The notes beneath the pieces are model-generated. The model was given only the letters and a program-made list of their open reading frames with translations, was not told where the DNA came from and made no database searches. From positions 62,001 to 126,000 of the forward strand of contig NZ_VDMA02000024.1 of assembly GCF_006334915.2 (NCBI RefSeq): a DNA stretch of 64,000 nt, in the 5' to 3' direction. Shown here piece after piece: positions 1 to 64,000 of the stretch. The first letter of the stretch is position 1. Each line of letters starts with the position of its first letter. Origin of the DNA: Microbispora catharanthi (GTDB taxonomy: Bacteria; Actinomycetota; Actinomycetes; Streptosporangiales; Streptosporangiaceae). Made by a program: the position numbers and the translations under genes.

Positions 1-702
1 GGCCGTGCCCATCGGCCCGAACCACAGCGGCCGGGCGCCCCAGGCGGCGAAACCGAGGATCTCCCCGTCGCGCGACGCCCCGTCGCGGAAGGCATAGTGC
101 AGGCCGGTCGCCTGCTCGGCCTCCCAGGCCCACTTGTCGTTCCACTGCTCGCGGACGAAGGCCGCGACCGCTCCGCGATTCCCCGCGGGGGCTGCGGCGA
201 CGGTGACCCCGGCCGCGGCGAGCTTGGCCAGGTCGGCCTCGTGCTCGGCCTCGTCGTAGCGGGCCGGCAGGTCGGCCGTCATGTTCCAGGCCACGCGGTA
301 CTGCTCGTACCCCAGGCTCTCGGCCAGGCAGGCGGCCGGGGTGTAGCGCACGTCGATCCCGGGCCAGGCGTAGCAGGGCGGGTTGCCGGCGAACCTCGCC
401 TCGGCCGCGCCGTGCGCCCGCATCCACTCCTCGGCCGCGCCGACCAGCGCCCGCCCGATCCCTCGGCCCTGGGCGGCGGGGTCCACGGCGATCAGGTCGA
501 TGTGACCGGCGCCGTCCGCGCCGATCGAGGTGAACACCACGCCGTCCCGGTCCGGCGTGGCCAGGGCCGTCCACGCCCGATCCCCCGGCGGGTCGGCCAG
601 CCGCCGTACGACCAGCGCGGCGTCCTCGGCGTCGGCCCACAGCGCGGCGGTGGCCAGGCGCTCCAGCGTCTGGCCCGCCTCGACTGGAAGGATGTCCGTC
701 AC
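1..702 (-). CDS. GNAT-family N-acetyltransferase, 3' end beyond window
   Basis: This is the last visible gene of the oligopeptide importer operon; its GTG start overlaps the TGA of the upstream ATPase (GTGA overlap), so the two are probably translationally coupled. The visible 234 residues begin MTDILPVEAGQ. They contain a GNAT acetyl-CoA-binding signature, IAVDPAAQGRGIGRALVGAA (about residues 71-90), with the canonical Q/R-x-x-G-x-G/A loop. A second, weaker GNAT-like half follows (about residues 160-234, with EQWNDKWAWE), suggesting a two-domain GNAT. The product would transfer acetyl from acetyl-CoA to an amine. Given the NagZ and kinase neighbours the substrate may be an amino sugar or muropeptide, but this is inference. 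The C-terminus lies beyond position 1. Confidence 0.85.
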   Translation of the reverse strand, partial: MTDILPVEAGQTLERLATAALWADAEDAALVVRRLADPPGDRAWTALATPDRDGVVFTSIGADGAGHIDLIAVDPAAQGRGIGRALVGAAEEWMRAHGAAEARFAGNPPCYAWPGIDVRYTPAACLAESLGYEQYRVAWNMTADLPARYDEAEHEADLAKLAAAGVTVAAAPAGNRGAVAAFVREQWNDKWAWEAEQATGLHYAFRDGASRDGEILGFAAWGARPLWFGPMGTA

Positions 703-1718
703 TCGCCCACCCCCACCGGGATCACGCTGCGCCGCTTGGGGTGGAAGCAGGCGTACTCCTGCTCGGTCTCCTGTCCGGGCCCGCCGTCGCGGCCCAGCAC
801 GGGCATCTCGTTCTCGCAGCGCTCGGTGCTGAACGGGCAGCGCCGGGCGAACAGGCAGCCGCCGTCGGGCTCTCCCTCCCGCTGCATCTCCCTCGGCACG
901 ACCCGCTCGGCGCCCGGCCGTTCCAGGCCGTGCAACACCGGAATCGCCGACAGCAGCGACTGCGTGTACGGGTGGACCGGGTCCGCGATGATCTTCTCCG
1001 TGGCGCCCCGCTCGACGACCTGGCCGCGATACAGCACGTACAGCTCGCCGTCGTCGCCGATGTAGCGGGCGGTGGCGATGTCGTGGGTGATGAACAGCAC
1101 GCCCACGCCGAGGCGCTCGCGCAGGTCCTTCAGCAGGGCGAGGATGCCCAGCCGCAGCGACACGTCGATCATCGAGACGGCCTCGTCGGCGACGAGCACC
1201 TCGGGGTCCATGGTGAGCGCACGGGCGATCACCACGCGCTGGCGCATGCCGCCGGACAGCTGGTGGGGGTATCGCGGGAGCACGTAGCCGGGGTCGATGC
1301 CGACCATCGCCAGCAGTTCCGCGGCCCGCCCGTCGACCCACGACCTCGGGCGGCCCGTCTGCCGGGCGCGCAGCCGCAGCGGCGCCTCCAGCGTCTGGTG
1401 GATCGTCCGGGTGGGGTTGAGCGCCGAGTAGGGGTCCTGGTGGATGAGCTGGATGCGGCGGAAGTACGGCTGCCGCCTCCGGTGGCTCAGCGTGGACATC
1501 GGCACGCCGTCGATGACGATCTCGCCGGCGTCGTGGGTCTCCAACCCGGCGACGATCCGGCCGAGGGTGGTCTTGCCGCTGCCCGACTCGCCGATGAACG
1601 AGACGGCGCCGCCCTTGGCGATGGCGAAGTCCACGCCGCGCAGCGCGGGCACCTCCCGGGCGCCGAGCACGCCGCCGCGCTGCTTGAAGATCTTGGTGAT
1701 CCCGGTTCCCGTGATCAC
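699..1718 (-). CDS. Oligopeptide ABC transporter ATP-binding protein (OppF/DppF type)
   Basis: This is the second cytoplasmic ATPase of a peptide/nickel-type importer, 339 aa. The GTG start (VITGTGITKIFKQRGG) overlaps the stop of the preceding ATPase; longer upstream readings would run deep into that gene. Visible motifs are Walker A (GESGSGKT), signature LSGGMRQR, and a Walker B segment reading VLVADEAVSMIDVS, where most OppF proteins have [10 protein letters not shown]; the catalytic Asp-Glu pair is kept. The oligopeptide C-terminal cysteine-rich tail is present (CLFARRCPFSTERCENE), as in OppD/F proteins that bind a 4Fe-4S cluster. It would power import with the paired ATPase and the two permeases upstream. 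The cargo is probably cell-wall peptides or muropeptides, inferred from context. Confidence 0.92.
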   Translation of the reverse strand: MITGTGITKIFKQRGGVLGAREVPALRGVDFAIAKGGAVSFIGESGSGKTTLGRIVAGLETHDAGEIVIDGVPMSTLSHRRRQPYFRRIQLIHQDPYSALNPTRTIHQTLEAPLRLRARQTGRPRSWVDGRAAELLAMVGIDPGYVLPRYPHQLSGGMRQRVVIARALTMDPEVLVADEAVSMIDVSLRLGILALLKDLRERLGVGVLFITHDIATARYIGDDGELYVLYRGQVVERGATEKIIADPVHPYTQSLLSAIPVLHGLERPGAERVVPREMQREGEPDGGCLFARRCPFSTERCENEMPVLGRDGGPGQETEQEYACFHPKRRSVIPVGVGE

Positions 1719-2758
1719 ACGAACTCCTTCCGCTTGACCAGGGTGAGGTGGCGGTCGGTGGCGTGGCAGGCGACGGTGCGGCCGTCCCGGTTGACGGACA
1801 TGGGCTCGTCGGTCTCGCACACCTCCATGCGCCGCTCGCAGCGCTCGCGGAACACGCAGCCCTGCTTGGGCAGCGTCCCGAGCGTCGGCGGGCGTCCCGG
1901 CAGCGCCCGGGCCAGCGACAGGTCGCCGGACAGACGCGGGATCGCCCTGATCAGGCCCTGGGTGTACGGGTGCCAGGCGTCCCCGAGCACCTCGGTCACC
2001 GGGCCGTGCTCGACCACCCGGCCGCCGTACATGACGGCGAGGCTGTCGGCGACCTCGGCGACCGCGCCGACGTCGTGGGTGATGACGAGCGTGGTGAGCG
2101 CCCGCTCCTCGTGGACCTCGCGGATGATCCGCAGGATCGTGGCCTGCGTGATCATGTCGAGGGCGGTGGTCGGCTCGTCCAGAACGACGACCTTGGCGTT
2201 CAGGACGAGCGCGAGCATGATGCCGACCCGCTGGCGCATGCCGCCGGACAGCTCGTGCTGGTAGGAGTCGAGCACCCGGGCGCCGTCCATGCCCATGCGG
2301 GCCAGCAGGTCCTTGGCGTCGCGCACCAGGCCCCGCAGGTCCTCCACGTCGTGGGAGCGGCCGAGGTCGAGCAGCTGCTTGCCGATGGTCTTGAGCGGGT
2401 TCAGCGAGTTCTGCGCGGCCTGGAAGACGTACCCGACCTGGCGGCCGCGGGCGCGGCGCAGGTCCTCGCCCCGCAGCGTCAGCACGTCGCCGAGGCCGTC
2501 GATCTCGACGCTGCCCGCCGCGATCCTGCCGGGCGGCTGCACCGCGTTGAGCAGGGACAGCGCGAGCGTCGACTTGCCCGAACCCGACTCGCCGACGACG
2601 CCGGTGATCGTGCCGGGGGCGAGGGTGAGGTCGACGCCGCGTACGGCGGGCAGCTCGCCCGCGGGCGTCTTGTAGACGACCGTGAGGTCCCGGATCGCGA
2701 CCCCCGGTGCTTCCATGTCACGTGCTGCCATGTCACGTGCGGCCGTGTGAGCGGTCAT
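1715..2758 (-). CDS. Oligopeptide ABC transporter ATP-binding protein (OppD/DppD type)
   Basis: This is the first ATPase of the importer, 347 aa, starting at ATG 2758 (MTAHTAARDM), five bases after the permease stop. Motifs include Walker A GESGSGKS, Q-loop VFQAAQNSLNP, signature LSGGMRQR and Walker B VVVLDEPTTALD. The oligopeptide tail CVFRERCERRMEVC carries the cysteines typical of OppD/F. The extreme N-terminus is encoded by a short direct repeat (ARDM twice, DNA about 2714-2740), so the true start could lie slightly later without affecting the domain. It forms the ATPase heterodimer with the next gene and sits in a run of five genes overlapping or nearly touching, indicating one transcript. 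Confidence 0.93.
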   Translation of the reverse strand: MTAHTAARDMAARDMEAPGVAIRDLTVVYKTPAGELPAVRGVDLTLAPGTITGVVGESGSGKSTLALSLLNAVQPPGRIAAGSVEIDGLGDVLTLRGEDLRRARGRQVGYVFQAAQNSLNPLKTIGKQLLDLGRSHDVEDLRGLVRDAKDLLARMGMDGARVLDSYQHELSGGMRQRVGIMLALVLNAKVVVLDEPTTALDMITQATILRIIREVHEERALTTLVITHDVGAVAEVADSLAVMYGGRVVEHGPVTEVLGDAWHPYTQGLIRAIPRLSGDLSLARALPGRPPTLGTLPKQGCVFRERCERRMEVCETDEPMSVNRDGRTVACHATDRHLTLVKRKEFV

Positions 2759-2763
2759 AGGGG

Positions 2764-3696
2764 CTACTCCTCCCGCAGGCGGGGATTGAAGATCTCGTCC
2801 ATCGCGTCCACGATCAGCACGATGCCCAGGGTGAGCAACAGGATCGCGATCAGCGGGGCCAGCAGGTACGGCAGCGCGGCGGGAGTGGTGAGCGCCCCGC
2901 CGTTGAACACCGCGAGGTTCAGCATCACGCCCCAGTTGTTCGACTCGAACGGCAGCACGCCGAGGAAGAACAGGCCGACCTGGGCGTACACGGCGCCGGT
3001 GACGGCGATGAGCATGTTCATCGCGATGTAGGGCGCCATGCTCGGCAGCAGCTCGCGGCCGATGATGTGCCGGGTGGGCAGGCCGAGGCCGCGGGCGGCC
3101 TCGATGAAGCCGCGCTCGCGCAGCGACAGCGTCTGCGACCGCACGGCGCGGGCGATGCCGCCCCAGCCGAGCACCCCGAGCACCAGGCCCATCTCCAGCG
3201 GGCTCTCGAACTTCCACACCGTGGACAGCACGAGCAGCAGCGGCAGGCCGGGGATCGCGAGGTTCATGTCGGTCAGCCGCATCAGCAGCGTGTCCCACCG
3301 GCCGCGGTGGAAGCCCGCGACCAGCCCGATGAGCGTGCCGAGCGCGACCGTGATGACGGCGGTGGCCAGGCCGGTGAGCAGCACGTAGCGCGCGCCGGTG
3401 ACGACGAGCGCGAGCACGTCGGTGCCCTCGAAGTCGGTGCCGAAGGGGTGGGCCAGGCTCGGCGGCGCGTACAGCGCGTTGTCGTCGCGCGGCAGCTGCG
3501 CGGGGTAGAGCAGCGGCCCGGCCAGGCCCATGACGGCGAACAGGGCGACGATGACCACCCCGGCCATGCGGCTGGGCTTGCGCCGTAGCACCCGCCATAC
3601 CCCGCGCCAGAAGTTGCGCCGCAGCGTGGCCCGCGTTGTCCCGGCCGGCGCGGCCTCGGGGCTGATCGCCCCCTCCGGGTTGACGATGACGGTCAT
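2764..3696 (-). CDS. Oligopeptide ABC transporter permease (DppC type)
   Basis: This inner-membrane permease has 310 aa and starts at ATG 3696, overlapping the preceding permease stop by four bases (ATGA). It begins with a cytoplasmic N-terminal stretch, then a first membrane segment (MAGVVIVALFAVMGLAGPLL). The OppC-type periplasmic signature HPFGTDFEGTDVLALVV follows, then the five-helix BPD_transp_1 core with the EAA-like loop EAARGLGLPTRHIIGRELLP. The C-terminus ends DEIFNPRLREE, typical of DppC proteins. It pairs with the DppB-type permease upstream to form the translocation channel. Length is normal for the family (about 290-320 aa). Confidence 0.93.
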   Translation of the reverse strand: MTVIVNPEGAISPEAAPAGTTRATLRRNFWRGVWRVLRRKPSRMAGVVIVALFAVMGLAGPLLYPAQLPRDDNALYAPPSLAHPFGTDFEGTDVLALVVTGARYVLLTGLATAVITVALGTLIGLVAGFHRGRWDTLLMRLTDMNLAIPGLPLLLVLSTVWKFESPLEMGLVLGVLGWGGIARAVRSQTLSLRERGFIEAARGLGLPTRHIIGRELLPSMAPYIAMNMLIAVTGAVYAQVGLFFLGVLPFESNNWGVMLNLAVFNGGALTTPAALPYLLAPLIAILLLTLGIVLIVDAMDEIFNPRLREE

Positions 3697-4727
3697 GCCG
3701 CGCCTCCGCTCCTGACCCGCGGGTCGATCACCGTGTACAGCAGGTCGGCGGCGATGTTGGCGACGACGATGCCCACCGTGATCACGAGGAACGTGCCGCC
3801 CATCAGCGCGTAGTCGCGGCTGCTGATGCTGTTGACGAGCAGCAGGCCGAGGCCCGGGTAGTTGAAGATCTCCTCGATGAAGATCGAGCCGCCGAACAGC
3901 ATGCCGACCGACAGGGCGAGGATCGTGAACAGCGGCAGGATCGCGTTGCGCGCGAGATACCGGAACACGAAGCCGCGCCGCAGGCCGCGCAGCTCGGCCG
4001 CGAGGATGAAGTCGTCGCCGAGCACGGCGACCACGTTCGACTTCATCGCGAGGATCCACCCGCCGTAGCTGGCCAGCGTGTACGTGACGACCGGCAGCAC
4101 GGCGTGGTGCACCAGCGAGCCGATGTAGCCGGCGTTGAAGCCGGGGACGAACTCGACGTCCACCGGCCCGCCCGACGGCATGATCGGCCAGAGCGTGGCG
4201 AAGACCGCGGTGAGCAGCAGGCCGATGACGTACACCGGCACGCCGTGCAGCAGCGAGCCGGACAGCGCGAGCGCGTCGCCCAGCTTGCCCGACCGCTTGA
4301 TCGCGGCGTAGACGCCCATGGTGACGCCGAGCAGGAAGCTCAGCAGCGTGCCGGCGAGGACCGGCAGCACGGTCCACCGGGCCGCGTGCCCGATGAGCGT
4401 GGTCACCTCCACGCCGGGCGTGCTGAGCGAACGCCCGAGGTCGAGGTGGAGCAGCGAGCCCATGTAGCCGACGTACTGCTGCCACAGGTTGCCGGTGGGC
4501 AGGAAGCCGTACAGGACGGCGGTGGCCCGCTCGGCCTGCTCGGGCGACATGCCCTTCTGGATCAGGCTCTCGTACTGCCCGAGCACGGGGTTGCCGGGGA
4601 TCTCCCGGATGATGACGAAGCTGATCGTGGCGACGACCCAGATCATCGCCAGGCCGCGGACCAGGTGGCCGCCGATCTTCCTGGCGATGGCGCCCAGCCG
4701 GGGACGCCCCGGAACGGCGTGCGTCAT
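3693..4727 (-). CDS. Oligopeptide ABC transporter permease (DppB type)
   Basis: This inner-membrane permease has 344 aa. I chose ATG 4727 (MTHAVPGRPRLG) because it overlaps the substrate-binding protein stop by four bases; an in-frame upstream start would overlap that gene by nearly 50 bases. It shows the OppB pattern: N-terminal helix VVATISFVIIREIPGNPV, a long periplasmic loop, then the transport core with an EAA-like loop (AAELRGLRRGFVFRYLARNA) and C-terminus LLYTVIDPRVR, which is near-diagnostic of DppB proteins. It acts with the DppC-type partner and the two ATPases downstream. Confidence 0.93.
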   Translation of the reverse strand: MTHAVPGRPRLGAIARKIGGHLVRGLAMIWVVATISFVIIREIPGNPVLGQYESLIQKGMSPEQAERATAVLYGFLPTGNLWQQYVGYMGSLLHLDLGRSLSTPGVEVTTLIGHAARWTVLPVLAGTLLSFLLGVTMGVYAAIKRSGKLGDALALSGSLLHGVPVYVIGLLLTAVFATLWPIMPSGGPVDVEFVPGFNAGYIGSLVHHAVLPVVTYTLASYGGWILAMKSNVVAVLGDDFILAAELRGLRRGFVFRYLARNAILPLFTILALSVGMLFGGSIFIEEIFNYPGLGLLLVNSISSRDYALMGGTFLVITVGIVVANIAADLLYTVIDPRVRSGGAA

Positions 4728-6544
4728 GCCTGCCCCTTCTCCGCTTTCCTGATCATCCCGAGCTGCATCCACACCCCGGACGACAGCCGCAGGGACTCGT
4801 CGTCGTCGGGCGGGAACGCGGTGTACCGGGAGGTGTTCACGAACTGGGTGTTCACGTAGTCCCAGAGCTGGACGACCGGAAGCTGCTCGTTGGCGACCTT
4901 GGCCAGGACGCCGACGATGCGCCGCTGCTCGTCGTGGGACGCGAAGTTCAGCGTGCTGGTCAGCTCGCCCGGGTCGACCGTGCCGGCGGCGCCGGCGTCG
5001 ACCTTCTCCGGGCCGCCCATCCAGTTGCCCTCGGTGCCCGGCGCGACGTGCCGCAGCCTGCCGCCGAACATCTGCCAGCCGTTCGCCTGGCCGAACAGCC
5101 GCTGGAAGATGTTGTACGGCGAGGGGCCGAGGCCGATCAGCCAGAACCCGAGGTCGTACTTGCCGTCGGCCAGCTCACCGAGATAGAGCGTGTAGTCGGC
5201 GGCGGTGACCACGCTCGCGTCGATGCCGTGGTCGCTGAGCTGGCTGCTGATCGACTTGGCCGCGGCGACCCAGTCGGAGAACGACGCGGGCACGTGGATG
5301 CGGACCTTCCACGGGCTGCCGTCCGGCAGGGCCCAGTGGCCGCCCCGCTTGGTCATGCCGGCCGCCTTCAGCTCGGCGTCGGCCTTGCCGGGGTTCACGC
5401 GGTACTGCTCAAGGGTGTCGAACGCGTCGCCCAGCCAGGCCCGGGCCGCCTTGGCGTGGATGCCCGAGGTGGTGGCGGCGGGCGTGCCGCCCTCCGGGGA
5501 GGCGATCTTCGTGACCTGGGCGCGGTCGATCAGGTAGGCAATCGCCCGCCGCACGTGCACGTTGTCGTACGGCTTGCGCGACTGGTTGAACGCGAGGGAG
5601 ACCGCCACGGGCGAGTAGCCCTTGACCACCTCGCTGCCCTTCGCGTCGCGGATCCGGTTCATGACGGCGGTGGGCACGGAGGTGAAGGGGGCGTTGTCCA
5701 GCCGGCCGGCGATCAGGTAGTTCCAGATCTGCTCGTTGCCGGTGTAGTTCAGGATCTTCACCTTGTCCGGCGCGATGTTCTGCCGGGCGTAGAAGTAGGG
5801 GTTGCGCTTGAGCAGCGCCGCGCCCGGGTTCACCCGCTCCAGCACGAACGGCCCGGCGGACACGTCGTGACCGGGGTTGAAGGCGATGACCTTCTCCGCC
5901 AGCCCGGTGATCTGGCTCTTCGCCTTCTCGGCCGACGCGCCCTGGCCGTGCTGGGCGACCTTGAGCGTCTGCCAGAAGTCCGCGGGCAGCAGCTTCCCGA
6001 AGACGTGCGCGGGCACGACCACGGTCGACAGCAGGTTGGCGAGGAACGTCGAGCTGCGGTTGGCGCCCTGCGTCACCCTCATCGTCGTGGGGTCGACGAC
6101 CTGGATGTCGGCGGCGGCGCCCGCCGCCTTCGGGTCCAGCGCGTACGCCGTGCCGCCCTGGGTGTAGGCGAGACCGATCGAGACACGCACGTCCTCGCTG
6201 GTCACCGGCGTGCCGTCGGACCACTTGGCGTTCGGCTGCAGGTGGATCACGACCTCCGACCGGTCCGGGGACATGCTCCAGCTCTTGGCGATGGCCGGGT
6301 AGAACTGGTTGGGATCGGTGGGGTCGTTCTTGGGCCACGCCAGCGCCATGCCGTTGTATCCCGAGAAGACCGATCCGACGGGGTTGAACGGGTTGATCGG
6401 CGCGCTCGCGTTGATCTGCTTGCTGCCGTCGATCGTGGTGTACACGCCGCCGCCCTGCTGGGCGGTGTCCGTCGTCCCGGTAGTGCCGCAGGCGGTGGCT
6501 GTGACGATCGACGCCAGAGCCACGATCGCCGCGAGTCGCTTCAT
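4724..6544 (-). CDS. Peptide ABC transporter substrate-binding lipoprotein (SBP_bac_5)
   Basis: This extracytoplasmic solute-binding lipoprotein has 606 aa, longer than typical DppA/OppA (about 540). The signal peptide MKRLAAIVALASIVTATAC ends in a lipobox with Cys19, so it is probably lipid-anchored. SBP_bac_5 features include the early segment NPFNPVGSVFSGYNGMALAW, WSDGTPVTSEDVRVSI (the conserved W-x-D-G-x-P-x-T-A/S-x-D-V motif, about residues 107-122), and YDNVHVRRAIAYLIDR (the conserved V-R-x-A-x-x-x-x-I-D-R helix). The start has a good AGGAG site. It is the first gene of the importer operon and follows a clear promoter. It would deliver oligopeptides, possibly cell-wall peptides or muropeptides, to the permeases. 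Confidence 0.93.
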   Translation of the reverse strand: MKRLAAIVALASIVTATACGTTGTTDTAQQGGGVYTTIDGSKQINASAPINPFNPVGSVFSGYNGMALAWPKNDPTDPNQFYPAIAKSWSMSPDRSEVVIHLQPNAKWSDGTPVTSEDVRVSIGLAYTQGGTAYALDPKAAGAAADIQVVDPTTMRVTQGANRSSTFLANLLSTVVVPAHVFGKLLPADFWQTLKVAQHGQGASAEKAKSQITGLAEKVIAFNPGHDVSAGPFVLERVNPGAALLKRNPYFYARQNIAPDKVKILNYTGNEQIWNYLIAGRLDNAPFTSVPTAVMNRIRDAKGSEVVKGYSPVAVSLAFNQSRKPYDNVHVRRAIAYLIDRAQVTKIASPEGGTPAATTSGIHAKAARAWLGDAFDTLEQYRVNPGKADAELKAAGMTKRGGHWALPDGSPWKVRIHVPASFSDWVAAAKSISSQLSDHGIDASVVTAADYTLYLGELADGKYDLGFWLIGLGPSPYNIFQRLFGQANGWQMFGGRLRHVAPGTEGNWMGGPEKVDAGAAGTVDPGELTSTLNFASHDEQRRIVGVLAKVANEQLPVVQLWDYVNTQFVNTSRYTAFPPDDDESLRLSSGVWMQLGMIRKAEKGQA

Positions 6545-6572
6545 GGGCTGCTCCTGGTTCCCGATTGCCTGG

Positions 6573-6644
6573 ACAATACGGGCGCGCTCGCGATGCCGTC
6601 AATTTTTTCCACGGGCAGAGGTGGTGATGGAGTTAATTTTTACC
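6573..6644 (-). promoter_or_regulatory. Promoter of the peptide-importer operon with AT-rich repeats
   Basis: On the minus strand there is a strong housekeeping-type promoter: -35 TTGACG (6597-6602), 18-bp spacer, -10 TATTGT (6573-6578), about 30 bases before the lipoprotein start. Two AT-rich direct repeats stand out in this GC-rich DNA: GGTAAAAATTAACTCC (6629-6644) and TGGAAAAAATTGACGG, which overlaps the -35 box. The matching A-tracts are 34 bp apart, about three helical turns. They could be repressor sites or UP-element-like stretches; no regulator gene is visible next to them. Confidence 0.7.
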
Positions 6645-6693
6645 GTAGCCCGCTACCTGCGAAGACGTATCACGCGAGGGGTCGGCGGACCGG

Positions 6694-8169
6694 TCAGACG
6701 CCGCCGGTGAGCCAGCGGGCCGCCGCCCGCGCGGAGGCCGTGGAGTTGCCGTGGGTGGTGAGGTACAACCGCCCGGCGGGCGGCCCCGGCACCCCCGTCT
6801 CGACCACGACCGCGTCCGGGCGGGCCCGCAGCGCCTCGTCCAGAAGCCGCCGCATCCAGGCGTGCCGTACGGCGTCGTGGACCGCGATGACGAGCGGGCG
6901 CCCCGCCTCGCTCAGATCCGGCAGGTGCCCGTCGTCGTCCACTTCGGCCGTTACCGTCCCGGGCAGGATCTCCTCGATCGCCTGACCGAGTTTCAGCGGG
7001 GTCGCGCGGCCGACGGCCTGGCTGGGCCGCGCCGCCAGGTGCACCACCAGCGGCGCCTTCGTCAGCGGCGCCGCCTGCTCCGCCGGGGTCGCGCGCAGGG
7101 CGGCCGTCGCCGCCGCCAGGCCGAGGCCCTCGTCGGCGTCGCGGGCCACCGCGGCCCTGGCCTCGGCCCGCGCGTCGTACCACGCGGCCAGGTCCCGCAC
7201 CCGGCCCGCCGCCTCGGCCAGGCGCTCCTCCGCCAGCCGTCCCTCGCGGACCGCGCCGCTGATCGCGTCGCGCAGCGCGTAGACGCTCTCCCCCCTGGCC
7301 GATGACACGCCGACGCAGATCGCGTCGGCCCCGGCGGCCAGCGCGCGGACCGCGATCTCGCCCGGCTCGTGCAGGGCGGCGACCGCGCGCATCTCGATCG
7401 CGTCGGTCACCACGAGCCCGTCGAACCCCAGCTCTTCGCGCAGCAGGCCGGTCAGCACCGCACGGCTCAGCGTAGCGGGGAGCGCGTCGACGGCGGGGAC
7501 GAGCAGGTGACCGCACATCACGGCGCGCACGCCCGCCGCGATGGCGGCCCGGAACGGCGGCAGGTCGCGCCGCTCTATCACCTCGCGGGAGGCCCGTACG
7601 GCGGGCAGTGCCAGGTGGGAGTCGGTCACGGTGTCCCCGTGGCCGGGGAAGTGCTTGGCGCAGGCGGCCACCCCCGCGCTCTGCAGCCCCTCGATCCACG
7701 CGGCGCCGTGGCGGCCGACCTCCTCGGGGTCGGAGCCGAAGGAACGCACGCCGATGACGGGGTTGCGGGGGTCGGCGTTGACGTCCACCACGGGGGCGTA
7801 GTCGAGGGTGACGCCGGCGGCGGCGACCATCCGGCCGATCTGCCGCGCCACCCGGCGGGTCAGCGACTCGTCACCGGCGACGCCCAGCGCCAGGTTGCCC
7901 GGCCAAGAGCTGCCGGTGGCGGCCTCCAGCCGGGTGACGGCGCCGCCCTCCTCGTCCACGGCGACGACCACGTCCGGCCGTTCCCGGCGCAGCTCGGCGA
8001 CCAGGGCGGCGGTCCTGTCGAGACCGGCGACGTTGCGGGCGAACAGGACCACGCCGCCCAGGCCCTCGCCGAGCGCCCGCCGCAGCCAGGCGGGCGGCTC
8101 CGTGCCCTCGAAACCGGGCTGGAGCACGGCCATCGCCATCCGGTCCAGCTCGCCGCCGCTCAGCCCCAT
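6694..8169 (-). CDS. nagZ: Beta-N-acetylglucosaminidase NagZ (GH3)
   Basis: This is a cytoplasmic (no signal peptide) GH3 beta-N-acetylhexosaminidase, 491 aa. The NagZ catalytic loop KHFPGHGDT plus DSH lies at about residues 172-185; its His serves as the acid/base in the Asp-His dyad. The nucleophile Asp is about residue 256 in LVVTDAIEM. The enzyme removes non-reducing GlcNAc from GlcNAc-anhydroMurNAc or GlcNAc-MurNAc(-peptides). A C-terminal extension of about 150 residues beyond the catalytic TIM barrel is longer than in E. coli NagZ (about 340 aa) and resembles the two-domain Gram-positive form. The start overlaps the kinase stop by ten bases, so kinase and NagZ form one operon. Secretion cannot be excluded but no signal is seen. 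Confidence 0.92.
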   Translation of the reverse strand: MGLSGGELDRMAMAVLQPGFEGTEPPAWLRRALGEGLGGVVLFARNVAGLDRTAALVAELRRERPDVVVAVDEEGGAVTRLEAATGSSWPGNLALGVAGDESLTRRVARQIGRMVAAAGVTLDYAPVVDVNADPRNPVIGVRSFGSDPEEVGRHGAAWIEGLQSAGVAACAKHFPGHGDTVTDSHLALPAVRASREVIERRDLPPFRAAIAAGVRAVMCGHLLVPAVDALPATLSRAVLTGLLREELGFDGLVVTDAIEMRAVAALHEPGEIAVRALAAGADAICVGVSSARGESVYALRDAISGAVREGRLAEERLAEAAGRVRDLAAWYDARAEARAAVARDADEGLGLAAATAALRATPAEQAAPLTKAPLVVHLAARPSQAVGRATPLKLGQAIEEILPGTVTAEVDDDGHLPDLSEAGRPLVIAVHDAVRHAWMRRLLDEALRARPDAVVVETGVPGPPAGRLYLTTHGNSTASARAAARWLTGGV

Positions 8170-9185
8170 GGGCCCCCCTGCTCGATCAGCACGCGGTGCG
8201 CCTCGGCGGCACGCGGGTCGCCGGGCAGGGCGGCCCGCACCGCGAGCGCGGCGGCCCCCGCCGCGTTGTCCCCGGCGCGCACCAGCACGGCCCGCCTGCC
8301 CAGCTCGGCACGAACCAGATGGGCGAGCTCGGTCGGCTCGGTCAGCAGCGACCCCGCGAGCACCAGCGGCCCCGCGCCTATCTGGTCCGGGCCGCGCTCC
8401 GCCTGGGTGCCCCGTTCACGGGCGCCCTCCCCCAGGACGACGCCTGCCGTGCGGCACAGCCTGCGGGCCGCCTCCGCGACGATGCCGCGCGCCACCTCGT
8501 CGCCCTCGCGGGCGGCGGCGTCCACCACGGGCGCGAGCGTGCCCAGCCAGGCGGGCCCCGACTCGGCGACCCGCGCGTACACGGCCGCGATCAGGGCCTG
8601 GGTGAGCGCGGGCCCGTCGTCCTCGCCGGCCGCCCCCGCCCCCAGGACGGCCTCGGCGACCCGGACGACCAGCAGCGTGGGCGCGCCCCGGCCGTCGATC
8701 GCGTTCAGCGCCGCGGCGGCGGCCCGGCGGCCCAGCCACACGCCCGAGCCCTCGTCGCCCAGGAGCCAGCCCAGGCCGTCGGCCCGCCGTACGATGCGGC
8801 GGTCGCGGATGCGGGCGCCGATCGCGCCGGTGCCGGCCACCAGGACCGCGCCGTCCGGTTGATCGGTGGCGCCGGTGAAGGCGACGAGCACGTCGGCGAC
8901 CACCGCCGGGCGCCCGGCGAGCCCGGCCTCCCGCCAGGCCCGCTCCGCGGGCTCCGCGGCGCGGGCGGCTCCGGCCAGGCCGAACACGCCGCCGGCGACC
9001 CGTGCGGGGTCCAGGCCCTCCAGCGCGCCGAGCAGCGCGGCGCGCAGGTTGGCGGCCGGGTCGGGGACCGAGATCGCGTTGGCGCCGCCGGCCCGTCCCC
9101 GCCCGGCGATCTCGCCCGACTCGGTGACCACGACGCAGCGCGTGCTGGTGCCTCCCCCGTCCACGCCGACGAACAGAGCCCCCAC
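8160..9185 (-). CDS. BadF/BadG-family N-acetylhexosamine kinase (NagK/MurK-like)
   Basis: This cytoplasmic sugar kinase has 341 aa. GTG 9185 was chosen because AAAGGAG sits five bases upstream; the longer ATG reading would begin before that site, inside the operator. The ATP-binding signature DGGGTSTRCVV is at the N-terminus, FGLAG and VLVAGTGAIG (phosphate 2-type loop) follow, then GWLLGDEGSGVWLGRRA, which is conserved in GlcNAc kinases of the BadF/BadG/BcrA/BcrD ATPase family. Family members phosphorylate GlcNAc, and the clostridial MurK also phosphorylates MurNAc. Coupling to nagZ fits salvage of sugars released from muropeptides. Whether the substrate is GlcNAc, MurNAc or both cannot be told from the sequence. 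Confidence 0.88.
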   Translation of the reverse strand: MGALFVGVDGGGTSTRCVVVTESGEIAGRGRAGGANAISVPDPAANLRAALLGALEGLDPARVAGGVFGLAGAARAAEPAERAWREAGLAGRPAVVADVLVAFTGATDQPDGAVLVAGTGAIGARIRDRRIVRRADGLGWLLGDEGSGVWLGRRAAAAALNAIDGRGAPTLLVVRVAEAVLGAGAAGEDDGPALTQALIAAVYARVAESGPAWLGTLAPVVDAAAREGDEVARGIVAEAARRLCRTAGVVLGEGARERGTQAERGPDQIGAGPLVLAGSLLTEPTELAHLVRAELGRRAVLVRAGDNAAGAAALAVRAALPGDPRAAEAHRVLIEQGGPWG

Positions 9186-9197
9186 GGCCGCTCCTTT

Positions 9198-9241
9198 GTA
9201 GATACCTTCCATCAACCTATAAGGCGATGGAAATCTTCTAC
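9198..9241 (-). promoter_or_regulatory. Palindromic operator enclosing the kinase-nagZ promoter
   Basis: This is a 44-bp imperfect inverted repeat. The minus-strand left arm GTAGAAGATTTCCATC (9226-9241) and the complement of the other arm GTAGATACCTTCCATC (9198-9213) match at 12 of 16 positions, separated by a 12-bp spacer. A promoter can be read through it on the minus strand: TTGTAG (9238-9243), 16-bp spacer, TATAGG (9216-9221, in the central spacer). Binding of a dimeric regulator would cover both the -35 and -10 region. The RBS and GTG of the kinase follow directly. The cognate regulator is not identified here. Confidence 0.7.
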
Positions 9242-9270
9242 AACGGCCACCGGCCGGACGGGATGCCCGA

Positions 9271-9495
9271 TTATTTCCTGCTGTCGGTGAGATCGACGAG
9301 TGCGGTGGCCGCCCGGAAGAACTTGTTGCGTCCGAGATCCCCGACGGTCTTGATGTGGAAGGCCTTCTTCAACAGCTCCGCGTCCTCCGCGCTCACCCCG
9401 GCCAGCGCGTCCACCGGCGCCTTGATGATCTCGTCCAGGGTCTTGTCCTCGTACTCGCGGTCGAGCAGCTTCGCCAGGTCCGCCGATACAGCCAT
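9271..9495 (-). CDS. Small helix-hairpin-helix-like protein, unknown function
   Basis: This 74-aa cytoplasmic protein starts at ATG 9495 behind a GGGGGAA ribosome site; the longer in-frame reading is not supported. The sequence begins MAVSADLAKLLDREYEDKTL and has the segment LAGVSAEDAELLKKAFHIKT followed by VGDLGRNKFF. This resembles one helix-hairpin-helix unit of the kind found at the end of DNA-binding proteins, in which a hydrophobic-Gly-hydrophobic turn is followed by a helix. No catalytic motif is visible. Its codon use and clear RBS support a real gene. It lies between the SDR gene and the kinase operator on the same strand; function is unknown and linkage to either neighbour is unproven. 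Confidence 0.75.
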   Translation of the reverse strand: MAVSADLAKLLDREYEDKTLDEIIKAPVDALAGVSAEDAELLKKAFHIKTVGDLGRNKFFRAATALVDLTDSRK

Positions 9496-9553
9496 GGTTC
9501 CCCCCATCGAACACGCCCCCGATATCTCTTGAAGTGCCCAAACGGCACATTTC

Positions 9554-10510
9554 CTATGCCGCCGCGAGCACGAAGCTCGCATAGTCCCACAGGCGGTCCG
9601 CCGCGTCCGGATCGAGCGCGTGGGCCGCCACGCCGCCGACGATCCCGGGGGCGGCGGGCGGGGCCTCCTGGTTGTCCTCGAAGTAGCGGCCGGTCACGCC
9701 TTCCACCAGGGGCGAGGCCGCCAGCAGCACCGATGCCGCCGCGCCCTGGGCGACCGTCTTGAGGTAGAGCTGAGGGATGATCTCGCCGTCTTCGTCGATC
9801 GCGCCCATCTCGCGCATCGCCGCTTCGTCGAGGTGGCGCTGGAGGTTCGTCATGATCCAGCCGGGGTTGAGCGCGTTCGCCGTGATTCCGTCGGCCGCCC
9901 ACCGGCGCGCACCCACCGCAAGCAGGACGTCCGCCGTCTTGGACTGCCCGTAGGCCGTCCACGGGTGGTACGGCCGGCGCTCGAACTGCGGGTCGTCGAA
10001 GTCGAACGGCGTGTCGCGATGGGCGCCGGAGCTGACGACGACGATCCGCGCCCGGCCCGCCGCCCGCAGACTGCCGTACAGGCCCACGGCGAGGGCGAAA
10101 TGTCCGAGGTAGTTCGTCGCGAGCTGCATCTCCCAGCCTTGCGCGGTAACCTCGCGCACCGGGATCGCCATGACCCCGGCGTTGGCGACCAGCACGTCGA
10201 GCGGGCCGCGCCAGTCTCGTGCGAACGCCGCGACCGACGACAGATCGGCCAGGTCGAGCGCGGCGGACCGCACGGTTCCGGGCCCGTCGGCGAAGGTCGC
10301 GGCGATCCGCGCCGCGGCGGCCGGGTCGCGGGTGGCGATGGTGACCTCCGCGCCGGCCGCGGCCAGGACGCGGACGGTTTCGGTCCCGATGCCGGAGGCG
10401 CCGCCGGTGACGACGACGCGCCGCCCGGACAGATCCACCCCCTCGACGACCTCGGCGGCCGTGGCGTGGGAGTGGAACGGAGTCGTGAGACGAGTCTGGT
10501 CGCTGTTCAT
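9554..10510 (-). CDS. SDR-family NAD(P)-dependent oxidoreductase
   Basis: This is a short-chain dehydrogenase/reductase of 318 aa, longer than classical SDRs (about 250) and similar to the WW-oxidoreductase/retinol-dehydrogenase-like group. The cofactor loop is TGGASGIG (about residues 36-43), followed by VANAGVMAIP (NAG motif), the catalytic Ser in VVVSSGAHR, and the Y-x-x-x-K pair in AYGQSKTADV. A Thr/Arg pair rather than Asp after strand 2 (ATRDPAAAARI) suggests NADP, but this is weak. It lies divergent from an AraC regulator across a 98-bp region with a dyad, a common arrangement for a regulator and its target. The substrate is unknown. Confidence 0.9.
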   Translation of the reverse strand: MNSDQTRLTTPFHSHATAAEVVEGVDLSGRRVVVTGGASGIGTETVRVLAAAGAEVTIATRDPAAAARIAATFADGPGTVRSAALDLADLSSVAAFARDWRGPLDVLVANAGVMAIPVREVTAQGWEMQLATNYLGHFALAVGLYGSLRAAGRARIVVVSSGAHRDTPFDFDDPQFERRPYHPWTAYGQSKTADVLLAVGARRWAADGITANALNPGWIMTNLQRHLDEAAMREMGAIDEDGEIIPQLYLKTVAQGAAASVLLAASPLVEGVTGRYFEDNQEAPPAAPGIVGGVAAHALDPDAADRLWDYASFVLAAA

Positions 10511-10534
10511 GAGGCCACGCTAAGAGACCCTATG

Positions 10535-10559
10535 CGGACTATCTATACTAGAAAGTCCG
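10535..10559. promoter_or_regulatory. Dyad in the SDR/AraC divergent intergenic region
   Basis: A CGGACT arm (10535-10540) is mirrored by AGTCCG (10554-10559) across a 13-bp AT-rich spacer that contains TATACT, a good -10-like hexamer on the plus strand. The site lies 25 bp from the SDR start and 50 bp from the AraC start, so one bound regulator could control both. Confidence 0.55.
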
Positions 10560-10608
10560 TAAAACTTCATCGATCGTCCAGTCGACCCGATCGCCGCGAG
10601 GGAAGCCA

Positions 10609-11580
10609 ATGGATCCGCTCGAAGACGTGCTCGCGCTGCTGGGCACCCGGGCACACCTGTCCACGGGGATGACGGCGGGCGGCAGCTGGGCGGTGCGCTT
10701 CGAGCCGCCGGACGGCGTGAAGTTCAACAGCATCCGGCGCGGCCGGTGCCTCCTGGGTGTCGAGGGCCTCACCGCGCCGATCCCTCTGGCGGAGGGCGAC
10801 TGCTTCCTGCTCACGCACCCCCTCGCCTTCACTCTCTCCAGCGACCCCCACACCGTCCCGGTCGACGCCGAGCCCTTGTGGAGCGCCGCCCGGGGCCGCC
10901 TCCCCCACGTCGGCGACGGTGTGGACACGTTGATCACGGGCGGCCGCTTCTCGTTCGGCGACCGCGCGCGCGAGCTGCTGCTCGACGGGCTGCCGCCGGT
11001 CATCCACGTGCCCGCGGAAACCGGCGAGGCGAGCGCGGTGCGGTGGGCCCTCGGTCAGATCGACGCCGAGCTGCGGGGGCGTCCGATCGGCTCGACGCTC
11101 GTGGCCGAGCATCTCGCCGTGGTCATGCTCATCCACGTGCTGCGTCTGCATCTCGCCCGCGAGCCCCGCGCGGTGTCGGGCTGGCTCGCCGGTCTCGCCG
11201 ACCCCGTGGTCGCGGCGGCACTGCGGTCCATGCACTCCCGGCCCGCCCACCCGTGGACCGTCGCGGAGCTGGCACGGGCCGGTGCGGTGTCCCGATCCAC
11301 CCTCGCCGCGCGGTTCAAGGACACGGTCGGTCTCGGTCCCCTGGACTACCTCACCCGATGGCGGATCGAGCTCGCTTCCCGGCGCCTGCGCATGGGCGAC
11401 GACACGCTCGCCACGATCGCCCTCGCCGTGGGCTACGGCTCGGAAAGCGCCCTGAGCACCGCGTTCAAGCGGATCACCGGCCTCTCGCCGCGCGAGTATC
11501 GCCGGCGGCGTGCGGGCACGGCCCTTGTCTCTGCGGCCGTCGCGGCGTCCCCGAGCCCGGCGTCGCAGGCCGGCGGTTGA
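10609..11580 (+). CDS. AraC-family transcriptional regulator
   Basis: This is a cytoplasmic DNA-binding regulator of 323 aa. Residues about 1-190 form a cupin-like AraC_binding domain (DVLALLGTRAHLSTGMTAGG and the segment EGDCFLLTHP). Residues about 215-300 carry two helix-turn-helix motifs: WTVAELARAGAVSRSTLAAR, then TLATIALAVGYGSESALSTA, ending FKRITGLSPREYRRR, the classical AraC C-terminal signature. The cupin_6-type AraC proteins of this kind commonly flank SDR or alpha/beta-hydrolase genes, as here with the divergent SDR. The Ala/Ser-rich tail after residue 300 is probably unstructured. Confidence 0.93.
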   Translation: MDPLEDVLALLGTRAHLSTGMTAGGSWAVRFEPPDGVKFNSIRRGRCLLGVEGLTAPIPLAEGDCFLLTHPLAFTLSSDPHTVPVDAEPLWSAARGRLPHVGDGVDTLITGGRFSFGDRARELLLDGLPPVIHVPAETGEASAVRWALGQIDAELRGRPIGSTLVAEHLAVVMLIHVLRLHLAREPRAVSGWLAGLADPVVAAALRSMHSRPAHPWTVAELARAGAVSRSTLAARFKDTVGLGPLDYLTRWRIELASRRLRMGDDTLATIALAVGYGSESALSTAFKRITGLSPREYRRRRAGTALVSAAVAASPSPASQAGG

Positions 11581-11684
11581 ACCGGCGTCGCCGCGGGCGC
11601 GGCGGCCGAGGAGCCGGACGTCCGCGAGCGACACGGCGTCCCGGAACGGGGACCGGGCACCCGGCATGCCATATTGGCTGTGCC

Positions 11685-12254
11685 ATGCCGGTGACATCGC
11701 CTCTCCGCCTCGCCCGAGCCGCCGCCTTCACCGCGGTGTGCCTCGGTCTGGGCGTGGTGGCGCACCTGTTCAGCGGTGGCGTGGTCGCCCCCGGCGCGCT
11801 GGCGCTGGGCCTGCCGGCGGTCTTCGCCGCCGCGCTGCCCCTGTCCGGCAGGGAACGGACGCTGCGCGCGATCCTGCCCCTGCTCGCGGCCCTGCAGGTC
11901 GCGCTGCACGTATTGTTCGCCCTGTCGGCCCCGTCGTCGTCCGCCTCGCATGTCCTGGCCGGGCATGCCATGGCCGGGCACGCGCATGCCGGGCCGGGCT
12001 TCGGAATGCTGCTCGGCCACGGCTGGGCGGTGGTGCTGACGGCTCTGTGGCTCGCGAGGGGCGAGGCCGCCCTCTGGGCGCTGCTGCGGCGGCTCGCCGT
12101 ACGGCTCACGCGGATCGCGGCCGATCCGGCTCCGCCGGTGTTCGCGCTGCCCGCGTCGCCGCATCCTGACGGGGCGCGGCTGCCGCGCTCCGTCGCGCCG
12201 CTGCACTGTGTCACCCGACGCGGCCCACCCCGCCTTCTCCAGCCGTCCGCCTGA
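11685..12254 (+). CDS. Copper-locus integral membrane protein with His/Met-rich loop
   Basis: This 189-aa protein has about four hydrophobic segments: AAFTAVCLGLGVVAHLFSGG, LGLPAVFAAALPL, ILPLLAALQVALHVLFAL and WAVVLTALWLARG. Between the third and fourth is a His/Met-rich stretch, HVLAGHAMAGHAHAG, which could bind Cu(I). It is clearly paralogous to the minus-strand protein at 15178-15768: shared RLARxAAFxAVC, GRER, ALWLARGEAALW and a C-terminal RRGPPxLL. The gene precedes a PCu(A)C chaperone and a DyP peroxidase on the same strand, so a role in copper trafficking is likely but inferred. ATG 11685 lacks a strong Shine-Dalgarno site. I do not recognise a named family. Confidence 0.75.
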   Translation: MPVTSPLRLARAAAFTAVCLGLGVVAHLFSGGVVAPGALALGLPAVFAAALPLSGRERTLRAILPLLAALQVALHVLFALSAPSSSASHVLAGHAMAGHAHAGPGFGMLLGHGWAVVLTALWLARGEAALWALLRRLAVRLTRIAADPAPPVFALPASPHPDGARLPRSVAPLHCVTRRGPPRLLQPSA

Positions 12255-12475
12255 GACGGCGCCTCTCACTCCGCTCCCGGCCGTGTACGGCCCTGCGAGC
12301 GTTGTCGATGCTCTTTTCCGGCGGAGCATGCCCGCGCGCATGCCCCGATCTGCGGCCGTGGCGGCCGGTCCCGCCTCGCTGCCCCCGCCTCGCCGGGGAC
12401 GGCCCGCGGGGGCCGCCTCGCATGCCCGGGAACGCCGCCCGCGTGCCCGCCGGACGACCGAGAGAAGGCTTTCGC

Positions 12476-13009
12476 ATGACCATCACCATCGTTAACCGCG
12501 TGCTCCCGGCGGCACTGGCCGCACTCCTGGCCGCCGGGGCCTGTGCCGCGCCGTCCGGCACCACCACCGGCGCCGCCTCCCCGGCCGCGGCGCAGGCCCC
12601 CGCCTCCGCGGCGGCCGCCCCGCTGTCGATCAGCGACCCGTGGGTGAAGACGGCCCGCTCCGGCATGAGCGCCGCCTTCGCCACGCTCGTCAACACCACC
12701 GGCGAGGCGGTGACCGTCGTCGCGGCGAGCACTCCTGTCTCCCCGTCCGTGGAGCTGCACGAGGTCGTCGGAGACGGCGGCACCACGACCATGCGCCGCA
12801 AGCAGGGCGGGTTCGTGATCCCCGCCGGTGGCCGGCACGTGCTCCAGCCCGGCGGCGACCACATCATGCTCATGAACGTGCGCACGGCCGTCGAGCCCGG
12901 CGCGGAGGTGCCCTTCACGCTCACCCTGAAGGACGGCAGGACGGTGTCCTTCACCGCGGTGGCCAAAGACTTCGCCGGCGCCAACGAGTCCTACGCCCCT
13001 CATGAGTGA
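12476..13009 (+). CDS. PCu(A)C periplasmic copper chaperone, lipoprotein
   Basis: This extracytoplasmic Cu(I) chaperone has 177 aa, with start ATG 12476 behind GAGAGAAGG. The lipoprotein signal ends LLAAGAC with Cys23, followed by an Ala/Pro/Ser linker. The family's copper motif H-x10-M-x22-H-x-M is intact: His95 (VELHEV), Met106 (TTMRR), His129 and Met131 (GDHIMLM). Family members deliver copper to cytochrome oxidase or to extracellular cuproenzymes. The stop overlaps the start of the DyP peroxidase gene by eight bases, so the two are translationally coupled. This pairing recalls the Streptomyces copper-trafficking genes in which a Tat-exported DyP enzyme acts with copper chaperones. Confidence 0.93.
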   Translation: MTITIVNRVLPAALAALLAAGACAAPSGTTTGAASPAAAQAPASAAAAPLSISDPWVKTARSGMSAAFATLVNTTGEAVTVVAASTPVSPSVELHEVVGDGGTTTMRRKQGGFVIPAGGRHVLQPGGDHIMLMNVRTAVEPGAEVPFTLTLKDGRTVSFTAVAKDFAGANESYAPHE

Positions 13010-14216
13010 GAGCGGACACCCGGCGGGACGGCGGCTGACCCGGCGCGGCCTGCTCGCGGGAGGGGCGGTCGCCGCCGCGGCGGCGGCGTGCGCCCCGGCC
13101 TCCGCCGCACCGGATACGGCGGGGCGCGCATCGGCCGGGCCCGCGCCCCTCCCCGGCGGTGACGCCGTCGAACCCTTCCACGGCGTCCATCAGGCGGGCG
13201 TCGCGACGTCTCCGCAGACGTTCGCGGTGTTCGCCGGGTTCGACCTGCGGCCGGGGACCGGCCGTGCGGCGCTCGCGCGCCTGATGCGGCTGCTGACCGA
13301 CGACGCGCGGCGGCTCACCCGGGGCGAGCCCGCGCTCGCCGACACCGACGCCGAGCTCGCACTCCTGCCCGCGCGGCTCACCGTCACCTTCGGGTTCGGC
13401 GCCGGGCTGTTCGAGGCGGCGGGGGCCGGGCATCTCGCCCCGCGGCCGCTGCCGGCGTTCAAGGTCGACGCCCTCCAGCACGGCTGGAGCGGCGGCGACC
13501 TGCTGGTCCAGGTGTGCGCGGACGACCGCGTCACGCTGGCGCACGCGCTGCGCGTGCTCGTCAGGGACGCCCGTTCCTTCGCCACCGTGCGCTGGACCCA
13601 GCACGGATTCCGGCAGAGCCCGCAGGTGCGCGCGCCGGGGACGACCCAGCGCAACCTGATGGGCCAGCTCGACGGCACCGTCAACCCCCGGCCGGGGTCG
13701 GCGGACTTCGAGCGGGCCGTGTGGGTGCGCGACGGGTGGCTGCGCGGGGGCACCACACTGGTGCTCCGCCGCATCCGGATGGACCTGGAGAAGTGGGACG
13801 CCGCGGACCGGGCGGCCAAGGAGTTCAGCGTCGGGCGGCGGCTGGACACCGGTGCGCCGCTGACCGGCCGGGCCGAGACCGACGAGCCCGACTTCGCCGC
13901 GCTCGGCCCGTCGGGCCTGCCGGTGATCTCCGAGTACGCGCACATCCGCCGCGCCCGGGTGGCCGACCCGGGCATGCGCATCCTGCGCCGGGCCTACAAC
14001 TACGAGGACGGCCTCAGCCCGGATGGACGGCCGGACGCCGGCCTGTTGTTCGCGTCCTACCAGGCCGACGTGGCGCGGCAGTTCGTCCCGATCCAGCAGC
14101 GCCTCGCGGAGGTGGACCTGCTCAACCAGTGGATCACCCCCATCGGGTCGGCCGTCTTCGCCGTACCGCCCGGGTGTTCCCCGTACGGCTGGATCGGCGA
14201 GGGCCTCCTGTCCTGA
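13002..14216 (+). CDS. Tat-exported Dyp-type heme peroxidase
   Basis: This secreted heme peroxidase has 404 aa. The Tat signal RRLTRRGLLAGG is followed by an Ala-rich hydrophobic stretch and a Cys in an AAAC context, so it may also be lipid-anchored. The DyP signature GQLDG is at residues 221-225 (catalytic Asp224). A probable proximal heme ligand is His314 in SEYAHIRR, and a conserved Arg lies just downstream in LRRAYNYEDG. It resembles the EfeB/DtpA branch. DyP enzymes use H2O2 to oxidise dyes, lignin-like phenols or copper-delivered partners. Overlap with the PCu(A)C gene suggests joint work in extracytoplasmic copper or heme chemistry. A perfect terminator hairpin follows 70 bp downstream. 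Confidence 0.95.
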   Translation: MSESGHPAGRRLTRRGLLAGGAVAAAAAACAPASAAPDTAGRASAGPAPLPGGDAVEPFHGVHQAGVATSPQTFAVFAGFDLRPGTGRAALARLMRLLTDDARRLTRGEPALADTDAELALLPARLTVTFGFGAGLFEAAGAGHLAPRPLPAFKVDALQHGWSGGDLLVQVCADDRVTLAHALRVLVRDARSFATVRWTQHGFRQSPQVRAPGTTQRNLMGQLDGTVNPRPGSADFERAVWVRDGWLRGGTTLVLRRIRMDLEKWDAADRAAKEFSVGRRLDTGAPLTGRAETDEPDFAALGPSGLPVISEYAHIRRARVADPGMRILRRAYNYEDGLSPDGRPDAGLLFASYQADVARQFVPIQQRLAEVDLLNQWITPIGSAVFAVPPGCSPYGWIGEGLLS

Positions 14217-14286
14217 CCGCCGTGCCTCCCGGCGGGCCCGGCGGTGCGCTCGAACGGTGCACAGAGGAGAGGGAGCACCAAGAAGA

Positions 14287-14326
14287 GGGAGCCCCTTCCG
14301 GGCCGCGTGACCCGGAAGGGGCTCCC
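14287..14326. terminator. Bidirectional terminator hairpin between the copper modules
   Basis: A perfect 16-bp inverted repeat, GGGAGCCCCTTCCGGG (14287-14302) and its exact complement (14311-14326), encloses an 8-nt loop. It lies between the convergent stops of the peroxidase (14216) and YcnI (14344) genes, so it can end transcription from both sides. No long T-run follows, as is usual in actinomycetes. Confidence 0.85.
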
Positions 14327-14343
14327 GATAGAGGCGGGGCGGC

Positions 14344-15075
14344 TCAGCCGCGCGAGCGGCGCAGGGCGGTGATGCCCGCCCCGGCCCCGACCAGGCCGGC
14401 GACGAGGCCGAGGCCGCCGAGCACCAGGGCCGGGGTGGTGTTCCCGCCCTCGTGATCGTCGTCGCTCGCCGCGGCCGCCACCGTGGGGGCGGCGGCAGGC
14501 GATGCCGGGGCGGCGCCGTGCTGGTCGTCCTCCCCCTCCTCGGCGGCGACGAGTTTGAGCGTCGGCGCGGGGTGTTCGGGCTCGGACCCGTCGGCCTTCG
14601 GCGCGTCCGCCCACTTGACGACCTCACCGTTGGAGTAGGTCTGCGCCGTGGGGAACGCGAGGGCGTCCACGTTCTTCGGCAGCGGGCCGACCGACGCCTC
14701 GAACTCCTGGAACTGGCCGGACTCGATCTTCCCGCCGGACCAGGTGATCTTCAGCACCGACTCGGTGATCTTGTCGCCGTCGTCGGAGACGACGGGCTTG
14801 GGCAGCTTGCCCCGGGTGAGCTTGACGTCCCAGCCGGGAACCGGCCGGACCGAGACGAACGGCAGCGGATGGTCGGTGGGGAACTCGACCTCCACCTTGG
14901 TGGTCGAGGCGCTGTCGCGCTCGTTGGGGACCCGGAAGGCGATCTTTGTCCAGGAGCCCTGCACGGCGGTCCCGGGGTTGACGGTGACGTGGGCGAGGGC
15001 GGGCACGGCGAGACCGATGGTGAGCGCGAGGACACCGGCGGTGACGGTGGCCGCACGACGGACATACGAGGTCAT
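14344..15075 (-). CDS. YcnI-family copper-binding protein
   Basis: This exported, membrane-anchored protein has 243 aa, with start ATG 15075 behind GGAG. The signal peptide ends LAVPALA, so cleavage would leave His29 as the new N-terminus (HVTVNPGTAVQGSW). YcnI (DUF1775) proteins bind copper by a mono-histidine brace made from this N-terminal His with nearby acidic and Trp residues; a candidate Trp is in KITWSGG. The domain spans about residues 29-175. A low-complexity acidic/Ala linker with HDD-type residues follows, and then one C-terminal helix (LVLGGLGLVAGLVGAGAGIT) and a basic RRSRG tail anchor the protein. It lies downstream of a small membrane protein gene and converges on the PCu(A)C-DyP module. 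Confidence 0.92.
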   Translation of the reverse strand: MTSYVRRAATVTAGVLALTIGLAVPALAHVTVNPGTAVQGSWTKIAFRVPNERDSASTTKVEVEFPTDHPLPFVSVRPVPGWDVKLTRGKLPKPVVSDDGDKITESVLKITWSGGKIESGQFQEFEASVGPLPKNVDALAFPTAQTYSNGEVVKWADAPKADGSEPEHPAPTLKLVAAEEGEDDQHGAAPASPAAAPTVAAAASDDDHEGGNTTPALVLGGLGLVAGLVGAGAGITALRRSRG

Positions 15076-15177
15076 GGGGGTTCTCCAGTGGTCTGCGAGA
15101 TTACGGAGGCGCGCGAGCATGGCCCTATAGGGACAAGCAGGTCCCATGGGGAGAGATGCGCCGCTCGCGCGTGAAGC

Positions 15178-15768
15178 TCAGAAGACCAGGAGAACCGGCG
15201 GCCCGCGGCGGACGACCGCGTGCCGCAGCACGCCCGCGGTGCGCGGAGCGCGCTCGGAGTTCCGCACCGCGCGCCGGCGTGGATGTCCGGTGCCCGTGAG
15301 ATCGGCCCCCCGCAGCGCGAGCAGCGCACGCACCAGCACGGCCACCGCCCGCAGGCAGCGGACCGCCCCGGCGCCGATCGCGCGCAGCACGGACCACAGG
15401 GCCTCCTCGCCGCGCGCCAGCCACAATCCGGTGAGGGTCGCCGCGGTGAGGTGGGCGGTGAACATGCCGGTCTGCGTGCTCAGGCCGCCGTGCCAGGTGG
15501 GGTGTGACATCGCGGCGGACCCCGCGGCGTCGAGGAGAAAGTGCAGGAACACCTGCGCGCCGGCCAGCAGACCGACGATCGCCTGGGGCGACCGTTCCCG
15601 GCCCGCCGCGACGGCCGCGCCTGCCGTCACCGTGAGCACTCCCGTGAGGAGCGCGGCGGGCGTCGGCCCGCCTCCGCCGGCGAACCGGTGCGCGCCGACG
15701 GCGAGGAGCACGCAGACGGCGGAGAAGGCGGCCGACCGCGCGAGCCTGAAGGAGAGCGTGGCGCGCAT
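15178..15768 (-). CDS. Copper-locus integral membrane protein, paralog of 11685-12254
   Basis: This 196-aa protein has four hydrophobic segments (AAFSAVCVLLAVGAHRFAGG, LLTGVLTVTAGAAVAAG, IVGLLAGAQVFLHFLL, LTAATLTGLWLARG). It shares with the plus-strand protein at 11685-12254 the N-terminal RLARSAAFSAVC, the GRER loop, the GLWLARGEEALWSVLR motif and the C-terminal RRGPP tail, so the two arose by duplication. It has fewer His/Met residues in the loop (SHPTWHGGLSTQTGMF). It is the probable first gene of the YcnI transcript (103 bp before YcnI). Family and activity are unknown to me; membership of a copper module is inferred from neighbours. Confidence 0.75.
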   Translation of the reverse strand: MRATLSFRLARSAAFSAVCVLLAVGAHRFAGGGGPTPAALLTGVLTVTAGAAVAAGRERSPQAIVGLLAGAQVFLHFLLDAAGSAAMSHPTWHGGLSTQTGMFTAHLTAATLTGLWLARGEEALWSVLRAIGAGAVRCLRAVAVLVRALLALRGADLTGTGHPRRRAVRNSERAPRTAGVLRHAVVRRGPPVLLVF

Positions 15769-15905
15769 GACGCCGGGATTGTCTCACACCCCGGCGATCT
15801 CGGCCGGTCCGCCGCCGATCTTCACACCCACCCTGGCGGCGCGCCGTGACGGCGTCGGCCGAGGGGCCGCTCTGCGGCGGCCCGCCGCTGCCGCGCACGG
15901 CCTTC

Positions 15906-15931
15906 GCCGGGACGGATCGTGCCGTCCCGGC
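15906..15931 (-). terminator. Hairpin after the GH27 gene
   Basis: GCCGGGACGG (15906-15915) and its exact complement (15922-15931) form a 10-bp stem with a 6-nt loop, starting 20 bp beyond the GH27 stop. This is the right place for a terminator of that minus-strand gene and insulates it from the copper genes downstream. Confidence 0.7.
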
Positions 15932-15951
15932 AAAGGGCATGCGCAGAGAGG

Positions 15952-17880
<1,929 letters not shown>

Positions 17881-18017
17881 TCACTGCGTGGCGGATCGCC
17901 GGACGCGGCGCGACCGACGTCACCGCCGGCCCCTGCCGCTCATCACCGACCCCGACAGGAAGAAGCCGAACGCGAAATCAGTGTCGAAACCACCGTGAGA
18001 TGTGTCAAGACCGTTGA

Positions 18018-18031
18018 GCGAATCGTTTCGC
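18018..18031. promoter_or_regulatory. LacI-like near-palindrome upstream of GH27
   Basis: GCGAATCGTTTCGC matches its own reverse complement at 12 of 14 positions, with a central CG step as in LacI-family operators. It lies 276 bp upstream of the GH27 start. Confidence 0.4.
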
Positions 18032-18099
18032 GCGGCATTTCCATCGTGCGGCCCAGGTGTCCGACGAACCCGCACCTCACCGCGTGCGCCCCCGACGTG

Positions 18100-18110
18100 T
18101 GAAACTTTCA
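18100..18110. promoter_or_regulatory. TGAAACTTTCA palindrome upstream of GH27
   Basis: This is a perfect 11-bp palindrome around a central base. Read toward the GH27 gene it is TGAAAGTTTCA, and the same TGAAAGTTTC occurs in the same orientation 260-270 bp upstream of the GH43 gene (35330). It resembles the GAAACTTTC element described upstream of actinomycete xylanase genes (recalled from literature). Confidence 0.5.
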
Positions 18111-18269
18111 GCGTGGTCCGCCACCCAGGAGAGGAGATGAGCGCCCCGGTGCCCGGGAATCGCGGAGGCAGCCCTGACCCGGGCTCTTGACAGCGCTCGC
18201 CGCGTCGTATTTGCTCCGCTGCACCACCGCCCTTGAGTCACTCCCGGAAGGAGAACCTCTCCGCCATTC

Positions 18270-18289
18270 GATTGTTAGCGCTAACAATC
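18270..18289. promoter_or_regulatory. Perfect 20-bp LacI-family operator
   Basis: GATTGTTAGCGCTAACAATC is a perfect palindrome with the central AGCGCT typical of LacI/GalR-family sugar repressors. It lies 528 bp from the GH27 start and 349 bp from copD, farther than expected from either, and no LacI regulator gene is present in the window. Confidence 0.7.
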
Positions 18290-18417
18290 TCGCGCAGAAC
18301 CATCTGAAGGAAGACCTGACCGTTCCGCGACCGCGCAGCTCGCGTCCGACCCCGTGAGAGAGCGCGATCACATTTGGCTTCCCCACGCGGCTCACACCTG
18401 ACAGGAGGAGAAAGAAC

Positions 18418-18438
18418 ATGTCGGCACGTCGACGCTGA
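18418..18438 (+). other. Six-codon upstream ORF behind a strong RBS
   Basis: AGGAGGAG lies six bases before ATG 18418, the strongest ribosome site nearby, yet the frame reads only MSARRR and stops. It may be a leader peptide for the downstream copper-membrane gene, or the remnant of a deleted gene. A stem-loop lies 60 bp downstream, which would fit attenuation. Confidence 0.4.
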
Positions 18439-18497
18439 CACGCTCGGCCGGCCCTTGCGCCGATCTTCCCCACGACGCGAGTGGCCACGCCATGTCG

Positions 18498-18523
18498 GCA
18501 TCGGCCCCGGAAGGGGCCGATGC
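18498..18523 (+). terminator. Stem-loop between leader ORF and copD
   Basis: GCATCGGCCCC (18498-18508) and its exact complement (18513-18523) form an 11-bp stem with a GGAA tetraloop. No T-run follows. It stands 114 bp before the copD start, so it could attenuate or stabilise a leader transcript. Confidence 0.6.
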
Positions 18524-18637
18524 ACGTTTCAGCCGGACGCCGAGGCGATGGCGATCCTGTCGAGGGGGCTCCCGCTGAGGACGCCCCTTCCGTCATACTC
18601 GCAAGCGATCAACGGTGCCGAGCCGAGGACGCCGACG

Positions 18638-20503
18638 ATGACATCTCCCCAGCGCCACCGCGGCGTGGTCGTCCCCGCCGTCGCCGCGGCGGCGTTCGCC
18701 GTACTGGCGCTCGCCCTGTGGTTCGGGGGCGGCAGACCGCAACCGGCGATCCAGGGCCTGCCCTCCCCCGGCGCCCTGACCACCTGGGGCCTGCCGGTCG
18801 CACGCCTCGTCCACGACGTCTGCGCCGCCGCCACCGTCGGGGTCCTGCTTGCGGCCGTCGTGCTGGCCCCCGCGAGCGGCCGGATCGTCGTGCGGGCGGC
18901 CGGGGCCTGGGCGCTCGGCTGGGCGGCGAGCGCGGCGGTCACCGAGGTCCTGACGCTGTCGGACTTCCTCGGGCTGCCGCCGGGCGACGCGCTGCGCTCC
19001 GGCGCGCTGCCCGCCTTCCTCTTCCACATCCCGCAGGGTCAGGCGTTCCTCACGGTGACGCTCGCGGCCCTGGCGGTCGCCGCCGGGTCGCCGCTCCTGC
19101 CGAACGGCCCCCTGCTCCGGCTCACGCTGCTCGCGGTGGCGCTCCTCGCGGTGCTGCCCCCGGCGTACGTGGGCCACTCCGCCTCGGCCGCCGACCACAA
19201 CCTCGCCGTCCTCAGCCTGATGGCGCACGTGGCGGCCGTCGCGCTGTGGACCGGCGGCCTGTACGCCCTCGTGGCGCACCTGCGCGCCGCGCCCGGGCTC
19301 ACCGTCGCCGTGCGCCGCTTCAGCACGCTCGCGCTCGGCTGCTTCGCCGCCGTCGGGGCGTCCGGCGCACTCAACGCCTGGGTGAGGCTCGGCTCGCTGC
19401 CCCTGCTCTGGCAGTCGAGGTACGGCCTGCTCGTGCTGGCCAAGATCGCCGCGCTGGCGGTGCTCGGCTGGTTCGGGTGGCGGCACCGGCGCAGGACCAT
19501 CGAGGCGATGGACACCGGCGGAGCCCGCGCGCCGTTCCTCCGCCTCGCCTGCGGCGAGATCGCGGTGATGGCCGGCGCGCTGGGCCTGGCCGTGGCGCTG
19601 GGACGCACGCCCCCGCCGCCCACGGAGACGGCCGCGCACCAGCACGACGCGCTGGGGTACACCCTGCCTCCCCTCACCCCGGGCGCGCTCGTCACCGAGG
19701 TGCGGCCCGACCCGATCGCGCTGCTCCTGCTGGCCGCCGCCCTCGCCGCGTACCTGTCCGGCGTACGGCGGCTGTCGCGCGCTCCGGGGGACGGCGAGGG
19801 GTGGCCGGCCTGGCGGACCGCCTCCTGGCTGGCCGGGCTGGCCGTGCTCGGCTACGCCACCTCGGGAGGTGTGGCGGCGTACGCGCCCGCGCTGTTCTCG
19901 GCGCACGCGGCGCAGTACGCGCTGCTCGGCGCCGTGGGTCCCGTCCTGCTCGTGTTCGGCGCTCCAGTGACGTTGTGGCGGCGGGCCCGTCCGGACGCGG
20001 ATCCCGTCGGCGGTCCCGCCGGCCGCGCGCTGTCCCATCCGGTGACGGCGCTGGCCCTGTACGCGCTGCCGTATCCGGAGCTGTACCTGACCGGACTGTT
20101 CGGATACGCCCAGCCGAGCCTCGCCCTGCGGCTGGCGGCGCAGACGGTGGTGACGGTCACCGCCGTGCTGTTCCTCGCGGTGGCCGCCGGCGTGGACCCG
20201 CTCCCGCGCGCGATCCGGCCCCAGGTCCGCGCCTGGATGCTCGCCGGGGCGATCGCCGTACGCGCGTGGACGGGCCTGGTGGTGCTGGCGGGGCCGCCGC
20301 AGGCACAGGAGTGGTACGCGGCGCTCGGGCTGCCGTCGGCGCCGGACCGGGCGGCCGACCAGCGGCTGGGGGCGCTGCTCGGCACCGGCGTGACCGTCGC
20401 CGTCCTCGCGGGCCTGCTCGCGCTGCTGCTCGCCCGCTGGCGCGCGGCGCGGCGCAGGACCGTCGCGGCCGCCCGCTCAGCGAGGTCCGTGGGCGCCCGC
20501 TGA
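18638..20503 (+). CDS. CopD-CtaG fusion, copper import / oxidase-assembly membrane protein
   Basis: This polytopic membrane protein has 621 aa, with start ATG 18638 behind CGAGGAC. The N-terminal half (about residues 1-330) is a CopD-type domain with many helices and the conserved stretch YVGHSASAADHNLAVLSLMA (His pair expected to handle copper), then LAKIAALAVLGWFGWRHRR. The C-terminal half (about 370-610) is a CtaG/Caa3-type domain: FSAHAAQYALLGAVGPVLLV then GAPVTLWRRA. In CtaG homologs I know, this motif is HMxQHM; here the second His and both Met are replaced (HAAQYA), so copper ligation may be lost. Such fusions are common in actinobacteria next to YcnI and PCu(A)C genes. Confidence 0.9.
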   Translation: MTSPQRHRGVVVPAVAAAAFAVLALALWFGGGRPQPAIQGLPSPGALTTWGLPVARLVHDVCAAATVGVLLAAVVLAPASGRIVVRAAGAWALGWAASAAVTEVLTLSDFLGLPPGDALRSGALPAFLFHIPQGQAFLTVTLAALAVAAGSPLLPNGPLLRLTLLAVALLAVLPPAYVGHSASAADHNLAVLSLMAHVAAVALWTGGLYALVAHLRAAPGLTVAVRRFSTLALGCFAAVGASGALNAWVRLGSLPLLWQSRYGLLVLAKIAALAVLGWFGWRHRRRTIEAMDTGGARAPFLRLACGEIAVMAGALGLAVALGRTPPPPTETAAHQHDALGYTLPPLTPGALVTEVRPDPIALLLLAAALAAYLSGVRRLSRAPGDGEGWPAWRTASWLAGLAVLGYATSGGVAAYAPALFSAHAAQYALLGAVGPVLLVFGAPVTLWRRARPDADPVGGPAGRALSHPVTALALYALPYPELYLTGLFGYAQPSLALRLAAQTVVTVTAVLFLAVAAGVDPLPRAIRPQVRAWMLAGAIAVRAWTGLVVLAGPPQAQEWYAALGLPSAPDRAADQRLGALLGTGVTVAVLAGLLALLLARWRAARRRTVAAARSARSVGAR

Positions 20504-20551
20504 CCGGGCCGCCCATGCGATCCGTTCAGTCGGCGGCCGGAAATCCGGTGG

Positions 20552-22267
20552 TCAGCGGCGGCCGCGCGGGGCGTCGTCGCGGTCCCTGCGCACGATCGGC
20601 TTCTTGCCCTTGATCGTGGTGCGGCGCAGCGCCGACACCACCTCGTCCACGGCGCCGTCCGGGATCTCGACCAGGGTGAACCGGTCGGCGATCTCGATCG
20701 CCCCGATCTCACGCCCGCTGACCCGGGTCTCCCCGGTGATCGCGCCGACGATGTCCTGGGGGCGCACGCCCGCGCTGCGGCCCGCGCCGACGAAGACACG
20801 GCTCATCGCGCCGCCGCCGCGCCGCCCGCGCCGGTCGTCGCGGCCGTGCCTGTCGTCGCGCGGCCCGCGCTCGGGCCGCTGGGCGCGCGGCGCGACCTCG
20901 GGGATCTCCTCCTCGTCGGCGGCGGCGCCGGTGGACTCGTGGGCGAGCTTGACCGCCGCGAGCGCGATGGCGACCAGGTCGAACTCGTCGGCGAGCGTCT
21001 CGACCACCACACGGAAGCGGTCGAGGTCGCCGTCCTCCATCAGGCTCTCCTGCAGCGCGGCCCGGGTCAGCTCCAGGCGCCGGGCGCGCAGGTCGGCGAC
21101 CGTCGGCACCTTCTCGACCGTGATCCTGCTGCGGGTGACGCGCTCGATGGTCTTGAGCATGCGGTGCTCGCGCGGCTCGGCGAGCGTGATCGCGACGCCC
21201 TCGCGACCGGCCCGGCCCACCCGGCCGATGCGGTGCACGTACGACTCGGGGGCGGACGGCACGTCGTAGTTGATGACGTGGGTGAGCTGCTCGATGTCGA
21301 GGCCGCGGGCGGCCACGTCGGTCGCGACGAGCAGGTCGGCGGTCCCGCTCCGCAGCCGGCTCATGACCCGGTCGCGCTGCTCCTGGCCCATGCCGCCGTG
21401 CAGGGCCTCGGCGCGGTAACCCCGGCCGTTCATGGTCTCGGTGAGCTGGTCGACCTCCTCACGGGTGCGGCAGAAGACGATCGCCGCGGTGGGGGCCTCC
21501 ACGTCGAGCACCCGGCCCAGCGCCGCCGGCTTGTAGGCCCGCGACACGATGTAGGCGCTCTGCCGGATGAGCGGCGCCTCGCCGGCGGCGGGCGCCTCCC
21601 GCTCGATCCTGATCCGCACCGGCTGGCGCAGGTGGCGCCGGGCGATCCCGTCGATGCGCGGCGGCATGGTCGCGGAGAACAGCACGGTCTGCCGGTCCTC
21701 CGGGGTGTCCTGGAGGATCGCCTCGATGTCGTCGGCGAAGCCCATGTCGAGCATCTCGTCGGCCTCGTCGAGGACAATCATCCGCAGGCCCTTCAGCGGC
21801 AGGGTGCCCCTGCCGATGTGGTCGAGCGCCCGTCCCGGCGTGGCGACGACGACGTCCACGCCACGCTCCAGCGCCCGCAGCTGCCGCCCGATCGGCTGGC
21901 CGCCGTAGATGGGCAGCACTCGAGCGCCGAGGTCGCGGCCGTAGCGGTGCATGGCCTCCGAGACCTGGACGGCCAGCTCACGGGTCGGCACGAGCACGAG
22001 CCCGGCGGGCTCCCCGCCGCCGTCCTCCGCGCCCAGCGGATGGGCGCCGTGCAGCCGCTGGAGCATGGGCAGGGCGAACGCGGCCGTCTTACCCGTGCCG
22101 GTCGCGGCCTGCCCGAGGAGGTCGCGGCCCTCCAGCAGCGGCGGGATGGCCTCCCGCTGGATCGGCGTGGGCTCCTCGTAGCCGAGACCGGTCAGGGCCT
22201 TGAGGAGCTCGGGGCCCAGCGCCAGATCGGCGAATCCGGGTCCTTCATCGATCTCGTTCACGACCAT
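20552..22267 (-). CDS. DEAD-box RNA helicase with DbpA-like C-terminal domain
   Basis: This cytoplasmic ATP-dependent RNA helicase has 571 aa. Motifs run in order: Q-motif GYEEPTPIQ, motif I AATGTGKT, Ia PTRELAVQV, II DEADEMLDMG, III SATMP, IV IVFCRTREEV, V ATDVAARGLD, VI HRIGRVGRAG. A charged arginine/acidic stretch (about residues 455-485) leads to a C-terminal DbpA-type RNA-binding domain (MSRVFVGAGRSAGVRPQDIV, then GAITGETRVSGREIG). This is the DeaD/CsdA architecture used in ribosome assembly and cold adaptation. It converges with the copD gene and has its own promoter region. The ATG follows a clear AGGAG. Confidence 0.95.
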   Translation of the reverse strand: MVVNEIDEGPGFADLALGPELLKALTGLGYEEPTPIQREAIPPLLEGRDLLGQAATGTGKTAAFALPMLQRLHGAHPLGAEDGGGEPAGLVLVPTRELAVQVSEAMHRYGRDLGARVLPIYGGQPIGRQLRALERGVDVVVATPGRALDHIGRGTLPLKGLRMIVLDEADEMLDMGFADDIEAILQDTPEDRQTVLFSATMPPRIDGIARRHLRQPVRIRIEREAPAAGEAPLIRQSAYIVSRAYKPAALGRVLDVEAPTAAIVFCRTREEVDQLTETMNGRGYRAEALHGGMGQEQRDRVMSRLRSGTADLLVATDVAARGLDIEQLTHVINYDVPSAPESYVHRIGRVGRAGREGVAITLAEPREHRMLKTIERVTRSRITVEKVPTVADLRARRLELTRAALQESLMEDGDLDRFRVVVETLADEFDLVAIALAAVKLAHESTGAAADEEEIPEVAPRAQRPERGPRDDRHGRDDRRGRRGGGAMSRVFVGAGRSAGVRPQDIVGAITGETRVSGREIGAIEIADRFTLVEIPDGAVDEVVSALRRTTIKGKKPIVRRDRDDAPRGRR

Positions 22268-22510
22268 GTCCTGCTCCTGGTCCTGCTCCTGGTCCCGGCT
22301 GTGGCGGGGCGAATGTGCACGGGACGACCCTATGGTCTTTCCGCCCTTACCCCGAACGCCGCCCCCGGCACGCGACGCGCTCCTCCCCCTGGCCCCTGTG
22401 GCGTACGCGTCTCCTGCCGAGGTCGGAGCAGAGGTTTACATCCGAAGTAGGTCGACGTGACCGCCCCGGCAAGGAAGCCTGGAAAGGGTCCCCGAGGAGC
22501 AGGAGGCTCC

Positions 22511-23719
22511 ATGGAAGGAAAGGCACGGTTGACACGGTGGGCGGGCGGGGCCGCGGTCGCCCTCGCCGCCGTCCTTCTCGTCGCGTCGTGCGGCGACGCG
22601 GCACCCGGGCGCACTTCCGGCGCCGCGGGCGCACCCGCCGCGCAGACCGGCCACGCCGGTCACGCGGGCCACGCCGCGGCCCAGCCGCCGCCGACGGCGC
22701 CGCTGCGGCCTGGCGAACGGTTCATGACGCTGACGGTCCCGGAGCCCTACCGGCCCTCGGCGCCCTCGGGCGGCACCGACGAGTACCGCTGCTTCCTGGT
22801 CGATCCCGGGCTCACGGGGCCCGCGTTCCTGACCGGCAGCCGGTTCCTGCCGCAGAACACCGACATCGTGCACCACGCGATCATCTTCCGGGTCGGCCCC
22901 AAGGAGGCGGAGGCGGCGCGCAGGGCCGACGCCGCGACCCCGGGCGAGGGCTGGACCTGCTTCGGCGACGCCGGTATCGAGAACGGCGCGTGGGTCGGCT
23001 CCTGGGCCCCCGGGGTCGACGAGACCCTGCTGCGGCAGAAGGTCGGGTATCCCCTCCCGGCAGGCAGCCAGATGGTGCTGCAGATCCACTACAACCTGCT
23101 GGGCGGCGCGGGCGGCACGGACAGGTCCGGCATCCGGCTGCGGCTCGCCGACGATGCGAGCGGCCGGGCCCCTCTGGAGACGGGCTTGATCGCGGGGCCG
23201 ATCGAACTGCCCTGCACGGCCGAGGAGTCGGGGCCGCTGTGCGAGCGTAAGGCGGCCGTCGAGGACGTGGCCCACCGGTTCGGCGAGCAGGCGCGCCAGA
23301 TGGTCGACGGCCTGACCCGGATGTGCGGGCGGGGCGAGCCTCCGCGGCCGCGCTCCACACAGCACTGCGACATGCCCATCCGGGAGGACGCGACGCTGTA
23401 CGCCGTCGCCGGGCACATGCACCTGCTCGGCCGCTCCATCCGGATCGACCTCAACCCCGGCAAGCCGGACGCGAGGACTCTGCTCGACATCCCCGCGTAC
23501 AACTTCGACGACCAGGCGATCCGCCCGCTGGCCCAGCCGCTGGAGATCAAGGCGGGCGACACCCTCCGGGTGACCTGCACGCACGACGCGGGGCTGCGCG
23601 CGATGCTGCCCGCGCTGCACGGGTCGCCGCCCCGCTACGTGGTCTGGGGTGAGGGAACCAGCGACGAGATGTGCCTGGGCCTGCTCGTGTGGTCGCCTCA
23701 GGCGCGATCCGGGACATAA
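22511..23719 (+). CDS. PHM/DBM-like type II copper monooxygenase, lipoprotein
   Basis: This exported protein has 402 aa, starting ATG 22511 after AGGAGG. The lipobox LLVASC puts a lipid on Cys27. A His-rich segment, GHAGHAGHAA (about 47-56), precedes the catalytic core. The core resembles eukaryotic peptidylglycine alpha-hydroxylating and dopamine beta-monooxygenases: CuH-site candidates His121 and His122 (DIVHHAI) and His193 (LQIHYN), and CuM-site candidates His302 and His304 (AGHMHLLG) and Met387 (TSDEMCLG). The spacing and order match that family, so both copper sites seem intact. It would hydroxylate an aliphatic C-H with O2 and a reductant; the substrate is unknown. The next gene, an MFS transporter, starts three bases after its stop. 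Confidence 0.85.
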   Translation: MEGKARLTRWAGGAAVALAAVLLVASCGDAAPGRTSGAAGAPAAQTGHAGHAGHAAAQPPPTAPLRPGERFMTLTVPEPYRPSAPSGGTDEYRCFLVDPGLTGPAFLTGSRFLPQNTDIVHHAIIFRVGPKEAEAARRADAATPGEGWTCFGDAGIENGAWVGSWAPGVDETLLRQKVGYPLPAGSQMVLQIHYNLLGGAGGTDRSGIRLRLADDASGRAPLETGLIAGPIELPCTAEESGPLCERKAAVEDVAHRFGEQARQMVDGLTRMCGRGEPPRPRSTQHCDMPIREDATLYAVAGHMHLLGRSIRIDLNPGKPDARTLLDIPAYNFDDQAIRPLAQPLEIKAGDTLRVTCTHDAGLRAMLPALHGSPPRYVVWGEGTSDEMCLGLLVWSPQARSGT

Positions 23720-23722
23720 CGT

Positions 23723-24913
23723 GTGATCGTGGATCTTCGGGAGCTGAGACGGGCCAGGTTCGCGGTGTCGGTCACCTTCGCCCTGCACGGGGCGGTGACC
23801 GGCGGCTTCGCCTCCCGCATCCCCTGGATCCAGGATCACGTCGGGGCTGGGCCCGGCCAGCTCGGGCTCGCCCTGCTCGCGCCCGCGGTCGGCTCCATCC
23901 TCGCGATGCCGACCGCCGGGCGCCTCACGCACCGGTTCGGCGGGCGGGCCGTCACCCGCGTCTCGATCGGCCTGTGGTGCCTGGTCCTCGTCCTGCCCCC
24001 GCTGGCGCCGAACCTGCCTCTGCTGTGCGCGGCGCTCATGCTGTACGGCGCGGTGGCCGGCATCGGCGACGTCGCGATGAACGCCCAGGGGGTGGTGGTC
24101 GAGCAGCGGCTCGGCCGTTCGATCATGTCCGGGCTGCACGGCATGTGGAGCGTGGGGACGCTCGCGGGCGGCGCGGTGGGCACGCTGGCGGCGAGCGCGG
24201 GCCTCGACGCCCGGCTCCATCTGGGCGGGACGACGGTCGTGCTGTTTCTCGTGGCCCTGGCCGTGGGCCCGCTGCTGCTCGACGTGCGGGCGGGCGAGGA
24301 CGAGCCCGCTCCGCCCCATTTCGTGCTCCCGCCGCGCGAAGTGCTGCTCATCGGGCTGGTGGGCTTCTGCTCGGTGTTCGGCGAGGCCGCCGCCCAGGAC
24401 TGGTGCGCGGTCTACCTCCGGCAGGTCGCGGGCGCGTCCCAGGCGGTGGGCGCGGCGGCGTACACGGCCTTCGCCTGCATGATGGCCGCGGGCCGGTTGT
24501 GCGGCGACGCGGTGGTGCGGCGGCTGGGGCCGGTGGTGACCGTGCGCGGCGGCGGGGCGCTGGCGGCGCTCGGCGGGCTGCTCGTCGTGGTCTCCCGGGC
24601 CCCGGTGCCGGCGATCGCCGGGTTCATGCTGATCGGCGTGGGGATCGCGGTGGTCATCCCGCTGGTGTTCGCGGCGGCGGGCAACGCCGCGCCCTCACCG
24701 AGCGAGGGCGTCGCGGGCGCGGCCACGGTCAGCTACGCGTCGGGGTTCGTCGCGCCGAGCGCCATCGGCGGTATCGCCACGCTGGCCGGGCTGCCCGCCT
24801 CGTTCGCGCTGGTCACCGTGTTGCTGCTGGCGGTGCTGCTGGGCGCGGGCAGGCTCGCGCCCTCGGCCGGGATCGCGCGTCAGGAGACGCGGCCGACCCC
24901 GCACAGGAAGTAG
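23723..24913 (+). CDS. MFS transporter (YbjJ/FucP-like)
   Basis: This 12-helix inner-membrane transporter has 396 aa and a GTG start three bases after the copper monooxygenase stop, implying co-transcription. The N-terminal half contains GRLTHRFGGRAVTRV (MFS motif A-like) and MLYGAVAGIGDVAMNAQGVV, which is characteristic of the YbjJ-type sugar-permease-like group. A second half starts at about residue 205 (EVLLIGLVGFCSVFGEAAAQ). The 3' end overlaps the convergent methyltransferase gene by 34 bp. It may export the product of, or import the substrate of, the adjacent monooxygenase; that is inference. Confidence 0.9.
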   Translation: MIVDLRELRRARFAVSVTFALHGAVTGGFASRIPWIQDHVGAGPGQLGLALLAPAVGSILAMPTAGRLTHRFGGRAVTRVSIGLWCLVLVLPPLAPNLPLLCAALMLYGAVAGIGDVAMNAQGVVVEQRLGRSIMSGLHGMWSVGTLAGGAVGTLAASAGLDARLHLGGTTVVLFLVALAVGPLLLDVRAGEDEPAPPHFVLPPREVLLIGLVGFCSVFGEAAAQDWCAVYLRQVAGASQAVGAAAYTAFACMMAAGRLCGDAVVRRLGPVVTVRGGGALAALGGLLVVVSRAPVPAIAGFMLIGVGIAVVIPLVFAAAGNAAPSPSEGVAGAATVSYASGFVAPSAIGGIATLAGLPASFALVTVLLLAVLLGAGRLAPSAGIARQETRPTPHRK

Positions 24914-25686
24914 TTCTTGACCGCCAGCAGGCGTGGGTCGAACGCCTCGTGCTCGGGCCGCCACTGGTGCAGGTTGACCACACCGGGATCGACCAGGTCG
25001 AGCCCCTCGAAGAACGGCGTGATCTCGTCCGACTGCCTGGCCACGAACTGCGCGGACGCGCCCTGGTAGACCTGCTCGACGGCGGGCGCCCGCTCCGGGC
25101 GCTCGTCCACCGCGACGTGCGAGATGGCCAGGTAGCTGCCGGGTGCGAGCGCCTGGCGGATCTCTTCGATCAGGCGGCGGGGCTGGTCGGAGTCGGGCAG
25201 GAAGTGGACGATCGCGAGCAGCAGCACGGCGACCGGCCGGTCGAGGTCCAGGTGGCCCCGCACCTCGGGATGGGACAGGATCTCCTCCGGCCGCCGCAGG
25301 TCGCCCTCCACGACCCGCACCTGCGGGCTGCCGGCGAGCAGCGCGCGGGCGTGCGCGAGCACCTGCCGGTCGTTGTCGACGTACACCGTCGTGGAGCCGG
25401 GCGCGTGCTCGGCCGCCACCTGGTGGACGTTGCGCTGGGTGGGCAGGCCCGCGCCGATGTCGAGGAACTGCCGGATGCCCTGGCCGGCGAGGAACCGCAC
25501 GGCGCGGACGAGGAACTCCCGGTTCTCCCTGATCCCCAGGGGGATCTCCGGCACGTGTCGCAGCACCTGCTCGGCCGCCGCCCGGTCGGCGGGGAAGTTG
25601 TCCTTGCCCCCGAGGAAGTAGTCGTACATCCGGGCCGCGTTGGGCACATTCGGATCGAAGCCGGGCCCCATCGTCACCGGTTCCAT
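24880..25686 (-). CDS. SAM-dependent methyltransferase, DUF574 family
   Basis: This cytoplasmic protein has 268 aa, with start ATG 25686 behind GGGGGAGG. It belongs to the actinobacterial DUF574/Methyltransf_19 group: PNAARMYDYFLGGKDNFPAD near the N-terminus, SAM-binding motif I FLDIGAGLPTQRNVHQ, the acidic loop TVYVDNDRQVLAHARALL, and a C-terminal NYFLCGVGR. These proteins are highly multiplied in actinomycetes and mostly of unknown substrate. The final 34 bases overlap the convergent MFS gene. Confidence 0.93.
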   Translation of the reverse strand: MEPVTMGPGFDPNVPNAARMYDYFLGGKDNFPADRAAAEQVLRHVPEIPLGIRENREFLVRAVRFLAGQGIRQFLDIGAGLPTQRNVHQVAAEHAPGSTTVYVDNDRQVLAHARALLAGSPQVRVVEGDLRRPEEILSHPEVRGHLDLDRPVAVLLLAIVHFLPDSDQPRRLIEEIRQALAPGSYLAISHVAVDERPERAPAVEQVYQGASAQFVARQSDEITPFFEGLDLVDPGVVNLHQWRPEHEAFDPRLLAVKNYFLCGVGRVS

Positions 25687-25808
25687 GACGCCTCCCCCTG
25701 ATCATCGTCGACGCGGGCGATCCTAACCCGTTGCCCGCGATGCACCTCATCCATAGAGGAATGCGACATTTCCCAAAGATCGACGCGTGCCGATGTCATG
25801 ATCGTTCC

Positions 25809-27131
25809 ATGACACCCCTGCGCCGTGTGCTGGGCGCATACCTCGCCGACGGCGTCACCCGTGCCAACATGTGGGCCCTGCTGGCGCTGGCCACGGCCGG
25901 CACGGCGGTGATCTCCTTCCTGCCGTCGGCCCAGCCGCACATCCTCACCGCGATCCTGGGGCTGCCCGAGTCACGGCAGGGCACGGTCGTCGGGCTGCTC
26001 AACACGGCCGCCGAACTCGCCATGGTCGCGAGCCTCGCGTGGTATGGCGCGCTGGCCGACCGGTTCGGGCGCAGGGTGATCGTGGTCTCCGGCCTGGTGC
26101 TGTGCGCCGCCGGCACCGCGCTGTTCCCGTTCGCGGCCGACACGGCCGTGCTGGCCGTGCTGCGGGTGGTGTTCGGCCTGGGCGTCGCGGCGATCAACGC
26201 GATGCTGTCGACGATCGCGATCGACTACGTGCGCAGCAGGTCGCGCGGGGCGTCGTACGGGCTCATCGGCTTCTTCGGCGGCCTCGGCGCGCTGGTCGCC
26301 GTGCTGGTCCTGGTGCGGCTGCCGCAGACGCTGGAGGCGGGCGGGATGGCGCCGGTGCAGGCGGCCCGCACGGCGTTCCTGCTGATCGCCGCGGGCATCC
26401 TGGTCACGGCGGGCCTGCTGTGGCTGACGCTGTCGCCGGTGCGGCCGGTCGCCGCCGAGCGCGTGCCGCTGGTCCGGCTGGTGCGCGAGGGCGTGGCCCT
26501 CGTCCGCGACCCGGGAGTGGCACTCTCGTACGCGGCGTCGTTCGTGGCACGGGCCGACCTCGCCATCGTGGTCGCCTTCATGTCGTTGTGGATCAAAAAC
26601 CACGGGACCGAGCACGGCGGGCTGTCGGGTGCGGAGGCGCTCGCCAAGGCGGGCGCCGTGGTGGGCATCTCGCAGATGGTCGCGTTGCTGTGCGCGCCGG
26701 TGTTCGGCTGGCTGGGCGACCGGATGCGACGCCAGGATCTGGTCGTCGTGGCACAGGTGGTCGCCGCTCTCGCCTACCTGTCGACGCTGCTCGTCTCCGA
26801 TCCTCTCGGCCCGGGCATGATGCCGGTCGCCGTGTTGATCGGGGTGGGAGAGATCGCCGCCATCACCACGGCGGGCCCGCTGCTCGCGCAGCAGGCGCCG
26901 GCTGCGGTGCGGGGCTCGGCGTTCGGCGTCCACACGCTCTGCGGCGCGGCCGGGGTGATGATCATCTCGGCGCTCGGCGGGGCGCTGTTCGACGCGTGGC
27001 GCCCCGCGGGGCCGTTCGTCGTGGCCGGCGTCTTCAGCCTGGCGGTCGCGTGCTTCGGCCTGGCCGTACGGCGGCGGGTGACGGCCAGGGCCGAGGCCGA
27101 CGTCGCAGGGGAGGCCGTCCCGGCGGCCTGA
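25809..27131 (+). CDS. MFS transporter
   Basis: This 12-helix major facilitator has 440 aa, start ATG 25809 (MTPLRRVLGAYLADGV). Motif A-like GALADRFGRRVIVVSG lies between helices 2 and 3 (about residues 81-96); a symmetrical GWLGDRMRRQDLVV occurs in the second half. There is a long first loop and no obvious drug-efflux motif C, so the substrate cannot be assigned. The start lies 122 bp from the divergent methyltransferase gene. Its last 98 bases overlap the convergent acyltransferase reading frame, which is unusual. Confidence 0.88.
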   Translation: MTPLRRVLGAYLADGVTRANMWALLALATAGTAVISFLPSAQPHILTAILGLPESRQGTVVGLLNTAAELAMVASLAWYGALADRFGRRVIVVSGLVLCAAGTALFPFAADTAVLAVLRVVFGLGVAAINAMLSTIAIDYVRSRSRGASYGLIGFFGGLGALVAVLVLVRLPQTLEAGGMAPVQAARTAFLLIAAGILVTAGLLWLTLSPVRPVAAERVPLVRLVREGVALVRDPGVALSYAASFVARADLAIVVAFMSLWIKNHGTEHGGLSGAEALAKAGAVVGISQMVALLCAPVFGWLGDRMRRQDLVVVAQVVAALAYLSTLLVSDPLGPGMMPVAVLIGVGEIAAITTAGPLLAQQAPAAVRGSAFGVHTLCGAAGVMIISALGGALFDAWRPAGPFVVAGVFSLAVACFGLAVRRRVTARAEADVAGEAVPAA

Positions 27132-28458
27132 CACCGGCCGGGCCCGTCGTGAGGGTCTCCGTCGTGAGGGTCCGGGAGCCTGCTCTGCGCGACAGGCGAC
27201 GGCCGAGGGACTGGGCCGGGCGCTCGACGGCGCGGTAGGTCAGCGCGGAGCAGGCGAGCACCACCGCGAGCAGCAGGACGGCCATGCCCAGGCGTTCGGG
27301 GAGGGAGAACCGGCCCGGGTCCGTCGTCAGCCGCCGGAGCACCTGCACGGCGAGGGGATGCAGCAGGTAGACGGAGTAGCTGATCAGGCCGAGCCACACG
27401 AGGGCGCGGGGCATCGGCCGGTGCCGCAGAAGACGGGCGGCCAGGAAGGTGGCCCATGCCGCGGCGACGGCCGTGGACCAGCCTCTGGTGAACGCCAGCG
27501 CCTGGTCGTCGGGCATGCCCCAGCCGGGACCGAAGGCCCACGCGGCGCCGATGGACGCGACCGGCACGCACACCAGCGCCCATCCGCTCTTCTTCCAGCG
27601 CAGTTGTCCCCGGTCGAGCCGGTGGAGCACGGTGCCGGCGAACATCGTCGCGAGGATGGCGAGACTCTGCCACGCCCCGATCCGGCTGTTGACGCCGAGC
27701 AGCACAAGAGCCAGCACGGCCGCGGCAGCGGTGCCGCACGCGCGCAGCCGCCCGCGACATGCCAGCGACGCGGCCGCCGCGAGCAACACGACCGCAGTGA
27801 CCACCACGACCTGGGCGGTGCCCGCGCCACGCGACAGCGCGCCCGCCGGAAGCAGTCCGCCCACGGTGAGAGCCGCCGCGGCGAAGGCGAGCATGCCCGT
27901 GGTGCCGGCGCGTCGCGCGCCCGCCGCGAACATCGCCGTCACGAGCAGATAGAAGACCATTTCGTACGACAACGTCCAGAACACGTTGACGACGCTGACC
28001 ACCTGAAGAAGGTCCTGCAGCATCGTCAGGTGCGCCAGGGCCGAGATGCCCGGATTGTCGGCCAGCTGATCCGGCAGCGCCGTGTACACGCCCTGGACGC
28101 CGAACACCGTCCCGGCCGCGGCGGCGACGAACCACAGGGGATACAGGCGGAAGACCCGGTTGATCCAGAACCCGCCGACGCTGCCCCGCCGCTCCAGCGA
28201 GACCGGCACCACGTAGCCGCTGACGAGGAAGAACACGAGCACGCCGTAGTGGCCGAAGTTGAACCACTGGCCGGCGCCCGCGCGCACCTCGGGAAACAGC
28301 GCGTCAAGGGAGTGCTCGAAGACCACGACGAGCGCGGCCATGCCGCGCAACGCGTCCAGCCATCCCTGCCGCGGGGCCGGCGACGGCGGCTGCGGCCGCG
28401 CCGGTAACGCCTCCTCCCTGACACCGCTCCGGCTCTTTTCCACAACATCGACGAACAT
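27034..28458 (-). CDS. Acyltransferase-3 family membrane protein
   Basis: This integral membrane O-acyltransferase has 474 aa and about ten helices. It begins with a short cytoplasmic leader, then WLDALRGMAALVVVFEHSLD, which carries the conserved R and the His of this family (R-G-x-A-x-x-x-V-x-x-x-H). The next conserved element is FNFGHYGVLVFFLVSGYVV. RLYPLWF (the R-x-x-x-L motif) follows. The family acetylates or acylates cell-surface sugars, antibiotics or lipids. The Arg/Pro-rich C-terminal tail of about 65 residues lies partly antisense to the MFS gene and shows no domain; the functional protein may effectively end near the last helix (YRAVERPAQSLGRRL). Confidence 0.9.
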   Translation of the reverse strand: MFVDVVEKSRSGVREEALPARPQPPSPAPRQGWLDALRGMAALVVVFEHSLDALFPEVRAGAGQWFNFGHYGVLVFFLVSGYVVPVSLERRGSVGGFWINRVFRLYPLWFVAAAAGTVFGVQGVYTALPDQLADNPGISALAHLTMLQDLLQVVSVVNVFWTLSYEMVFYLLVTAMFAAGARRAGTTGMLAFAAAALTVGGLLPAGALSRGAGTAQVVVVTAVVLLAAAASLACRGRLRACGTAAAAVLALVLLGVNSRIGAWQSLAILATMFAGTVLHRLDRGQLRWKKSGWALVCVPVASIGAAWAFGPGWGMPDDQALAFTRGWSTAVAAAWATFLAARLLRHRPMPRALVWLGLISYSVYLLHPLAVQVLRRLTTDPGRFSLPERLGMAVLLLAVVLACSALTYRAVERPAQSLGRRLSRRAGSRTLTTETLTTGPAGVRPPGRPPLRRRPRPWPSPAAVRPGRSTRPPG

Positions 28459-28542
28459 CCGGTCAGGGTAGGAGGTCAGCCTGGGAGAATCGTGAGCGCC
28501 CCTTGAACGCCGGCGGCCTCAGGGGGCGCTCACATGCCTCCT

Positions 28543-31206
<2,664 letters not shown>

Positions 31207-31289
31207 GAACGTCCGTTCTCGAGGGGCCACCAGGACCAGATCGGGTGTTACGGGCGTGTTGCGCAGATCGTCACCCCGTAAGGCCCATC

Positions 31290-31308
31290 GGTCAAGAAAG
31301 CGCTCTCC
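31290..31308 (-). promoter_or_regulatory. LacI/CebR-like operator next to the GH3 -35 box
   Basis: GGAGAGCGCTTTC (minus strand, 31296-31308) has the central AGCGCT of LacI-family operators and resembles the CebR site TGGGAGCGCTCCCA. It abuts TTGACC (31290-31295), a good -35 element, about 85 bp before the GH3 start. Repression in the absence of an oligosaccharide inducer is a likely mode; no LacI gene lies in the window. Confidence 0.55.
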
Positions 31309-31359
31309 AACCCCCACGACGGGGACGAGTGCGGCCGGGGTCCGGACCCCGCCGGGCAC

Positions 31360-32043
31360 CTACGGGGCGTTCTCCTCGACAGGCGCGGAGAGTCGCTCAC
31401 CGGCGGCATTCCCGGCGCGGGGCAGGACACGCCGGATGACCTCACGGGACCCGTCGGCCCGCAGACCTTGCTCCTCGGCGTCGGCGAGGGCGAGGCCGCC
31501 GCTGAAGAGGGCGAGGATGAGCGGTGGCGGGCCGGTGATGGTGGCGTCGGCGTTCGGGTCGGCGCCCAGGCGAAGCGAGACCCGGCCGGCGTCGGCGTCG
31601 ATCACCACGGTCTGGTCCCCGGCGTGGACCTGGATCGAGGACGCGGGCCGATCGGGCTCGTGGTCGGCGAGGAACATCCGCACAGGCAGGCGCAGCCACT
31701 GGCCGCGGAAGGCGTCCTCGGTCCGGTAGTCGCGCATCAGGGGTACGCCCCAGCGGCCGAGCGCGTCGATCACCGGCGCCAGTTCGGCACCCCGGTCGGT
31801 GAGCCGGAACAGGGTGGTGGCGATCGGTGGCGGGGCGTCCTCACGTTCCACGAGGCCGGCGGCCTCCAACTCGCGCAGCCGGTCCGCGAGCAGGTTGGTG
31901 GCGATTCCCGGCAATCCGGACCGCAGGTCGGTGTAGCGGGACGGACCGCGCGACAGGAGTTCGCGCACGATCAACAGCGTCCACCGATCGCCGACGACGT
32001 CGAGTGCTTTGGCCACGGAGCAGTACTGACCATACGAGCGCAT
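31360..32043 (-). CDS. HxlR-family regulator with C-terminal SCP2-like domain
   Basis: This DNA-binding regulator has 227 aa. I chose ATG 32043 (MRSYGQYCSVAKALDVVG), as family members start this way; a GTG two codons earlier is possible and no RBS decides. The winged-helix HxlR domain covers residues 1-105 (DRWTLLIVRELLSRGPSRYT, then DLRSGLPGIATNLLADRLRE), including one Cys at residue 8 as in redox or quinone sensors of this family. The C-terminal part (about 115-210) resembles the SCP2-type lipid-binding fold (VVIDADAGRVSLRLGADPNA, then DATITGPP). It is divergent from a DHA2 exporter across 77 bp with repeated TGACTTT, so it probably represses that exporter. Confidence 0.9.
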   Translation of the reverse strand: MRSYGQYCSVAKALDVVGDRWTLLIVRELLSRGPSRYTDLRSGLPGIATNLLADRLRELEAAGLVEREDAPPPIATTLFRLTDRGAELAPVIDALGRWGVPLMRDYRTEDAFRGQWLRLPVRMFLADHEPDRPASSIQVHAGDQTVVIDADAGRVSLRLGADPNADATITGPPPLILALFSGGLALADAEEQGLRADGSREVIRRVLPRAGNAAGERLSAPVEENAP

Positions 32044-32056
32044 GACCACAGCCTAT

Positions 32057-32114
32057 CAGCTGACTTTAAACAATCACGCACTTAGTTGACTTTCTTGTCT
32101 AGGCACTTTAGAAC
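32057..32114. promoter_or_regulatory. Repeated TGACTTT operator and exporter promoter
   Basis: CAGCTGACTTT (32057-32067) and TAGTTGACTTT (32083-32093) are direct repeats 26 bp apart. The second contains a -35 TTGACT (32086-32091), followed after 17 bp by TAGAAC (32109-32114). The exporter ATG lies only six bases beyond the -10, so its mRNA should be leaderless. The repeats are good candidates for HxlR binding. Confidence 0.6.
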
Positions 32115-32120
32115 TACGTC

Positions 32121-33581
32121 ATGGCCAACCTCGACAAGCAGGCGGCCGCCGCAGACGCACCTCCGTCTTCCGGCCCGCCCCCCTTCACTCCGCCTCCGGG
32201 CGCCGGTCACCCGCGTGCCGTCTTCGCCGTGCTGGCGCTGGGCGTGTTCGTCTCCACACTCGACGTGTTCATCGTCAACATCGCCGTTCCGGCGATCCAG
32301 GCCGACTTCGCGGACTCCACCGTGGCCGGTGTCTCCTGGGTCCTGAACGCCTACGCGATCGTCTTCGCCGCGCTACTCGTGCCCGCCGGCAAGCTCGGCG
32401 ACGTCATCGGCCGGCGCCGGGTCTTCACCGCCGGGTTGTTCGCGTTCGGCCTCGGATCGGCCCTGTGCGCGGCCTCGCCGTCCCTCGGGTTCCTCATCGC
32501 CGCCCGCATCCTGCAGGGTGCCGGAGCCGCCGCGATCACCCCGACCTCGCTCGGCCTTCTGCTGCCCTCCATCCCACCGCGGGGCCGGGCGGCCGCGATC
32601 GGCGCCTGGTCCGGCCTGGGCGCGGTCGGCGCCGCCTCGGGCCCCTCGCTTGGCGGGCTCCTCACCCAGGTCAGCTGGCACTGGATCTTCATCGTCAACG
32701 TTCCCCTGACCGCGATCGTGCTCGCCGGCGCCTACCGCGTGCTGCCCGAGATCCGCGACCCCGCCCGCCCGCCGCTGCCCGACGGTCTCGGCACCCTCGT
32801 CCTGATCGGCGCCGTCTCCCTCGCCACTCTCGGCCTCGTCCAAGGGCACGCGTGGAACTGGGACGCACGGGTGATCGGCTGCTTCGCCGCCGCCGTCGTG
32901 CTCGCGGCCGTGTTCGCCGCGCGCTCCCGCCGTCACCGCGCCCCGGTCCTGGAGCTGAGCATCGTGCGCGTCCCGGCGTTCGCGCTGTCCGCCCTGTCAG
33001 CGGCCCTTTTCTCGGCCGCGTTCTCGGCGATGCTGCTCGCCAACGTGCTCTTCCTCACCGGAACCTGGCACTACTCGATCCTGCGGGCCGGGCTGGCCCT
33101 GACCCCCGGTCCCGTCGCGGCCGCGGTGTGCGCGCCGTTCGCCGGCAGACTCGCGCAGCGCGTCGGCCCCGGGCTCGTCGGCGGTGCGGGCGCCCTGCTG
33201 TTCGGGATGGGATCGGTGATGTGGGTCGCGTTCATCGGCGTGGAGCCGGCCTACTGGTCGCTGTTCTTCCCCGCCATGCTCATCGGCGGCGGCGGAGTGG
33301 GCCTCGCCCTGCCCGCGTTCACGATCGCGGCCACCGCCACCCTGGCGCCGCAGACGCTGGCCACCGGAATCGGCGCGCAGACCATGTTCCGCCAGATCGG
33401 TTCGGCCCTCGGCGTCGCCGCCTTCGTCGCCGTCTTCGGCACCCCGACCGCGGCCACTGTGATCAGCGCTCACGACGACGTCCGCTGGTTCATGATCGCT
33501 TCGGCGGCCGGCGCCGCCCTCGCCCTCGTGCTCATCCGCCACCGGCGGCCCGGCAGAACCGGTCAGCACCCGGCGCGCTGA
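32121..33581 (+). CDS. DHA2-type MFS multidrug exporter (EmrB/QacA family)
   Basis: This inner-membrane drug:H+ antiporter has 486 aa and starts at ATG 32121. The first helix carries STLDVFIVNIAVPAIQADF (DHA2 motif D1), then motif A as GKLGDVIGRRRVFTAGL, motif B RILQGAGAAAITPTSLGLLL, and motif C GLGAVGAASGPSLGGLL. Helix count is about 14, as expected in DHA2. The N-terminal Pro-rich stretch (PSSGPPPFTPPPGAG) is probably cytoplasmic. It is divergent from an HxlR regulator and followed 33 bp later by an MBL-fold hydrolase, so export and degradation of the same toxic compound is plausible. Confidence 0.93.
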   Translation: MANLDKQAAAADAPPSSGPPPFTPPPGAGHPRAVFAVLALGVFVSTLDVFIVNIAVPAIQADFADSTVAGVSWVLNAYAIVFAALLVPAGKLGDVIGRRRVFTAGLFAFGLGSALCAASPSLGFLIAARILQGAGAAAITPTSLGLLLPSIPPRGRAAAIGAWSGLGAVGAASGPSLGGLLTQVSWHWIFIVNVPLTAIVLAGAYRVLPEIRDPARPPLPDGLGTLVLIGAVSLATLGLVQGHAWNWDARVIGCFAAAVVLAAVFAARSRRHRAPVLELSIVRVPAFALSALSAALFSAAFSAMLLANVLFLTGTWHYSILRAGLALTPGPVAAAVCAPFAGRLAQRVGPGLVGGAGALLFGMGSVMWVAFIGVEPAYWSLFFPAMLIGGGGVGLALPAFTIAATATLAPQTLATGIGAQTMFRQIGSALGVAAFVAVFGTPTAATVISAHDDVRWFMIASAAGAALALVLIRHRRPGRTGQHPAR

Positions 33582-33614
33582 CCGCGCGATCAGATCTCGG
33601 AACGGAGAAGAGAC

Positions 33615-35282
33615 ATGAACGAAGAGATCGCGGCGCTCTCCCAGGTCGCCACGTGGCCGAACGCCGACCGGCGCACCAGAGTCGTGCTGGCAAGCCAGTT
33701 CACGGCCGCCGGGCTCGATGCGGAAGGGTTCGGGTTCTTCGCGGAACTGTCGTCCCGGATGCCGGGCGACGGGCTCCTGCTGGCGCTCGCCGGCGCCTTC
33801 CAGTCCCGTCTGGACGGTCAGGTCGAGGCGGCGATCGCCAAGCTCGACGCCGCCGCCTCCCTGGACCTCGGGCTGCCCCACTACTACCGCGGCATCTCCC
33901 TGGCCGGCCTGCCCGAGTGCGCGGGCCGTGCGGAGACCGTGGTCGCGGATCTGGAGTTCGTCCTCATGGTCAAGGACCAGTTCCCGCCGGGCTTCATGCG
34001 GCCCGTCCACGCGGCGCTGTCACGCGCGTACGACCTGCTGGGACGCGCCGAGGATGCCACGCGGGCACGCGGGCGAGCCGGTCACCTGATCACCGACTAC
34101 TGGGCCAATCCCGAGGACGGGTTCCGCTTCGTCCCCCCGCGCCTGGTCGAACACGCACCGGGCGTCCACGTGGCGCAGGGCTACGACTTCGCCGACGTCG
34201 GCTTCGTCGTCACCGGCGCCGGGGTGGTCGCCATCGACGCCGCCAGCACGCCCGAGCACGCGGCCGCCGCGCTCCGCGAACTCCGCGCGATCACCGAACT
34301 GCCCGTCACCCACGTGATCCTCACGCATGCCCATCTTGATCATGTCGGCGGCCTCGACGCCCTCACGGCCGACGGCGCCACGGTGATCGCCCAGGCGAAC
34401 TTCCCCCGCGAGCTCGCGCTCCAGAACTCCGGCCCGCCGCCGCTGGGCTACTACCTTCCGCGCGGCCACGGCCGGCACGCCCACGTCTCCCCCGGCCGGC
34501 TGGTGGACACCGTGGAGAAGCTGACCATCGGCGGCGTGGACTTCACACTCATCCCGATCGCGGGAGGAGAGACCGAGGACGGGCTGGTCATCCACCTCCC
34601 GAGTCAGGAGGTGGCCTTCATCGGCGACATGTGCATGCCCTATCTCGGCTCGCCGACCCTCGCGGAAGGCTCCCCGCAGGGCCTGTTCGACGCCATGCGG
34701 GCGGTCATGGACCTGCGGCCGCGCACGCTGATCCACGGGCACCCCGCGCTGACCGAGAACTACCCCATCGAGGCCTTCCCCGGACTGCTGGCGGCACTGC
34801 GCGACCTGGAGCGGGTCATCACGGCCGGGATCTCGGACGGTCTGACGCTCGCCGAGATCCTGCGGCTCAACCACCTGCCGGACGTTCTCCGGGACCATCC
34901 CGCCGCGGTGATGCCCTACCTGGTCACCCGTGACAACTTCATCCAGCGCGTGCACCGCCAGCGGACCGGCTACTGGCACCGGGGCGGTGAGGGCGTGGAG
35001 CGCTTCACCTCCGCCGAACTGTCGGCCGCGCTGGATCTGCTGGGCGGCCGGAGCGCGGCTGCCTTCGTCACGGCGGGCCTCGAACTCGCGCGGCGCGGCG
35101 AGCATCCGCTGGCCCTGCACGTCGTCGACCTGGGACTGCTCAGCCATGCGGACGCTCCCGAACTCGTCAGCCTCCGGCAGAGCCTGCTGGAGTCGATGGT
35201 CGCGCGGAACCAGCTGCTCAACCCGTTCAAGTTCATGCACTACGCCTCACTCGCCGGTCTCGAACTGGAACCGGCCGAGTGA
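33615..35282 (+). CDS. MBL-fold metallo-hydrolase with N-terminal helical-repeat domain
   Basis: This cytoplasmic protein has 555 aa; its ATG lies five bases after GGAGAAGA. Residues about 1-170 are an Ala-rich helical region. The metallo-beta-lactamase domain spans about residues 175-420. Its metal motif H-x-H-x-D-H is seen as THAHLDHVGG (about residues 236-245), with downstream GDMC and HGHP elements that supply further ligands. The C-terminal region (about 420-555) recalls the dimerisation/lipid-binding parts of alkyl sulfatases (SdsA1 group), but I do not assign that activity. It is co-transcribed with the DHA2 exporter, which points to detoxification. Confidence 0.88.
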   Translation: MNEEIAALSQVATWPNADRRTRVVLASQFTAAGLDAEGFGFFAELSSRMPGDGLLLALAGAFQSRLDGQVEAAIAKLDAAASLDLGLPHYYRGISLAGLPECAGRAETVVADLEFVLMVKDQFPPGFMRPVHAALSRAYDLLGRAEDATRARGRAGHLITDYWANPEDGFRFVPPRLVEHAPGVHVAQGYDFADVGFVVTGAGVVAIDAASTPEHAAAALRELRAITELPVTHVILTHAHLDHVGGLDALTADGATVIAQANFPRELALQNSGPPPLGYYLPRGHGRHAHVSPGRLVDTVEKLTIGGVDFTLIPIAGGETEDGLVIHLPSQEVAFIGDMCMPYLGSPTLAEGSPQGLFDAMRAVMDLRPRTLIHGHPALTENYPIEAFPGLLAALRDLERVITAGISDGLTLAEILRLNHLPDVLRDHPAAVMPYLVTRDNFIQRVHRQRTGYWHRGGEGVERFTSAELSAALDLLGGRSAAAFVTAGLELARRGEHPLALHVVDLGLLSHADAPELVSLRQSLLESMVARNQLLNPFKFMHYASLAGLELEPAE

Positions 35283-35329
35283 TGGGCCCCAGGCGCCCTC
35301 GGGCAGGCCGGGCCGGCGGCACCGCCTCG

Positions 35330-35453
35330 TGAAAGTTTCGGGGTCGTCCGGCCGCAGCGGACGGCCGGGGCCGAGGTCATCGTGGGCGGGCCGGCAGGCG
35401 GGGCGGGCCGGGCATTGCCCCCGTCCCCGGACCGTGTCTATGGTCCGGGGACG
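35330..35453 (+). promoter_or_regulatory. GH43 control region: TGAAAGTTTC motif, promoter and dyad
   Basis: The 319-bp gap before the GH43 gene carries TGAAAGTTTCG (35330-35340), the same motif and orientation as upstream of GH27. A promoter reads TTGCCC (35415-35420), 18 bp, TATGGT (35439-35444). A perfect 12-bp inverted repeat, CGTCCCCGGACC (35422-35433) with its complement at 35442-35453 and an 8-bp centre, straddles that -10. It is either an operator or, for the MBL transcript ending at 35282, a terminator. Nothing protein-coding is seen in the gap. Confidence 0.55.
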
Positions 35454-35601
35454 CCCGAAGCCGAAGATCGACACTCTGTCCCCCGTGGCCACGTGACGCC
35501 CAACGCTTCGCCTGGTTCTCCCCACGGCCCCCACCAGGGCCTGGCCGGCCTGGCGGCGCCGATCGCGGCCCCGCCCGTCCGTCCACCCAGGTGAGGCACC
35601 C

Positions 35602-36996
35602 ATGAGACGCATACGCGCGTGGTTCACGGCGCTCGGCACAGCCATCCTGATGATCGCCGGGCCGTTCGCGCCCGCCCCGGCGTTCGCCGCCGCCGCGACG
35701 CTTCACCCCGGCGTCCTGTGGTACGACACGGCGGGCAACCGGCTGCAGGCGCACGGCGCCGGGGTGTTCAAGGTCGGTTCGACCTACTACATGGTCGGCG
35801 AGGACAAGAGCGCCGGCGCCACGTTCACGGCGGTCGCCTGCTACTCCTCCACCGACCTGGCCACCTGGACCCGGATGGGCGACGCGCTGAGCCGGCAGGG
35901 CAGCGGCGATCTCGCCGCCGGGCGCATCGTGGAACGGCCGAAGGTGATCTACAACTCGGCGACCGGCCAGTACGTGATGTGGGTGCACATCGACAACTCC
36001 TCCTACAGCGACGCGCGGGCGGGCGTGGCCACCAGCCCGACGCCGTGCGGGCCGTACACCTACCGCGGCTCCTCGCGTCCGCTGGGATTCGAAAGCCGGG
36101 ATCTGGGCCTGTTCAAGGACGACGACGGCACGGCCTACCTGCTGACCGAGGACCGCGCCCATGGCCTGCGCGTCGACCGGCTCTCCGCCGACTACACCCA
36201 GGCGGTGAGCACGACGGCGGTGCTCGCCGACCTGGAGTCCCCGGCGATGGTCAAGGTGAACGGGCGGTACTTCCTGTTCGCCTCGCACCTGACGGGCTGG
36301 TCCACCAACGACAACGTCTACGCCACCGCGAGCTCCCTGTCCGGGCCGTGGAGCGGATTCACCACGTTCGCCCCCGCCGGCAGCCGCACGTTCGACTCCC
36401 AGACCTCCTCCGTCGTGCCGGTGTCGGGTTCGTCGGGCACCACGTACGTCTACGTCGGCGACCGGTGGAACCCCAACGACCTCAACAGCTCGACACCCGT
36501 GTGGCTACCGCTCACGATCAGCGGCTCCACCGCCTCGATGAGCGCGTTCTACGACTCCTGGACCATCGACACGGCCACCGGCACCTGGGCGGCCGCGCCG
36601 GCTCCGCAGAACTTCGCGCTCGTCGGCGCCCAGTCGGGGCGCTGCCTCGACGTCGCCGGCGGCGCCGCGACCAACGGCTCGACCATGCAGATCTACGACT
36701 GCAACGGCGGCGCGGGCCAGAAGTGGTCCCTCACCTCCTCCGGGGAGCTGCGCACGTTCGGCGGGACGAAGTGCCTCGACGTGTTCGACCAGCGGACCAC
36801 GGCGGGCGCCCCGGTGGGCATCTGGGACTGCAACGGCGGCGCCAACCAGAAGTGGACGGTCAACTCCGCCGGCACCGTCGTCGGCGTCCAGTCGGGCCTG
36901 TGCCTGGACGTGAACGGCAACCAGACGGCCAACGGCACCAAGGTGCAGATGTGGACCTGCAACGGCGGCGCCAACCAGCGGTGGACCCGCGTCTGA
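35602..36996 (+). CDS. Secreted GH43 exo-beta-1,3-galactanase with CBM13
   Basis: This secreted enzyme has 464 aa. A signal peptide (MRRIRAWFTALGTAILMIAG, cleaved near FAAAA) precedes the GH43 five-bladed propeller (about residues 33-330). The sequence GNRLQAHGAGVFKVGSTYYM followed by VGEDK is typical of subfamily 24, which lacks the usual N-terminal catalytic-base Asp. Candidate acids are the Glu in IVERPKV and in LESPAMVK. A CBM13 (about 335-464) has three repeats with QKWS, QKWT and QRWT, the ricin-type Q-x-W motif. Streptomyces exo-beta-1,3-galactanases of arabinogalactan proteins have this GH43 plus CBM13 architecture (recalled). With the GH27 enzyme it would help to degrade type II arabinogalactan side chains. 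Confidence 0.9.
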   Translation: MRRIRAWFTALGTAILMIAGPFAPAPAFAAAATLHPGVLWYDTAGNRLQAHGAGVFKVGSTYYMVGEDKSAGATFTAVACYSSTDLATWTRMGDALSRQGSGDLAAGRIVERPKVIYNSATGQYVMWVHIDNSSYSDARAGVATSPTPCGPYTYRGSSRPLGFESRDLGLFKDDDGTAYLLTEDRAHGLRVDRLSADYTQAVSTTAVLADLESPAMVKVNGRYFLFASHLTGWSTNDNVYATASSLSGPWSGFTTFAPAGSRTFDSQTSSVVPVSGSSGTTYVYVGDRWNPNDLNSSTPVWLPLTISGSTASMSAFYDSWTIDTATGTWAAAPAPQNFALVGAQSGRCLDVAGGAATNGSTMQIYDCNGGAGQKWSLTSSGELRTFGGTKCLDVFDQRTTAGAPVGIWDCNGGANQKWTVNSAGTVVGVQSGLCLDVNGNQTANGTKVQMWTCNGGANQRWTRV

Positions 36997-37044
36997 GATC
37001 CGCGCCTTCGTCCCAGGCCCGGGCCCGGACGCGCGCGGGCACGG

Positions 37045-37764
37045 TCAGGGCGGCGGGCTTCCGATCCACCAGCGGACGGCCGCGGCGGCCGTCTGCGGTG
37101 GCACCTGGTGCCCGCCGCGGAACTCCTCGTACGTCACCTCGTAACCGCTCTCCCGAAGGTCGGGGACGAGGCGCCTGCTGCATCGGTCGATCGGCAGCAC
37201 CCGGTCGGAGACGCCGTGCGAGACGAAGATCCGGGGACGGCCGTGCCGGATCATCGGGGCCATGAAGCCCGGGGAGAACGCGAGCACGGCGTGGAACAGG
37301 TCGCCGTTGGCCAGGCCCAGCGACAGGGCGTAGGAGGCGCCGTCGGAGAAACCCGCCAGGGCCACGCCGTCGAGTCCGACGGCCGCACGGGAGAACGCCT
37401 CCTCCAGCGCGGCGTCGATCCTGGACACGTCCGCGCCGTACCCGCCGACGATCACGTCCCAGGTGGTGGAGACGGCCTGCGGCGCGAGCAGCAGCACGCC
37501 GAACTCCTCGGCCTGGGGCAGCAGCCACTCGAGCGCCTGCTCCGCCGCGCCGCCCGCGCCGTGCAGCACGACGGCGAGCATGGACGGCCCGGGTTCCGGA
37601 GCGGGCGGCACGTAGAACAGGGCACGCCCGCCCAGGCGGTGGAGGCCCGGTGCGAGAGGCGCGGCGTGCTGGGGTGGCACCGCGACGGGACGGGCGGACA
37701 GGCGGCCGTGTCGCACGCCCTCCTCGGGCCCCGGATGGGGCCGGCTCCGCTCCGGCGTGGCCAT
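37045..37764 (-). CDS. Alpha/beta hydrolase (phospholipase/carboxylesterase type)
   Basis: This serine esterase has 239 aa; ATG 37764 follows GGGAGG by eight bases, whereas the GTG nine bases upstream would lie on top of it. The nucleophile Ser is in ALAGFSDGASYAL (G-x-S-x-G), the acid Asp in HGVSDRVLPID and the His in FRGGHQVPP. The oxyanion strand VVLHGAGGAA is present. It has no signal peptide. The catalytic order and the length fit the dienelactone hydrolase/carboxylesterase group. It converges with the GH43 gene; the substrate is unknown. Confidence 0.92.
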   Translation of the reverse strand: MATPERSRPHPGPEEGVRHGRLSARPVAVPPQHAAPLAPGLHRLGGRALFYVPPAPEPGPSMLAVVLHGAGGAAEQALEWLLPQAEEFGVLLLAPQAVSTTWDVIVGGYGADVSRIDAALEEAFSRAAVGLDGVALAGFSDGASYALSLGLANGDLFHAVLAFSPGFMAPMIRHGRPRIFVSHGVSDRVLPIDRCSRRLVPDLRESGYEVTYEEFRGGHQVPPQTAAAAVRWWIGSPPP

Positions 37765-37859
37765 CGGCCTCACCTCCCGCCCACGGGTCTACCCGTCCTG
37801 GCCGCCGGTCACCTCATTCCCGGCGGCCGCGAGACCCGGTGGTCGGGAGGCGGCGGCCT

Positions 37860-38606
37860 TCAGCCGCGGGTGGCGGCGATCACCTCTGTGACCAGGGCGG
37901 GCGAGGTGACCCGGCGGACGTACTCGGGCTGGCGCAGCTCACCGCCCATGAAGGGGTACGGGTTGCGGTGGACGGCCGGGCTGGGCTCGTCCACCAGGGC
38001 GGCGAAGTGGATCTCCCCGGCCCCGGTCGCCTCGACCACCCGGCTCACGTTGCGCGGGGTGATGCCGCCTCCGGGCATGACGACCAGCCGGTCGCCGGCC
38101 CGCTCCACCAGTTCGGCGATCAGCGGCGCGCCCTCCAGGGCCGAGCTGTCCTGGCCGGAGGTGAGCACCCGGTCGATCCCCAGGCCGGCCAGCGTCTCCA
38201 GCGCGGCGAAGGGATCGGCCGTCATGTCGAAGGCACGGTGGAAGGTGACCGAGAGCCCGTCGGCCGCGTCGATCAGCCGCTTGGCCACCTCGGTGTCCAC
38301 CTCCCCGGCCGGGGTGAGCGCGCCGATCACGACGCCCTGCGCCCCGGCGTCGCGCACGGCCGCCACGTCGCGGACCATTGCCGCGACCTCGTGCTCGTCG
38401 TAGACGAAGTCGCCGCCGCGCGGCCGGATGATCACGTGGACCCGGATCGACGAGACCACCGCGAGCGTGGCCTCGACCGTGCCCAGGGTGGGCGTCAGGC
38501 CGCCCTCGAACAGCGCGGCGCACAGCTCGACGCGGTGCGCGCCCGCCCGCTCGGCGGCCAGCGCCCCGGCCGTGCTGTCGATGCAGATCTCGTACGTCAG
38601 GCTCAT
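37860..38606 (-). CDS. cutC: CutC-family protein
   Basis: This cytoplasmic TIM-barrel protein has 248 aa. Family members start with a short strand M-x-x-E-x-C-x-D-S, matching MSLTYEICIDSTAGAL at ATG 38606; an in-frame ATG 38618 overlaps the asparaginase stop (ATGA) and is the alternative, with a weak RBS. Conserved elements are AGAHRVELCAAL, GGLTPTLGTV, VHVIIRPRGGDFVYDE, FHRAFDMT, DRVLTSGQ and VMPGGGITPRNV. CutC was linked to copper homeostasis in enterobacteria, though that role is disputed and its reaction is not settled. Its place as last gene of an asparaginase/amino-acid importer operon suggests a metabolic rather than copper role. Confidence 0.93.
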   Translation of the reverse strand: MSLTYEICIDSTAGALAAERAGAHRVELCAALFEGGLTPTLGTVEATLAVVSSIRVHVIIRPRGGDFVYDEHEVAAMVRDVAAVRDAGAQGVVIGALTPAGEVDTEVAKRLIDAADGLSVTFHRAFDMTADPFAALETLAGLGIDRVLTSGQDSSALEGAPLIAELVERAGDRLVVMPGGGITPRNVSRVVEATGAGEIHFAALVDEPSPAVHRNPYPFMGGELRQPEYVRRVTSPALVTEVIAATRG

Positions 38607-38617
38607 GCTCTCCCCCA

Positions 38618-39568
38618 TCAGAACGCCGCGTGAATCTCGCCGACCGGGACTCCCCCGCCCAGCACCGGAACGGTCGCGAACTCGGCCGCCGCCGAGACGT
38701 CCGCGCCCGCGGCCCGCAGCGCCGCGAGCGCGATCGCCGTCGTGGCCCGGGGGCCGCCGTCGATCGCCTTGACGGCCGCCGCGTGCCCGGAGGCGAGCGC
38801 CACGACCAGCACTCCCTCGGCGCCGCCCTTCACCACGGCGCCGGGCAGCGCCCGCATCAGGCGGGTGTTCACGTGGCCGGTCCCGCCGACGTACTCCGGA
38901 TGCGCCCGCATGGCGTCGGCGACCGCGCGCGGCGGCGTCCCCGGCGCGGACACGACCATGGCGCGTACGGCGCGGGCCAGGCCCGTCAGCGAGATCCCGA
39001 ACAGCGGGGCGCCGCAGCCGTCGACGGCGACGTGGGCGGCCTTCTCCCCCGACAGCTCCTCCACCACCGACCTGACCCGCTCCTGCACGAAGTGGCCGGG
39101 ATCGAGGTAGGTGGCGGTGGGCGCGCCGGCGGCCACGGCGGCGGCGAGCATCGCGGCGTGCTTGCCCGAGCAGTTCATCCGCTCCCGCGACGGCCCGAGG
39201 CCCGCCCGCACCAGGGCCTGCCGGGCGGCCTCGTCCTCCGGCCAGTCGGGCGGGCAGCGCAGGTCGCCGAAGCCGAGCCCGGCCTCGCCGAGCATCCCGG
39301 CCACGAGCCGCACGTGGAAGTCCTCCCCCGTGTGGCTGCCCGCGGCGATCGCGAGCGCGGGGCCCTGCAGGTGGGCCCCGGCGAGCAGGCAGGCGAGGGC
39401 CTGGAACGGCTTGGCCGACGAGCGCGGCAGCACCGGCGCGTCCACCGGGCCGCGCGCGACGGCGACCTCACCGCCCGACGAGAGCGCGACCGCGCTGCCG
39501 AAGTGGACGCTCTCCACGAAGCCGGACCGCACGACCTCCGCGAGCGGGGCGTATTCAGCGAGGGACAC
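38618..39568 (-). CDS. L-asparaginase II family protein (rhizobial type)
   Basis: This cytoplasmic protein has 316 aa and a GTG start that overlaps the permease stop by 14 bases. It belongs to the Asparaginase_II/AnsA family, distinct from the E. coli enzymes: PRSSAKPFQALAC, the catalytic cluster MNCSGKHAAML, VDGCGAPLFG and VVKGGAEGVLVV are all present. Family members hydrolyse L-asparagine to aspartate and ammonia. Position directly after an amino-acid importer suggests the imported substrate is asparagine or a related amide. The stop overlaps the downstream cutC reading. Confidence 0.92.
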   Translation of the reverse strand: MSLAEYAPLAEVVRSGFVESVHFGSAVALSSGGEVAVARGPVDAPVLPRSSAKPFQALACLLAGAHLQGPALAIAAGSHTGEDFHVRLVAGMLGEAGLGFGDLRCPPDWPEDEAARQALVRAGLGPSRERMNCSGKHAAMLAAAVAAGAPTATYLDPGHFVQERVRSVVEELSGEKAAHVAVDGCGAPLFGISLTGLARAVRAMVVSAPGTPPRAVADAMRAHPEYVGGTGHVNTRLMRALPGAVVKGGAEGVLVVALASGHAAAVKAIDGGPRATTAIALAALRAAGADVSAAAEFATVPVLGGGVPVGEIHAAF

Positions 39569-40385
39569 GGATGATCCTCCTGCGCGGCCCGCCCCTGCCC
39601 GCCACGGAGCGGTCGAGGGAACGGGCGAGCGCGGACAGCGACGCGTTGACCACGAGGTAGACCAGCGCGACGACGATGTACGTCTGGATGAGCAGGCCGT
39701 TGTAGTTGGCCAGGACCTTGCCGCTGTAGAGCAGCTCGGCGTAGCTGACGACGAAACCGAGCGAGGTGTCCTTCAGCAGGCCGACCGACTGGCTGACGAT
39801 CGAGGGCAGCACCCGGCGGGCCGCCTGCGGCAGCACGACCAGCCGCATCGACTGCCCCTGGGTGAGCCCGAGGGCCAGGGCGGCCTCCCCCTGCCCCCGC
39901 TCCACGGACATGATCCCGGCGCGGAAGATCTCGGCGAACGCCGCCGCGTTGGACACGGCCAGCGGCACCACGAGCTTCCAGAACAGCGGCAGGTCCAGAC
40001 CGTACCTCGGCAGCGCGAACAGCACGAGGTAGACCAGCAGCAGCGCCGGGATCGTGCGCACGGCCTCGACGTACGCGGCGGACGGCAGGCGGACCGCGCG
40101 GCGCCGCGACAGCCGTCCGAGCGCGAGGGCGAGCCCTGCCGCCATCGCGAGCGTGGCGGACACGACGGCGGCCAGCGCCGTGGACCACAGCCCGCCGAGC
40201 AGGTAGCGCCACATCGGCCAGGTCGCGTACGGCTGCCAGCGCTCGGCGGCGAGCTGCCCGTTGGCGGCGAACTGGCGCACGGCCAGGGCCAGCAGGGCGA
40301 GCAGCACCAGCACGCCCGCGACGGTGGCGAGGCGGATGCGGCGGCGGGCGCGCGGGCCCGGCTCGTCGAACAGCAGGTTGCTCAC
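39555..40385 (-). CDS. Polar amino-acid ABC transporter permease (GluD-like)
   Basis: This membrane permease has 276 aa and a GTG start overlapping the previous permease stop by four bases. A variable N-terminal region and helix LATVAGVLVLLALLALAVRQ precede the His/Glu/Gln-type permease core: LLGGLWSTALAAVVSATLAM, then YVEAVRTIPALLLVYLVLFA. The EAA loop reads GQGEAALALGLTQGQSMRLV. It forms the channel with the GluC-like partner. The overlaps with its neighbours indicate one operon. Confidence 0.93.
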   Translation of the reverse strand: MSNLLFDEPGPRARRRIRLATVAGVLVLLALLALAVRQFAANGQLAAERWQPYATWPMWRYLLGGLWSTALAAVVSATLAMAAGLALALGRLSRRRAVRLPSAAYVEAVRTIPALLLVYLVLFALPRYGLDLPLFWKLVVPLAVSNAAAFAEIFRAGIMSVERGQGEAALALGLTQGQSMRLVVLPQAARRVLPSIVSQSVGLLKDTSLGFVVSYAELLYSGKVLANYNGLLIQTYIVVALVYLVVNASLSALARSLDRSVAGRGGPRRRIIRVPR

Positions 40386-41026
40386 CGCGCCACCGCCAGC
40401 CGCCGTTCGAGCCGCCCCGTCACGAACCCGGCGCAGGCGGCGACCGCCGCGTACGCCAGGCCCGCCCCCACGAAGATCGGGATGGGCTGCGCCTCCAACA
40501 GGTTCACCCGGTTGGCGGCGGCGGTCAGCTCGACCACGCCCACGGCCGCCGCGAGCGAGGTGTTCATCGTGAGCGCGATGAAGATGTTGCCGATCGGCTG
40601 GACGACGGTCCGCAGCGCCTGGGGCAGCACGACGTGGCGCAGCGACTGGCCGAACGTCAGCCCCAGGGCGCGGGCCGCCTCGCCCTGACCGGCGGAGATC
40701 GCGTTGACGCCCGAGCGGAGGGCCTCGGCGATGTAGGCGCCCTCGTACAGCGCGATCACCACGATGGCCGTGGTGGTCAGGCCGGCCTTGAGCCCGATCT
40801 CGGGCAGGCCGAAGACCGCGAGCACGAGCAGCACGAGCAGCGGGAGGTTCTGCAGGGTCTCGACGTAGACGGTCGCGACCGCGCGCAGGACCGGGACCGG
40901 CCCGACCCGCATCGCCACGATCACGAGCCCCACGGCCGCGGCGCCGACGAACGACGCCGCGGTCATCTGGAGGGTCACGACCAGCCCCTGCCAGAACTCG
41001 GGCAGGTGATCAAGCAGCGCCGACAT
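40382..41026 (-). CDS. Polar amino-acid ABC transporter permease (GluC-like)
   Basis: This membrane permease has 214 aa, starting MSALLDHLPEFWQGLVV at ATG 41026, which shares one base with the substrate-binding protein stop. Core motifs are VYVETLQNLPLLVLLVLAVF and the EAA loop GQGEAARALGLTFGQSLRHV, followed by VVLPQALRTVVQPIGN, all typical of GluC/HisM proteins. It is shorter than GluD because it lacks the extra N-terminal segment. It works with the GluD-like permease and the ATPase upstream. Confidence 0.94.
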   Translation of the reverse strand: MSALLDHLPEFWQGLVVTLQMTAASFVGAAAVGLVIVAMRVGPVPVLRAVATVYVETLQNLPLLVLLVLAVFGLPEIGLKAGLTTTAIVVIALYEGAYIAEALRSGVNAISAGQGEAARALGLTFGQSLRHVVLPQALRTVVQPIGNIFIALTMNTSLAAAVGVVELTAAANRVNLLEAQPIPIFVGAGLAYAAVAACAGFVTGRLERRLAVAR

Positions 41027-41949
41027 CAGGAACCCGGCACCGACCCGATCTCGGGCGGCGTGGGGGCCTCGCCCTGCACGACCGTGCCGAGGGAGTTCTT
41101 CCAGATGTCCTGCCAGACCCCGTTCGCCTGGATCTTCTTCAGCCAGTCGTTGACGAACGACTTGAACTGGTCGTCGCCGTGCTTGAGGCCGATGCCGTAC
41201 GGGTCCTGGGTGAACGGCTTGGTCACGACCTGCAGTTCGGGGTCCTTCTTGGCGTCGGCGACCAGCAGCGTCTCGTCCTGCACGTAGGCGACGCCGCGGT
41301 CCTGCTTGAGCGCCTGGACGCACTCGGGGTCGCCGCCGAAGGTGATGATCTTCGCCTGCGGCGCGAGCTTCTTGATCGCGGGAATGGCGGGGGTGTTGGC
41401 CCCGGCGATGACGGTCTTGCCGTTCAGGTCCTGCGGCGAGGAGATCCCCGTCGTGCCCTTCTTGACGGCGATGGACAGGCCCGAGGAGTAGTACGGCCCG
41501 GCGAAGGCGACCTGCTCGGCCCGCTCGGGGGTGATCGTGTAGGTCTGGAAGACCACGTCGACGGTGCCGTTGCTCAGCAGCGCCTCCCGGGTCTCGGACG
41601 CCGAGTTGACGATCTTCACCTTCGGCTGCCCGATGATGTACTTGGCCAGCGCCTTGCCGAGGTCGGCGTCGAAGCCCTCCACCTCGCCGGTGGCAGGGTT
41701 CTGCTGGGACAGCAGCGGCGCGTCGAGGGAGCCGCCGACGATCAGCTCGCCGCGCTGCTTGATCTTCTCCATCGTCGAGCCGGGCAGGATGTCCGCGGCG
41801 GCGGCCACCGGGGCCTTGGCGAGCACGCCACCGCCGCCGCCCTCGCTCGCGCCCGGCACGGCCGAGCCGGCCGAGTCCGTCCCGGCACAGGCCGTCAGGC
41901 CGGCCATCGCCACCGCGGCGACAGCGGCCACCCGCTTAATGGACACCAT
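41026..41949 (-). CDS. Amino-acid-binding lipoprotein (GluB-like, SBP_bac_3)
   Basis: This extracytoplasmic lipoprotein has 307 aa. The signal MVSIKRVAAVAAVAMAGLTAC has its lipobox Cys at residue 21. A Gly/Ala-rich linker follows. The SBP_bac_3 domain has GELIVGGSLDAPLLSQQNP, VEGFDADLGKALAKYI (the conserved G-F-D-x-D-L/I-x-x-A signature), EALLSNGTVDVVFQTYTITP and DPYGIGLKHGDDQ. It would bind a polar amino acid, perhaps Glu, Gln, Asn or Asp, given the asparaginase downstream. The order ATPase, SBP, permease, permease matches corynebacterial gluABCD. Confidence 0.93.
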   Translation of the reverse strand: MVSIKRVAAVAAVAMAGLTACAGTDSAGSAVPGASEGGGGGVLAKAPVAAAADILPGSTMEKIKQRGELIVGGSLDAPLLSQQNPATGEVEGFDADLGKALAKYIIGQPKVKIVNSASETREALLSNGTVDVVFQTYTITPERAEQVAFAGPYYSSGLSIAVKKGTTGISSPQDLNGKTVIAGANTPAIPAIKKLAPQAKIITFGGDPECVQALKQDRGVAYVQDETLLVADAKKDPELQVVTKPFTQDPYGIGLKHGDDQFKSFVNDWLKKIQANGVWQDIWKNSLGTVVQGEAPTPPEIGSVPGS

Positions 41950-41971
41950 CGGGGTCCACCATCCTTTGCGA

Positions 41972-42700
41972 TCAGTGCGTGAGTACCTTGGCCAGGAAGT
42001 CCCTGGCCCGATCGGTCCGGGGGGAGTCGAAGAAGGCGTTCGGCTCCCCCGTCTCGACGATCCGGCCGCCGTCCATGAACACCACGCGGTCGGCCGCGCG
42101 GCGCGCGAACCCCATCTCGTGGGTGACGACGACCATGGTCATGCCGTCGGCGGCCAGGCCCGTCATCACGTCGAGGACCTCGCCGACCATCTCCGGGTCG
42201 AGCGCCGAGGTGGGCTCGTCGAAGAGCATGACCTTGGGCCGCATGGCGAGCGCGCGGGCGATGGCGGCGCGCTGCTGCTGGCCGCCCGACAGCCGCGCGG
42301 GCTGCTTGCCGGCCTGCTCGGCGATGCCGACCCGGGCCAGCAGCTCGTGGGCGGTCCGCTCGGCCTCGGCGCGGCTCACGCCGCGCACCTTCGTCGGCGC
42401 GAGCATCACGTTCTCCAGCACGGTCTTGTGCTGGAAGAGGTTGAAGTTCTGGAAGACCATCCCCACGTCGGCCCGCAGCCGGGCCAGCGCGCGGCCCTCC
42501 GCGGGCACGGGCACCCCGTCGACGAGGATCTCGCCCGAGTCCGCCGCCTCCAGCCGGTTGAGGCACCGGCACAGCGTCGACTTGCCGGACCCGGAGGGGC
42601 CGATCACCACCACGACCTCGCCGCGCGCCACGTCGAGGTCGACGTCGTGCAGCACGTGGTGCTCACCGAACCACTTGTTGAGGCCTCGTACCCGAATCAT
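41972..42700 (-). CDS. Polar amino-acid ABC transporter ATPase (GluA/GlnQ-like)
   Basis: This cytoplasmic ATPase has 242 aa. ATG 42700 ([17 protein letters not shown]) is preferred because AAGGA stands eight bases upstream; the ATG two codons earlier touches the RBS. Motifs: Walker [11 protein letters not shown]-loop [17 protein letters not shown], signature LSGGQQQR, Walker [14 protein letters not shown]-loop VVVTHEMGF. It is the first gene of the importer-asparaginase-cutC operon. Just upstream, within its leader, is the palindrome CTTCGAAATCGAAG, a candidate operator for the divergent ROK regulator. Confidence 0.94.
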
Positions 42701-42710
42701 CGCCATCTTC

Positions 42711-42724
42711 CTTCGAAATCGAAG
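42711..42724. promoter_or_regulatory. CTTCGA-AA-TCGAAG palindrome, candidate ROK operator
   Basis: Two perfect 6-bp arms around AA sit just upstream of the importer RBS. On the minus strand, TTGACT elements lie farther upstream (around 42755-42785), so the site would be downstream of the promoter, where a repressor acts as a roadblock. The divergent ROK gene starts 81 bp away. Confidence 0.55.
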
Positions 42725-42804
42725 ATATGGCGGACCGTAATGGATGATTCTGGGCGAAGTCAACGCGTTGGCGCATAAAGTCAAGTCGTGGTATTCCTTC
42801 CTCC

Positions 42805-43947
42805 ATGCCAGGCAAAGAGAGGTTGCCGGTGCGGGGGGCGCAGGGCGACCTCCTGCGCCTCGTCGCCGCCGGCCACGCCGAGTCGCGGGCGGAACTCGCC
42901 CGCCTGTCCGGCCTGGCGGCCTCCAGCGTCTCGCTGCGCGTCGAAGAGCTGATCGGCAGCGGGCTGCTGGTGGAGGAGGGCGCGGGCACCTCCCGCGGCG
43001 GCCGGCGACCCCGCCGGCTGCGGCTCAGCCCCAGCGCGGGACTGCTCGCGGTCGCCGACCTGGGCGCCCACCACGCGCGCCTCGGCCTCCTCGACCTCAG
43101 CGGCACCCCGCTGGTGGTCGAGGAGCGCCCCTGCGAGATCGCGGACGGCCCCGAGGCGACCATCGACTGGATGTCCGCCGCGTTCGAGGACCTGATGGCC
43201 GCGCACGGCCCGCCCGGGGTCCCGCTGCGCGGGGTCGGCACGGGCATCCCCGGTCCTGTGGACCCGGCGACCGGCCGGGTCGTCGCGCCCTCGCGCATGC
43301 CCGGCTGGAACAACTTCCCCGTCGCGGAGCGCCTCGGCGCGCACTTCGACCTGCCGGTGCTGGTGGAGAACGACGCCAACCTCATGGCGGCCGGTGAGGC
43401 CAGGTCGTGGCCGAAGTGCGAGACGCTGATGGTGCTCAAGGCCGGCAGCGGCATCGGCTGCGGCGTGATGGTGAACGGCGCGCTCCACCGGGGACGGGGC
43501 GCGGCCGGGGACATCAGCCACGTGCGGGTCAGGAGCGACTCCTCGGTCACCTGCTCCTGCGGGCACGACGACTGCCTGGAGGCCTACGCCAGCGGCGCGG
43601 CCCTGATGAGCGTCCTCAACGAGCAGGGCATCGAGGTGCGGCGGCCGGCCGACGTCGTCGCGCTGGTCGAGGACGGGGTGCCCGAGGCCACCGCCCTCGT
43701 CCGCAACGCCGGCCGGCTCATCGGCGAGGTGCTGACCGTGCTGGTGAACTTCATCAATCCCGACGCGATCGTGGTCGGGGGCAGCCTGTCGCCGGCCGAG
43801 CCGTTGATCGCGTCGATCCGCGCGGCGGTGTACGAGCGGTGCCTGCCGCTGGCCACCCGCGACCTGGAGATCTCCACCACCCGGTCGGGACCCGACGCCG
43901 CCCTGCTCGGCGCCGGTTCCCTGCTGCTCGACGCCGTGCTCGCCTGA
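42805..43947 (+). CDS. ROK-family transcriptional regulator
   Basis: This regulator has 380 aa. Residues about 10-75 form a winged HTH ([20 protein letters not shown]) and the rest an ROK sugar-kinase-like fold: [16 protein letters not shown] (phosphate-1), [25 protein letters not shown], and the zinc-binding ROK signature [15 protein letters not shown] (C-x-C-G-x-x-x-C-x-E). It lacks nothing obvious of the kinase core, but the HTH marks it as a NagC/XylR-like repressor. Divergence from an amino-acid importer rather than a sugar system is unusual. It is followed 28 bp later by a HAD phosphatase. Confidence 0.93.
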
Positions 43948-43975
43948 ACACCGACCCTGAACGGACAGCCCGTAC

Positions 43976-44650
43976 GTGACCCGATACTGCCTCTTCGACC
44001 TCGATGGCACGCTGACCGACCCCGAGACCGGCATCGTCGCCTCGCTGCGGCACGCCCTTTCCGCGGTCGGGATGCCGGAGGTGGAGCACGGACGGCTCCG
44101 CGCCCTGATCGGTCCTCCCCTTCAGGACGCCTTCCTCCTCCTCGGCGTGCCGCGGGAGCGTCTCGATGAGGCGGTCCAGGCGTACCGCGACCGCTACACC
44201 GACGGGATGTACGAGAACGAGGTCATCGCGGGAATCCCCGCCGTGCTGGCGGCTCTCGTCGCCGACGGCTGGACCCTGGCGGTGGCGACGTCGAAACCGG
44301 CCGTCTACGCGGAGAAGATCCTGGTGCACTTCGGGCTCGACGGCTTCTTCGCGTACGTGGCCGGGGCGACGCTCGACGGGTCACGGCGGCACAAGGCGGA
44401 CGTCGTCCGGCACGCGCTCGACGTGCTCGGCGCCCCGCCCGAGGCGGCCGTCATGGTCGGCGACCGCAGTGAGGACGTCGCCGGCGCGGCCGCCTGCCGT
44501 GTGCGGAGCATCGCCGTGACGTGGGGGTTCGGCGAGGCGGCCGAGTTCGCCGATCCCGGCCTCATCGCCGTGGTGGACACGCCCGAGCGCCTCCTCGAGG
44601 TGCTCACACAGACGACGGCGGGCGCCCCTCCGGCGAGCGAGACGTCGTAG
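43976..44650 (+). CDS. HAD-family phosphatase (phosphoglycolate-phosphatase-like)
   Basis: This cytoplasmic hydrolase has 224 aa with a GTG start 28 bp after the ROK gene. HAD motif I FDLDGTLTDPETG carries both catalytic Asp; motif II is AVATSKP (Thr/Ser), motif III a Lys in RRHKADVV, and motif IV VGDRSEDVAGA. The cap domain is of the C1 type (about residues 17-85). The protein resembles Gph/PpaX/YqaB phosphatases acting on small sugar or glycolate phosphates. A link to the ROK regulator (for instance dephosphorylating its ligand) is possible but unsupported. Confidence 0.92.
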   Translation: MTRYCLFDLDGTLTDPETGIVASLRHALSAVGMPEVEHGRLRALIGPPLQDAFLLLGVPRERLDEAVQAYRDRYTDGMYENEVIAGIPAVLAALVADGWTLAVATSKPAVYAEKILVHFGLDGFFAYVAGATLDGSRRHKADVVRHALDVLGAPPEAAVMVGDRSEDVAGAAACRVRSIAVTWGFGEAAEFADPGLIAVVDTPERLLEVLTQTTAGAPPASETS

Positions 44651-44712
44651 CACACGTTCCGCGAGACAACGTCCCGGCATTGCGGAAAATCGCGTCGGTT
44701 CTCGGCCGGACT

Positions 44713-45090
44713 TCAGCCTGATACGAGTACGGTTTTCAGGTACAGCATGACGCCGAGGATCATCAGTATTTTCACTGCGAACATCAACTGGCCGGGCTGA
44801 AGCGTCTCCGGCTCACCTTTTTCGTGCGCCGTCCACGCCCATCGTCTTATGCCGGCACCCTGTCCCACGGAAGCGAGGGAAACAGCGATGAATCCGGCAG
44901 ACAGGTAACCGAGAGCCTCCCGCATCGGCCAAGCCCCGACCATCGCGGTCACGAGAACGAACAGAACACCCATCAGCGCCGCCAACGGGATTCGCCACCG
45001 GAATTTCTTCGTCGGCATCAGCAGCGAGAATCTGAGAATGAAGATTCCGATGCTCACCGCGGTCGCGATCCATAGGACGACTTCGGGCAC
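44713..45090 (-). CDS. Small integral membrane protein, unknown function
   Basis: This 125-aa protein has a GTG start (VPEVVLWIATAVSIGIF) eight bases after AAGGAG; the long upstream reading lacks coding character. Four hydrophobic segments are visible: LWIATAVSIGIFILRFSLLM, IPLAALMGVLFVLVTAMVGA, ALGYLSAGFIAVSLASV and LMFAVKILMILGVMLYLKTV. Charged patches are short (PTKKFRWR, TAHEKGEPE). No named motif is recognised. It stands alone, convergent with the HAD gene. Confidence 0.75.
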   Translation of the reverse strand: MPEVVLWIATAVSIGIFILRFSLLMPTKKFRWRIPLAALMGVLFVLVTAMVGAWPMREALGYLSAGFIAVSLASVGQGAGIRRWAWTAHEKGEPETLQPGQLMFAVKILMILGVMLYLKTVLVSG

Positions 45091-45429
45091 GCCACCCGCT
45101 CCTTGTCCGCTGTGTCGTTGTATCCCGAGCATAGGGGTCGCATGTCGGCCATGTCGTCCATGTCGGCAAGAACGTGAAACAGCGGTCCGGCGCCTCGGCC
45201 GACTCCGGCGAACCGGGCCACGGCTCACGAAGGCGCCTGGGAGCCACTGGCCGGCGCGGGTCGGTGCGCCGTCCACCGGCATCCCGGCGAAGGAAGCGCT
45301 CCACCTCGCCGTCGCGACCGGCCGGCTCAGGCAGGCGATGGCCGAAGGGAAGGCATCCGCGGCCGATCTTGATCTTTCACTCCACAATCGGCACGTGCTA
45401 ACTTCTCTTTGCATGTGCAGGGTTCGGTT
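45091..45429. other. 339-bp region upstream of the ArsR-MMPL operon
   Basis: No gene is supported here. It should hold divergent promoters for the small membrane protein and for the ArsR-like operon. The last 60 bp before the ArsR start are relatively AT-rich (45365-45420), consistent with a promoter, but I see no clear -35/-10 pair or palindrome. A short stretch (about 45246-45370) keeps a GC-rich third codon position without a usable start, which could be a gene remnant or chance. Confidence 0.45.
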
Positions 45430-45783
45430 ATGAGCGAGGCTGCTCCGACCGGGGACGAACTGGTGCGGGTGCTGGCCACGTTGGCCAACCCGCACCGGCT
45501 GCGGGTCGTCGCGGTGCTGGTGCGTGAGCGCAACTACGTGAGCCGGCTGGCGCGCGAGCTGGGCATCAGCCGGGCGCTGCTGCAGGTCCATCTACGGAAG
45601 TTGGAGGCGGCCGGTCTGGTGTCGGCACACCTGGAGCTGTCCGAGGACGGCAAGGCGATGAAGTTCTACGAGGTCAATCGGTTCGTGTTCACGCTCACGC
45701 CGGAGGCGATCGCCGCCGCCGCGCAGACGCTGACCATCCCGCATGCGGTGGAACGAGACGGTGAGGAGGGTTCGCGTTCATGA
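45430..45783 (+). CDS. ArsR-like winged-helix regulator
   Basis: This DNA-binding protein has 117 aa. ATG 45430 (MSEAAPTGDELVRVLATLAN) is used; in-frame upstream GTG/TTG codons are possible because the RBS is weak. The winged-helix core is LANPHRLRVVAVLVRERNYV, SRLARELGISRALLQVHLRK and LEAAGLVSAHLELSEDGKAM. No metal-binding Cys cluster is seen, so it is not a classical SmtB/ArsR metal sensor. The stop overlaps the next gene by four bases (ATGA). It probably controls this three-gene MMPL operon. Confidence 0.9.
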   Translation: MSEAAPTGDELVRVLATLANPHRLRVVAVLVRERNYVSRLARELGISRALLQVHLRKLEAAGLVSAHLELSEDGKAMKFYEVNRFVFTLTPEAIAAAAQTLTIPHAVERDGEEGSRS

Positions 45784-46049
45784 GCGGACATGATTGGACG
45801 GAAGTCGTCGGCGCCGTCGGCCTGTTCGCCCTGATCACCACGGTGATCTCGGTGACGGTCGTGCAACTGGCCGCGACCTGGCGGGCGAAGGTGACCTTGG
45901 CCCGCGAGGCCGAGTACCGCAGGCTCGCCGAAGGCGCGGCACAGGCACAGGAGGCCACCGAGCGCCGGTTAGCCGAGCTCGGCGAGCGCTTCGGGCAGAT
46001 GCAGACCCGGCTGGCCTCGATCGAACGGATCCTCGAGCAGGTCGAATAG
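45780..46049 (+). CDS. Small single-helix membrane protein with coiled coil
   Basis: This 89-aa protein overlaps the regulator stop (ATGA). An N-terminal transmembrane helix (AVGLFALITTVISVTVVQLA, about residues 11-31) is followed by a heptad-rich coiled coil (about residues 37-89; AEYRRLAEGAAQAQEATERR then LAELGERFGQMQTRLASIER). It lacks catalytic motifs and looks like a scaffold or adaptor, perhaps for the MMPL transporter encoded downstream; this is inference. The same protein could also anchor the regulator to the membrane. Confidence 0.8.
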   Translation: MSGHDWTEVVGAVGLFALITTVISVTVVQLAATWRAKVTLAREAEYRRLAEGAAQAQEATERRLAELGERFGQMQTRLASIERILEQVE

Positions 46050-46166
46050 CCGGATAGGTCCTGGGCCGCCGAGCGGCAACTCGACGGCCCAGGTGAAGAA
46101 GAAGCACCACCTCGCCCGCGGGGCGAGTTCTGACTCGCAATGCTCCTCCGGAAAGGACAGCATTTC

Positions 46167-48488
46167 ATGCTGCGCACAGGCAAATCACCCGGTGGTCACC
46201 GGGATAGTGCCACCCGCCCGCCGGGGTCACGGTCCTTGGACGATCTGGACAGCCGGGCCAGGCGGCCGGTGATCGAGCGGGCCGCCGGCTGGTCGGTACG
46301 GCACCGGATATCGGCCATCGCCGGCTGGTTCGCGCTGGTAGCGGTGGCCGTGCTGTCCAGCGCGCTGCTGCCGGGAGAGCAGGCACACTCCACCGATCCG
46401 GGCGAGTCGGGTCGCGCGCAGCAGGTGCTGCGGCAACAGGACGGCTATGTGCCGGTCGTGGAAAGCGTGCTGATCCAGTCCCGTGAGCCGCAGGGCCGGC
46501 GGATCAACGACGATCCGCGGCTGCGTGCGGCGGCAGAGGACCTCGTCGTCTCGCTGCGGCGCACAGGCGCGGTCACCGGCGTCCGCTCGCCCCTGGAGCC
46601 CGGCGGGCAGCCGCTGATCTCGAAGGACGGCCGGTCCGGCCTCGTCACCTTCCAGATCGCCGGGGTCCTCGACGAGGTGAAACCCAGCTACGACGCCGCC
46701 GTCCAGGCGGTCGAGGCGGTGGCACACCGCCATCCGCAGGTCAGGGTGGCGCAGGCGGGCGACCGGAGCCTGGCGGTCGCGGTGGACCAGGGCATCCAGA
46801 ACGACTTCAAACGCTCCGAGTTCATCTCGCTGCCGCTGACCGTGGTGATTCTCCTGGTGGTGTTCGGCTCGCTGGTCGCCGCCGGGATCCCGCTGCTGCT
46901 CGCGCTCAGCACCGTAGCGGGCACGTTCGGGCTGCTTCAGATCGTCGCCCACTGGGTGCCGATCAACAGCGCCACCTCGTCCATGGTGCTGCTCATCGGC
47001 GTGGCGGTGGGCATCGACTACTCCCTGTTCTATCTGCGCCGGGCCCGGGAGGAACGCGCGGCGGGACGCGACATCGTCCGGGCGCTGGAGATCACGGCCC
47101 GGACCTCCGGGCACGCGGTGGTCGTCTCCGGCCTGACCGTGATGCTGTGCCTGGCCGGTCTGCTGTTCACCGGGCTGGACAACTTCCGGGGACTGACGGT
47201 CGGTGCCGTACTCGTGGTCGGTCTGGCGATGATCGGGTCGGTGACCGTACTGCCGGCGCTGCTGGCCCTGCTCGGCCGCCGGGTCGACAGCGGCCGCATC
47301 CCGTGGCTGAGCCGGCGCCGCACCGCGGCGGTCGAGTCCCGTCTGTGGTCCGCGGTCGCGCACGCCGTCGTGCGGCGTCCCCGGCTGTGGGGTGGGACGG
47401 CAGCGCTGGTCCTCGTCGTCGTGGCCTTACCCGCGTTCGGCATGCGGTTGCAGGACGCCGCCGTCACCGACAGCCTGCCGCGCAGTGTCCCCACGGTCGA
47501 CGCGGCGATCCGGATGCAGCAGGCGTTCCCCGGCGCGGCCGGCCCGGCGCGGGTCGTGGTCTGGAACACCAGAGGCGATGACGTCGACAGCCCCGCGGTG
47601 CGAAGCGCTCTCGACGACCTGCGCCGGCACATCACCGGCGGCGGCGTGCCGGCCGGGCTCCTCGCGGTGGTCAAGGTCGACCGAGTGCTCGTGGTCCGGG
47701 TGCCGCTGCCGGGGTCGGGCACCGACGCCACCTCCAACCGGGCCCTGCGGACGCTACGAGACGACGTCCTGCCCGCCACTCTCGGCAAGGTCGGCGGAAT
47801 CGGCTACGCGGTCAGCGGACGAACGGCCGTCGCCTACGACTTCACCACCCTTGTGGACAGCCGGACCCCGTTCGTGTTCGCCTTCGTGCTCATCCTGGCG
47901 TTCGTCCTGCTCGTGATCGCCTTCCGGTCCCTGGCCGTTCCGGCCGTATCGATCGCGCTGAACCTGTTGTCGATCGGCGCCGCCTACGGCGTGCTGACCT
48001 GGGTGTTCCAGGACGGACACCTCTCCTCCCTGCTCGGTTTCACCTCGTACGGCGGAGTGGTCGGCTGGCTGCCGTTGTTCATGTTCGTCATGCTGTTCGG
48101 CCTGAGCATGGACTACCACATCTTCATCCTCAGCCGGATCCGCGAACGCTGGGCCGCGACAGCCGACCCTCGTGACGCGATCACCGACGGTATCGCCGGC
48201 AGCGCGGGCGTCGTCACCAGCGCCGCGGTCATCATGACCGTCGTCTTCACCGTCTTCATCACCCTCAGCGCCATCGAGTACAAGATGCTCGGTGTCGGCA
48301 TGGCCGTCGCCGTCGTCATCGACGCCACGATCGTGCGCGGGATTCTCCTCCCCGCCGCCATGACGCTGCTGGGAGCCCGCACGTGGGGACTGCCGCGCTC
48401 GTTGCGGTGGCTCCCGGGAGCATCCACGCCGGCAGGCCCCGATCACGATCACGTTCCCCAGCCGGCCGCGCCGGAACCAGCGCGCTGA
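46167..48488 (+). CDS. MMPL-family RND transporter
   Basis: This polytopic exporter has 773 aa; ATG 46167 lies behind GGAAAGGA. Two tandem halves each have a large extracytoplasmic loop and five to six helices. The proton-relay-type motifs are GIDYSLFYLRRAREE in the first half and GLSMDYHIFILSRIRE in the second (the D-Y pairs of MMPL/RND proteins). Helix 1 is ISAIAGWFALVAVAVLSSAL. Streptomyces ActII-3-like MMPL proteins export antibiotics or lipids, and mycobacterial ones move cell-envelope lipids; the substrate here is unknown. It follows the ArsR-like regulator and a coiled-coil membrane protein in one operon and ends at a perfect terminator. Confidence 0.94.
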   Translation: MLRTGKSPGGHRDSATRPPGSRSLDDLDSRARRPVIERAAGWSVRHRISAIAGWFALVAVAVLSSALLPGEQAHSTDPGESGRAQQVLRQQDGYVPVVESVLIQSREPQGRRINDDPRLRAAAEDLVVSLRRTGAVTGVRSPLEPGGQPLISKDGRSGLVTFQIAGVLDEVKPSYDAAVQAVEAVAHRHPQVRVAQAGDRSLAVAVDQGIQNDFKRSEFISLPLTVVILLVVFGSLVAAGIPLLLALSTVAGTFGLLQIVAHWVPINSATSSMVLLIGVAVGIDYSLFYLRRAREERAAGRDIVRALEITARTSGHAVVVSGLTVMLCLAGLLFTGLDNFRGLTVGAVLVVGLAMIGSVTVLPALLALLGRRVDSGRIPWLSRRRTAAVESRLWSAVAHAVVRRPRLWGGTAALVLVVVALPAFGMRLQDAAVTDSLPRSVPTVDAAIRMQQAFPGAAGPARVVVWNTRGDDVDSPAVRSALDDLRRHITGGGVPAGLLAVVKVDRVLVVRVPLPGSGTDATSNRALRTLRDDVLPATLGKVGGIGYAVSGRTAVAYDFTTLVDSRTPFVFAFVLILAFVLLVIAFRSLAVPAVSIALNLLSIGAAYGVLTWVFQDGHLSSLLGFTSYGGVVGWLPLFMFVMLFGLSMDYHIFILSRIRERWAATADPRDAITDGIAGSAGVVTSAAVIMTVVFTVFITLSAIEYKMLGVGMAVAVVIDATIVRGILLPAAMTLLGARTWGLPRSLRWLPGASTPAGPDHDHVPQPAAPEPAR

Positions 48489-48502
48489 GCCGGACGCTCA
48501 TC

Positions 48503-48541
48503 CGTGGGGTGCGCCGGTCCGCCGTGCCGGCGCACCCCACG
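48503..48541. terminator. Terminator hairpin between MMPL and glpD
   Basis: A 15-bp perfect stem, CGTGGGGTGCGCCGG (48503-48517) with its complement (48527-48541) and a 9-nt loop, lies between the convergent stops of the MMPL gene (48488) and glpD (48550), so it serves both. Confidence 0.85.
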
Positions 48542-48549
48542 TCCTCTCG

Positions 48550-50280
48550 CTACGCCACGTGCCGCGCCGGGGCGGCTGCCGTGAGCCGTACGGCGTTGGC
48601 GGCGGCGTCGTCGATCTCACGCTGCGCGGCGAGGTCGGCCTCCACGCCGGAGCGGTAGGCGTCGATCTCCGCGCGCACCCGGTCGTCGTCCCAGCCGAGG
48701 GCGGGCGCGATCAGCGCGGCGACCTCGGGGGCCGCCGCGAGCCCGTGGTCCCGCTCCTCGATGAAGACCCGGGTGCGGCGGACCAGGACGTCCTCCAGGT
48801 GCAGCGCTCCCTCGTGCGTGACCGCGTACACGGCCTCGGCCTTGAGATAGCCCTCCGCACCGGGGATCGGCTCGCCCAGGACGGGATCGGCCTCGATCAG
48901 CGCGAGCACCTCCTCGACGCAGGAGCCGTATCGGCCGAGCAGGTGCTCGACGCGCGCGACGGGCAGCCCCGCGCGCCCGGCGAGGCGACGCCTGTTGTTG
49001 CGCAGCGCCTCGAACCCCGCGGCCCCGAGGACGGGGACGCGGTCGGTGACCGACGCGGGCACGTTCTGGCCGAGACCGGCCACCGCGACGTCGACGGCGT
49101 CCTTGGCCATCACGCGGTAGGTGGTGTACTTGCCGCCCGCGACGATGACCAGGCCGGGCTCGGGCCGGATGACCGCGTGCTCCCTGGACAGCTTGACGGT
49201 CTCCGACCCCGATGCCGACCCGCCCAGCAGCGGGCGCAGGCCCGCGTAGACGCCCTCGATGTCGTCGCGGGTGAGCGGCGTCCGCAGCACGGCGTTGACG
49301 TGCTCCAGGATGTAGTCGATGTCGGCCCGGGTGGGGGCCGGCTCGACCTTGTCCAGGTCCCAGGGGGTGTCGGTGGTGCCGACGATCCAGTGCGGACCCC
49401 AGGGGATGACGAACAGCACGCTCTTCTCGGTGCGCAGGATCAGCCCGGTGTCGAGGCGGATCTTCTCCCTGGGCACGACGAGGTGCACGCCCTTGGACGC
49501 CTGGACGGTCACCGACCCCCGCGAGCCCGGCGACGCCCCCGCGAGCCGCTGGATCTCGTCGGTCCACACGCCCGTGGCGTTGATCACCTGGCGGGCCCTC
49601 ACGCGCAGCTCGGCGCCGCCCTCCAGGTCGCGCACCACCGCGCCGGTGACCCGCGCCCCTCTGTCCGGCAACTCGTCGCGCAGGAACCCGGTGACCTTCG
49701 TGCGGGTGGTGACGCACGCGCCGTACTGCATGGCCGTGCGGGCCACCGTCATCGTGAAGCGGGCGTCGTCGACCTGGGCGTCGTAGTACTGGATCGCCCC
49801 CACGAGCGCGTCGCTGCGCAGGCCGGGCGCCTCGCGCAGGGCCCGGCTGTGGCTGAGCTGGCGATGCCGCGGCAGCGCGCGGGCGCCGCCGAGCGTGTCG
49901 TAGAGCAGCACGCCCGCGCCGACGTAGCCGCGCTCCCACACGCGGTGACGCAGCGGGAACAGGAACGGCACCGGACGCACCAGGTGCGGGGCCAGCCGGG
50001 TCACCAGCAGGCCCCGTTCCCTGAGCGCCTCCCGCACCAGCCGGAAGTCGAGCTGCTCCAGGTAGCGCAGCCCGCCGTGGATCAGCTTGCTCGACCGGCT
50101 CGAGGTGCCGGCCGCGAGGTCACGGGCCTCCACCAGCGCGACGGACAGACCGCGCGAGACCGCGTCGAGCGCGACCCCGGCGCCGACCACCCCGCCGCCG
50201 ACGACCAGGACGTCGAACTCGTCCTCGGCCAGCCTCCGCAGCGCCGCCTCCCGGGCGCGGGGACCCATGGGTACAGACAT
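48550..50280 (-). CDS. glpD: Glycerol-3-phosphate dehydrogenase GlpD
   Basis: This FAD-dependent, membrane-associated sn-glycerol-3-phosphate dehydrogenase has 576 aa. It oxidises glycerol-3-phosphate to dihydroxyacetone phosphate and feeds electrons to quinone. The FAD-binding motif is DVLVVGGGVVGAGVALDAVS (about residues 23-42). The signature AGTSSRSSKLIHGGLRYLEQ follows. The substrate region contains KGVHLVVPREK and LRPLLGGSA, and the FAD C-terminal motif is VAGGKYTTYRVMAKDAVD. The C-terminal DAO_C domain (about 420-540) is complete. It is last in glpF-glpK-glpD. Confidence 0.95.
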   Translation of the reverse strand: MSVPMGPRAREAALRRLAEDEFDVLVVGGGVVGAGVALDAVSRGLSVALVEARDLAAGTSSRSSKLIHGGLRYLEQLDFRLVREALRERGLLVTRLAPHLVRPVPFLFPLRHRVWERGYVGAGVLLYDTLGGARALPRHRQLSHSRALREAPGLRSDALVGAIQYYDAQVDDARFTMTVARTAMQYGACVTTRTKVTGFLRDELPDRGARVTGAVVRDLEGGAELRVRARQVINATGVWTDEIQRLAGASPGSRGSVTVQASKGVHLVVPREKIRLDTGLILRTEKSVLFVIPWGPHWIVGTTDTPWDLDKVEPAPTRADIDYILEHVNAVLRTPLTRDDIEGVYAGLRPLLGGSASGSETVKLSREHAVIRPEPGLVIVAGGKYTTYRVMAKDAVDVAVAGLGQNVPASVTDRVPVLGAAGFEALRNNRRRLAGRAGLPVARVEHLLGRYGSCVEEVLALIEADPVLGEPIPGAEGYLKAEAVYAVTHEGALHLEDVLVRRTRVFIEERDHGLAAAPEVAALIAPALGWDDDRVRAEIDAYRSGVEADLAAQREIDDAAANAVRLTAAAPARHVA

Positions 50281-50313
50281 ATCGGTGTTGACTCCCTCTT
50301 TTTGTCAGCCGGC

Positions 50314-51831
50314 TCAGTCGACGTCGACCCAGTCGAGCGTCCGCTGGACGGCCTTGCGCCATCCGGCGTAGCCGCGCTCGCGCTGCTCGTCGCTCCAGGT
50401 GGGCTCCCAGCGGCGGTCCTCGTGCCAGTTCCGCTTGAGGTCGTCGGTGGACTTCCAGAATCCGACGGCGAGCCCGGCGGCGTACGCGGCGCCGAGCGCG
50501 GTGGTCTCGGCCACCACCGGACGCGACACCGGGACGCCGAGGATGTCGGCCTGCATCTGCATGCACAGCTCGTTGGCCGTCACGCCGCCGTCCACCCGCA
50601 GCACGTCGAGGACGACGCCGGAGTCCTGCTCCATCGCGCCGACCACGTCCTTGGTCTGGTAGCAGATCGACTCGAGCGTGGCGCGGGCCAGGTGGGCGTT
50701 GGTGTTGTAGCGGGACAGGCCGACGATGGCGCCGCGGGCGTCGGACCGCCAGTAGGGCGCGAACAGGCCGGAGAACGCCGGCACGAAGTAGACGCCGCCG
50801 TTGTCCTCGACCTGCCGGGCGAGCGCCTCGCTCTGCGACGCCCCGGAGATGATGCCGAGCTGGTCGCGCAGCCACTGCACGGCCGAGCCGGTGACCGCGA
50901 TCGACCCCTCCAGGGCGTACACGGGCTTGGCCGAGCCGAACTGGTAGCAGACCGTGGTGAGCAGGCCGTGCTGGGAGCGCACGAGCTCGGTGCCGGTGTT
51001 GAGCAGCAGGAAGTTGCCGGTGCCGTAGGTGTTCTTGGCCGCGCCGGGCTCGAAGCAGACCTGGCCGACGGTCGCGGCCTGCTGGTCGCCGAGGTCGCCC
51101 GCGAGGGGGACCTCGCCGCCGAGCGGGCCGCCGGCGCGGGTCACGCCGTACAGGTCGGGATTGGAGGAGGGCCGGATCTCGGGAAGCATCTGGCGGGGGA
51201 CGCCGAAGAACGACAGCAGCTCGTCGTCCCAGTCGAGCGTCTCCAGGTTCATCAGCATGGTGCGGCTGGCGTTGGTGGGGTCGGTGACGTGGACGCCGCC
51301 GTCGACGCCGCCCGTCAGGTTCCACAGCAGCCAGGTGTCGGTGTTGCCGAAGATCGCGTCACCGCGCTCGGCGGCCTCGCGGACGCCGGGGACGTTCTCC
51401 AGGATCCACTGGATCTTGCCGCCGGAGAAGTAGGTGGCGGGCGGCAGGCCGGCCTTGCGCCGGATCACCTCGCCCTTGCCCTCCCGCTCCAGTGCCGAGG
51501 CGATGCGGTCGGTGCGGGTGTCCTGCCAGACGATGGCGTTGTAGTAGGGGCGGCCGGTGCGCCGGTCCCAGACGACGGCGGTCTCACGCTGGTTGGTGAT
51601 GCCGAGCGCCGCGAGATCGGAGGCCTGCAGGCCCGCGGTTCGCATCGCGGTCTCGACGACCGCCCGGGTGCGCTCCCAGATCTCGGTCGGGTTGTGCTCG
51701 ACCCAGCCCGCCTGCGGCAGGATCTGCTGGTGTTCCAGCTGGTGGCGGGCGACCTCGTTGCCTCCATGATCGAAGATCATGAAGCGGGTGCTGGTCGTCC
51801 CCTGGTCGACCGCGCCGACGTAGTCTGCCAT
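50314..51831 (-). CDS. glpK: Glycerol kinase GlpK (first copy)
   Basis: This cytoplasmic FGGY kinase has 505 aa and phosphorylates glycerol at C3 with ATP. N-terminal phosphate loop [13 protein letters not shown], substrate stretch [16 protein letters not shown] and [24 protein letters not shown], and the second ATP-binding signature [20 protein letters not shown] are present. It lies between glpF and glpD. A second glycerol kinase gene lies on the other side of the regulator (53853), about 60% similar by eye. Confidence 0.96.
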
Positions 51832-51900
51832 TCTCGTTGCGCCTCTCGTCTCGTGTGAGCTCGTGTGAGCCGGGCGTTGCTGGTCTCGGCCCGGGGGTGA

Positions 51901-52737
51901 TCAGCCGGCCTGCGCGGCGGGCTCCGGCGTGCGGCCGGGCTCGGGCGCGTCGGTACGCGGCAGGAAGCGGGCGACCAGGAGCTGGTAGAGCCCGGCGCCG
52001 ATGACGCCGCCGACCAGCGGGCCGATGATCGGCACCCAGAAGTAGAGCCCACCGTACTGGTCGCGGAACGCCGAGCCGTACCCCGTGAAGAACGAGGCAA
52101 GGCGCGGGCCGAAGTCGCGGGCGGGGTTGATGGCGTAGCCGGCGTCGGTCCCCCACGCCATGCCGATCGCGACCACGAGCAGGCCGACGATGACCGGCGC
52201 GAGGTTGGCGAGCGGCGCCGAGTTGCGCTCGTCGGAGATCGCGAGGATCAGGAACAGCAGGATCGCCGTGCCGATGATCTGGTCGCGCAGCGCTCCCCAC
52301 TGGGTGACCGGCAGCGTGCCGTTGCCGGGGAGGGTGGAGAAGACCCCCTGCGTCTTGATCGTGTGCCCGGGGTCCACCTTGGCCAGGACCTCGGCGTAGT
52401 TCCACCGCACGAGCAGCGCCGCCACGAAGGCGCCCGCGGTCTGCGCCAGCGCGTACGGCAGGACCTTCCGCCAGGAGAAGCCCTTGAAGACGGCGAGGGC
52501 GACCGTGACGGCCGGGTTGAGGTGGGCGCCGCTGAGGCGCGCGGCCGTGTAGACGCCGAGGGTCACCCCCAGGCCCCACGCCCACGCGATGCTGTCGTGG
52601 TCGCCGATGCCGCCCGCCACCACCTGCGCGACGACGCCGACGCCGAACAGGATGAGGATCGCCGTGCCCGCGAACTCGGCCGCGAGCTCACCCGCGAACG
52701 GATTGAGTAGCCGCCGGTCGTTTCGCCCTTCCGCCAT
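51901..52737 (-). CDS. glpF: Glycerol facilitator GlpF (aquaporin family)
   Basis: This six-helix membrane channel has 278 aa and lets glycerol diffuse into the cell. Two NPA boxes are seen: HLNPAVTVALAVF and AINPARDFGPRLAS; Asp after the second NPA (NPARD) marks the glycerol-facilitator branch rather than water-specific aquaporins. A strong AAGGAGGAG lies before the ATG. The N- and C-terminal tails are charged and short. It is the first gene of glpF-glpK-glpD and follows a clear promoter and operator. Confidence 0.95.
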   Translation of the reverse strand: MAEGRNDRRLLNPFAGELAAEFAGTAILILFGVGVVAQVVAGGIGDHDSIAWAWGLGVTLGVYTAARLSGAHLNPAVTVALAVFKGFSWRKVLPYALAQTAGAFVAALLVRWNYAEVLAKVDPGHTIKTQGVFSTLPGNGTLPVTQWGALRDQIIGTAILLFLILAISDERNSAPLANLAPVIVGLLVVAIGMAWGTDAGYAINPARDFGPRLASFFTGYGSAFRDQYGGLYFWVPIIGPLVGGVIGAGLYQLLVARFLPRTDAPEPGRTPEPAAQAG

Positions 52738-52804
52738 GTGTCTCCTCCTTGACCACGCCCGTCACATCCCGAAGTGCTCGCTGTGAGCACTGCCGGTCGT
52801 CCGG

Positions 52805-52860
52805 ACGTTAAACGGCGCCCAAGGGAGCGTCAACGAATGATCGTCGGCATTGTCGAACAC
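52805..52860 (-). promoter_or_regulatory. glpFKD promoter with upstream GylR-like operator
   Basis: Minus strand: -35 TTGACG (52828-52833), 17-bp spacer, -10 TAACGT (52805-52810). Directly upstream lies GTGTTCGACAATGCCGAC (52843-52860), one of two identical 18-bp copies in this intergenic region; it contains TGTTCGACA, a near-palindrome that suits a dimeric IclR/GylR protein. The ATG is about 68 bp downstream of the -10. Confidence 0.75.
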
Positions 52861-52901
52861 TGGTCACATTCCGACCGTCGTACTACGCTCCCCGGGTATG
52901 A

Positions 52902-52922
52902 CGCGAACAATCACATTTCGCG
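52902..52922. repeat. CGCGAA/TTCGCG inverted repeat in the glp divergent region
   Basis: A CGCGAA arm (52902-52907) and its complement TTCGCG (52917-52922) are separated by a 9-bp AT-rich centre, midway between the two 18-bp operator copies. It may be a further regulator site; cyclic-AMP-receptor-like half-sites (GTGA/TCAC) also occur nearby but are unpaired. Confidence 0.4.
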
Positions 52923-52981
52923 CAAACCCATCCGACTACAAAAGATCTTTCAGCAGCTCAGCGCGCCACGCCCGACCAGGT

Positions 52982-53018
52982 GTCGGCATTGTCGAACACC
53001 GTCCGAGCTGGCTAGGAT
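52982..53018 (+). promoter_or_regulatory. gylR promoter with second operator copy, leaderless start
   Basis: The second copy of the 18-bp element GTCGGCATTGTCGAACAC (52982-52999) contains a -35-like TTGTCG (52989-52994), followed after 18 bp by TAGGAT (53013-53018). The regulator GTG at 53026 lies seven bases beyond, so the transcript should be leaderless and the regulator autoregulated. Confidence 0.65.
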
Positions 53019-53025
53019 CCGGGGC

Positions 53026-53805
53026 GTGCCAGGTCCGGTCCAGTCCATCGAGCGCGCCGCCGCGATCCTGCGGCTGCTCGCCCAGGGATCGGGGCGGCTC
53101 GGCCTCACCGAGATCGCGAACTCCCTGGGGCTGGCCCGCGGCACGGCGCACGGCATCCTGCGCACCCTCCAGCTCGTCGGCTTCGTCGAGCAGGACGAGG
53201 CGACGGGCAAGTACCAGCTCGGCGCGGCGCTGCTGCACCTGGGCACCAGCTACCTCGACGTGAACGAGCTCCGCTCGCGGGCGATCAACTGGGCCGACGC
53301 CCTGGCCGCGCGCAGCGGCGAGGCGGTGCGGATCGGCACCCACCTCCAGGGCAAGGTCCTGGTCGTCCACCACGTCTTCCGGCCCGACGACAGCCTGCAG
53401 ACGCTCGACGTCGGCATGCTCCTGCCCATGCACGCAACGGCGATCGGCAAGGTGCTGCTCGCCTACGACGCCAACGCGGCCGCCGCACAACAGGACGCCG
53501 TACAGGACGGGGAACTGGAGCAGTTCACCCGCCGCACGGTGCGGACGCGCAGGGAGATGTCGCGGATGCTCGCGACCGTGCGCGAGCACGGCTGGGCGTC
53601 GGACGTCGACGAGGCCGGCATGGGCGAGGCGGGGGTGGCCGCCCCCATCCGGGGGTACGGGGGACTCGTGGTGGGCGCGATGGGCATCTCCGGCGCCACC
53701 GAGCGGATCTGCGACTCCGGCGGTCGTCCCCGTCCCGACCTGGTGGGCTATGTGCGCGACGCGGCGCGGGCCGTCTCCCGCGACCTCGGCGCCTCCCGCT
53801 GGTGA
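53026..53805 (+). CDS. gylR: IclR-family glycerol regulator (GylR-like)
   Basis: This DNA-binding regulator has 259 aa. I chose GTG 53026 (VPGPVQSIERAAAILRLLAQ) since it aligns with IclR starts and the promoter ends just upstream. The winged HTH covers residues about 5-65 (LTEIANSLGLARGTAHGILR), the effector-binding IclR domain about 80-255 (RTVRTRREMSRMLATVREHG, then VAAPIRGYGGLVVGAMGISG). Position between glpFKD and a second glpK, with an 18-bp element repeated at both promoters, makes it the local homolog of streptomycete GylR, the repressor of the glycerol operon induced by glycerol-3-phosphate. Confidence 0.93.
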   Translation: MPGPVQSIERAAAILRLLAQGSGRLGLTEIANSLGLARGTAHGILRTLQLVGFVEQDEATGKYQLGAALLHLGTSYLDVNELRSRAINWADALAARSGEAVRIGTHLQGKVLVVHHVFRPDDSLQTLDVGMLLPMHATAIGKVLLAYDANAAAAQQDAVQDGELEQFTRRTVRTRREMSRMLATVREHGWASDVDEAGMGEAGVAAPIRGYGGLVVGAMGISGATERICDSGGRPRPDLVGYVRDAARAVSRDLGASRW

Positions 53806-53852
53806 CCCTCCCCACCCCCCACACCGCATCCGCCGCCCGAAGGTAGGCCGCC

Positions 53853-55364
53853 GTGACCCAGCGTTATGTGATGTCCATCGACCAAGGCACCACCTCGACC
53901 CGGTGCATCCTGTTCGACCAGCGCGGCCGGCTGGTCTCGGTGACGCAGCGGGAGCACAAGCAGCACTTCCCGCGTCCCGGGTGGGTGGAGCACGACGCCG
54001 TCGAGATCTGGCGCAACCTGGAGCGGATCGGCCCGGAGGCGCTCGCCCACGCGGGCATCGGGCCCAGCGAGGTCGCCGCCGTCGGCATCGCCAACCAGCG
54101 GGAGACGACGGTGCTGTGGGACCGGCGCACGGGCGTCCCGGTCACCCCCGCCGTCGTCTGGCAGGACACCCGGACCGACACCCTGGTCGACGAGCTGTCC
54201 CGGCGCCCCGACGCGCACGTGGTGCGCGAGCGCTGCGGCCTGCCCCTGGCCACGTACTTCTCCGCCCCCACCGTCCGCTGGCTGCTGGACGACACCGACG
54301 GGCTGCGCGAGCGCGCCGAGCGCGGCGAGGTCCTGTTCGGCACGATGGAGAGCTGGCTCATCTGGAACCTCACCGGCGGCCCGGACGGCGGCGTCCACGT
54401 CACCGACGTGACCAACGCCAGCCGAACGCTGCTGATGAACCTGCGCGACCTCGACTGGGACCCGGTCCTGCTCGGCTTCTTCGGCATCCCCCGCGCGATG
54501 CTGCCTGAGATCCGCCCGTCCAGCGAGACGTACGGCGTGGCCCGGCGGGTGCTGCCCGGCGTGCGGATCTCCGCGGCGCTCGGCGACCAGCAGGCCGCGC
54601 TGTTCGGGCAGACCTGCTTCCACCGCGGCGAGGCCAAGTGCACCTACGGCACGGGCGCCTTCCTGCTGCTCAACACCGGCACCGAGCCGGTCGCCTCCAC
54701 CCACGGCCTGCTCACCACGGTCGGCTACCAGATCGGCGACCAGCCCGCGGTGTACGCCCTGGAGGGCTCCATCGCGATCACCGGCGCGCTCGTGCAGTGG
54801 TTCAGGGACCGGCTCGGGATCATCAGCACCGCCCCGGAGATCGAGACCCTGGCCCGCACGGTCGACGACAACGGCGGCTGCTACATCGTCCCGGCGTTCT
54901 CGGGGCTGTTCGCGCCCCACTGGCGCAGCGAAGCGCGCGGGGTCATCGTCGGGCTCACCTCGTACATCACCAAGGGCCACCTCGCCCGCGCCGTGCTGGA
55001 GGCCACGGGCTGGCAGACCCGCGAGGTGGTCGACGCCATGAACGCCGACGCGGGCATCGCGCTCACCACGCTCAAGGTCGACGGCGGCATGACGTCCGAC
55101 AACCTGCTCATGCAGTTCATCGCCGACGTGCTGGACGTGCCGGTGGTCCGGCCCATGGTCGCGGAGACCGTCTCCCTCGGCGCGGCGTACGCCGCCGGGC
55201 TCGCCGTCGGCTACTGGCCCGACCTGGAGGGCCTGCGGCGCAACTGGCACCGCGCCGCGCAGTGGACGCCGGCGATGGACCCGAAACGGCGCGAGGACGA
55301 GTACGACAACTGGCGGCGGGCGGTCGAGCGCGCCCTCGACTGGATCAAGCCCGCCGCCGGCTGA
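53853..55364 (+). CDS. Glycerol kinase (second copy)
   Basis: This FGGY kinase has 503 aa and a GTG start 47 bp after gylR behind GAAGG. It has the glycerol-kinase signatures [45 protein letters not shown] and [20 protein letters not shown]. It differs throughout from the first copy, so this is an old paralog, not a recent duplication. It is expressed with the regulator, which is unusual: a constitutive or low-level kinase could make the inducer glycerol-3-phosphate. Alternatively it phosphorylates another polyol or dihydroxyacetone. Confidence 0.92.
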
Positions 55365-55380
55365 CGCCGTCAGCCGGCGG
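55354..55380. terminator. Terminator hairpin containing both convergent stop codons
   Basis: A perfect 12-bp stem, CCGCCGGCTGAC (55354-55365) and its complement (55369-55380) with a 3-nt loop, covers the TGA of glpK2 (55362-55364) and the stop of the convergent amidohydrolase (55370-55372). One element encodes the ends of both proteins and terminates both transcripts. Confidence 0.75.
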
Positions 55381-57016
55381 GCCGGTCCAGCGACAGGTCC
55401 AGGTCGTCGAGGCCGAACCACTCACCGGACGGCGGCTGATCGGCCATCGGGTCGCTCCAGCGCAGCCGGACACGGCCTGGGGCGGCCTCGACGATCCTGG
55501 CCTCCCGCCAGGCGGGGCCGTCACCGACGCGGGCCCACCAGGGCTCCGACAGACAGGCGAGCCCCCGGGCGTGCAGGGTACGGACGGCGTCGCCCTGGTC
55601 GCCCGCGCCGCCGAGCGGCACACCGAAGATCGTCACCGCCTGCCAGCCGCCGGCCGTCGGCACCACCCGGCCCAGCAGTTCCCCGTCGTCGCGCCGCACC
55701 TCGTGCGGCGCGGGGAAGGCAGGCCAGCTCTCCCCGATCGCCTTGACGATTTTCTCGGCCGAATCCCGCTGCCAGCGCACGCCCTCGCGCTCGGCCTCAC
55801 CGCCGGCGTAGGCGCGAGGATCGACACGCCGGCCGAGCACCCACACGTCCCGGATCAGCTGGGTCGCCGTGATGTCGGCCGTCGGGTCGCCGCCGACGAG
55901 GACGAGGTCGGCCCGGCGCCCTTCGGCGATCTCACCGCGATCGGCCATGCCGAAGACCTCGGCGGGCGCCGCCGTCGCGGCGGCCAGCGCCTCGCCCGGG
56001 GTGAACCCGGCGCCGACCAGATGCTGCAGTTCCCGGTGCAGGCTGGCGCCGAACACCAGCCCGGGGTTGGGCACGTCGGTGCCGGCGAGCACGCGCAGGC
56101 CCGACTCCAGGAACGCCACGGCGTTGTACCGCTGGGCGGCGCCGTCCGGCGGCTCGGGCGGCATCCACCGCCTGGCCTGACGTTCGACGACCCGCCGCCA
56201 CCGGGCGCTCAGCCGCCCCGCGAGGTGCGGCTGCGCGAGCAGTGGCATGACACCGTCCTCATCCGGAAAGCCGTCGATGATGCTCAGCGTCGCGATGACG
56301 GCCACGCCGCACCGGGCCACGTCGCCGATCTGGCGGTCCGTCATGCGGTCGAAGGGCGCATGAGCCAGGACGTCGACGCCGCACCGGGCCACGGTCACGG
56401 CCCCTGCCGCCGACGAGGCGTGCGCCACCACCGGCAGTCCGCGCTTGTGGGCGGCGGCCACGAGTGCCTCGATCGTCCGGACGTCGAGCGCGGGAATGTC
56501 GAGCATCGCGCCCGAGCCGTCATCGTAGATCACCTTGATGTGCGTCGCCCCCTCGGCGACCCTGCCGGCGACGAAGGACGCCGCGTCCAGCGGCCCGGTG
56601 ACGTAGGGAAAGGGCGCGTACGCGATCGTCGGGTGCCCGCCCGGAGCGGTCGCGCCCACGCTCGATGTGCGCATGTCGGCGAGGACGGGTCCCCGGCCGC
56701 GTTCCGAGGCGGCGACCGCGGCACGCTCGGGATCGATGGTCTCGGACTTGCTGAACATGTCGATGACCGTCGTCACACCGAATACGGCCGCCAACTGCGT
56801 GCACCCCGGGAGCAGGTGGACGTGCGCGTCGACGAGGCCGGGCAGGAGGGTCCCGCCGGAGCCGTCGACGACCGCGTCGCCCGGCCGTGTCACGGACTCG
56901 TTCCCGACAGCGGCGATACGGCCGTCGCGGACACGGACATGCGTCACACCGGGGATCAGGCCTCCGCCGCTGAAGACGCGGACACCGGCGATGGTGAAGG
57001 GCTGATGCGTGCTCAT
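55370..57016 (-). CDS. Metal-dependent amidohydrolase with extra C-terminal domain
   Basis: This amidohydrolase-superfamily protein has 548 aa. The metal motif H-x-H is seen in LPGLVDAHVHLLPG (about residues 59-72); later ligands include GLPVVAHASS, DVLAHAPFD and the Asp in LAGTDVPNPG. The C-terminal strands of the composite sandwich read RGEIAEGRRADLVLVGGDPT. The closest architecture is the imidazolonepropionase/prolidase-like group. About 117 residues (432-548) follow the normal end, with QAVTIFGVPLGGAGDQGDAV and LACLSEPWWARVG, and look like a separate domain. No signal peptide is seen, so it is probably cytoplasmic. It is divergent from a MerR regulator that likely controls it. Confidence 0.88.
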   Translation of the reverse strand: MSTHQPFTIAGVRVFSGGGLIPGVTHVRVRDGRIAAVGNESVTRPGDAVVDGSGGTLLPGLVDAHVHLLPGCTQLAAVFGVTTVIDMFSKSETIDPERAAVAASERGRGPVLADMRTSSVGATAPGGHPTIAYAPFPYVTGPLDAASFVAGRVAEGATHIKVIYDDGSGAMLDIPALDVRTIEALVAAAHKRGLPVVAHASSAAGAVTVARCGVDVLAHAPFDRMTDRQIGDVARCGVAVIATLSIIDGFPDEDGVMPLLAQPHLAGRLSARWRRVVERQARRWMPPEPPDGAAQRYNAVAFLESGLRVLAGTDVPNPGLVFGASLHRELQHLVGAGFTPGEALAAATAAPAEVFGMADRGEIAEGRRADLVLVGGDPTADITATQLIRDVWVLGRRVDPRAYAGGEAEREGVRWQRDSAEKIVKAIGESWPAFPAPHEVRRDDGELLGRVVPTAGGWQAVTIFGVPLGGAGDQGDAVRTLHARGLACLSEPWWARVGDGPAWREARIVEAAPGRVRLRWSDPMADQPPSGEWFGLDDLDLSLDRPAG

Positions 57017-57033
57017 GCCGCCGACGGTAGAAG

Positions 57034-57064
57034 TTGACGTAACGAGAAGGTCCAGCGATTAGGG
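57034..57064 (+). promoter_or_regulatory. MerR-type promoter with 19-bp spacer
   Basis: TTGACG (57034-57039), then a 19-bp spacer and TTAGGG (57059-57064): the over-long spacing is the hallmark of MerR-activated promoters. Part of the spacer forms a GAC...GTC dyad (57036-57052). The MerR GTG at 57072 is seven bases from the -10, implying a leaderless mRNA; the divergent amidohydrolase ATG is at 57016. Confidence 0.6.
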
Positions 57065-57071
57065 TTCGGGC

Positions 57072-57842
57072 GTGGAGCACTCCATCAGCGAGGTGGCCCG
57101 CATGTCCGGCCTCACCCCTCGCACGCTCAGGCACTACGACGACATCGGGCTGCTACGCCCCGCCCGCACCGCCGGCAACGGCTACCGCTGGTACGGGCGC
57201 CGGGAACTGCTGCGCCTGCAGCGGATCCTGTTCCTGCGGGAGCTGGGCGTGCCGCTCGCCCAGATCACCCGGCTCCTCGCCGGCGACGGGGACGACGTCG
57301 CCGCGTTGCGACGGCACCGCGACGATCTCGTCGCCCACCGCGAGCGCCTCGACGAGATCATCCGGACCCTCGACCGCACCATCGCCGACCTCAGCGGTCA
57401 GGCGCACCTCAGCGAGGAGGAGTTCTTCACCGGCCTCGCGGCACGGCGCGGCGATCTCCGGCGGGACCTGGAGGCCCGGTACGGAACCCGCGTCGCGGGG
57501 CACTTCGCCGAGGCGGACGCGGTGACCGGCCGGTGGACCCGCCAGGAGCACGAGCAGGCGGCGGCGCACGGCCGACGGCTGCTCCGGCGGCTGTCCGAAG
57601 CACGTTCGGGCGGCCTGGCCCCCGACAGCGTCGCGGTCCTGGACCTGATGACCGAGCACTACCAGGGCATTCGGCTCCTGTGGCCCGCCGACGCGGCCGC
57701 CTACCACGCACTCGCGGACGTCGTGACCGGCAACCCCGGCCAGCGGGCCATGATCGAGGAGATCGACCCGCTCCTTCCCCCCTGGCTGGCGAGCGCCATC
57801 CGCGCCTACGCCACCCGACGGCTCGGCTACACCGCGAGCTAG
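57072..57842 (+). CDS. MerR-family regulator (TipA-like)
   Basis: This regulator has 256 aa. The MerR winged HTH occupies residues 1-70 (SEVARMSGLTPRTLRHYDDI, then GLLRPARTAGNGYRWYGRRE). A dimerisation coiled coil follows (about 75-115). The C-terminal part (about 120-256) resembles a TipAS-like effector domain (EEFFTGLAARRGDLRRDLEA and MTEHYQGIRLLWPADAAAYH), the antibiotic-sensing fold of TipA. No Cys cluster for metals is visible. It is divergent from the amidohydrolase. Confidence 0.93.
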   Translation: MEHSISEVARMSGLTPRTLRHYDDIGLLRPARTAGNGYRWYGRRELLRLQRILFLRELGVPLAQITRLLAGDGDDVAALRRHRDDLVAHRERLDEIIRTLDRTIADLSGQAHLSEEEFFTGLAARRGDLRRDLEARYGTRVAGHFAEADAVTGRWTRQEHEQAAAHGRRLLRRLSEARSGGLAPDSVAVLDLMTEHYQGIRLLWPADAAAYHALADVVTGNPGQRAMIEEIDPLLPPWLASAIRAYATRRLGYTAS

Positions 57843-57910
57843 GGATCGGCACCGCGCGCCCGGCCATCCCCTGACGTCGGCAGTCCCGTGAGCTCTTGCG
57901 CTCAGTTCTA

Positions 57911-57934
57911 TGACCAAATAGTGTTATCCGGTCA
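57911..57934. promoter_or_regulatory. TGACC-N14-GGTCA operator before the TetR gene
   Basis: A TGACC arm (57911-57915) is mirrored by GGTCA (57930-57934) around an AT-rich 14-bp centre, just upstream of the TetR start (57954). It is the likely autoregulatory site for the TetR protein. Confidence 0.55.
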
Positions 57935-57953
57935 AACAATGAAAGAAGGGCGG

Positions 57954-58670
57954 ATGACCAGGGTGGGACGGCCCCCGCAGGATCCGGCGCGTCAGGTGGA
58001 GCGGGCGCACCGCATCCTCGACGCCGCCGCGGAGCTGATCGGCCGCTGGGGCTACGACAAGACGACGATCGACGATGTCGCCAGGCAGGCCGGTGTCGCC
58101 AAGGGCACGATCTACCTGCACTGGAGGACGCGCGACGCGCTCTTCGCCGCGCTGCTGCGCCGGGAGCGCGTGTGGATGCTCGAGGAGATGCGGCGGAGCG
58201 GTCCCACCACCCCGCGCGAGCTGTTCGCCGGGATCGCCGCGGGCCTGCTGCGCCGTCCGCTGCTCAAGGCGGCGCTGGTCGGCGACTCGGAGGTGCTCGG
58301 CAAGCTCGTCCGCGAGAAGCGGCACGGCCCCGGCGCGATGAACCTGGGCGAGGCCTTCGACGCGTACTACGCCGAGTTGACCGCCTCGGGCGCGGCCAGA
58401 GACCTGTCGGGCGACCACGTCCTGGTGATCGGCTCGATCATGTACGGGTTCCTCACCGTGCCGTGGCTGCTCCCCGGCGGGCCCCCGCCGGAGGATCGGC
58501 TCGCCGCGCTGCTCGCCGACATGATCGAGCGCGCCATCGGCACCGGACGGGCGCTGCCACAGGACGCCGTACGCGCCGTGGAGCGGGCCACCCTCGACTA
58601 TCTCGACACGATCGCGGACGTCGCCCAGCGCAAGCTGGCGGACTCCCTGAGCCCTTCTAGGAGCGTGTGA
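57954..58670 (+). CDS. TetR-family regulator of the dikinase operon
   Basis: This repressor has 238 aa. ATG 57954 (MTRVGRPPQDPARQVERAHR) is preferred because AAGAAGGG lies immediately before; ATG 57939 is an alternative. The TetR HTH is at residues about 20-65 (DKTTIDDVARQAGVAKGTIY followed by LHWRTRDALFAALL). The C-terminal ligand domain is unremarkable. The dikinase-like gene starts one base after its stop codon, so the two are one transcript, and the repressor's ligand is probably linked to the enzyme's substrate. Confidence 0.93.
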   Translation: MTRVGRPPQDPARQVERAHRILDAAAELIGRWGYDKTTIDDVARQAGVAKGTIYLHWRTRDALFAALLRRERVWMLEEMRRSGPTTPRELFAGIAAGLLRRPLLKAALVGDSEVLGKLVREKRHGPGAMNLGEAFDAYYAELTASGAARDLSGDHVLVIGSIMYGFLTVPWLLPGGPPPEDRLAALLADMIERAIGTGRALPQDAVRAVERATLDYLDTIADVAQRKLADSLSPSRSV

Positions 58671-58671
58671 C

Positions 58672-61167
58672 ATGAGGGCTGTCATCCCCCTTGACGATGC
58701 CGGCGCCGACCTCGCCACGGTGGGCGGGAAGGGCGCCTCTCTGGCCGCCCTCGCAAGGGCGGGGCTGCCCGTCCCCGGCGGCTTCCACATCACCACCGAG
58801 GCATACCGGGCCTTCGTGGCGGACTTCCGCGAGGAGACACTGGCCGCCGCCGCGGCGGGCGACGCCGAGCGGATCGCGGCCCTGTTCGCCGGGCGCGAGG
58901 TTCCCGGCCCGATCGCCGCCGAGATCCGCGCCGCCCACGCGGCGCTGGGCGACGACGTCCCGGTGGCCGTACGGTCGTCCGCCACCGCGGAGGACCTTCC
59001 CGGCATGTCGTTCGCCGGGCAGCAGGACACCTTCCTCAACGTCACGGCCGACGGGCTGCTGGACGCGGTGAAACGGTGCTGGGCCTCCCTCTGGAACGCC
59101 CGCGCCATCGCCTACCGCGAACAGAACGGCGTGCCGCACGACGACGTCGCCTTGGCCGTCGTGGTCCAGGAACTGGTGGACGCCGACGCGGCGGGCGTCA
59201 TGTTCACCGCCGACCCCGTCACCGGCGCGCGGGACAGAACGGTGATCAACGCGTCGTGGGGCCTGGGCGAGGCCGTGGTCGGCGGCCACGTCACTCCCGA
59301 CGCGATCGTCGTCACCGGCGGCGCGGTCGTCGAGGAGCGGACCGGCGACAAGACGGTCATGACCGTCCGCATCCCGGGCGGCACCCGCGAGGAGCCGGTC
59401 CCCGAGGACATGCGCCGGGCCCCCGTCCTCACCGGGTCGCAGGCCCTGGCGCTCGCCGAGCTGGGCGCGCGCCTCCAGGCGCTGTACGGCACGCCGATGG
59501 ACGTGGAGTGGGTCCGGCGCGCCGGCGCGTTCGCCGTCGTCCAGGCCCGCCCGATCACCGGCTCCGCGCCGCAGGTCGAGGAGTGGAACGACAGCCTCAA
59601 GGGCGACTATCTGTGGACGTCCGGCAACCTCGGCGAGGCCATCCCCGACGTCATGACGCCCGTCACCTGGTCGTTCGTCCGCCTGTTCATCGACGAGGCC
59701 ATGTCGGCGGCCGCGCTGCCCGGTTTCGACCTGGTCGGCAACATCGGCGGCCGTCTCTACATGAACCTGAGCATCGCCGTCTCCGTCGCCCGAGCGTTCG
59801 GCATGCGGAGCAGGCTCGGCGCGATCGAGCAGGTCTTCGGCAGGCTGCCGCCGGGCCTGGACGTGCCGTCGCTCCAGATGTCGCGCCTGCGGATCATCAC
59901 GGCGGTGCTGCCCATGGCCGTCCGCATTCAGCGCAAGGTCAGGGTCAACCTCAGGGGCATGCGCGACTTCCTGGCCACCTCGCTGGAGCGGTGCGAGGAG
60001 CTGCGCGCGGCGATCCGGTCCACCTCGTCGGCGCCGGAACTGGCCGACCTGTGGTCGCGGGCCGTCGAGCCGCATTTCGTCACGGCCTGCCGCATGCTGG
60101 AGGCCGCGGGTCGGCAGGGTGGCAGCACACTCGTCCTCACCCGCGACAGGTTGCGCAAGATGGTGGGCGAGACCGACGCGGAAGCCATGCTGACGGGTGC
60201 GAGCGGCGAGGGCGAGCTGGCCAGCCTCGGGCTGATCACGGGACTGAGCCGGCTGGCCACGGGCGAGATCACCAGGGAGACCTTCGCCAGGCTCTACGGC
60301 CACCGCGGCCCGCACGAGTTCGAGGTGTCGGTCCCGCGCCCCGGGGAGGATGCCGCCTGGATCGACGCCCAGCTCGCGGCGCTGGGGGACATGCGGGCCG
60401 ACGCGGACGGCCTGCTGGCCCGGCAGCGCAAGGCCAGGGAGGAGGCGTGGGCGCGGTTCGCCCGGCGCCACCCCCGCCAGGAGGCCGCGATGCGGGCCAG
60501 GGTCGAGCGCTGGGCCGGGGTGGTGCGCGACCGCGAGGCCACCAGGTCGGAGGTCATCCGCGCGTTCTGGGTGCTGCGGGCCTTCGTCCTGCGGGCCGGC
60601 GAGCTGACCGGCCACGGCGACGACCTGTTCCACCTCTACCTGGACGAGCTGCTCGCCGTGCTCCACGGCGACGCCACCCCGCTGGAGCGGGTGCCCGTCC
60701 GGCGTGCGACTTACGAGATGTACGCGGCGCTCCCGCCGTACCCGACGCTCATCGTGGGCCGGTTCGACCCGGTCCGCTGGGCGGCAGACCCCGGCAGGCG
60801 CGCCGACGTCTACGACGCCCGCGGCGCCGCCCTCCCGGCTGCGGACACCGTGACCGGCTTCCCCGGCGCGCCCGGCGTGGTCGAGGGAGTCGCCAGGGTG
60901 ATCGCCCGGCCCGAGGACGGCGATCGGCTCCGGCCCGGCGAGATCCTGGTCACCACGCTCACCAACGTGGGCTGGACGCCGCTGTTCCCGCGCGCGGCGG
61001 CCGTGGTCACCGACGTCGGGGCGCCGCTGTCGCACGCCTCCATCGTGGCCCGCGAGCTGGGCATCCCCGCCGTCGTGGGCACCGGCAACGCCACCATGCG
61101 AGTGCGCGACGGCGACAGGATCAGAGTGGACGGCGCACGCGGCACGGTGGAACTGCTCGGCGCGTGA
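58672..61167 (+). CDS. PEP-synthase-like phosphotransferase, rifampin-phosphotransferase (Rph) type
   Basis: This three-domain dikinase-like enzyme has 831 aa. Residues about 1-310 form the PPDK/PEPS-type ATP-binding domain: GGKGASLAALARAGLPVPGG, VAVRSSATAEDLPGMSFAGQ, VMFTADPVTG and VVQARPIT. Residues about 311-740 are a helical region with no pyruvate TIM barrel, as in rifampin phosphotransferases. Residues about 750-831 form the swivelling His domain, with catalytic His788 in GAPLSHASIVARELG. PEP synthase would have a large PEP/pyruvate domain after the His domain; none exists. Rph enzymes use ATP to phosphorylate rifamycin, giving AMP and phosphate. A similar transfer to an antibiotic is likely; the substrate is not proven. 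Confidence 0.9.
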   Translation: MRAVIPLDDAGADLATVGGKGASLAALARAGLPVPGGFHITTEAYRAFVADFREETLAAAAAGDAERIAALFAGREVPGPIAAEIRAAHAALGDDVPVAVRSSATAEDLPGMSFAGQQDTFLNVTADGLLDAVKRCWASLWNARAIAYREQNGVPHDDVALAVVVQELVDADAAGVMFTADPVTGARDRTVINASWGLGEAVVGGHVTPDAIVVTGGAVVEERTGDKTVMTVRIPGGTREEPVPEDMRRAPVLTGSQALALAELGARLQALYGTPMDVEWVRRAGAFAVVQARPITGSAPQVEEWNDSLKGDYLWTSGNLGEAIPDVMTPVTWSFVRLFIDEAMSAAALPGFDLVGNIGGRLYMNLSIAVSVARAFGMRSRLGAIEQVFGRLPPGLDVPSLQMSRLRIITAVLPMAVRIQRKVRVNLRGMRDFLATSLERCEELRAAIRSTSSAPELADLWSRAVEPHFVTACRMLEAAGRQGGSTLVLTRDRLRKMVGETDAEAMLTGASGEGELASLGLITGLSRLATGEITRETFARLYGHRGPHEFEVSVPRPGEDAAWIDAQLAALGDMRADADGLLARQRKAREEAWARFARRHPRQEAAMRARVERWAGVVRDREATRSEVIRAFWVLRAFVLRAGELTGHGDDLFHLYLDELLAVLHGDATPLERVPVRRATYEMYAALPPYPTLIVGRFDPVRWAADPGRRADVYDARGAALPAADTVTGFPGAPGVVEGVARVIARPEDGDRLRPGEILVTTLTNVGWTPLFPRAAAVVTDVGAPLSHASIVARELGIPAVVGTGNATMRVRDGDRIRVDGARGTVELLGA

Positions 61168-61230
61168 CGCGTGAGCCCTGCGACCGGGTCCGCCCGGGCG
61201 GCCGTCTCATCCGCGAGGAGTCGGGCCGGC

Positions 61231-61497
61231 TCAGGAGGTCGGGCCGATATCGGGCTCGGGCTCGGGCATCGCCGACTCCTCACCGGTCGCCGGCGGCGTC
61301 TCGGCGGCCGGCGTATCGATGTCGGACACACCGCCGATCATCGCCTCCAGGCCCTCGTCGTCCGGTTCCGGTGTCAGCGGCTCGGGTGAAGTGCCCCTCG
61401 CATCCTGCGCTCCGGATCTGTCCGCCACCACGTCCGCGTCTCCTCCCACGTGTCCTCGCCGCTGTCCGCCGGTCCCCCCGGCCCGCGGATCACGCAT
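61231..61497 (-). CDS. Small acidic, disordered hypothetical protein
   Basis: This 88-aa reading frame starts at ATG 61497, with AGGTGAG a few bases upstream. The N-terminal half is Gly/Asp-rich (MRDPRAGGTGGQRRGHVGGD), the C-terminal half acidic and Pro/Glu-rich (SPEPLTPEPDDEGLEAMIGG and AMPEPEPDIGPTS), so it is probably unstructured. Coding character is plausible but not strong, and no neighbour partners it. It may be a small nuclear-type regulator, a toxin or simply non-coding. Confidence 0.45.
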   Translation of the reverse strand: MRDPRAGGTGGQRRGHVGGDADVVADRSGAQDARGTSPEPLTPEPDDEGLEAMIGGVSDIDTPAAETPPATGEESAMPEPEPDIGPTS

Positions 61498-61613
61498 GAC
61501 CGCTCACCTGCCCCCGTCGTATGGCCTTCATTCATCCTCGCAAAGACCCGTCATGCGTACGCTTCGGCCTCCCGGGGGTAGACGACAGGTGATCGGAGCG
61601 AGGAGTGGACGGC

Positions 61614-62312
61614 ATGGACAGGCGTCGGCGTGACCTGGTCGACCGGGACCTCGAGGAGGCGGCGGCCGACCTCCTGGCGCACGATCCCCGGCTGCGCGGC
61701 CTGGACGTGCGGGTCCGCTTCGACGGCGGGGTGGCGCACGCCGAGGGCGACGTGCCGGCCGCCGCCGACCTCGCCGTGCTGCGCGAGCGTCTCGGCCGCC
61801 TGGCCGGGGTGCTGGCGGTGTGGGACCGGGTGCGGGTGGCCGGCGCCCCGCCCCGGGTCGTCGATCTCGGCTGCGGCGGCACCAAGCAGCACCGCGACAA
61901 CATCGGCATCGACCTGCGCCCCGGGCCGGTGGTCGACGTGCTGGCCGATCTGGCGTACGGGGTGCCGCTGGCGGACGAGTCGGTGGACCAGATCTTCGTG
62001 GTGCATGTGCTGGAGCACCTGGCCGACTACCTGCCCCTGCTCCGCGAATGCCACCGCGTGCTGCGGCCGGGCGGCGTGCTGCACGTCCTCGCGCCCTGGT
62101 GGCGGCACGTCAACGCGGTGGCCGACCCCACACACGTCCGGCTGATCGACGTGCAGACGTTCAAGCACCTGTGCCGGCCCGACGACGCGGGCCGGTGCTG
62201 GTATCCGCTGCTGGTCACGCGCGACGAGTCCACGGTCTTCGCGGACCTCGTTCCGGCGAAGGACGGCCGGGAGCCCGCCTGCGAGCGGCGGCTGGCCCGA
62301 TTCTTCGACTGA
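61614..62312 (+). CDS. BON-domain / SAM-methyltransferase fusion
   Basis: This 232-aa cytoplasmic protein starts at ATG 61614, behind GAGGAG; a GTG nine bases earlier would overlap that RBS. Residues about 5-70 match the BON pattern: VRFDGGVAHAEGDVPAAADL, then GRLAGVLAVWDRVRVAG. The class I methyltransferase domain (about 75-232) has the SAM motif VVDLGCGGTKQHRDNIGIDL and later FVVHVLEHLADYLPLLRECH and LRPGGVLHVLAPWW, as in Methyltransf_11. BON domains usually bind phospholipid or carry osmotic-stress functions in other proteins; fusion to a methyltransferase is unusual. Next comes another methyltransferase gene. Confidence 0.8.
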   Translation: MDRRRRDLVDRDLEEAAADLLAHDPRLRGLDVRVRFDGGVAHAEGDVPAAADLAVLRERLGRLAGVLAVWDRVRVAGAPPRVVDLGCGGTKQHRDNIGIDLRPGPVVDVLADLAYGVPLADESVDQIFVVHVLEHLADYLPLLRECHRVLRPGGVLHVLAPWWRHVNAVADPTHVRLIDVQTFKHLCRPDDAGRCWYPLLVTRDESTVFADLVPAKDGREPACERRLARFFD

Positions 62313-62371
62313 GCGGCCGACGGGTTCGTGAGAGGCTGCCGCTGGAACCCGATTCGGGGCGAAGGAGAGCG

Positions 62372-63043
62372 ATGACCGGCGAGACCTTGGAAGAGCAGCG
62401 CGAGTACGTCCGGCGACTGGCCGCGGCGCACGTGGAGAACGGCGATCCGCTCGGCTGGTTCGAGCCGCTGTACTCCGCGGCCGAGCGGGGCGAGGCCCTG
62501 GTCCCCTGGGCGGACCACGTGCCCAACCCGCGCCTGGTCGAGTGGGCCGGCGGCCGTGCCGGCGAGGGGCGCACGGCGCTGGTGGTGGGGTGCGGCATGG
62601 GCGACGACGCCGAATACCTGGCCGGCCTGGGATGGGCGGTGACCGCCTTCGACGTCTCGCCCTCCGCCGTCAGGGCCGCCGCGAGCCGCTTCCCCGGTTC
62701 CTCCGTCCGGTACGTCGCCGCCGACCTGCTCGCCCCGCCGGAGGAGTGGCGGCAGGCGTACGACCTGGTGGTGGAGATCTACACGGTTCAGGTGCTGCGC
62801 GGCGACCTGCGCGAGCGGGCCGTCCGCGCGGCCGGCTCGCTGGTCGCGCCCGGCGGCACGCTGCTGGTGGTCGCCCGCGCGCGGGAGGAGAGCGACCCGG
62901 AGGGCCGGATGCCCTGGCCCCTCACCCGCACTGAGATCGACGCGTTCGCGACCGGCGGGCTGCGCCCGGTGCGCGTGCGCGACGTGTACGACGACGAGAC
63001 CCCGCCGGTGCGCCGCTGGGTCGCCGAGTTCGCCCGCACCTGA
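62372..63043 (+). CDS. Class I SAM-dependent methyltransferase (thiopurine-methyltransferase-like)
   Basis: This protein has 223 aa; start ATG 62372 follows GAAGGAG. It begins EEQREYVRRLAAAHVENGDP, then the SAM motif TALVVGCGMGDDAEYLAGLG, and a mid-domain WAVTAFDVSPSAVRAAAS motif typical of TPMT/TehB-like enzymes that methylate small thiols or metalloids. Its 59-bp separation from the BON fusion suggests co-transcription. The substrate is unknown. Confidence 0.88.
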   Translation: MTGETLEEQREYVRRLAAAHVENGDPLGWFEPLYSAAERGEALVPWADHVPNPRLVEWAGGRAGEGRTALVVGCGMGDDAEYLAGLGWAVTAFDVSPSAVRAAASRFPGSSVRYVAADLLAPPEEWRQAYDLVVEIYTVQVLRGDLRERAVRAAGSLVAPGGTLLVVARAREESDPEGRMPWPLTRTEIDAFATGGLRPVRVRDVYDDETPPVRRWVAEFART

Positions 63044-63115
63044 GGTAATTCGTTCCCCAAATTGTCACGGCGTTCGGGCTCGCACCACGGGGTAGTGGCG
63101 CATCGTGGGTAGGTG

Positions 63116-64000
63116 ATGGAGGACCACGGGGGTGGGCAGATGGAGCAGGGCATCCCCCCTTCTCATGATCGTGGGCTGTTGCGCGCGTTGACGGACATGC
63201 TGGAGGCCAGCCACCTGGTGGCGTTCGAGGACATCCCGTCGCTGATCGACCGCCACAAACGCGAGGCGGGCTTCGAGGAGATCGGCGTCTACCTGGCCGA
63301 CCTTCAGCAGAGCGTGTTGCGCCGGTTGTGCGGCCCCGGCGAGGAGGACGCCCAGCCGGAGGAGCTGAAGATCGACACCACGCTCGCCGGGCGCGCCCTG
63401 CAGGAGGTCCGGGTTCTACGGGGAGGCCCGGAGGGCGACTCCCCCGGCCAGTGGTGGGTCCCCCTGCTGGACGGCACCGAGCGCCTCGGCCTGCTTCACA
63501 TGATCCCCGAGTCGGAGGGCGACGGTGTCGAGGAGCGCATGCGGCACATCGCGTCCCTCGTCGCACTCATCGTCGTCAGCAAGCGCTCGTTCAGCGACTG
63601 CCACGCACGCCTCGTCCGGAGCCGCCCGATGAACGTGGCGGCCGAGATGCAGTGGAACCTGATGCCGCCGCTGACCTTCGCGACGCCCTCGGTGACGATC
63701 GGCGCGGTGCTGGAGCCGGCGTACGAGATCGGCGGCGACGCCTTCGACTACTCCACCTCCGGCGCCCACGCGCACGTGGGAATCTTCGACGCGATGGGCC
63801 ACGACGTGGCGGCCGGGCTGACCGCGAACCTCGCGATCGCCGCCTGCCGCAACCACCGGCGGCAGGGCATGGGCCTGGCCCGCAACAGCGAGGCGATCGA
63901 GCGCGTGCTGATCGACGAGTTCGGCCGGGGCGACCGCTTCGTCACGGCGATCATCGGCGACCTCGACCTCGGCACCGGCCTGTTCACCTGGGTCAACCGC
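63116..64000 (+). CDS. PP2C-type (RsbU/SpoIIE-like) phosphatase, C-terminus beyond window
   Basis: This protein begins at ATG 63116 (MEDHGGGQMEQGIPPS); an ATG eight codons later is possible because neither has a strong RBS. Residues about 20-170 are a GAF-like sensory region (LEASHLVAFEDIPSLIDRHK, then GLLHMIPESEGD). The PP2C core follows: MQWNLMPPLTFATP, then the metal motifs GGDAFDYS (first Asp pair) and DAMGHDVAAGLTANL (Asp with G-H-D). A later GDLDLGTGLF is also seen. Such enzymes dephosphorylate anti-anti-sigma factors in partner-switching stress pathways. The frame is open at the window end, so the protein is incomplete here. Confidence 0.9.
   Translation, partial: MEDHGGGQMEQGIPPSHDRGLLRALTDMLEASHLVAFEDIPSLIDRHKREAGFEEIGVYLADLQQSVLRRLCGPGEEDAQPEELKIDTTLAGRALQEVRVLRGGPEGDSPGQWWVPLLDGTERLGLLHMIPESEGDGVEERMRHIASLVALIVVSKRSFSDCHARLVRSRPMNVAAEMQWNLMPPLTFATPSVTIGAVLEPAYEIGGDAFDYSTSGAHAHVGIFDAMGHDVAAGLTANLAIAACRNHRRQGMGLARNSEAIERVLIDEFGRGDRFVTAIIGDLDLGTGLFTWVNR

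Follow-up and report, generated by a model that had tools for sequence, protein, structure and literature searches.

The locus raises the question of what two related membrane proteins, each encoded at the head of an operon of copper-associated genes, do for the genes that follow them. Within the window, a stretch of 64,000 nucleotides of Microbispora catharanthi DNA analysed as a whole, all genes were found at the positions given in the original prediction when these were re-checked (table below). Its gene order was also confirmed by coordinates and profile matches, with a membrane protein, a PCu(A)C chaperone and a DyP peroxidase on the plus strand and a membrane paralog followed by YcnI on the minus strand. 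The match of the peroxidase to the TAT_signal profile was weak (only 0.069). The YcnI start likely lies at 15075, as judged from its Shine-Dalgarno site and close relatives. The operons converge as predicted, and the terminator that they were proposed to share is plausible, since a perfect inverted repeat lies between the converging stop codons (arms at 14287–14302 and 14311–14326, 8 nt apart); no T-run follows the repeat in the window sequence. The convergent arrangement is a local feature. It was present at four of ten named Microbispora YcnI loci (L034, L035, L037, L040) and absent within about 5 kb at five (L036, L038, L039, L055, L111); the remaining locus (L033) was cut short.

Table. 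Features of the two converging operons and of their predicted arrest and pairing elements
Feature	Position	Strand	Match or remark
Putative leader 1, membrane protein P0001 (189 aa), heads the PCu(A)C-DyP operon	11685..12254	+	RGPP, predicted four-TM
RGPP codons of leader 1, predicted arrest site	12219..12230	+	R codon at 12219
Anti-Shine-Dalgarno arm of leader 1, under the predicted stalled ribosome	12232..12239	+	GCCTTCTC
Shine-Dalgarno region of the PCu(A)C gene	12462..12469	+	GAGAAGGC
PCu(A)C copper chaperone P0003	12476..13009	+	PF04314 1.5e-33
DyP-type peroxidase P0004, TAT-like N-terminus	13002..14216	+	PF20628 2.8e-37, PF04261 5.1e-28, TIGR01413 9.5e-69
16-bp perfect inverted repeat between the operons, terminator-like	14287..14326	.	
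YcnI (DUF1775) copper protein, within P0005	14344..15075	-	PF07987 1e-50
Shine-Dalgarno region of the YcnI gene	15079..15086	-	GGAGAACC
Anti-Shine-Dalgarno arm of leader 2, begins in the last RGPP Pro codon	15189..15196	-	GGTTCTCC
RGPP codons of leader 2, predicted arrest site	15196..15207	-	
Putative leader 2, membrane protein P0002 (196 aa), heads the YcnI operon	15178..15768	-	RGPP, predicted four-TM

The two membrane proteins are paralogs: of the 201 columns of their alignment (E 5e-26), 85 (42%) are identical, and the alignment bore out the previously noticed common motifs RLARxAAF, GRER, LWLARGE and RRGPP. The His/Met-type loop ascribed to one of them, HVLAGHAMAGHAHAG, belongs to the plus-strand protein P0001. 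The profile search proposed with the original prediction yielded no family: neither protein reached the cut-off in Pfam or NCBIfam, and 73 family members gave only sub-threshold or single-member matches to known-family profiles. The AlphaFold2 model of P0002 (mean pLDDT 80.5, pTM 0.57) contained four long helices (residues 5–29, 37–54, 61–84 and 95–157), in agreement with a four-TM protein. The final modelled helix stops at 157 and is followed by 31 low-confidence residues and then RGPP; 31 residues span about one ribosome tunnel length. Foldseek against the PDB gave no known fold, with 61 matches at E ≤ 10 and 0 at E ≤ 0.001; copper storage proteins, the best matches, were noise (E 0.92, TM-score 0.16).

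A survey of the family listed 96 places, from which four short fragments were removed before 92 copies were counted in 38 genomes. These genomes were mostly picked for having a match (35 of 42 with and 3 of 19 without), hence 35 of 38 is no prevalence; in a sample of 197 genomes from the class, 114 contained the family (E ≤ 1e-8). The ORF caller missed 5 of 80 named leaders, and the leader was uncalled in 5 of 38 regions besides the window's own (L225, L228, L230, L235, L245). A tblastn search of P0002 against plasmids, made with plasmid spread in mind, gave no match.

The most conserved element of these proteins was their tail. In the two proteins of the window, RGPP sits 7 and 5 residues before the C-terminus, and R[GA]PP occurred in 89 of the 92 copies (80 RGPP, 9 RAPP) and was missing from three; in two further leaders, the reading frame continues into CopC without a stop. 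The motif lay at most 40 residues from the end in 86 of 92 copies; shuffled tails would give 4.7 such cases, and none of 168 neighbouring proteins had it there. Mean pairwise identity was 95% in the motif and 20% in the linker ahead of it, and the distance from His106 to the motif was fixed (median 69 residues, 5–95% range 66–75, n = 89). The rare codons CCT and CCA made up 71 of 212 Pro codons at the arrest site, compared with 109 of 1490 elsewhere in the leaders. Fujiwara et al. (December 2025; PMC12992588) described RGPP/RAPP proteins of Streptomyces lividans that arrest ribosomes; the available parts of their report give motif-dependent stalling for seven proteins, arrest by the C-terminal segments in Sl PURE, Bs PURE and B. 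subtilis, and RGPP as the tetrapeptide most avoided across bacterial proteomes. Since the tail of the window leaders is this arrest motif, they join this known group. One member, SLIV_18480, is described there as having four TM segments, a C-terminal RAPP/RGPP, a metal-related gene downstream and three His plus one Met that are predicted to form a copper site. The window leaders resemble this published description in their predicted four TM segments and in their three conserved His and one Met. The discussion section contains a list whose sequence of entries suggests that the gene downstream of SLIV_18480 is the YcnI-like one. The same excerpts count RGPP uORFs in general ahead of genes for PCu(A)C and YcnI-family proteins, do not settle whether, or by what means, the genes downstream are regulated, and contain no Shine-Dalgarno gate in the main text available to us.

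The leader gene was usually the first of its operon, with a gap behind it. A same-strand next gene was present for 85 of 92 copies, both window leaders included, and in 70 of these 85 cases it encoded YcnI, PCu(A)C, CopC, PepSY_TM or Sco. The duplicated, unnamed membrane family thus keeps the link to copper genes that had been predicted. The gap from leader to next gene had a median of 103 nt and was at least 30 nt in 81 of 85 cases, while the following junction had a median of 16. Leader subfamilies followed the identity of the downstream gene, which changed 12 times on the tree compared with 48.5 times after shuffling. A conserved operator upstream of the leaders was not apparent in the Microbispora alignment, where conservation was found chiefly in the ~45 nt directly ahead of the start.

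At both window junctions, a hairpin was predicted to mask the downstream Shine-Dalgarno, with one arm beneath the stalled ribosome. The anti-Shine-Dalgarno arm of each leader is a perfect 8-nt complement of the Shine-Dalgarno region of the next gene. Predicted pairing probabilities were 0.996 (PCu(A)C) and 0.997 (YcnI) in free RNA, and 0.0 with the ribosome footprint in both cases. The pairing was examined across leaders whose R[GA]PP lies close to the end and which are followed on the same strand by a gene no more than 700 nt away, a set of 187 junctions that reduced to 118 clusters at 65% identity, 106 of them in named classes; the window enters through its close relatives L033 and L034. Downstream starts were picked by Shine-Dalgarno strength, identically for own and mismatched pairs. 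With broad windows, own partners outperformed mismatched ones (mean rank 0.386 versus 0.5, 187 junctions), and the own partner was in the best 5% for only 12%. The clear signal came from narrower windows chosen after the data had been seen; the control junctions, within-class permutations and second taxonomic sample all postdate this narrowing.

Own partners paired more strongly than mismatched ones in 18-nt windows starting at −12, −6 and 0, counted from where the PP codons end (z −4.1, −5.7 and −4.6). The other 33 offsets of the scan were not all flat (z +3.2 at −120, in the wrong direction, and −2.4 at −36). On the Shine-Dalgarno arm, the signal was confined to positions −24 to +2 relative to the start, with a peak z of −5.4. 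Among the 106 non-redundant junctions, the permutation p was at its floor (2e-4) both globally and within class, and 26 had a perfect complement of at least 7 nt where 3.5 were expected. For 150 control junctions without a leader, randomly drawn from a larger set, p was 0.38. Pairing was significant for the YcnI (p 0.0005, n = 34), PepSY_TM (p 0.0005, n = 17) and CopC (p 0.011, n = 20) classes and not for PCu(A)C (p 0.34, n = 16), ECF sigma (p 0.14, n = 11) or Sco (p 0.53, n = 8). Beyond the family of the window it was marginal, with p 0.061 for n = 19 and 0.049 once the arm was moved to +3 to +24. A footprint at the arrest site raised the predicted Shine-Dalgarno accessibility (z 4.0 at 0, 4.7 at +10); the mean gain was small (0.317 to 0.372–0.384) and absent in the ECF sigma class.

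Together, the RGPP tail, the first position followed by a gap and the pairing of codons with the Shine-Dalgarno give the anatomy of a cis-acting leader peptide. We consider it probable that both window membrane proteins are such leader (arrest) peptides, each gating the Shine-Dalgarno of the next gene. During synthesis and insertion, the nascent chain would stall its own ribosome at the C-terminal RGPP. The stalled ribosome would cover nucleotides at and just after the Pro-Pro codons that otherwise pair with the next Shine-Dalgarno, and translation of YcnI or PCu(A)C-DyP would be on; this step is supported by the position-specific and partner-specific complementarity. The sensor would be the four-helix membrane part with His27, Gln72, His76, Met102 and His106, a near-invariant His/Gln/His/Met/His signature (among 92 copies, H27 92, H76 92, H106 91 and M102 91). 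In four YcnI-linked leaders that belong to another family, the Met102 column holds Thr or Ala; two of these leaders come from ORFs called short. Four of six leaders with a thioredoxin gene downstream carry a Cys pair in place of the His/Met site, which suggests that this site is the sensor. From residue conservation and genomic context, copper is most likely its ligand. Binding or folding would pull the tail through the tunnel, ending the stall and closing the hairpin, so that the genes would be switched on at low extracytoplasmic copper.

The sign of the response could also be reversed, with copper prolonging the stall and turning the operon on while the Shine-Dalgarno gate works as proposed. 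CutF of Rhodobacter capsulatus acts in this way according to the portions available of PMC9973294: it is a nascent exported copper sensor with a stem-loop over the Shine-Dalgarno of the next gene, cutO, and differs from the window leaders in its CxxxC motif, Sec signal and weak proline-rich motif. RGPP segments alone stall in PURE (PMC12992588, in the parts available), whereas the CutF motif alone did not in fusions, so a stalled resting state is more likely here. The downstream genes are, moreover, mostly for copper delivery or uptake and would be expected on at low copper; we therefore regard the reversed sign as rather unlikely. Attenuation as in CruR (BP2923) of Bordetella, in which the RGPP stall would block Rho, copper would free the ribosome for intergenic termination and the Shine-Dalgarno pairing would be incidental, has a working precedent. 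As described in the sections available of PMC9426467, CruR is an exported DUF2946 protein with a CXXC motif and Rho-dependent output, and like the window leaders it heads a copper operon, carries its arrest motif (RAPP) at the C-terminus and has a fixed sensor-to-motif spacing; its arrest is relieved by copper, as proposed here. The long gap of the PCu(A)C class (median 207.5 nt), which showed no significant pairing by itself, would also suit attenuation. The window family differs from CruR in its four predicted TM segments, HQHMH site and Shine-Dalgarno pairing, and the leaders are not DUF2946 proteins: CXXC occurred in 0 of 92, none of 73 members matched PF11162 at E ≤ 1, and the genome of the window had no such match at E ≤ 0.01. 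The lack of CXXC and of DUF2946 matches, the family-wide position-specific and partner-specific pairing and the perfect matches at both window junctions make attenuation distinctly improbable.

The original prediction took the membrane proteins themselves for a copper-handling module. A functional membrane protein that binds or transports copper within the periplasmic chaperone pathway, with a structural or targeting tail, would account for the near-invariant intramembrane His/Met residues and the copper neighbours, and a finished protein could have a role besides that of a leader. This reading is probably wrong, and as the explanation of the family we hold it to be quite unlikely, because the tail is the most conserved element beside an unconserved linker, equals the most-avoided tetrapeptide and has codons that pair with the start region of the next gene. 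The prediction had named a known unrelated role as evidence against itself; arrest-peptide regulators are a known kind, and the copper link remains. A stall likewise opens a hairpin over the downstream Shine-Dalgarno in MifM and VemP, which monitor Sec/YidC. The same opening, as proposed here, is described for SecM and uDF_RQH_Enterobacterales in the passages available of PMC10987492. All four monitor Sec/YidC, whereas the window leaders have copper genes downstream. Sensing of membrane insertion or of the Sec/YidC route in place of copper would fit polytopic proteins with an arrest tail at a fixed distance. The overwhelming prevalence of copper genes downstream, the retention of the His/Met site and its Cys-pair replacement before thioredoxin genes make it very unlikely. 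A PCu(A)C-type chaperone (ECuC) and a secreted DyP (DtpA) are also joined in the S. lividans sco-ecuC-SLI_4212-dtpA operon, which the consulted passages of PMC4736821 describe as needed for GlxA maturation at low copper. That operon begins with Sco, and those passages describe no arrest leader; here the putative leader stands in place of Sco and of the putative copper transport gene.

What is new relative to the available text of PMC12992588 is the family survey and the Shine-Dalgarno complementarity as evidence of output. The pairing offers a concrete, mutable answer, for this family, to the question of downstream regulation left open there, with the arrest site itself as the 5' arm of the proposed hairpin. 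Tentatively, and as a possibility that we hold less firmly than the leader function, one actinobacterial family of four-helix nascent-chain sensors may have diversified through duplication and pairing in cis, giving rise to a post-transcriptional copper regulon (YcnI, PCu(A)C-DyP, CopC, PepSY_TM, Sco and an ECF sigma factor). Each leader would carry an antisense Shine-Dalgarno switch in its arrest codons, and the Cys pair of one branch would read redox for a thioredoxin gene. If true, a polytopic membrane protein would sense metal during its own synthesis, which could be tested with simple reporters; the pairing would account for the arrest site's use of rare Pro codons, and unannotated actinobacterial genes would become regulators.

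The region 11685–15768 of the window held two converging gene sets (see table), whose stop codons were parted by a perfect 16-bp inverted repeat. The membrane proteins heading the two sets were paralogs (42% identity, E 5e-26), and neither was assigned to a family in Pfam and NCBIfam searches. Among named proteins, those most similar to the minus-strand protein were from Microbispora (≤89% identity), and 4 of the 10 named Microbispora YcnI loci shared the mirror-image layout. At two Microbispora loci (L041 and L044), the PCu(A)C leader was instead divergent to a leader–CopC operon, indicating that leader operons have been reshuffled within the genus. The divergent layout with a PCu(A)C–DyP leader was seen at L041, L044, L248 and L249.

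Coordinates of the leaders, their operons and the pairing arms in the window
Feature	Position	Strand	Remark
ORF with AraC-like C-terminal sequence	10609–11580	+	directly upstream of leader 1, 104 nt gap
Leader 1 (P0001)	11685–12254	+	
Plus-strand set		+	189-aa membrane protein, PCu(A)C, DyP peroxidase
Plus-strand pairing	12232–12239 with 12462–12469	+	exact 8-nt complement, arms >200 nt apart
Minus-strand pairing	15189–15196 with 15079–15086	−	exact 8-nt complement
Leader 2 (P0002)	15178–15768	−	
Minus-strand set		−	196-aa membrane protein, YcnI

The two membrane proteins are probably new members of the RGPP/RAPP arrest leaders. According to the available text of Fujiwara et al. (PMC12992588), both RGPP and RAPP arrest ribosomes strongly, RGPP is excluded more than any other tetrapeptide in many phyla, and small proteins carrying either motif are over-represented upstream of YcnI, PCu(A)C, PepSY and TonB genes. 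Seven such S. lividans proteins stalled ribosomes of both S. lividans and B. subtilis. Of these, four are four-TM proteins: SLIV_18480, with a metal-related gene downstream and a predicted three-His, one-Met site; SLIV_27375, with a thioredoxin-domain gene downstream and Cys88/Cys109; and SLIV_33595 and SLIV_33605, with ECF sigma genes downstream (PMC12992588). The window leaders fit the description given there of SLIV_18480. Arrest leaders of copper genes are already known, and in vitro tests have covered a four-TM one beside a metal-related gene.

As the sole query, P0002 had matches in 42 of 61 genomes of the taxonomic family (E ≤ 0.001), and a 28-row profile (A1) matched 114 of 197 genomes of the class (E ≤ 1e-8), spread over 38 of 77 genera. 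After four fragments were left out of 96 listed places, 92 full copies from 38 genomes were retained and their surroundings inspected. A same-strand next gene was present for 85; six copies had an opposite-strand neighbour downstream and one lay at a contig end. The next gene encoded YcnI (21), PCu(A)C (14, usually with DyP after it), PepSY_TM (14), CopC (14), an ECF sigma factor (8), Sco (7) or a P450-like protein (2), with single cases of an ABC ATPase, a thioredoxin-like protein, a periplasmic binding protein, another leader and an unidentified protein. Copper-linked classes made up 70 of the 85. Classes were named from window proteins present in the cluster or from Pfam matches of a representative; the P450 label is our assumption, made on the haem-loop sequence. 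In a further sample, biased towards the query (80 named loci, 75 leaders called), YcnI followed the leader in 64 cases, PCu(A)C in 6 and CopC in 5.

The downstream class switched only 12 times on a tree of 90 leaders, versus 48.5 times with shuffled labels; leader subfamilies thus travel with their gene. Two PCu(A)C-clade leaders (L159, k48; L166, k53) now stood upstream of a P450-like gene. One genome (G027; L132, L141, L142, L159, L163 and L186) carried 13 copies, some in tandem with a leader directly followed by another, and L219 and L220 had leader–YcnI–leader–ECF sigma in tandem, i.e. two arrest leaders in one gene run. The leader usually headed its run of genes: among the 92 copies, the upstream neighbour was divergent in 38, on the same strand at a distance of at least 100 nt in 30, at 40–99 nt in 14 and closer in 3, and was not seen in 7. 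Downstream, at least 30 nt separated the leader from the next gene in 81/85.

Near-invariant columns among the 92 copies comprised R11 (89), H27, Q72 and H76 (92 each), M102, H106 and G120 (91 each), E121 (90), and R188 (91), P190 (92) and P191 (90) in the motif. R[GA]PP was found in 89 copies (80 RGPP, 9 RAPP); the other three were an HGPP variant, a fragment and one frame running into YcnI. In two of the 89 the motif was internal, the leader frame continuing into CopC. The loci without a stop between leader and target frame were L192 (G045:C36), L195 (G008:C65) and L159 (G027:C129:1831), with run-on into CopC twice (RGPP kept inside) and YcnI once (RGPP lost); these may be natural leader–target fusions or sequence errors. 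At L106 (around 5121–5639), a leader adjoining CopC had YGPP in place of RGPP, possibly a decayed or variant arrest motif.

The motif lay within the last 40 residues of 86/92 leaders (4.7 expected from shuffled tails) and in 0/168 neighbouring proteins. Mean pairwise identity reached 95% for RGPP, against 20% for the linker and 54% for TM4 together with the RGE segment. Even so, H106 and the motif were a median of 69 residues apart (central 90% 66–75, range 64–85, n = 89), and the H76–H106 loop varied from 27 to 48 residues. An AlphaFold2 model (73 rows; mean pLDDT 80.5, pTM 0.57) predicted four long helices, the last reaching residue 157, then a low-confidence tail with RGPP beginning 31 residues later. 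Comparison of the model with solved structures gave no fold match.

In both window operons, eight nucleotides adjoining the arrest codons were perfectly complementary to the Shine-Dalgarno region of the next gene. The predicted pairing probability was 0.997 (minus) and 0.996 (plus), and 0.0 with a 28-nt footprint at RGPP; predicted Shine-Dalgarno accessibility rose with the footprint from 0.002 to 0.40 (minus) and 0.20 (plus). Across 106 non-redundant junctions, each leader's own pairing was compared with mismatched partners. An own-partner excess was confined to 18-nt windows starting −12, −6 and 0 from the Pro-Pro codon end (z −4.1, −5.7 and −4.6); the remaining 33 offsets gave z −2.4 to +3.2, of which the +3.2 (at −120) has the wrong sign for an excess. 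On the other arm, the excess was limited to a stretch from about −24 to +2 relative to the start codon and was strongest at −18 to −4 (z −5.4). The permutation p was at its floor (2e-4) globally and within class, and perfect complements of at least 7 nt occurred at 26/106 junctions versus 3.5 expected.

By class, pairing was significant for YcnI (p 0.0005), PepSY_TM (0.0005) and CopC (0.011), and not on their own for ECF sigma (0.14), PCu(A)C (0.34) and Sco (0.53). It was significant in the window's taxonomic family (p 3e-4, the floor, n = 87) and at gaps of at least 150 nt (p 0.0027, n = 27); in other families (n = 19), p was 0.061 and became 0.049 when the arm was shifted downstream. Control junctions lacking a leader had no significant excess (p 0.38, n = 150). 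Rare CCT/CCA codons accounted for 71/212 arrest-site prolines versus 109/1490 other prolines of the same leaders. The mean predicted accessibility gain over 92 junctions was small, from 0.317 to 0.372 (footprint at 0) or 0.384 (+10). No report of Shine-Dalgarno pairing for this leader family was found in the open-access literature searched.

In the simplest reading, a stall at RGPP would open the hairpin and turn the downstream gene on, and release would close the hairpin and turn it off. Such an output would be of the SecM type (PMC10987492), unlike that of CruR, which depends on Rho (PMC9426467), as the available text of these sources describes them. The conserved His/Met site and the copper genes downstream point to copper as the probable input ending the stall. 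Low copper is our preferred on state, because stalling is the default at RGPP and the genes downstream are mostly for delivery or uptake; the opposite sign exists in CutF, according to the text available (PMC9973294).

Sensor-site variants were surveyed in 39 leaders, i.e. 38 outside the 92 copies plus k68, one of the 92. The 38 were sought in 32 regions of other families of the class and six of the window's genus; in five regions no leader was called. [RH][GA]PP near the end was kept in 39/39, and the full H-Q-H-M-H set of the putative copper site in 31/39. In four leaders upstream of thioredoxin-like genes (L229, L231, L246 and L247; downstream genes PF13462, Thioredoxin_4), H-E-D-L-H replaced H-Q-H-M-H and two Cys had a spacing of exactly 21 residues. 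Those of L231, Cys88 and Cys109, are at the positions given for SLIV_27375 in the accessible text of PMC12992588. The other two thioredoxin-linked leaders, L239 and k68, retained H-Q-H-M-H. Counting Thioredoxin_4-linked leaders as L229, L231, L239, L246, L247 and G009:C20 (L178), the site was replaced in 4/6. In the taxonomic family to which the Cys-pair leaders belong, four YcnI-linked leaders had Thr or Ala at the Met position; two of the four ORFs were called short. The available text of PMC12992588 contained no statement on homology of the copper, sigma and redox four-TM types, and neither the family definition nor the site exchange was found in the open-access literature searched. Given the kept motif and the site exchange in thioredoxin-linked members, homology appears to unite the copper-type, sigma-linked and redox-type four-TM arrest peptides in a single family with several senses.
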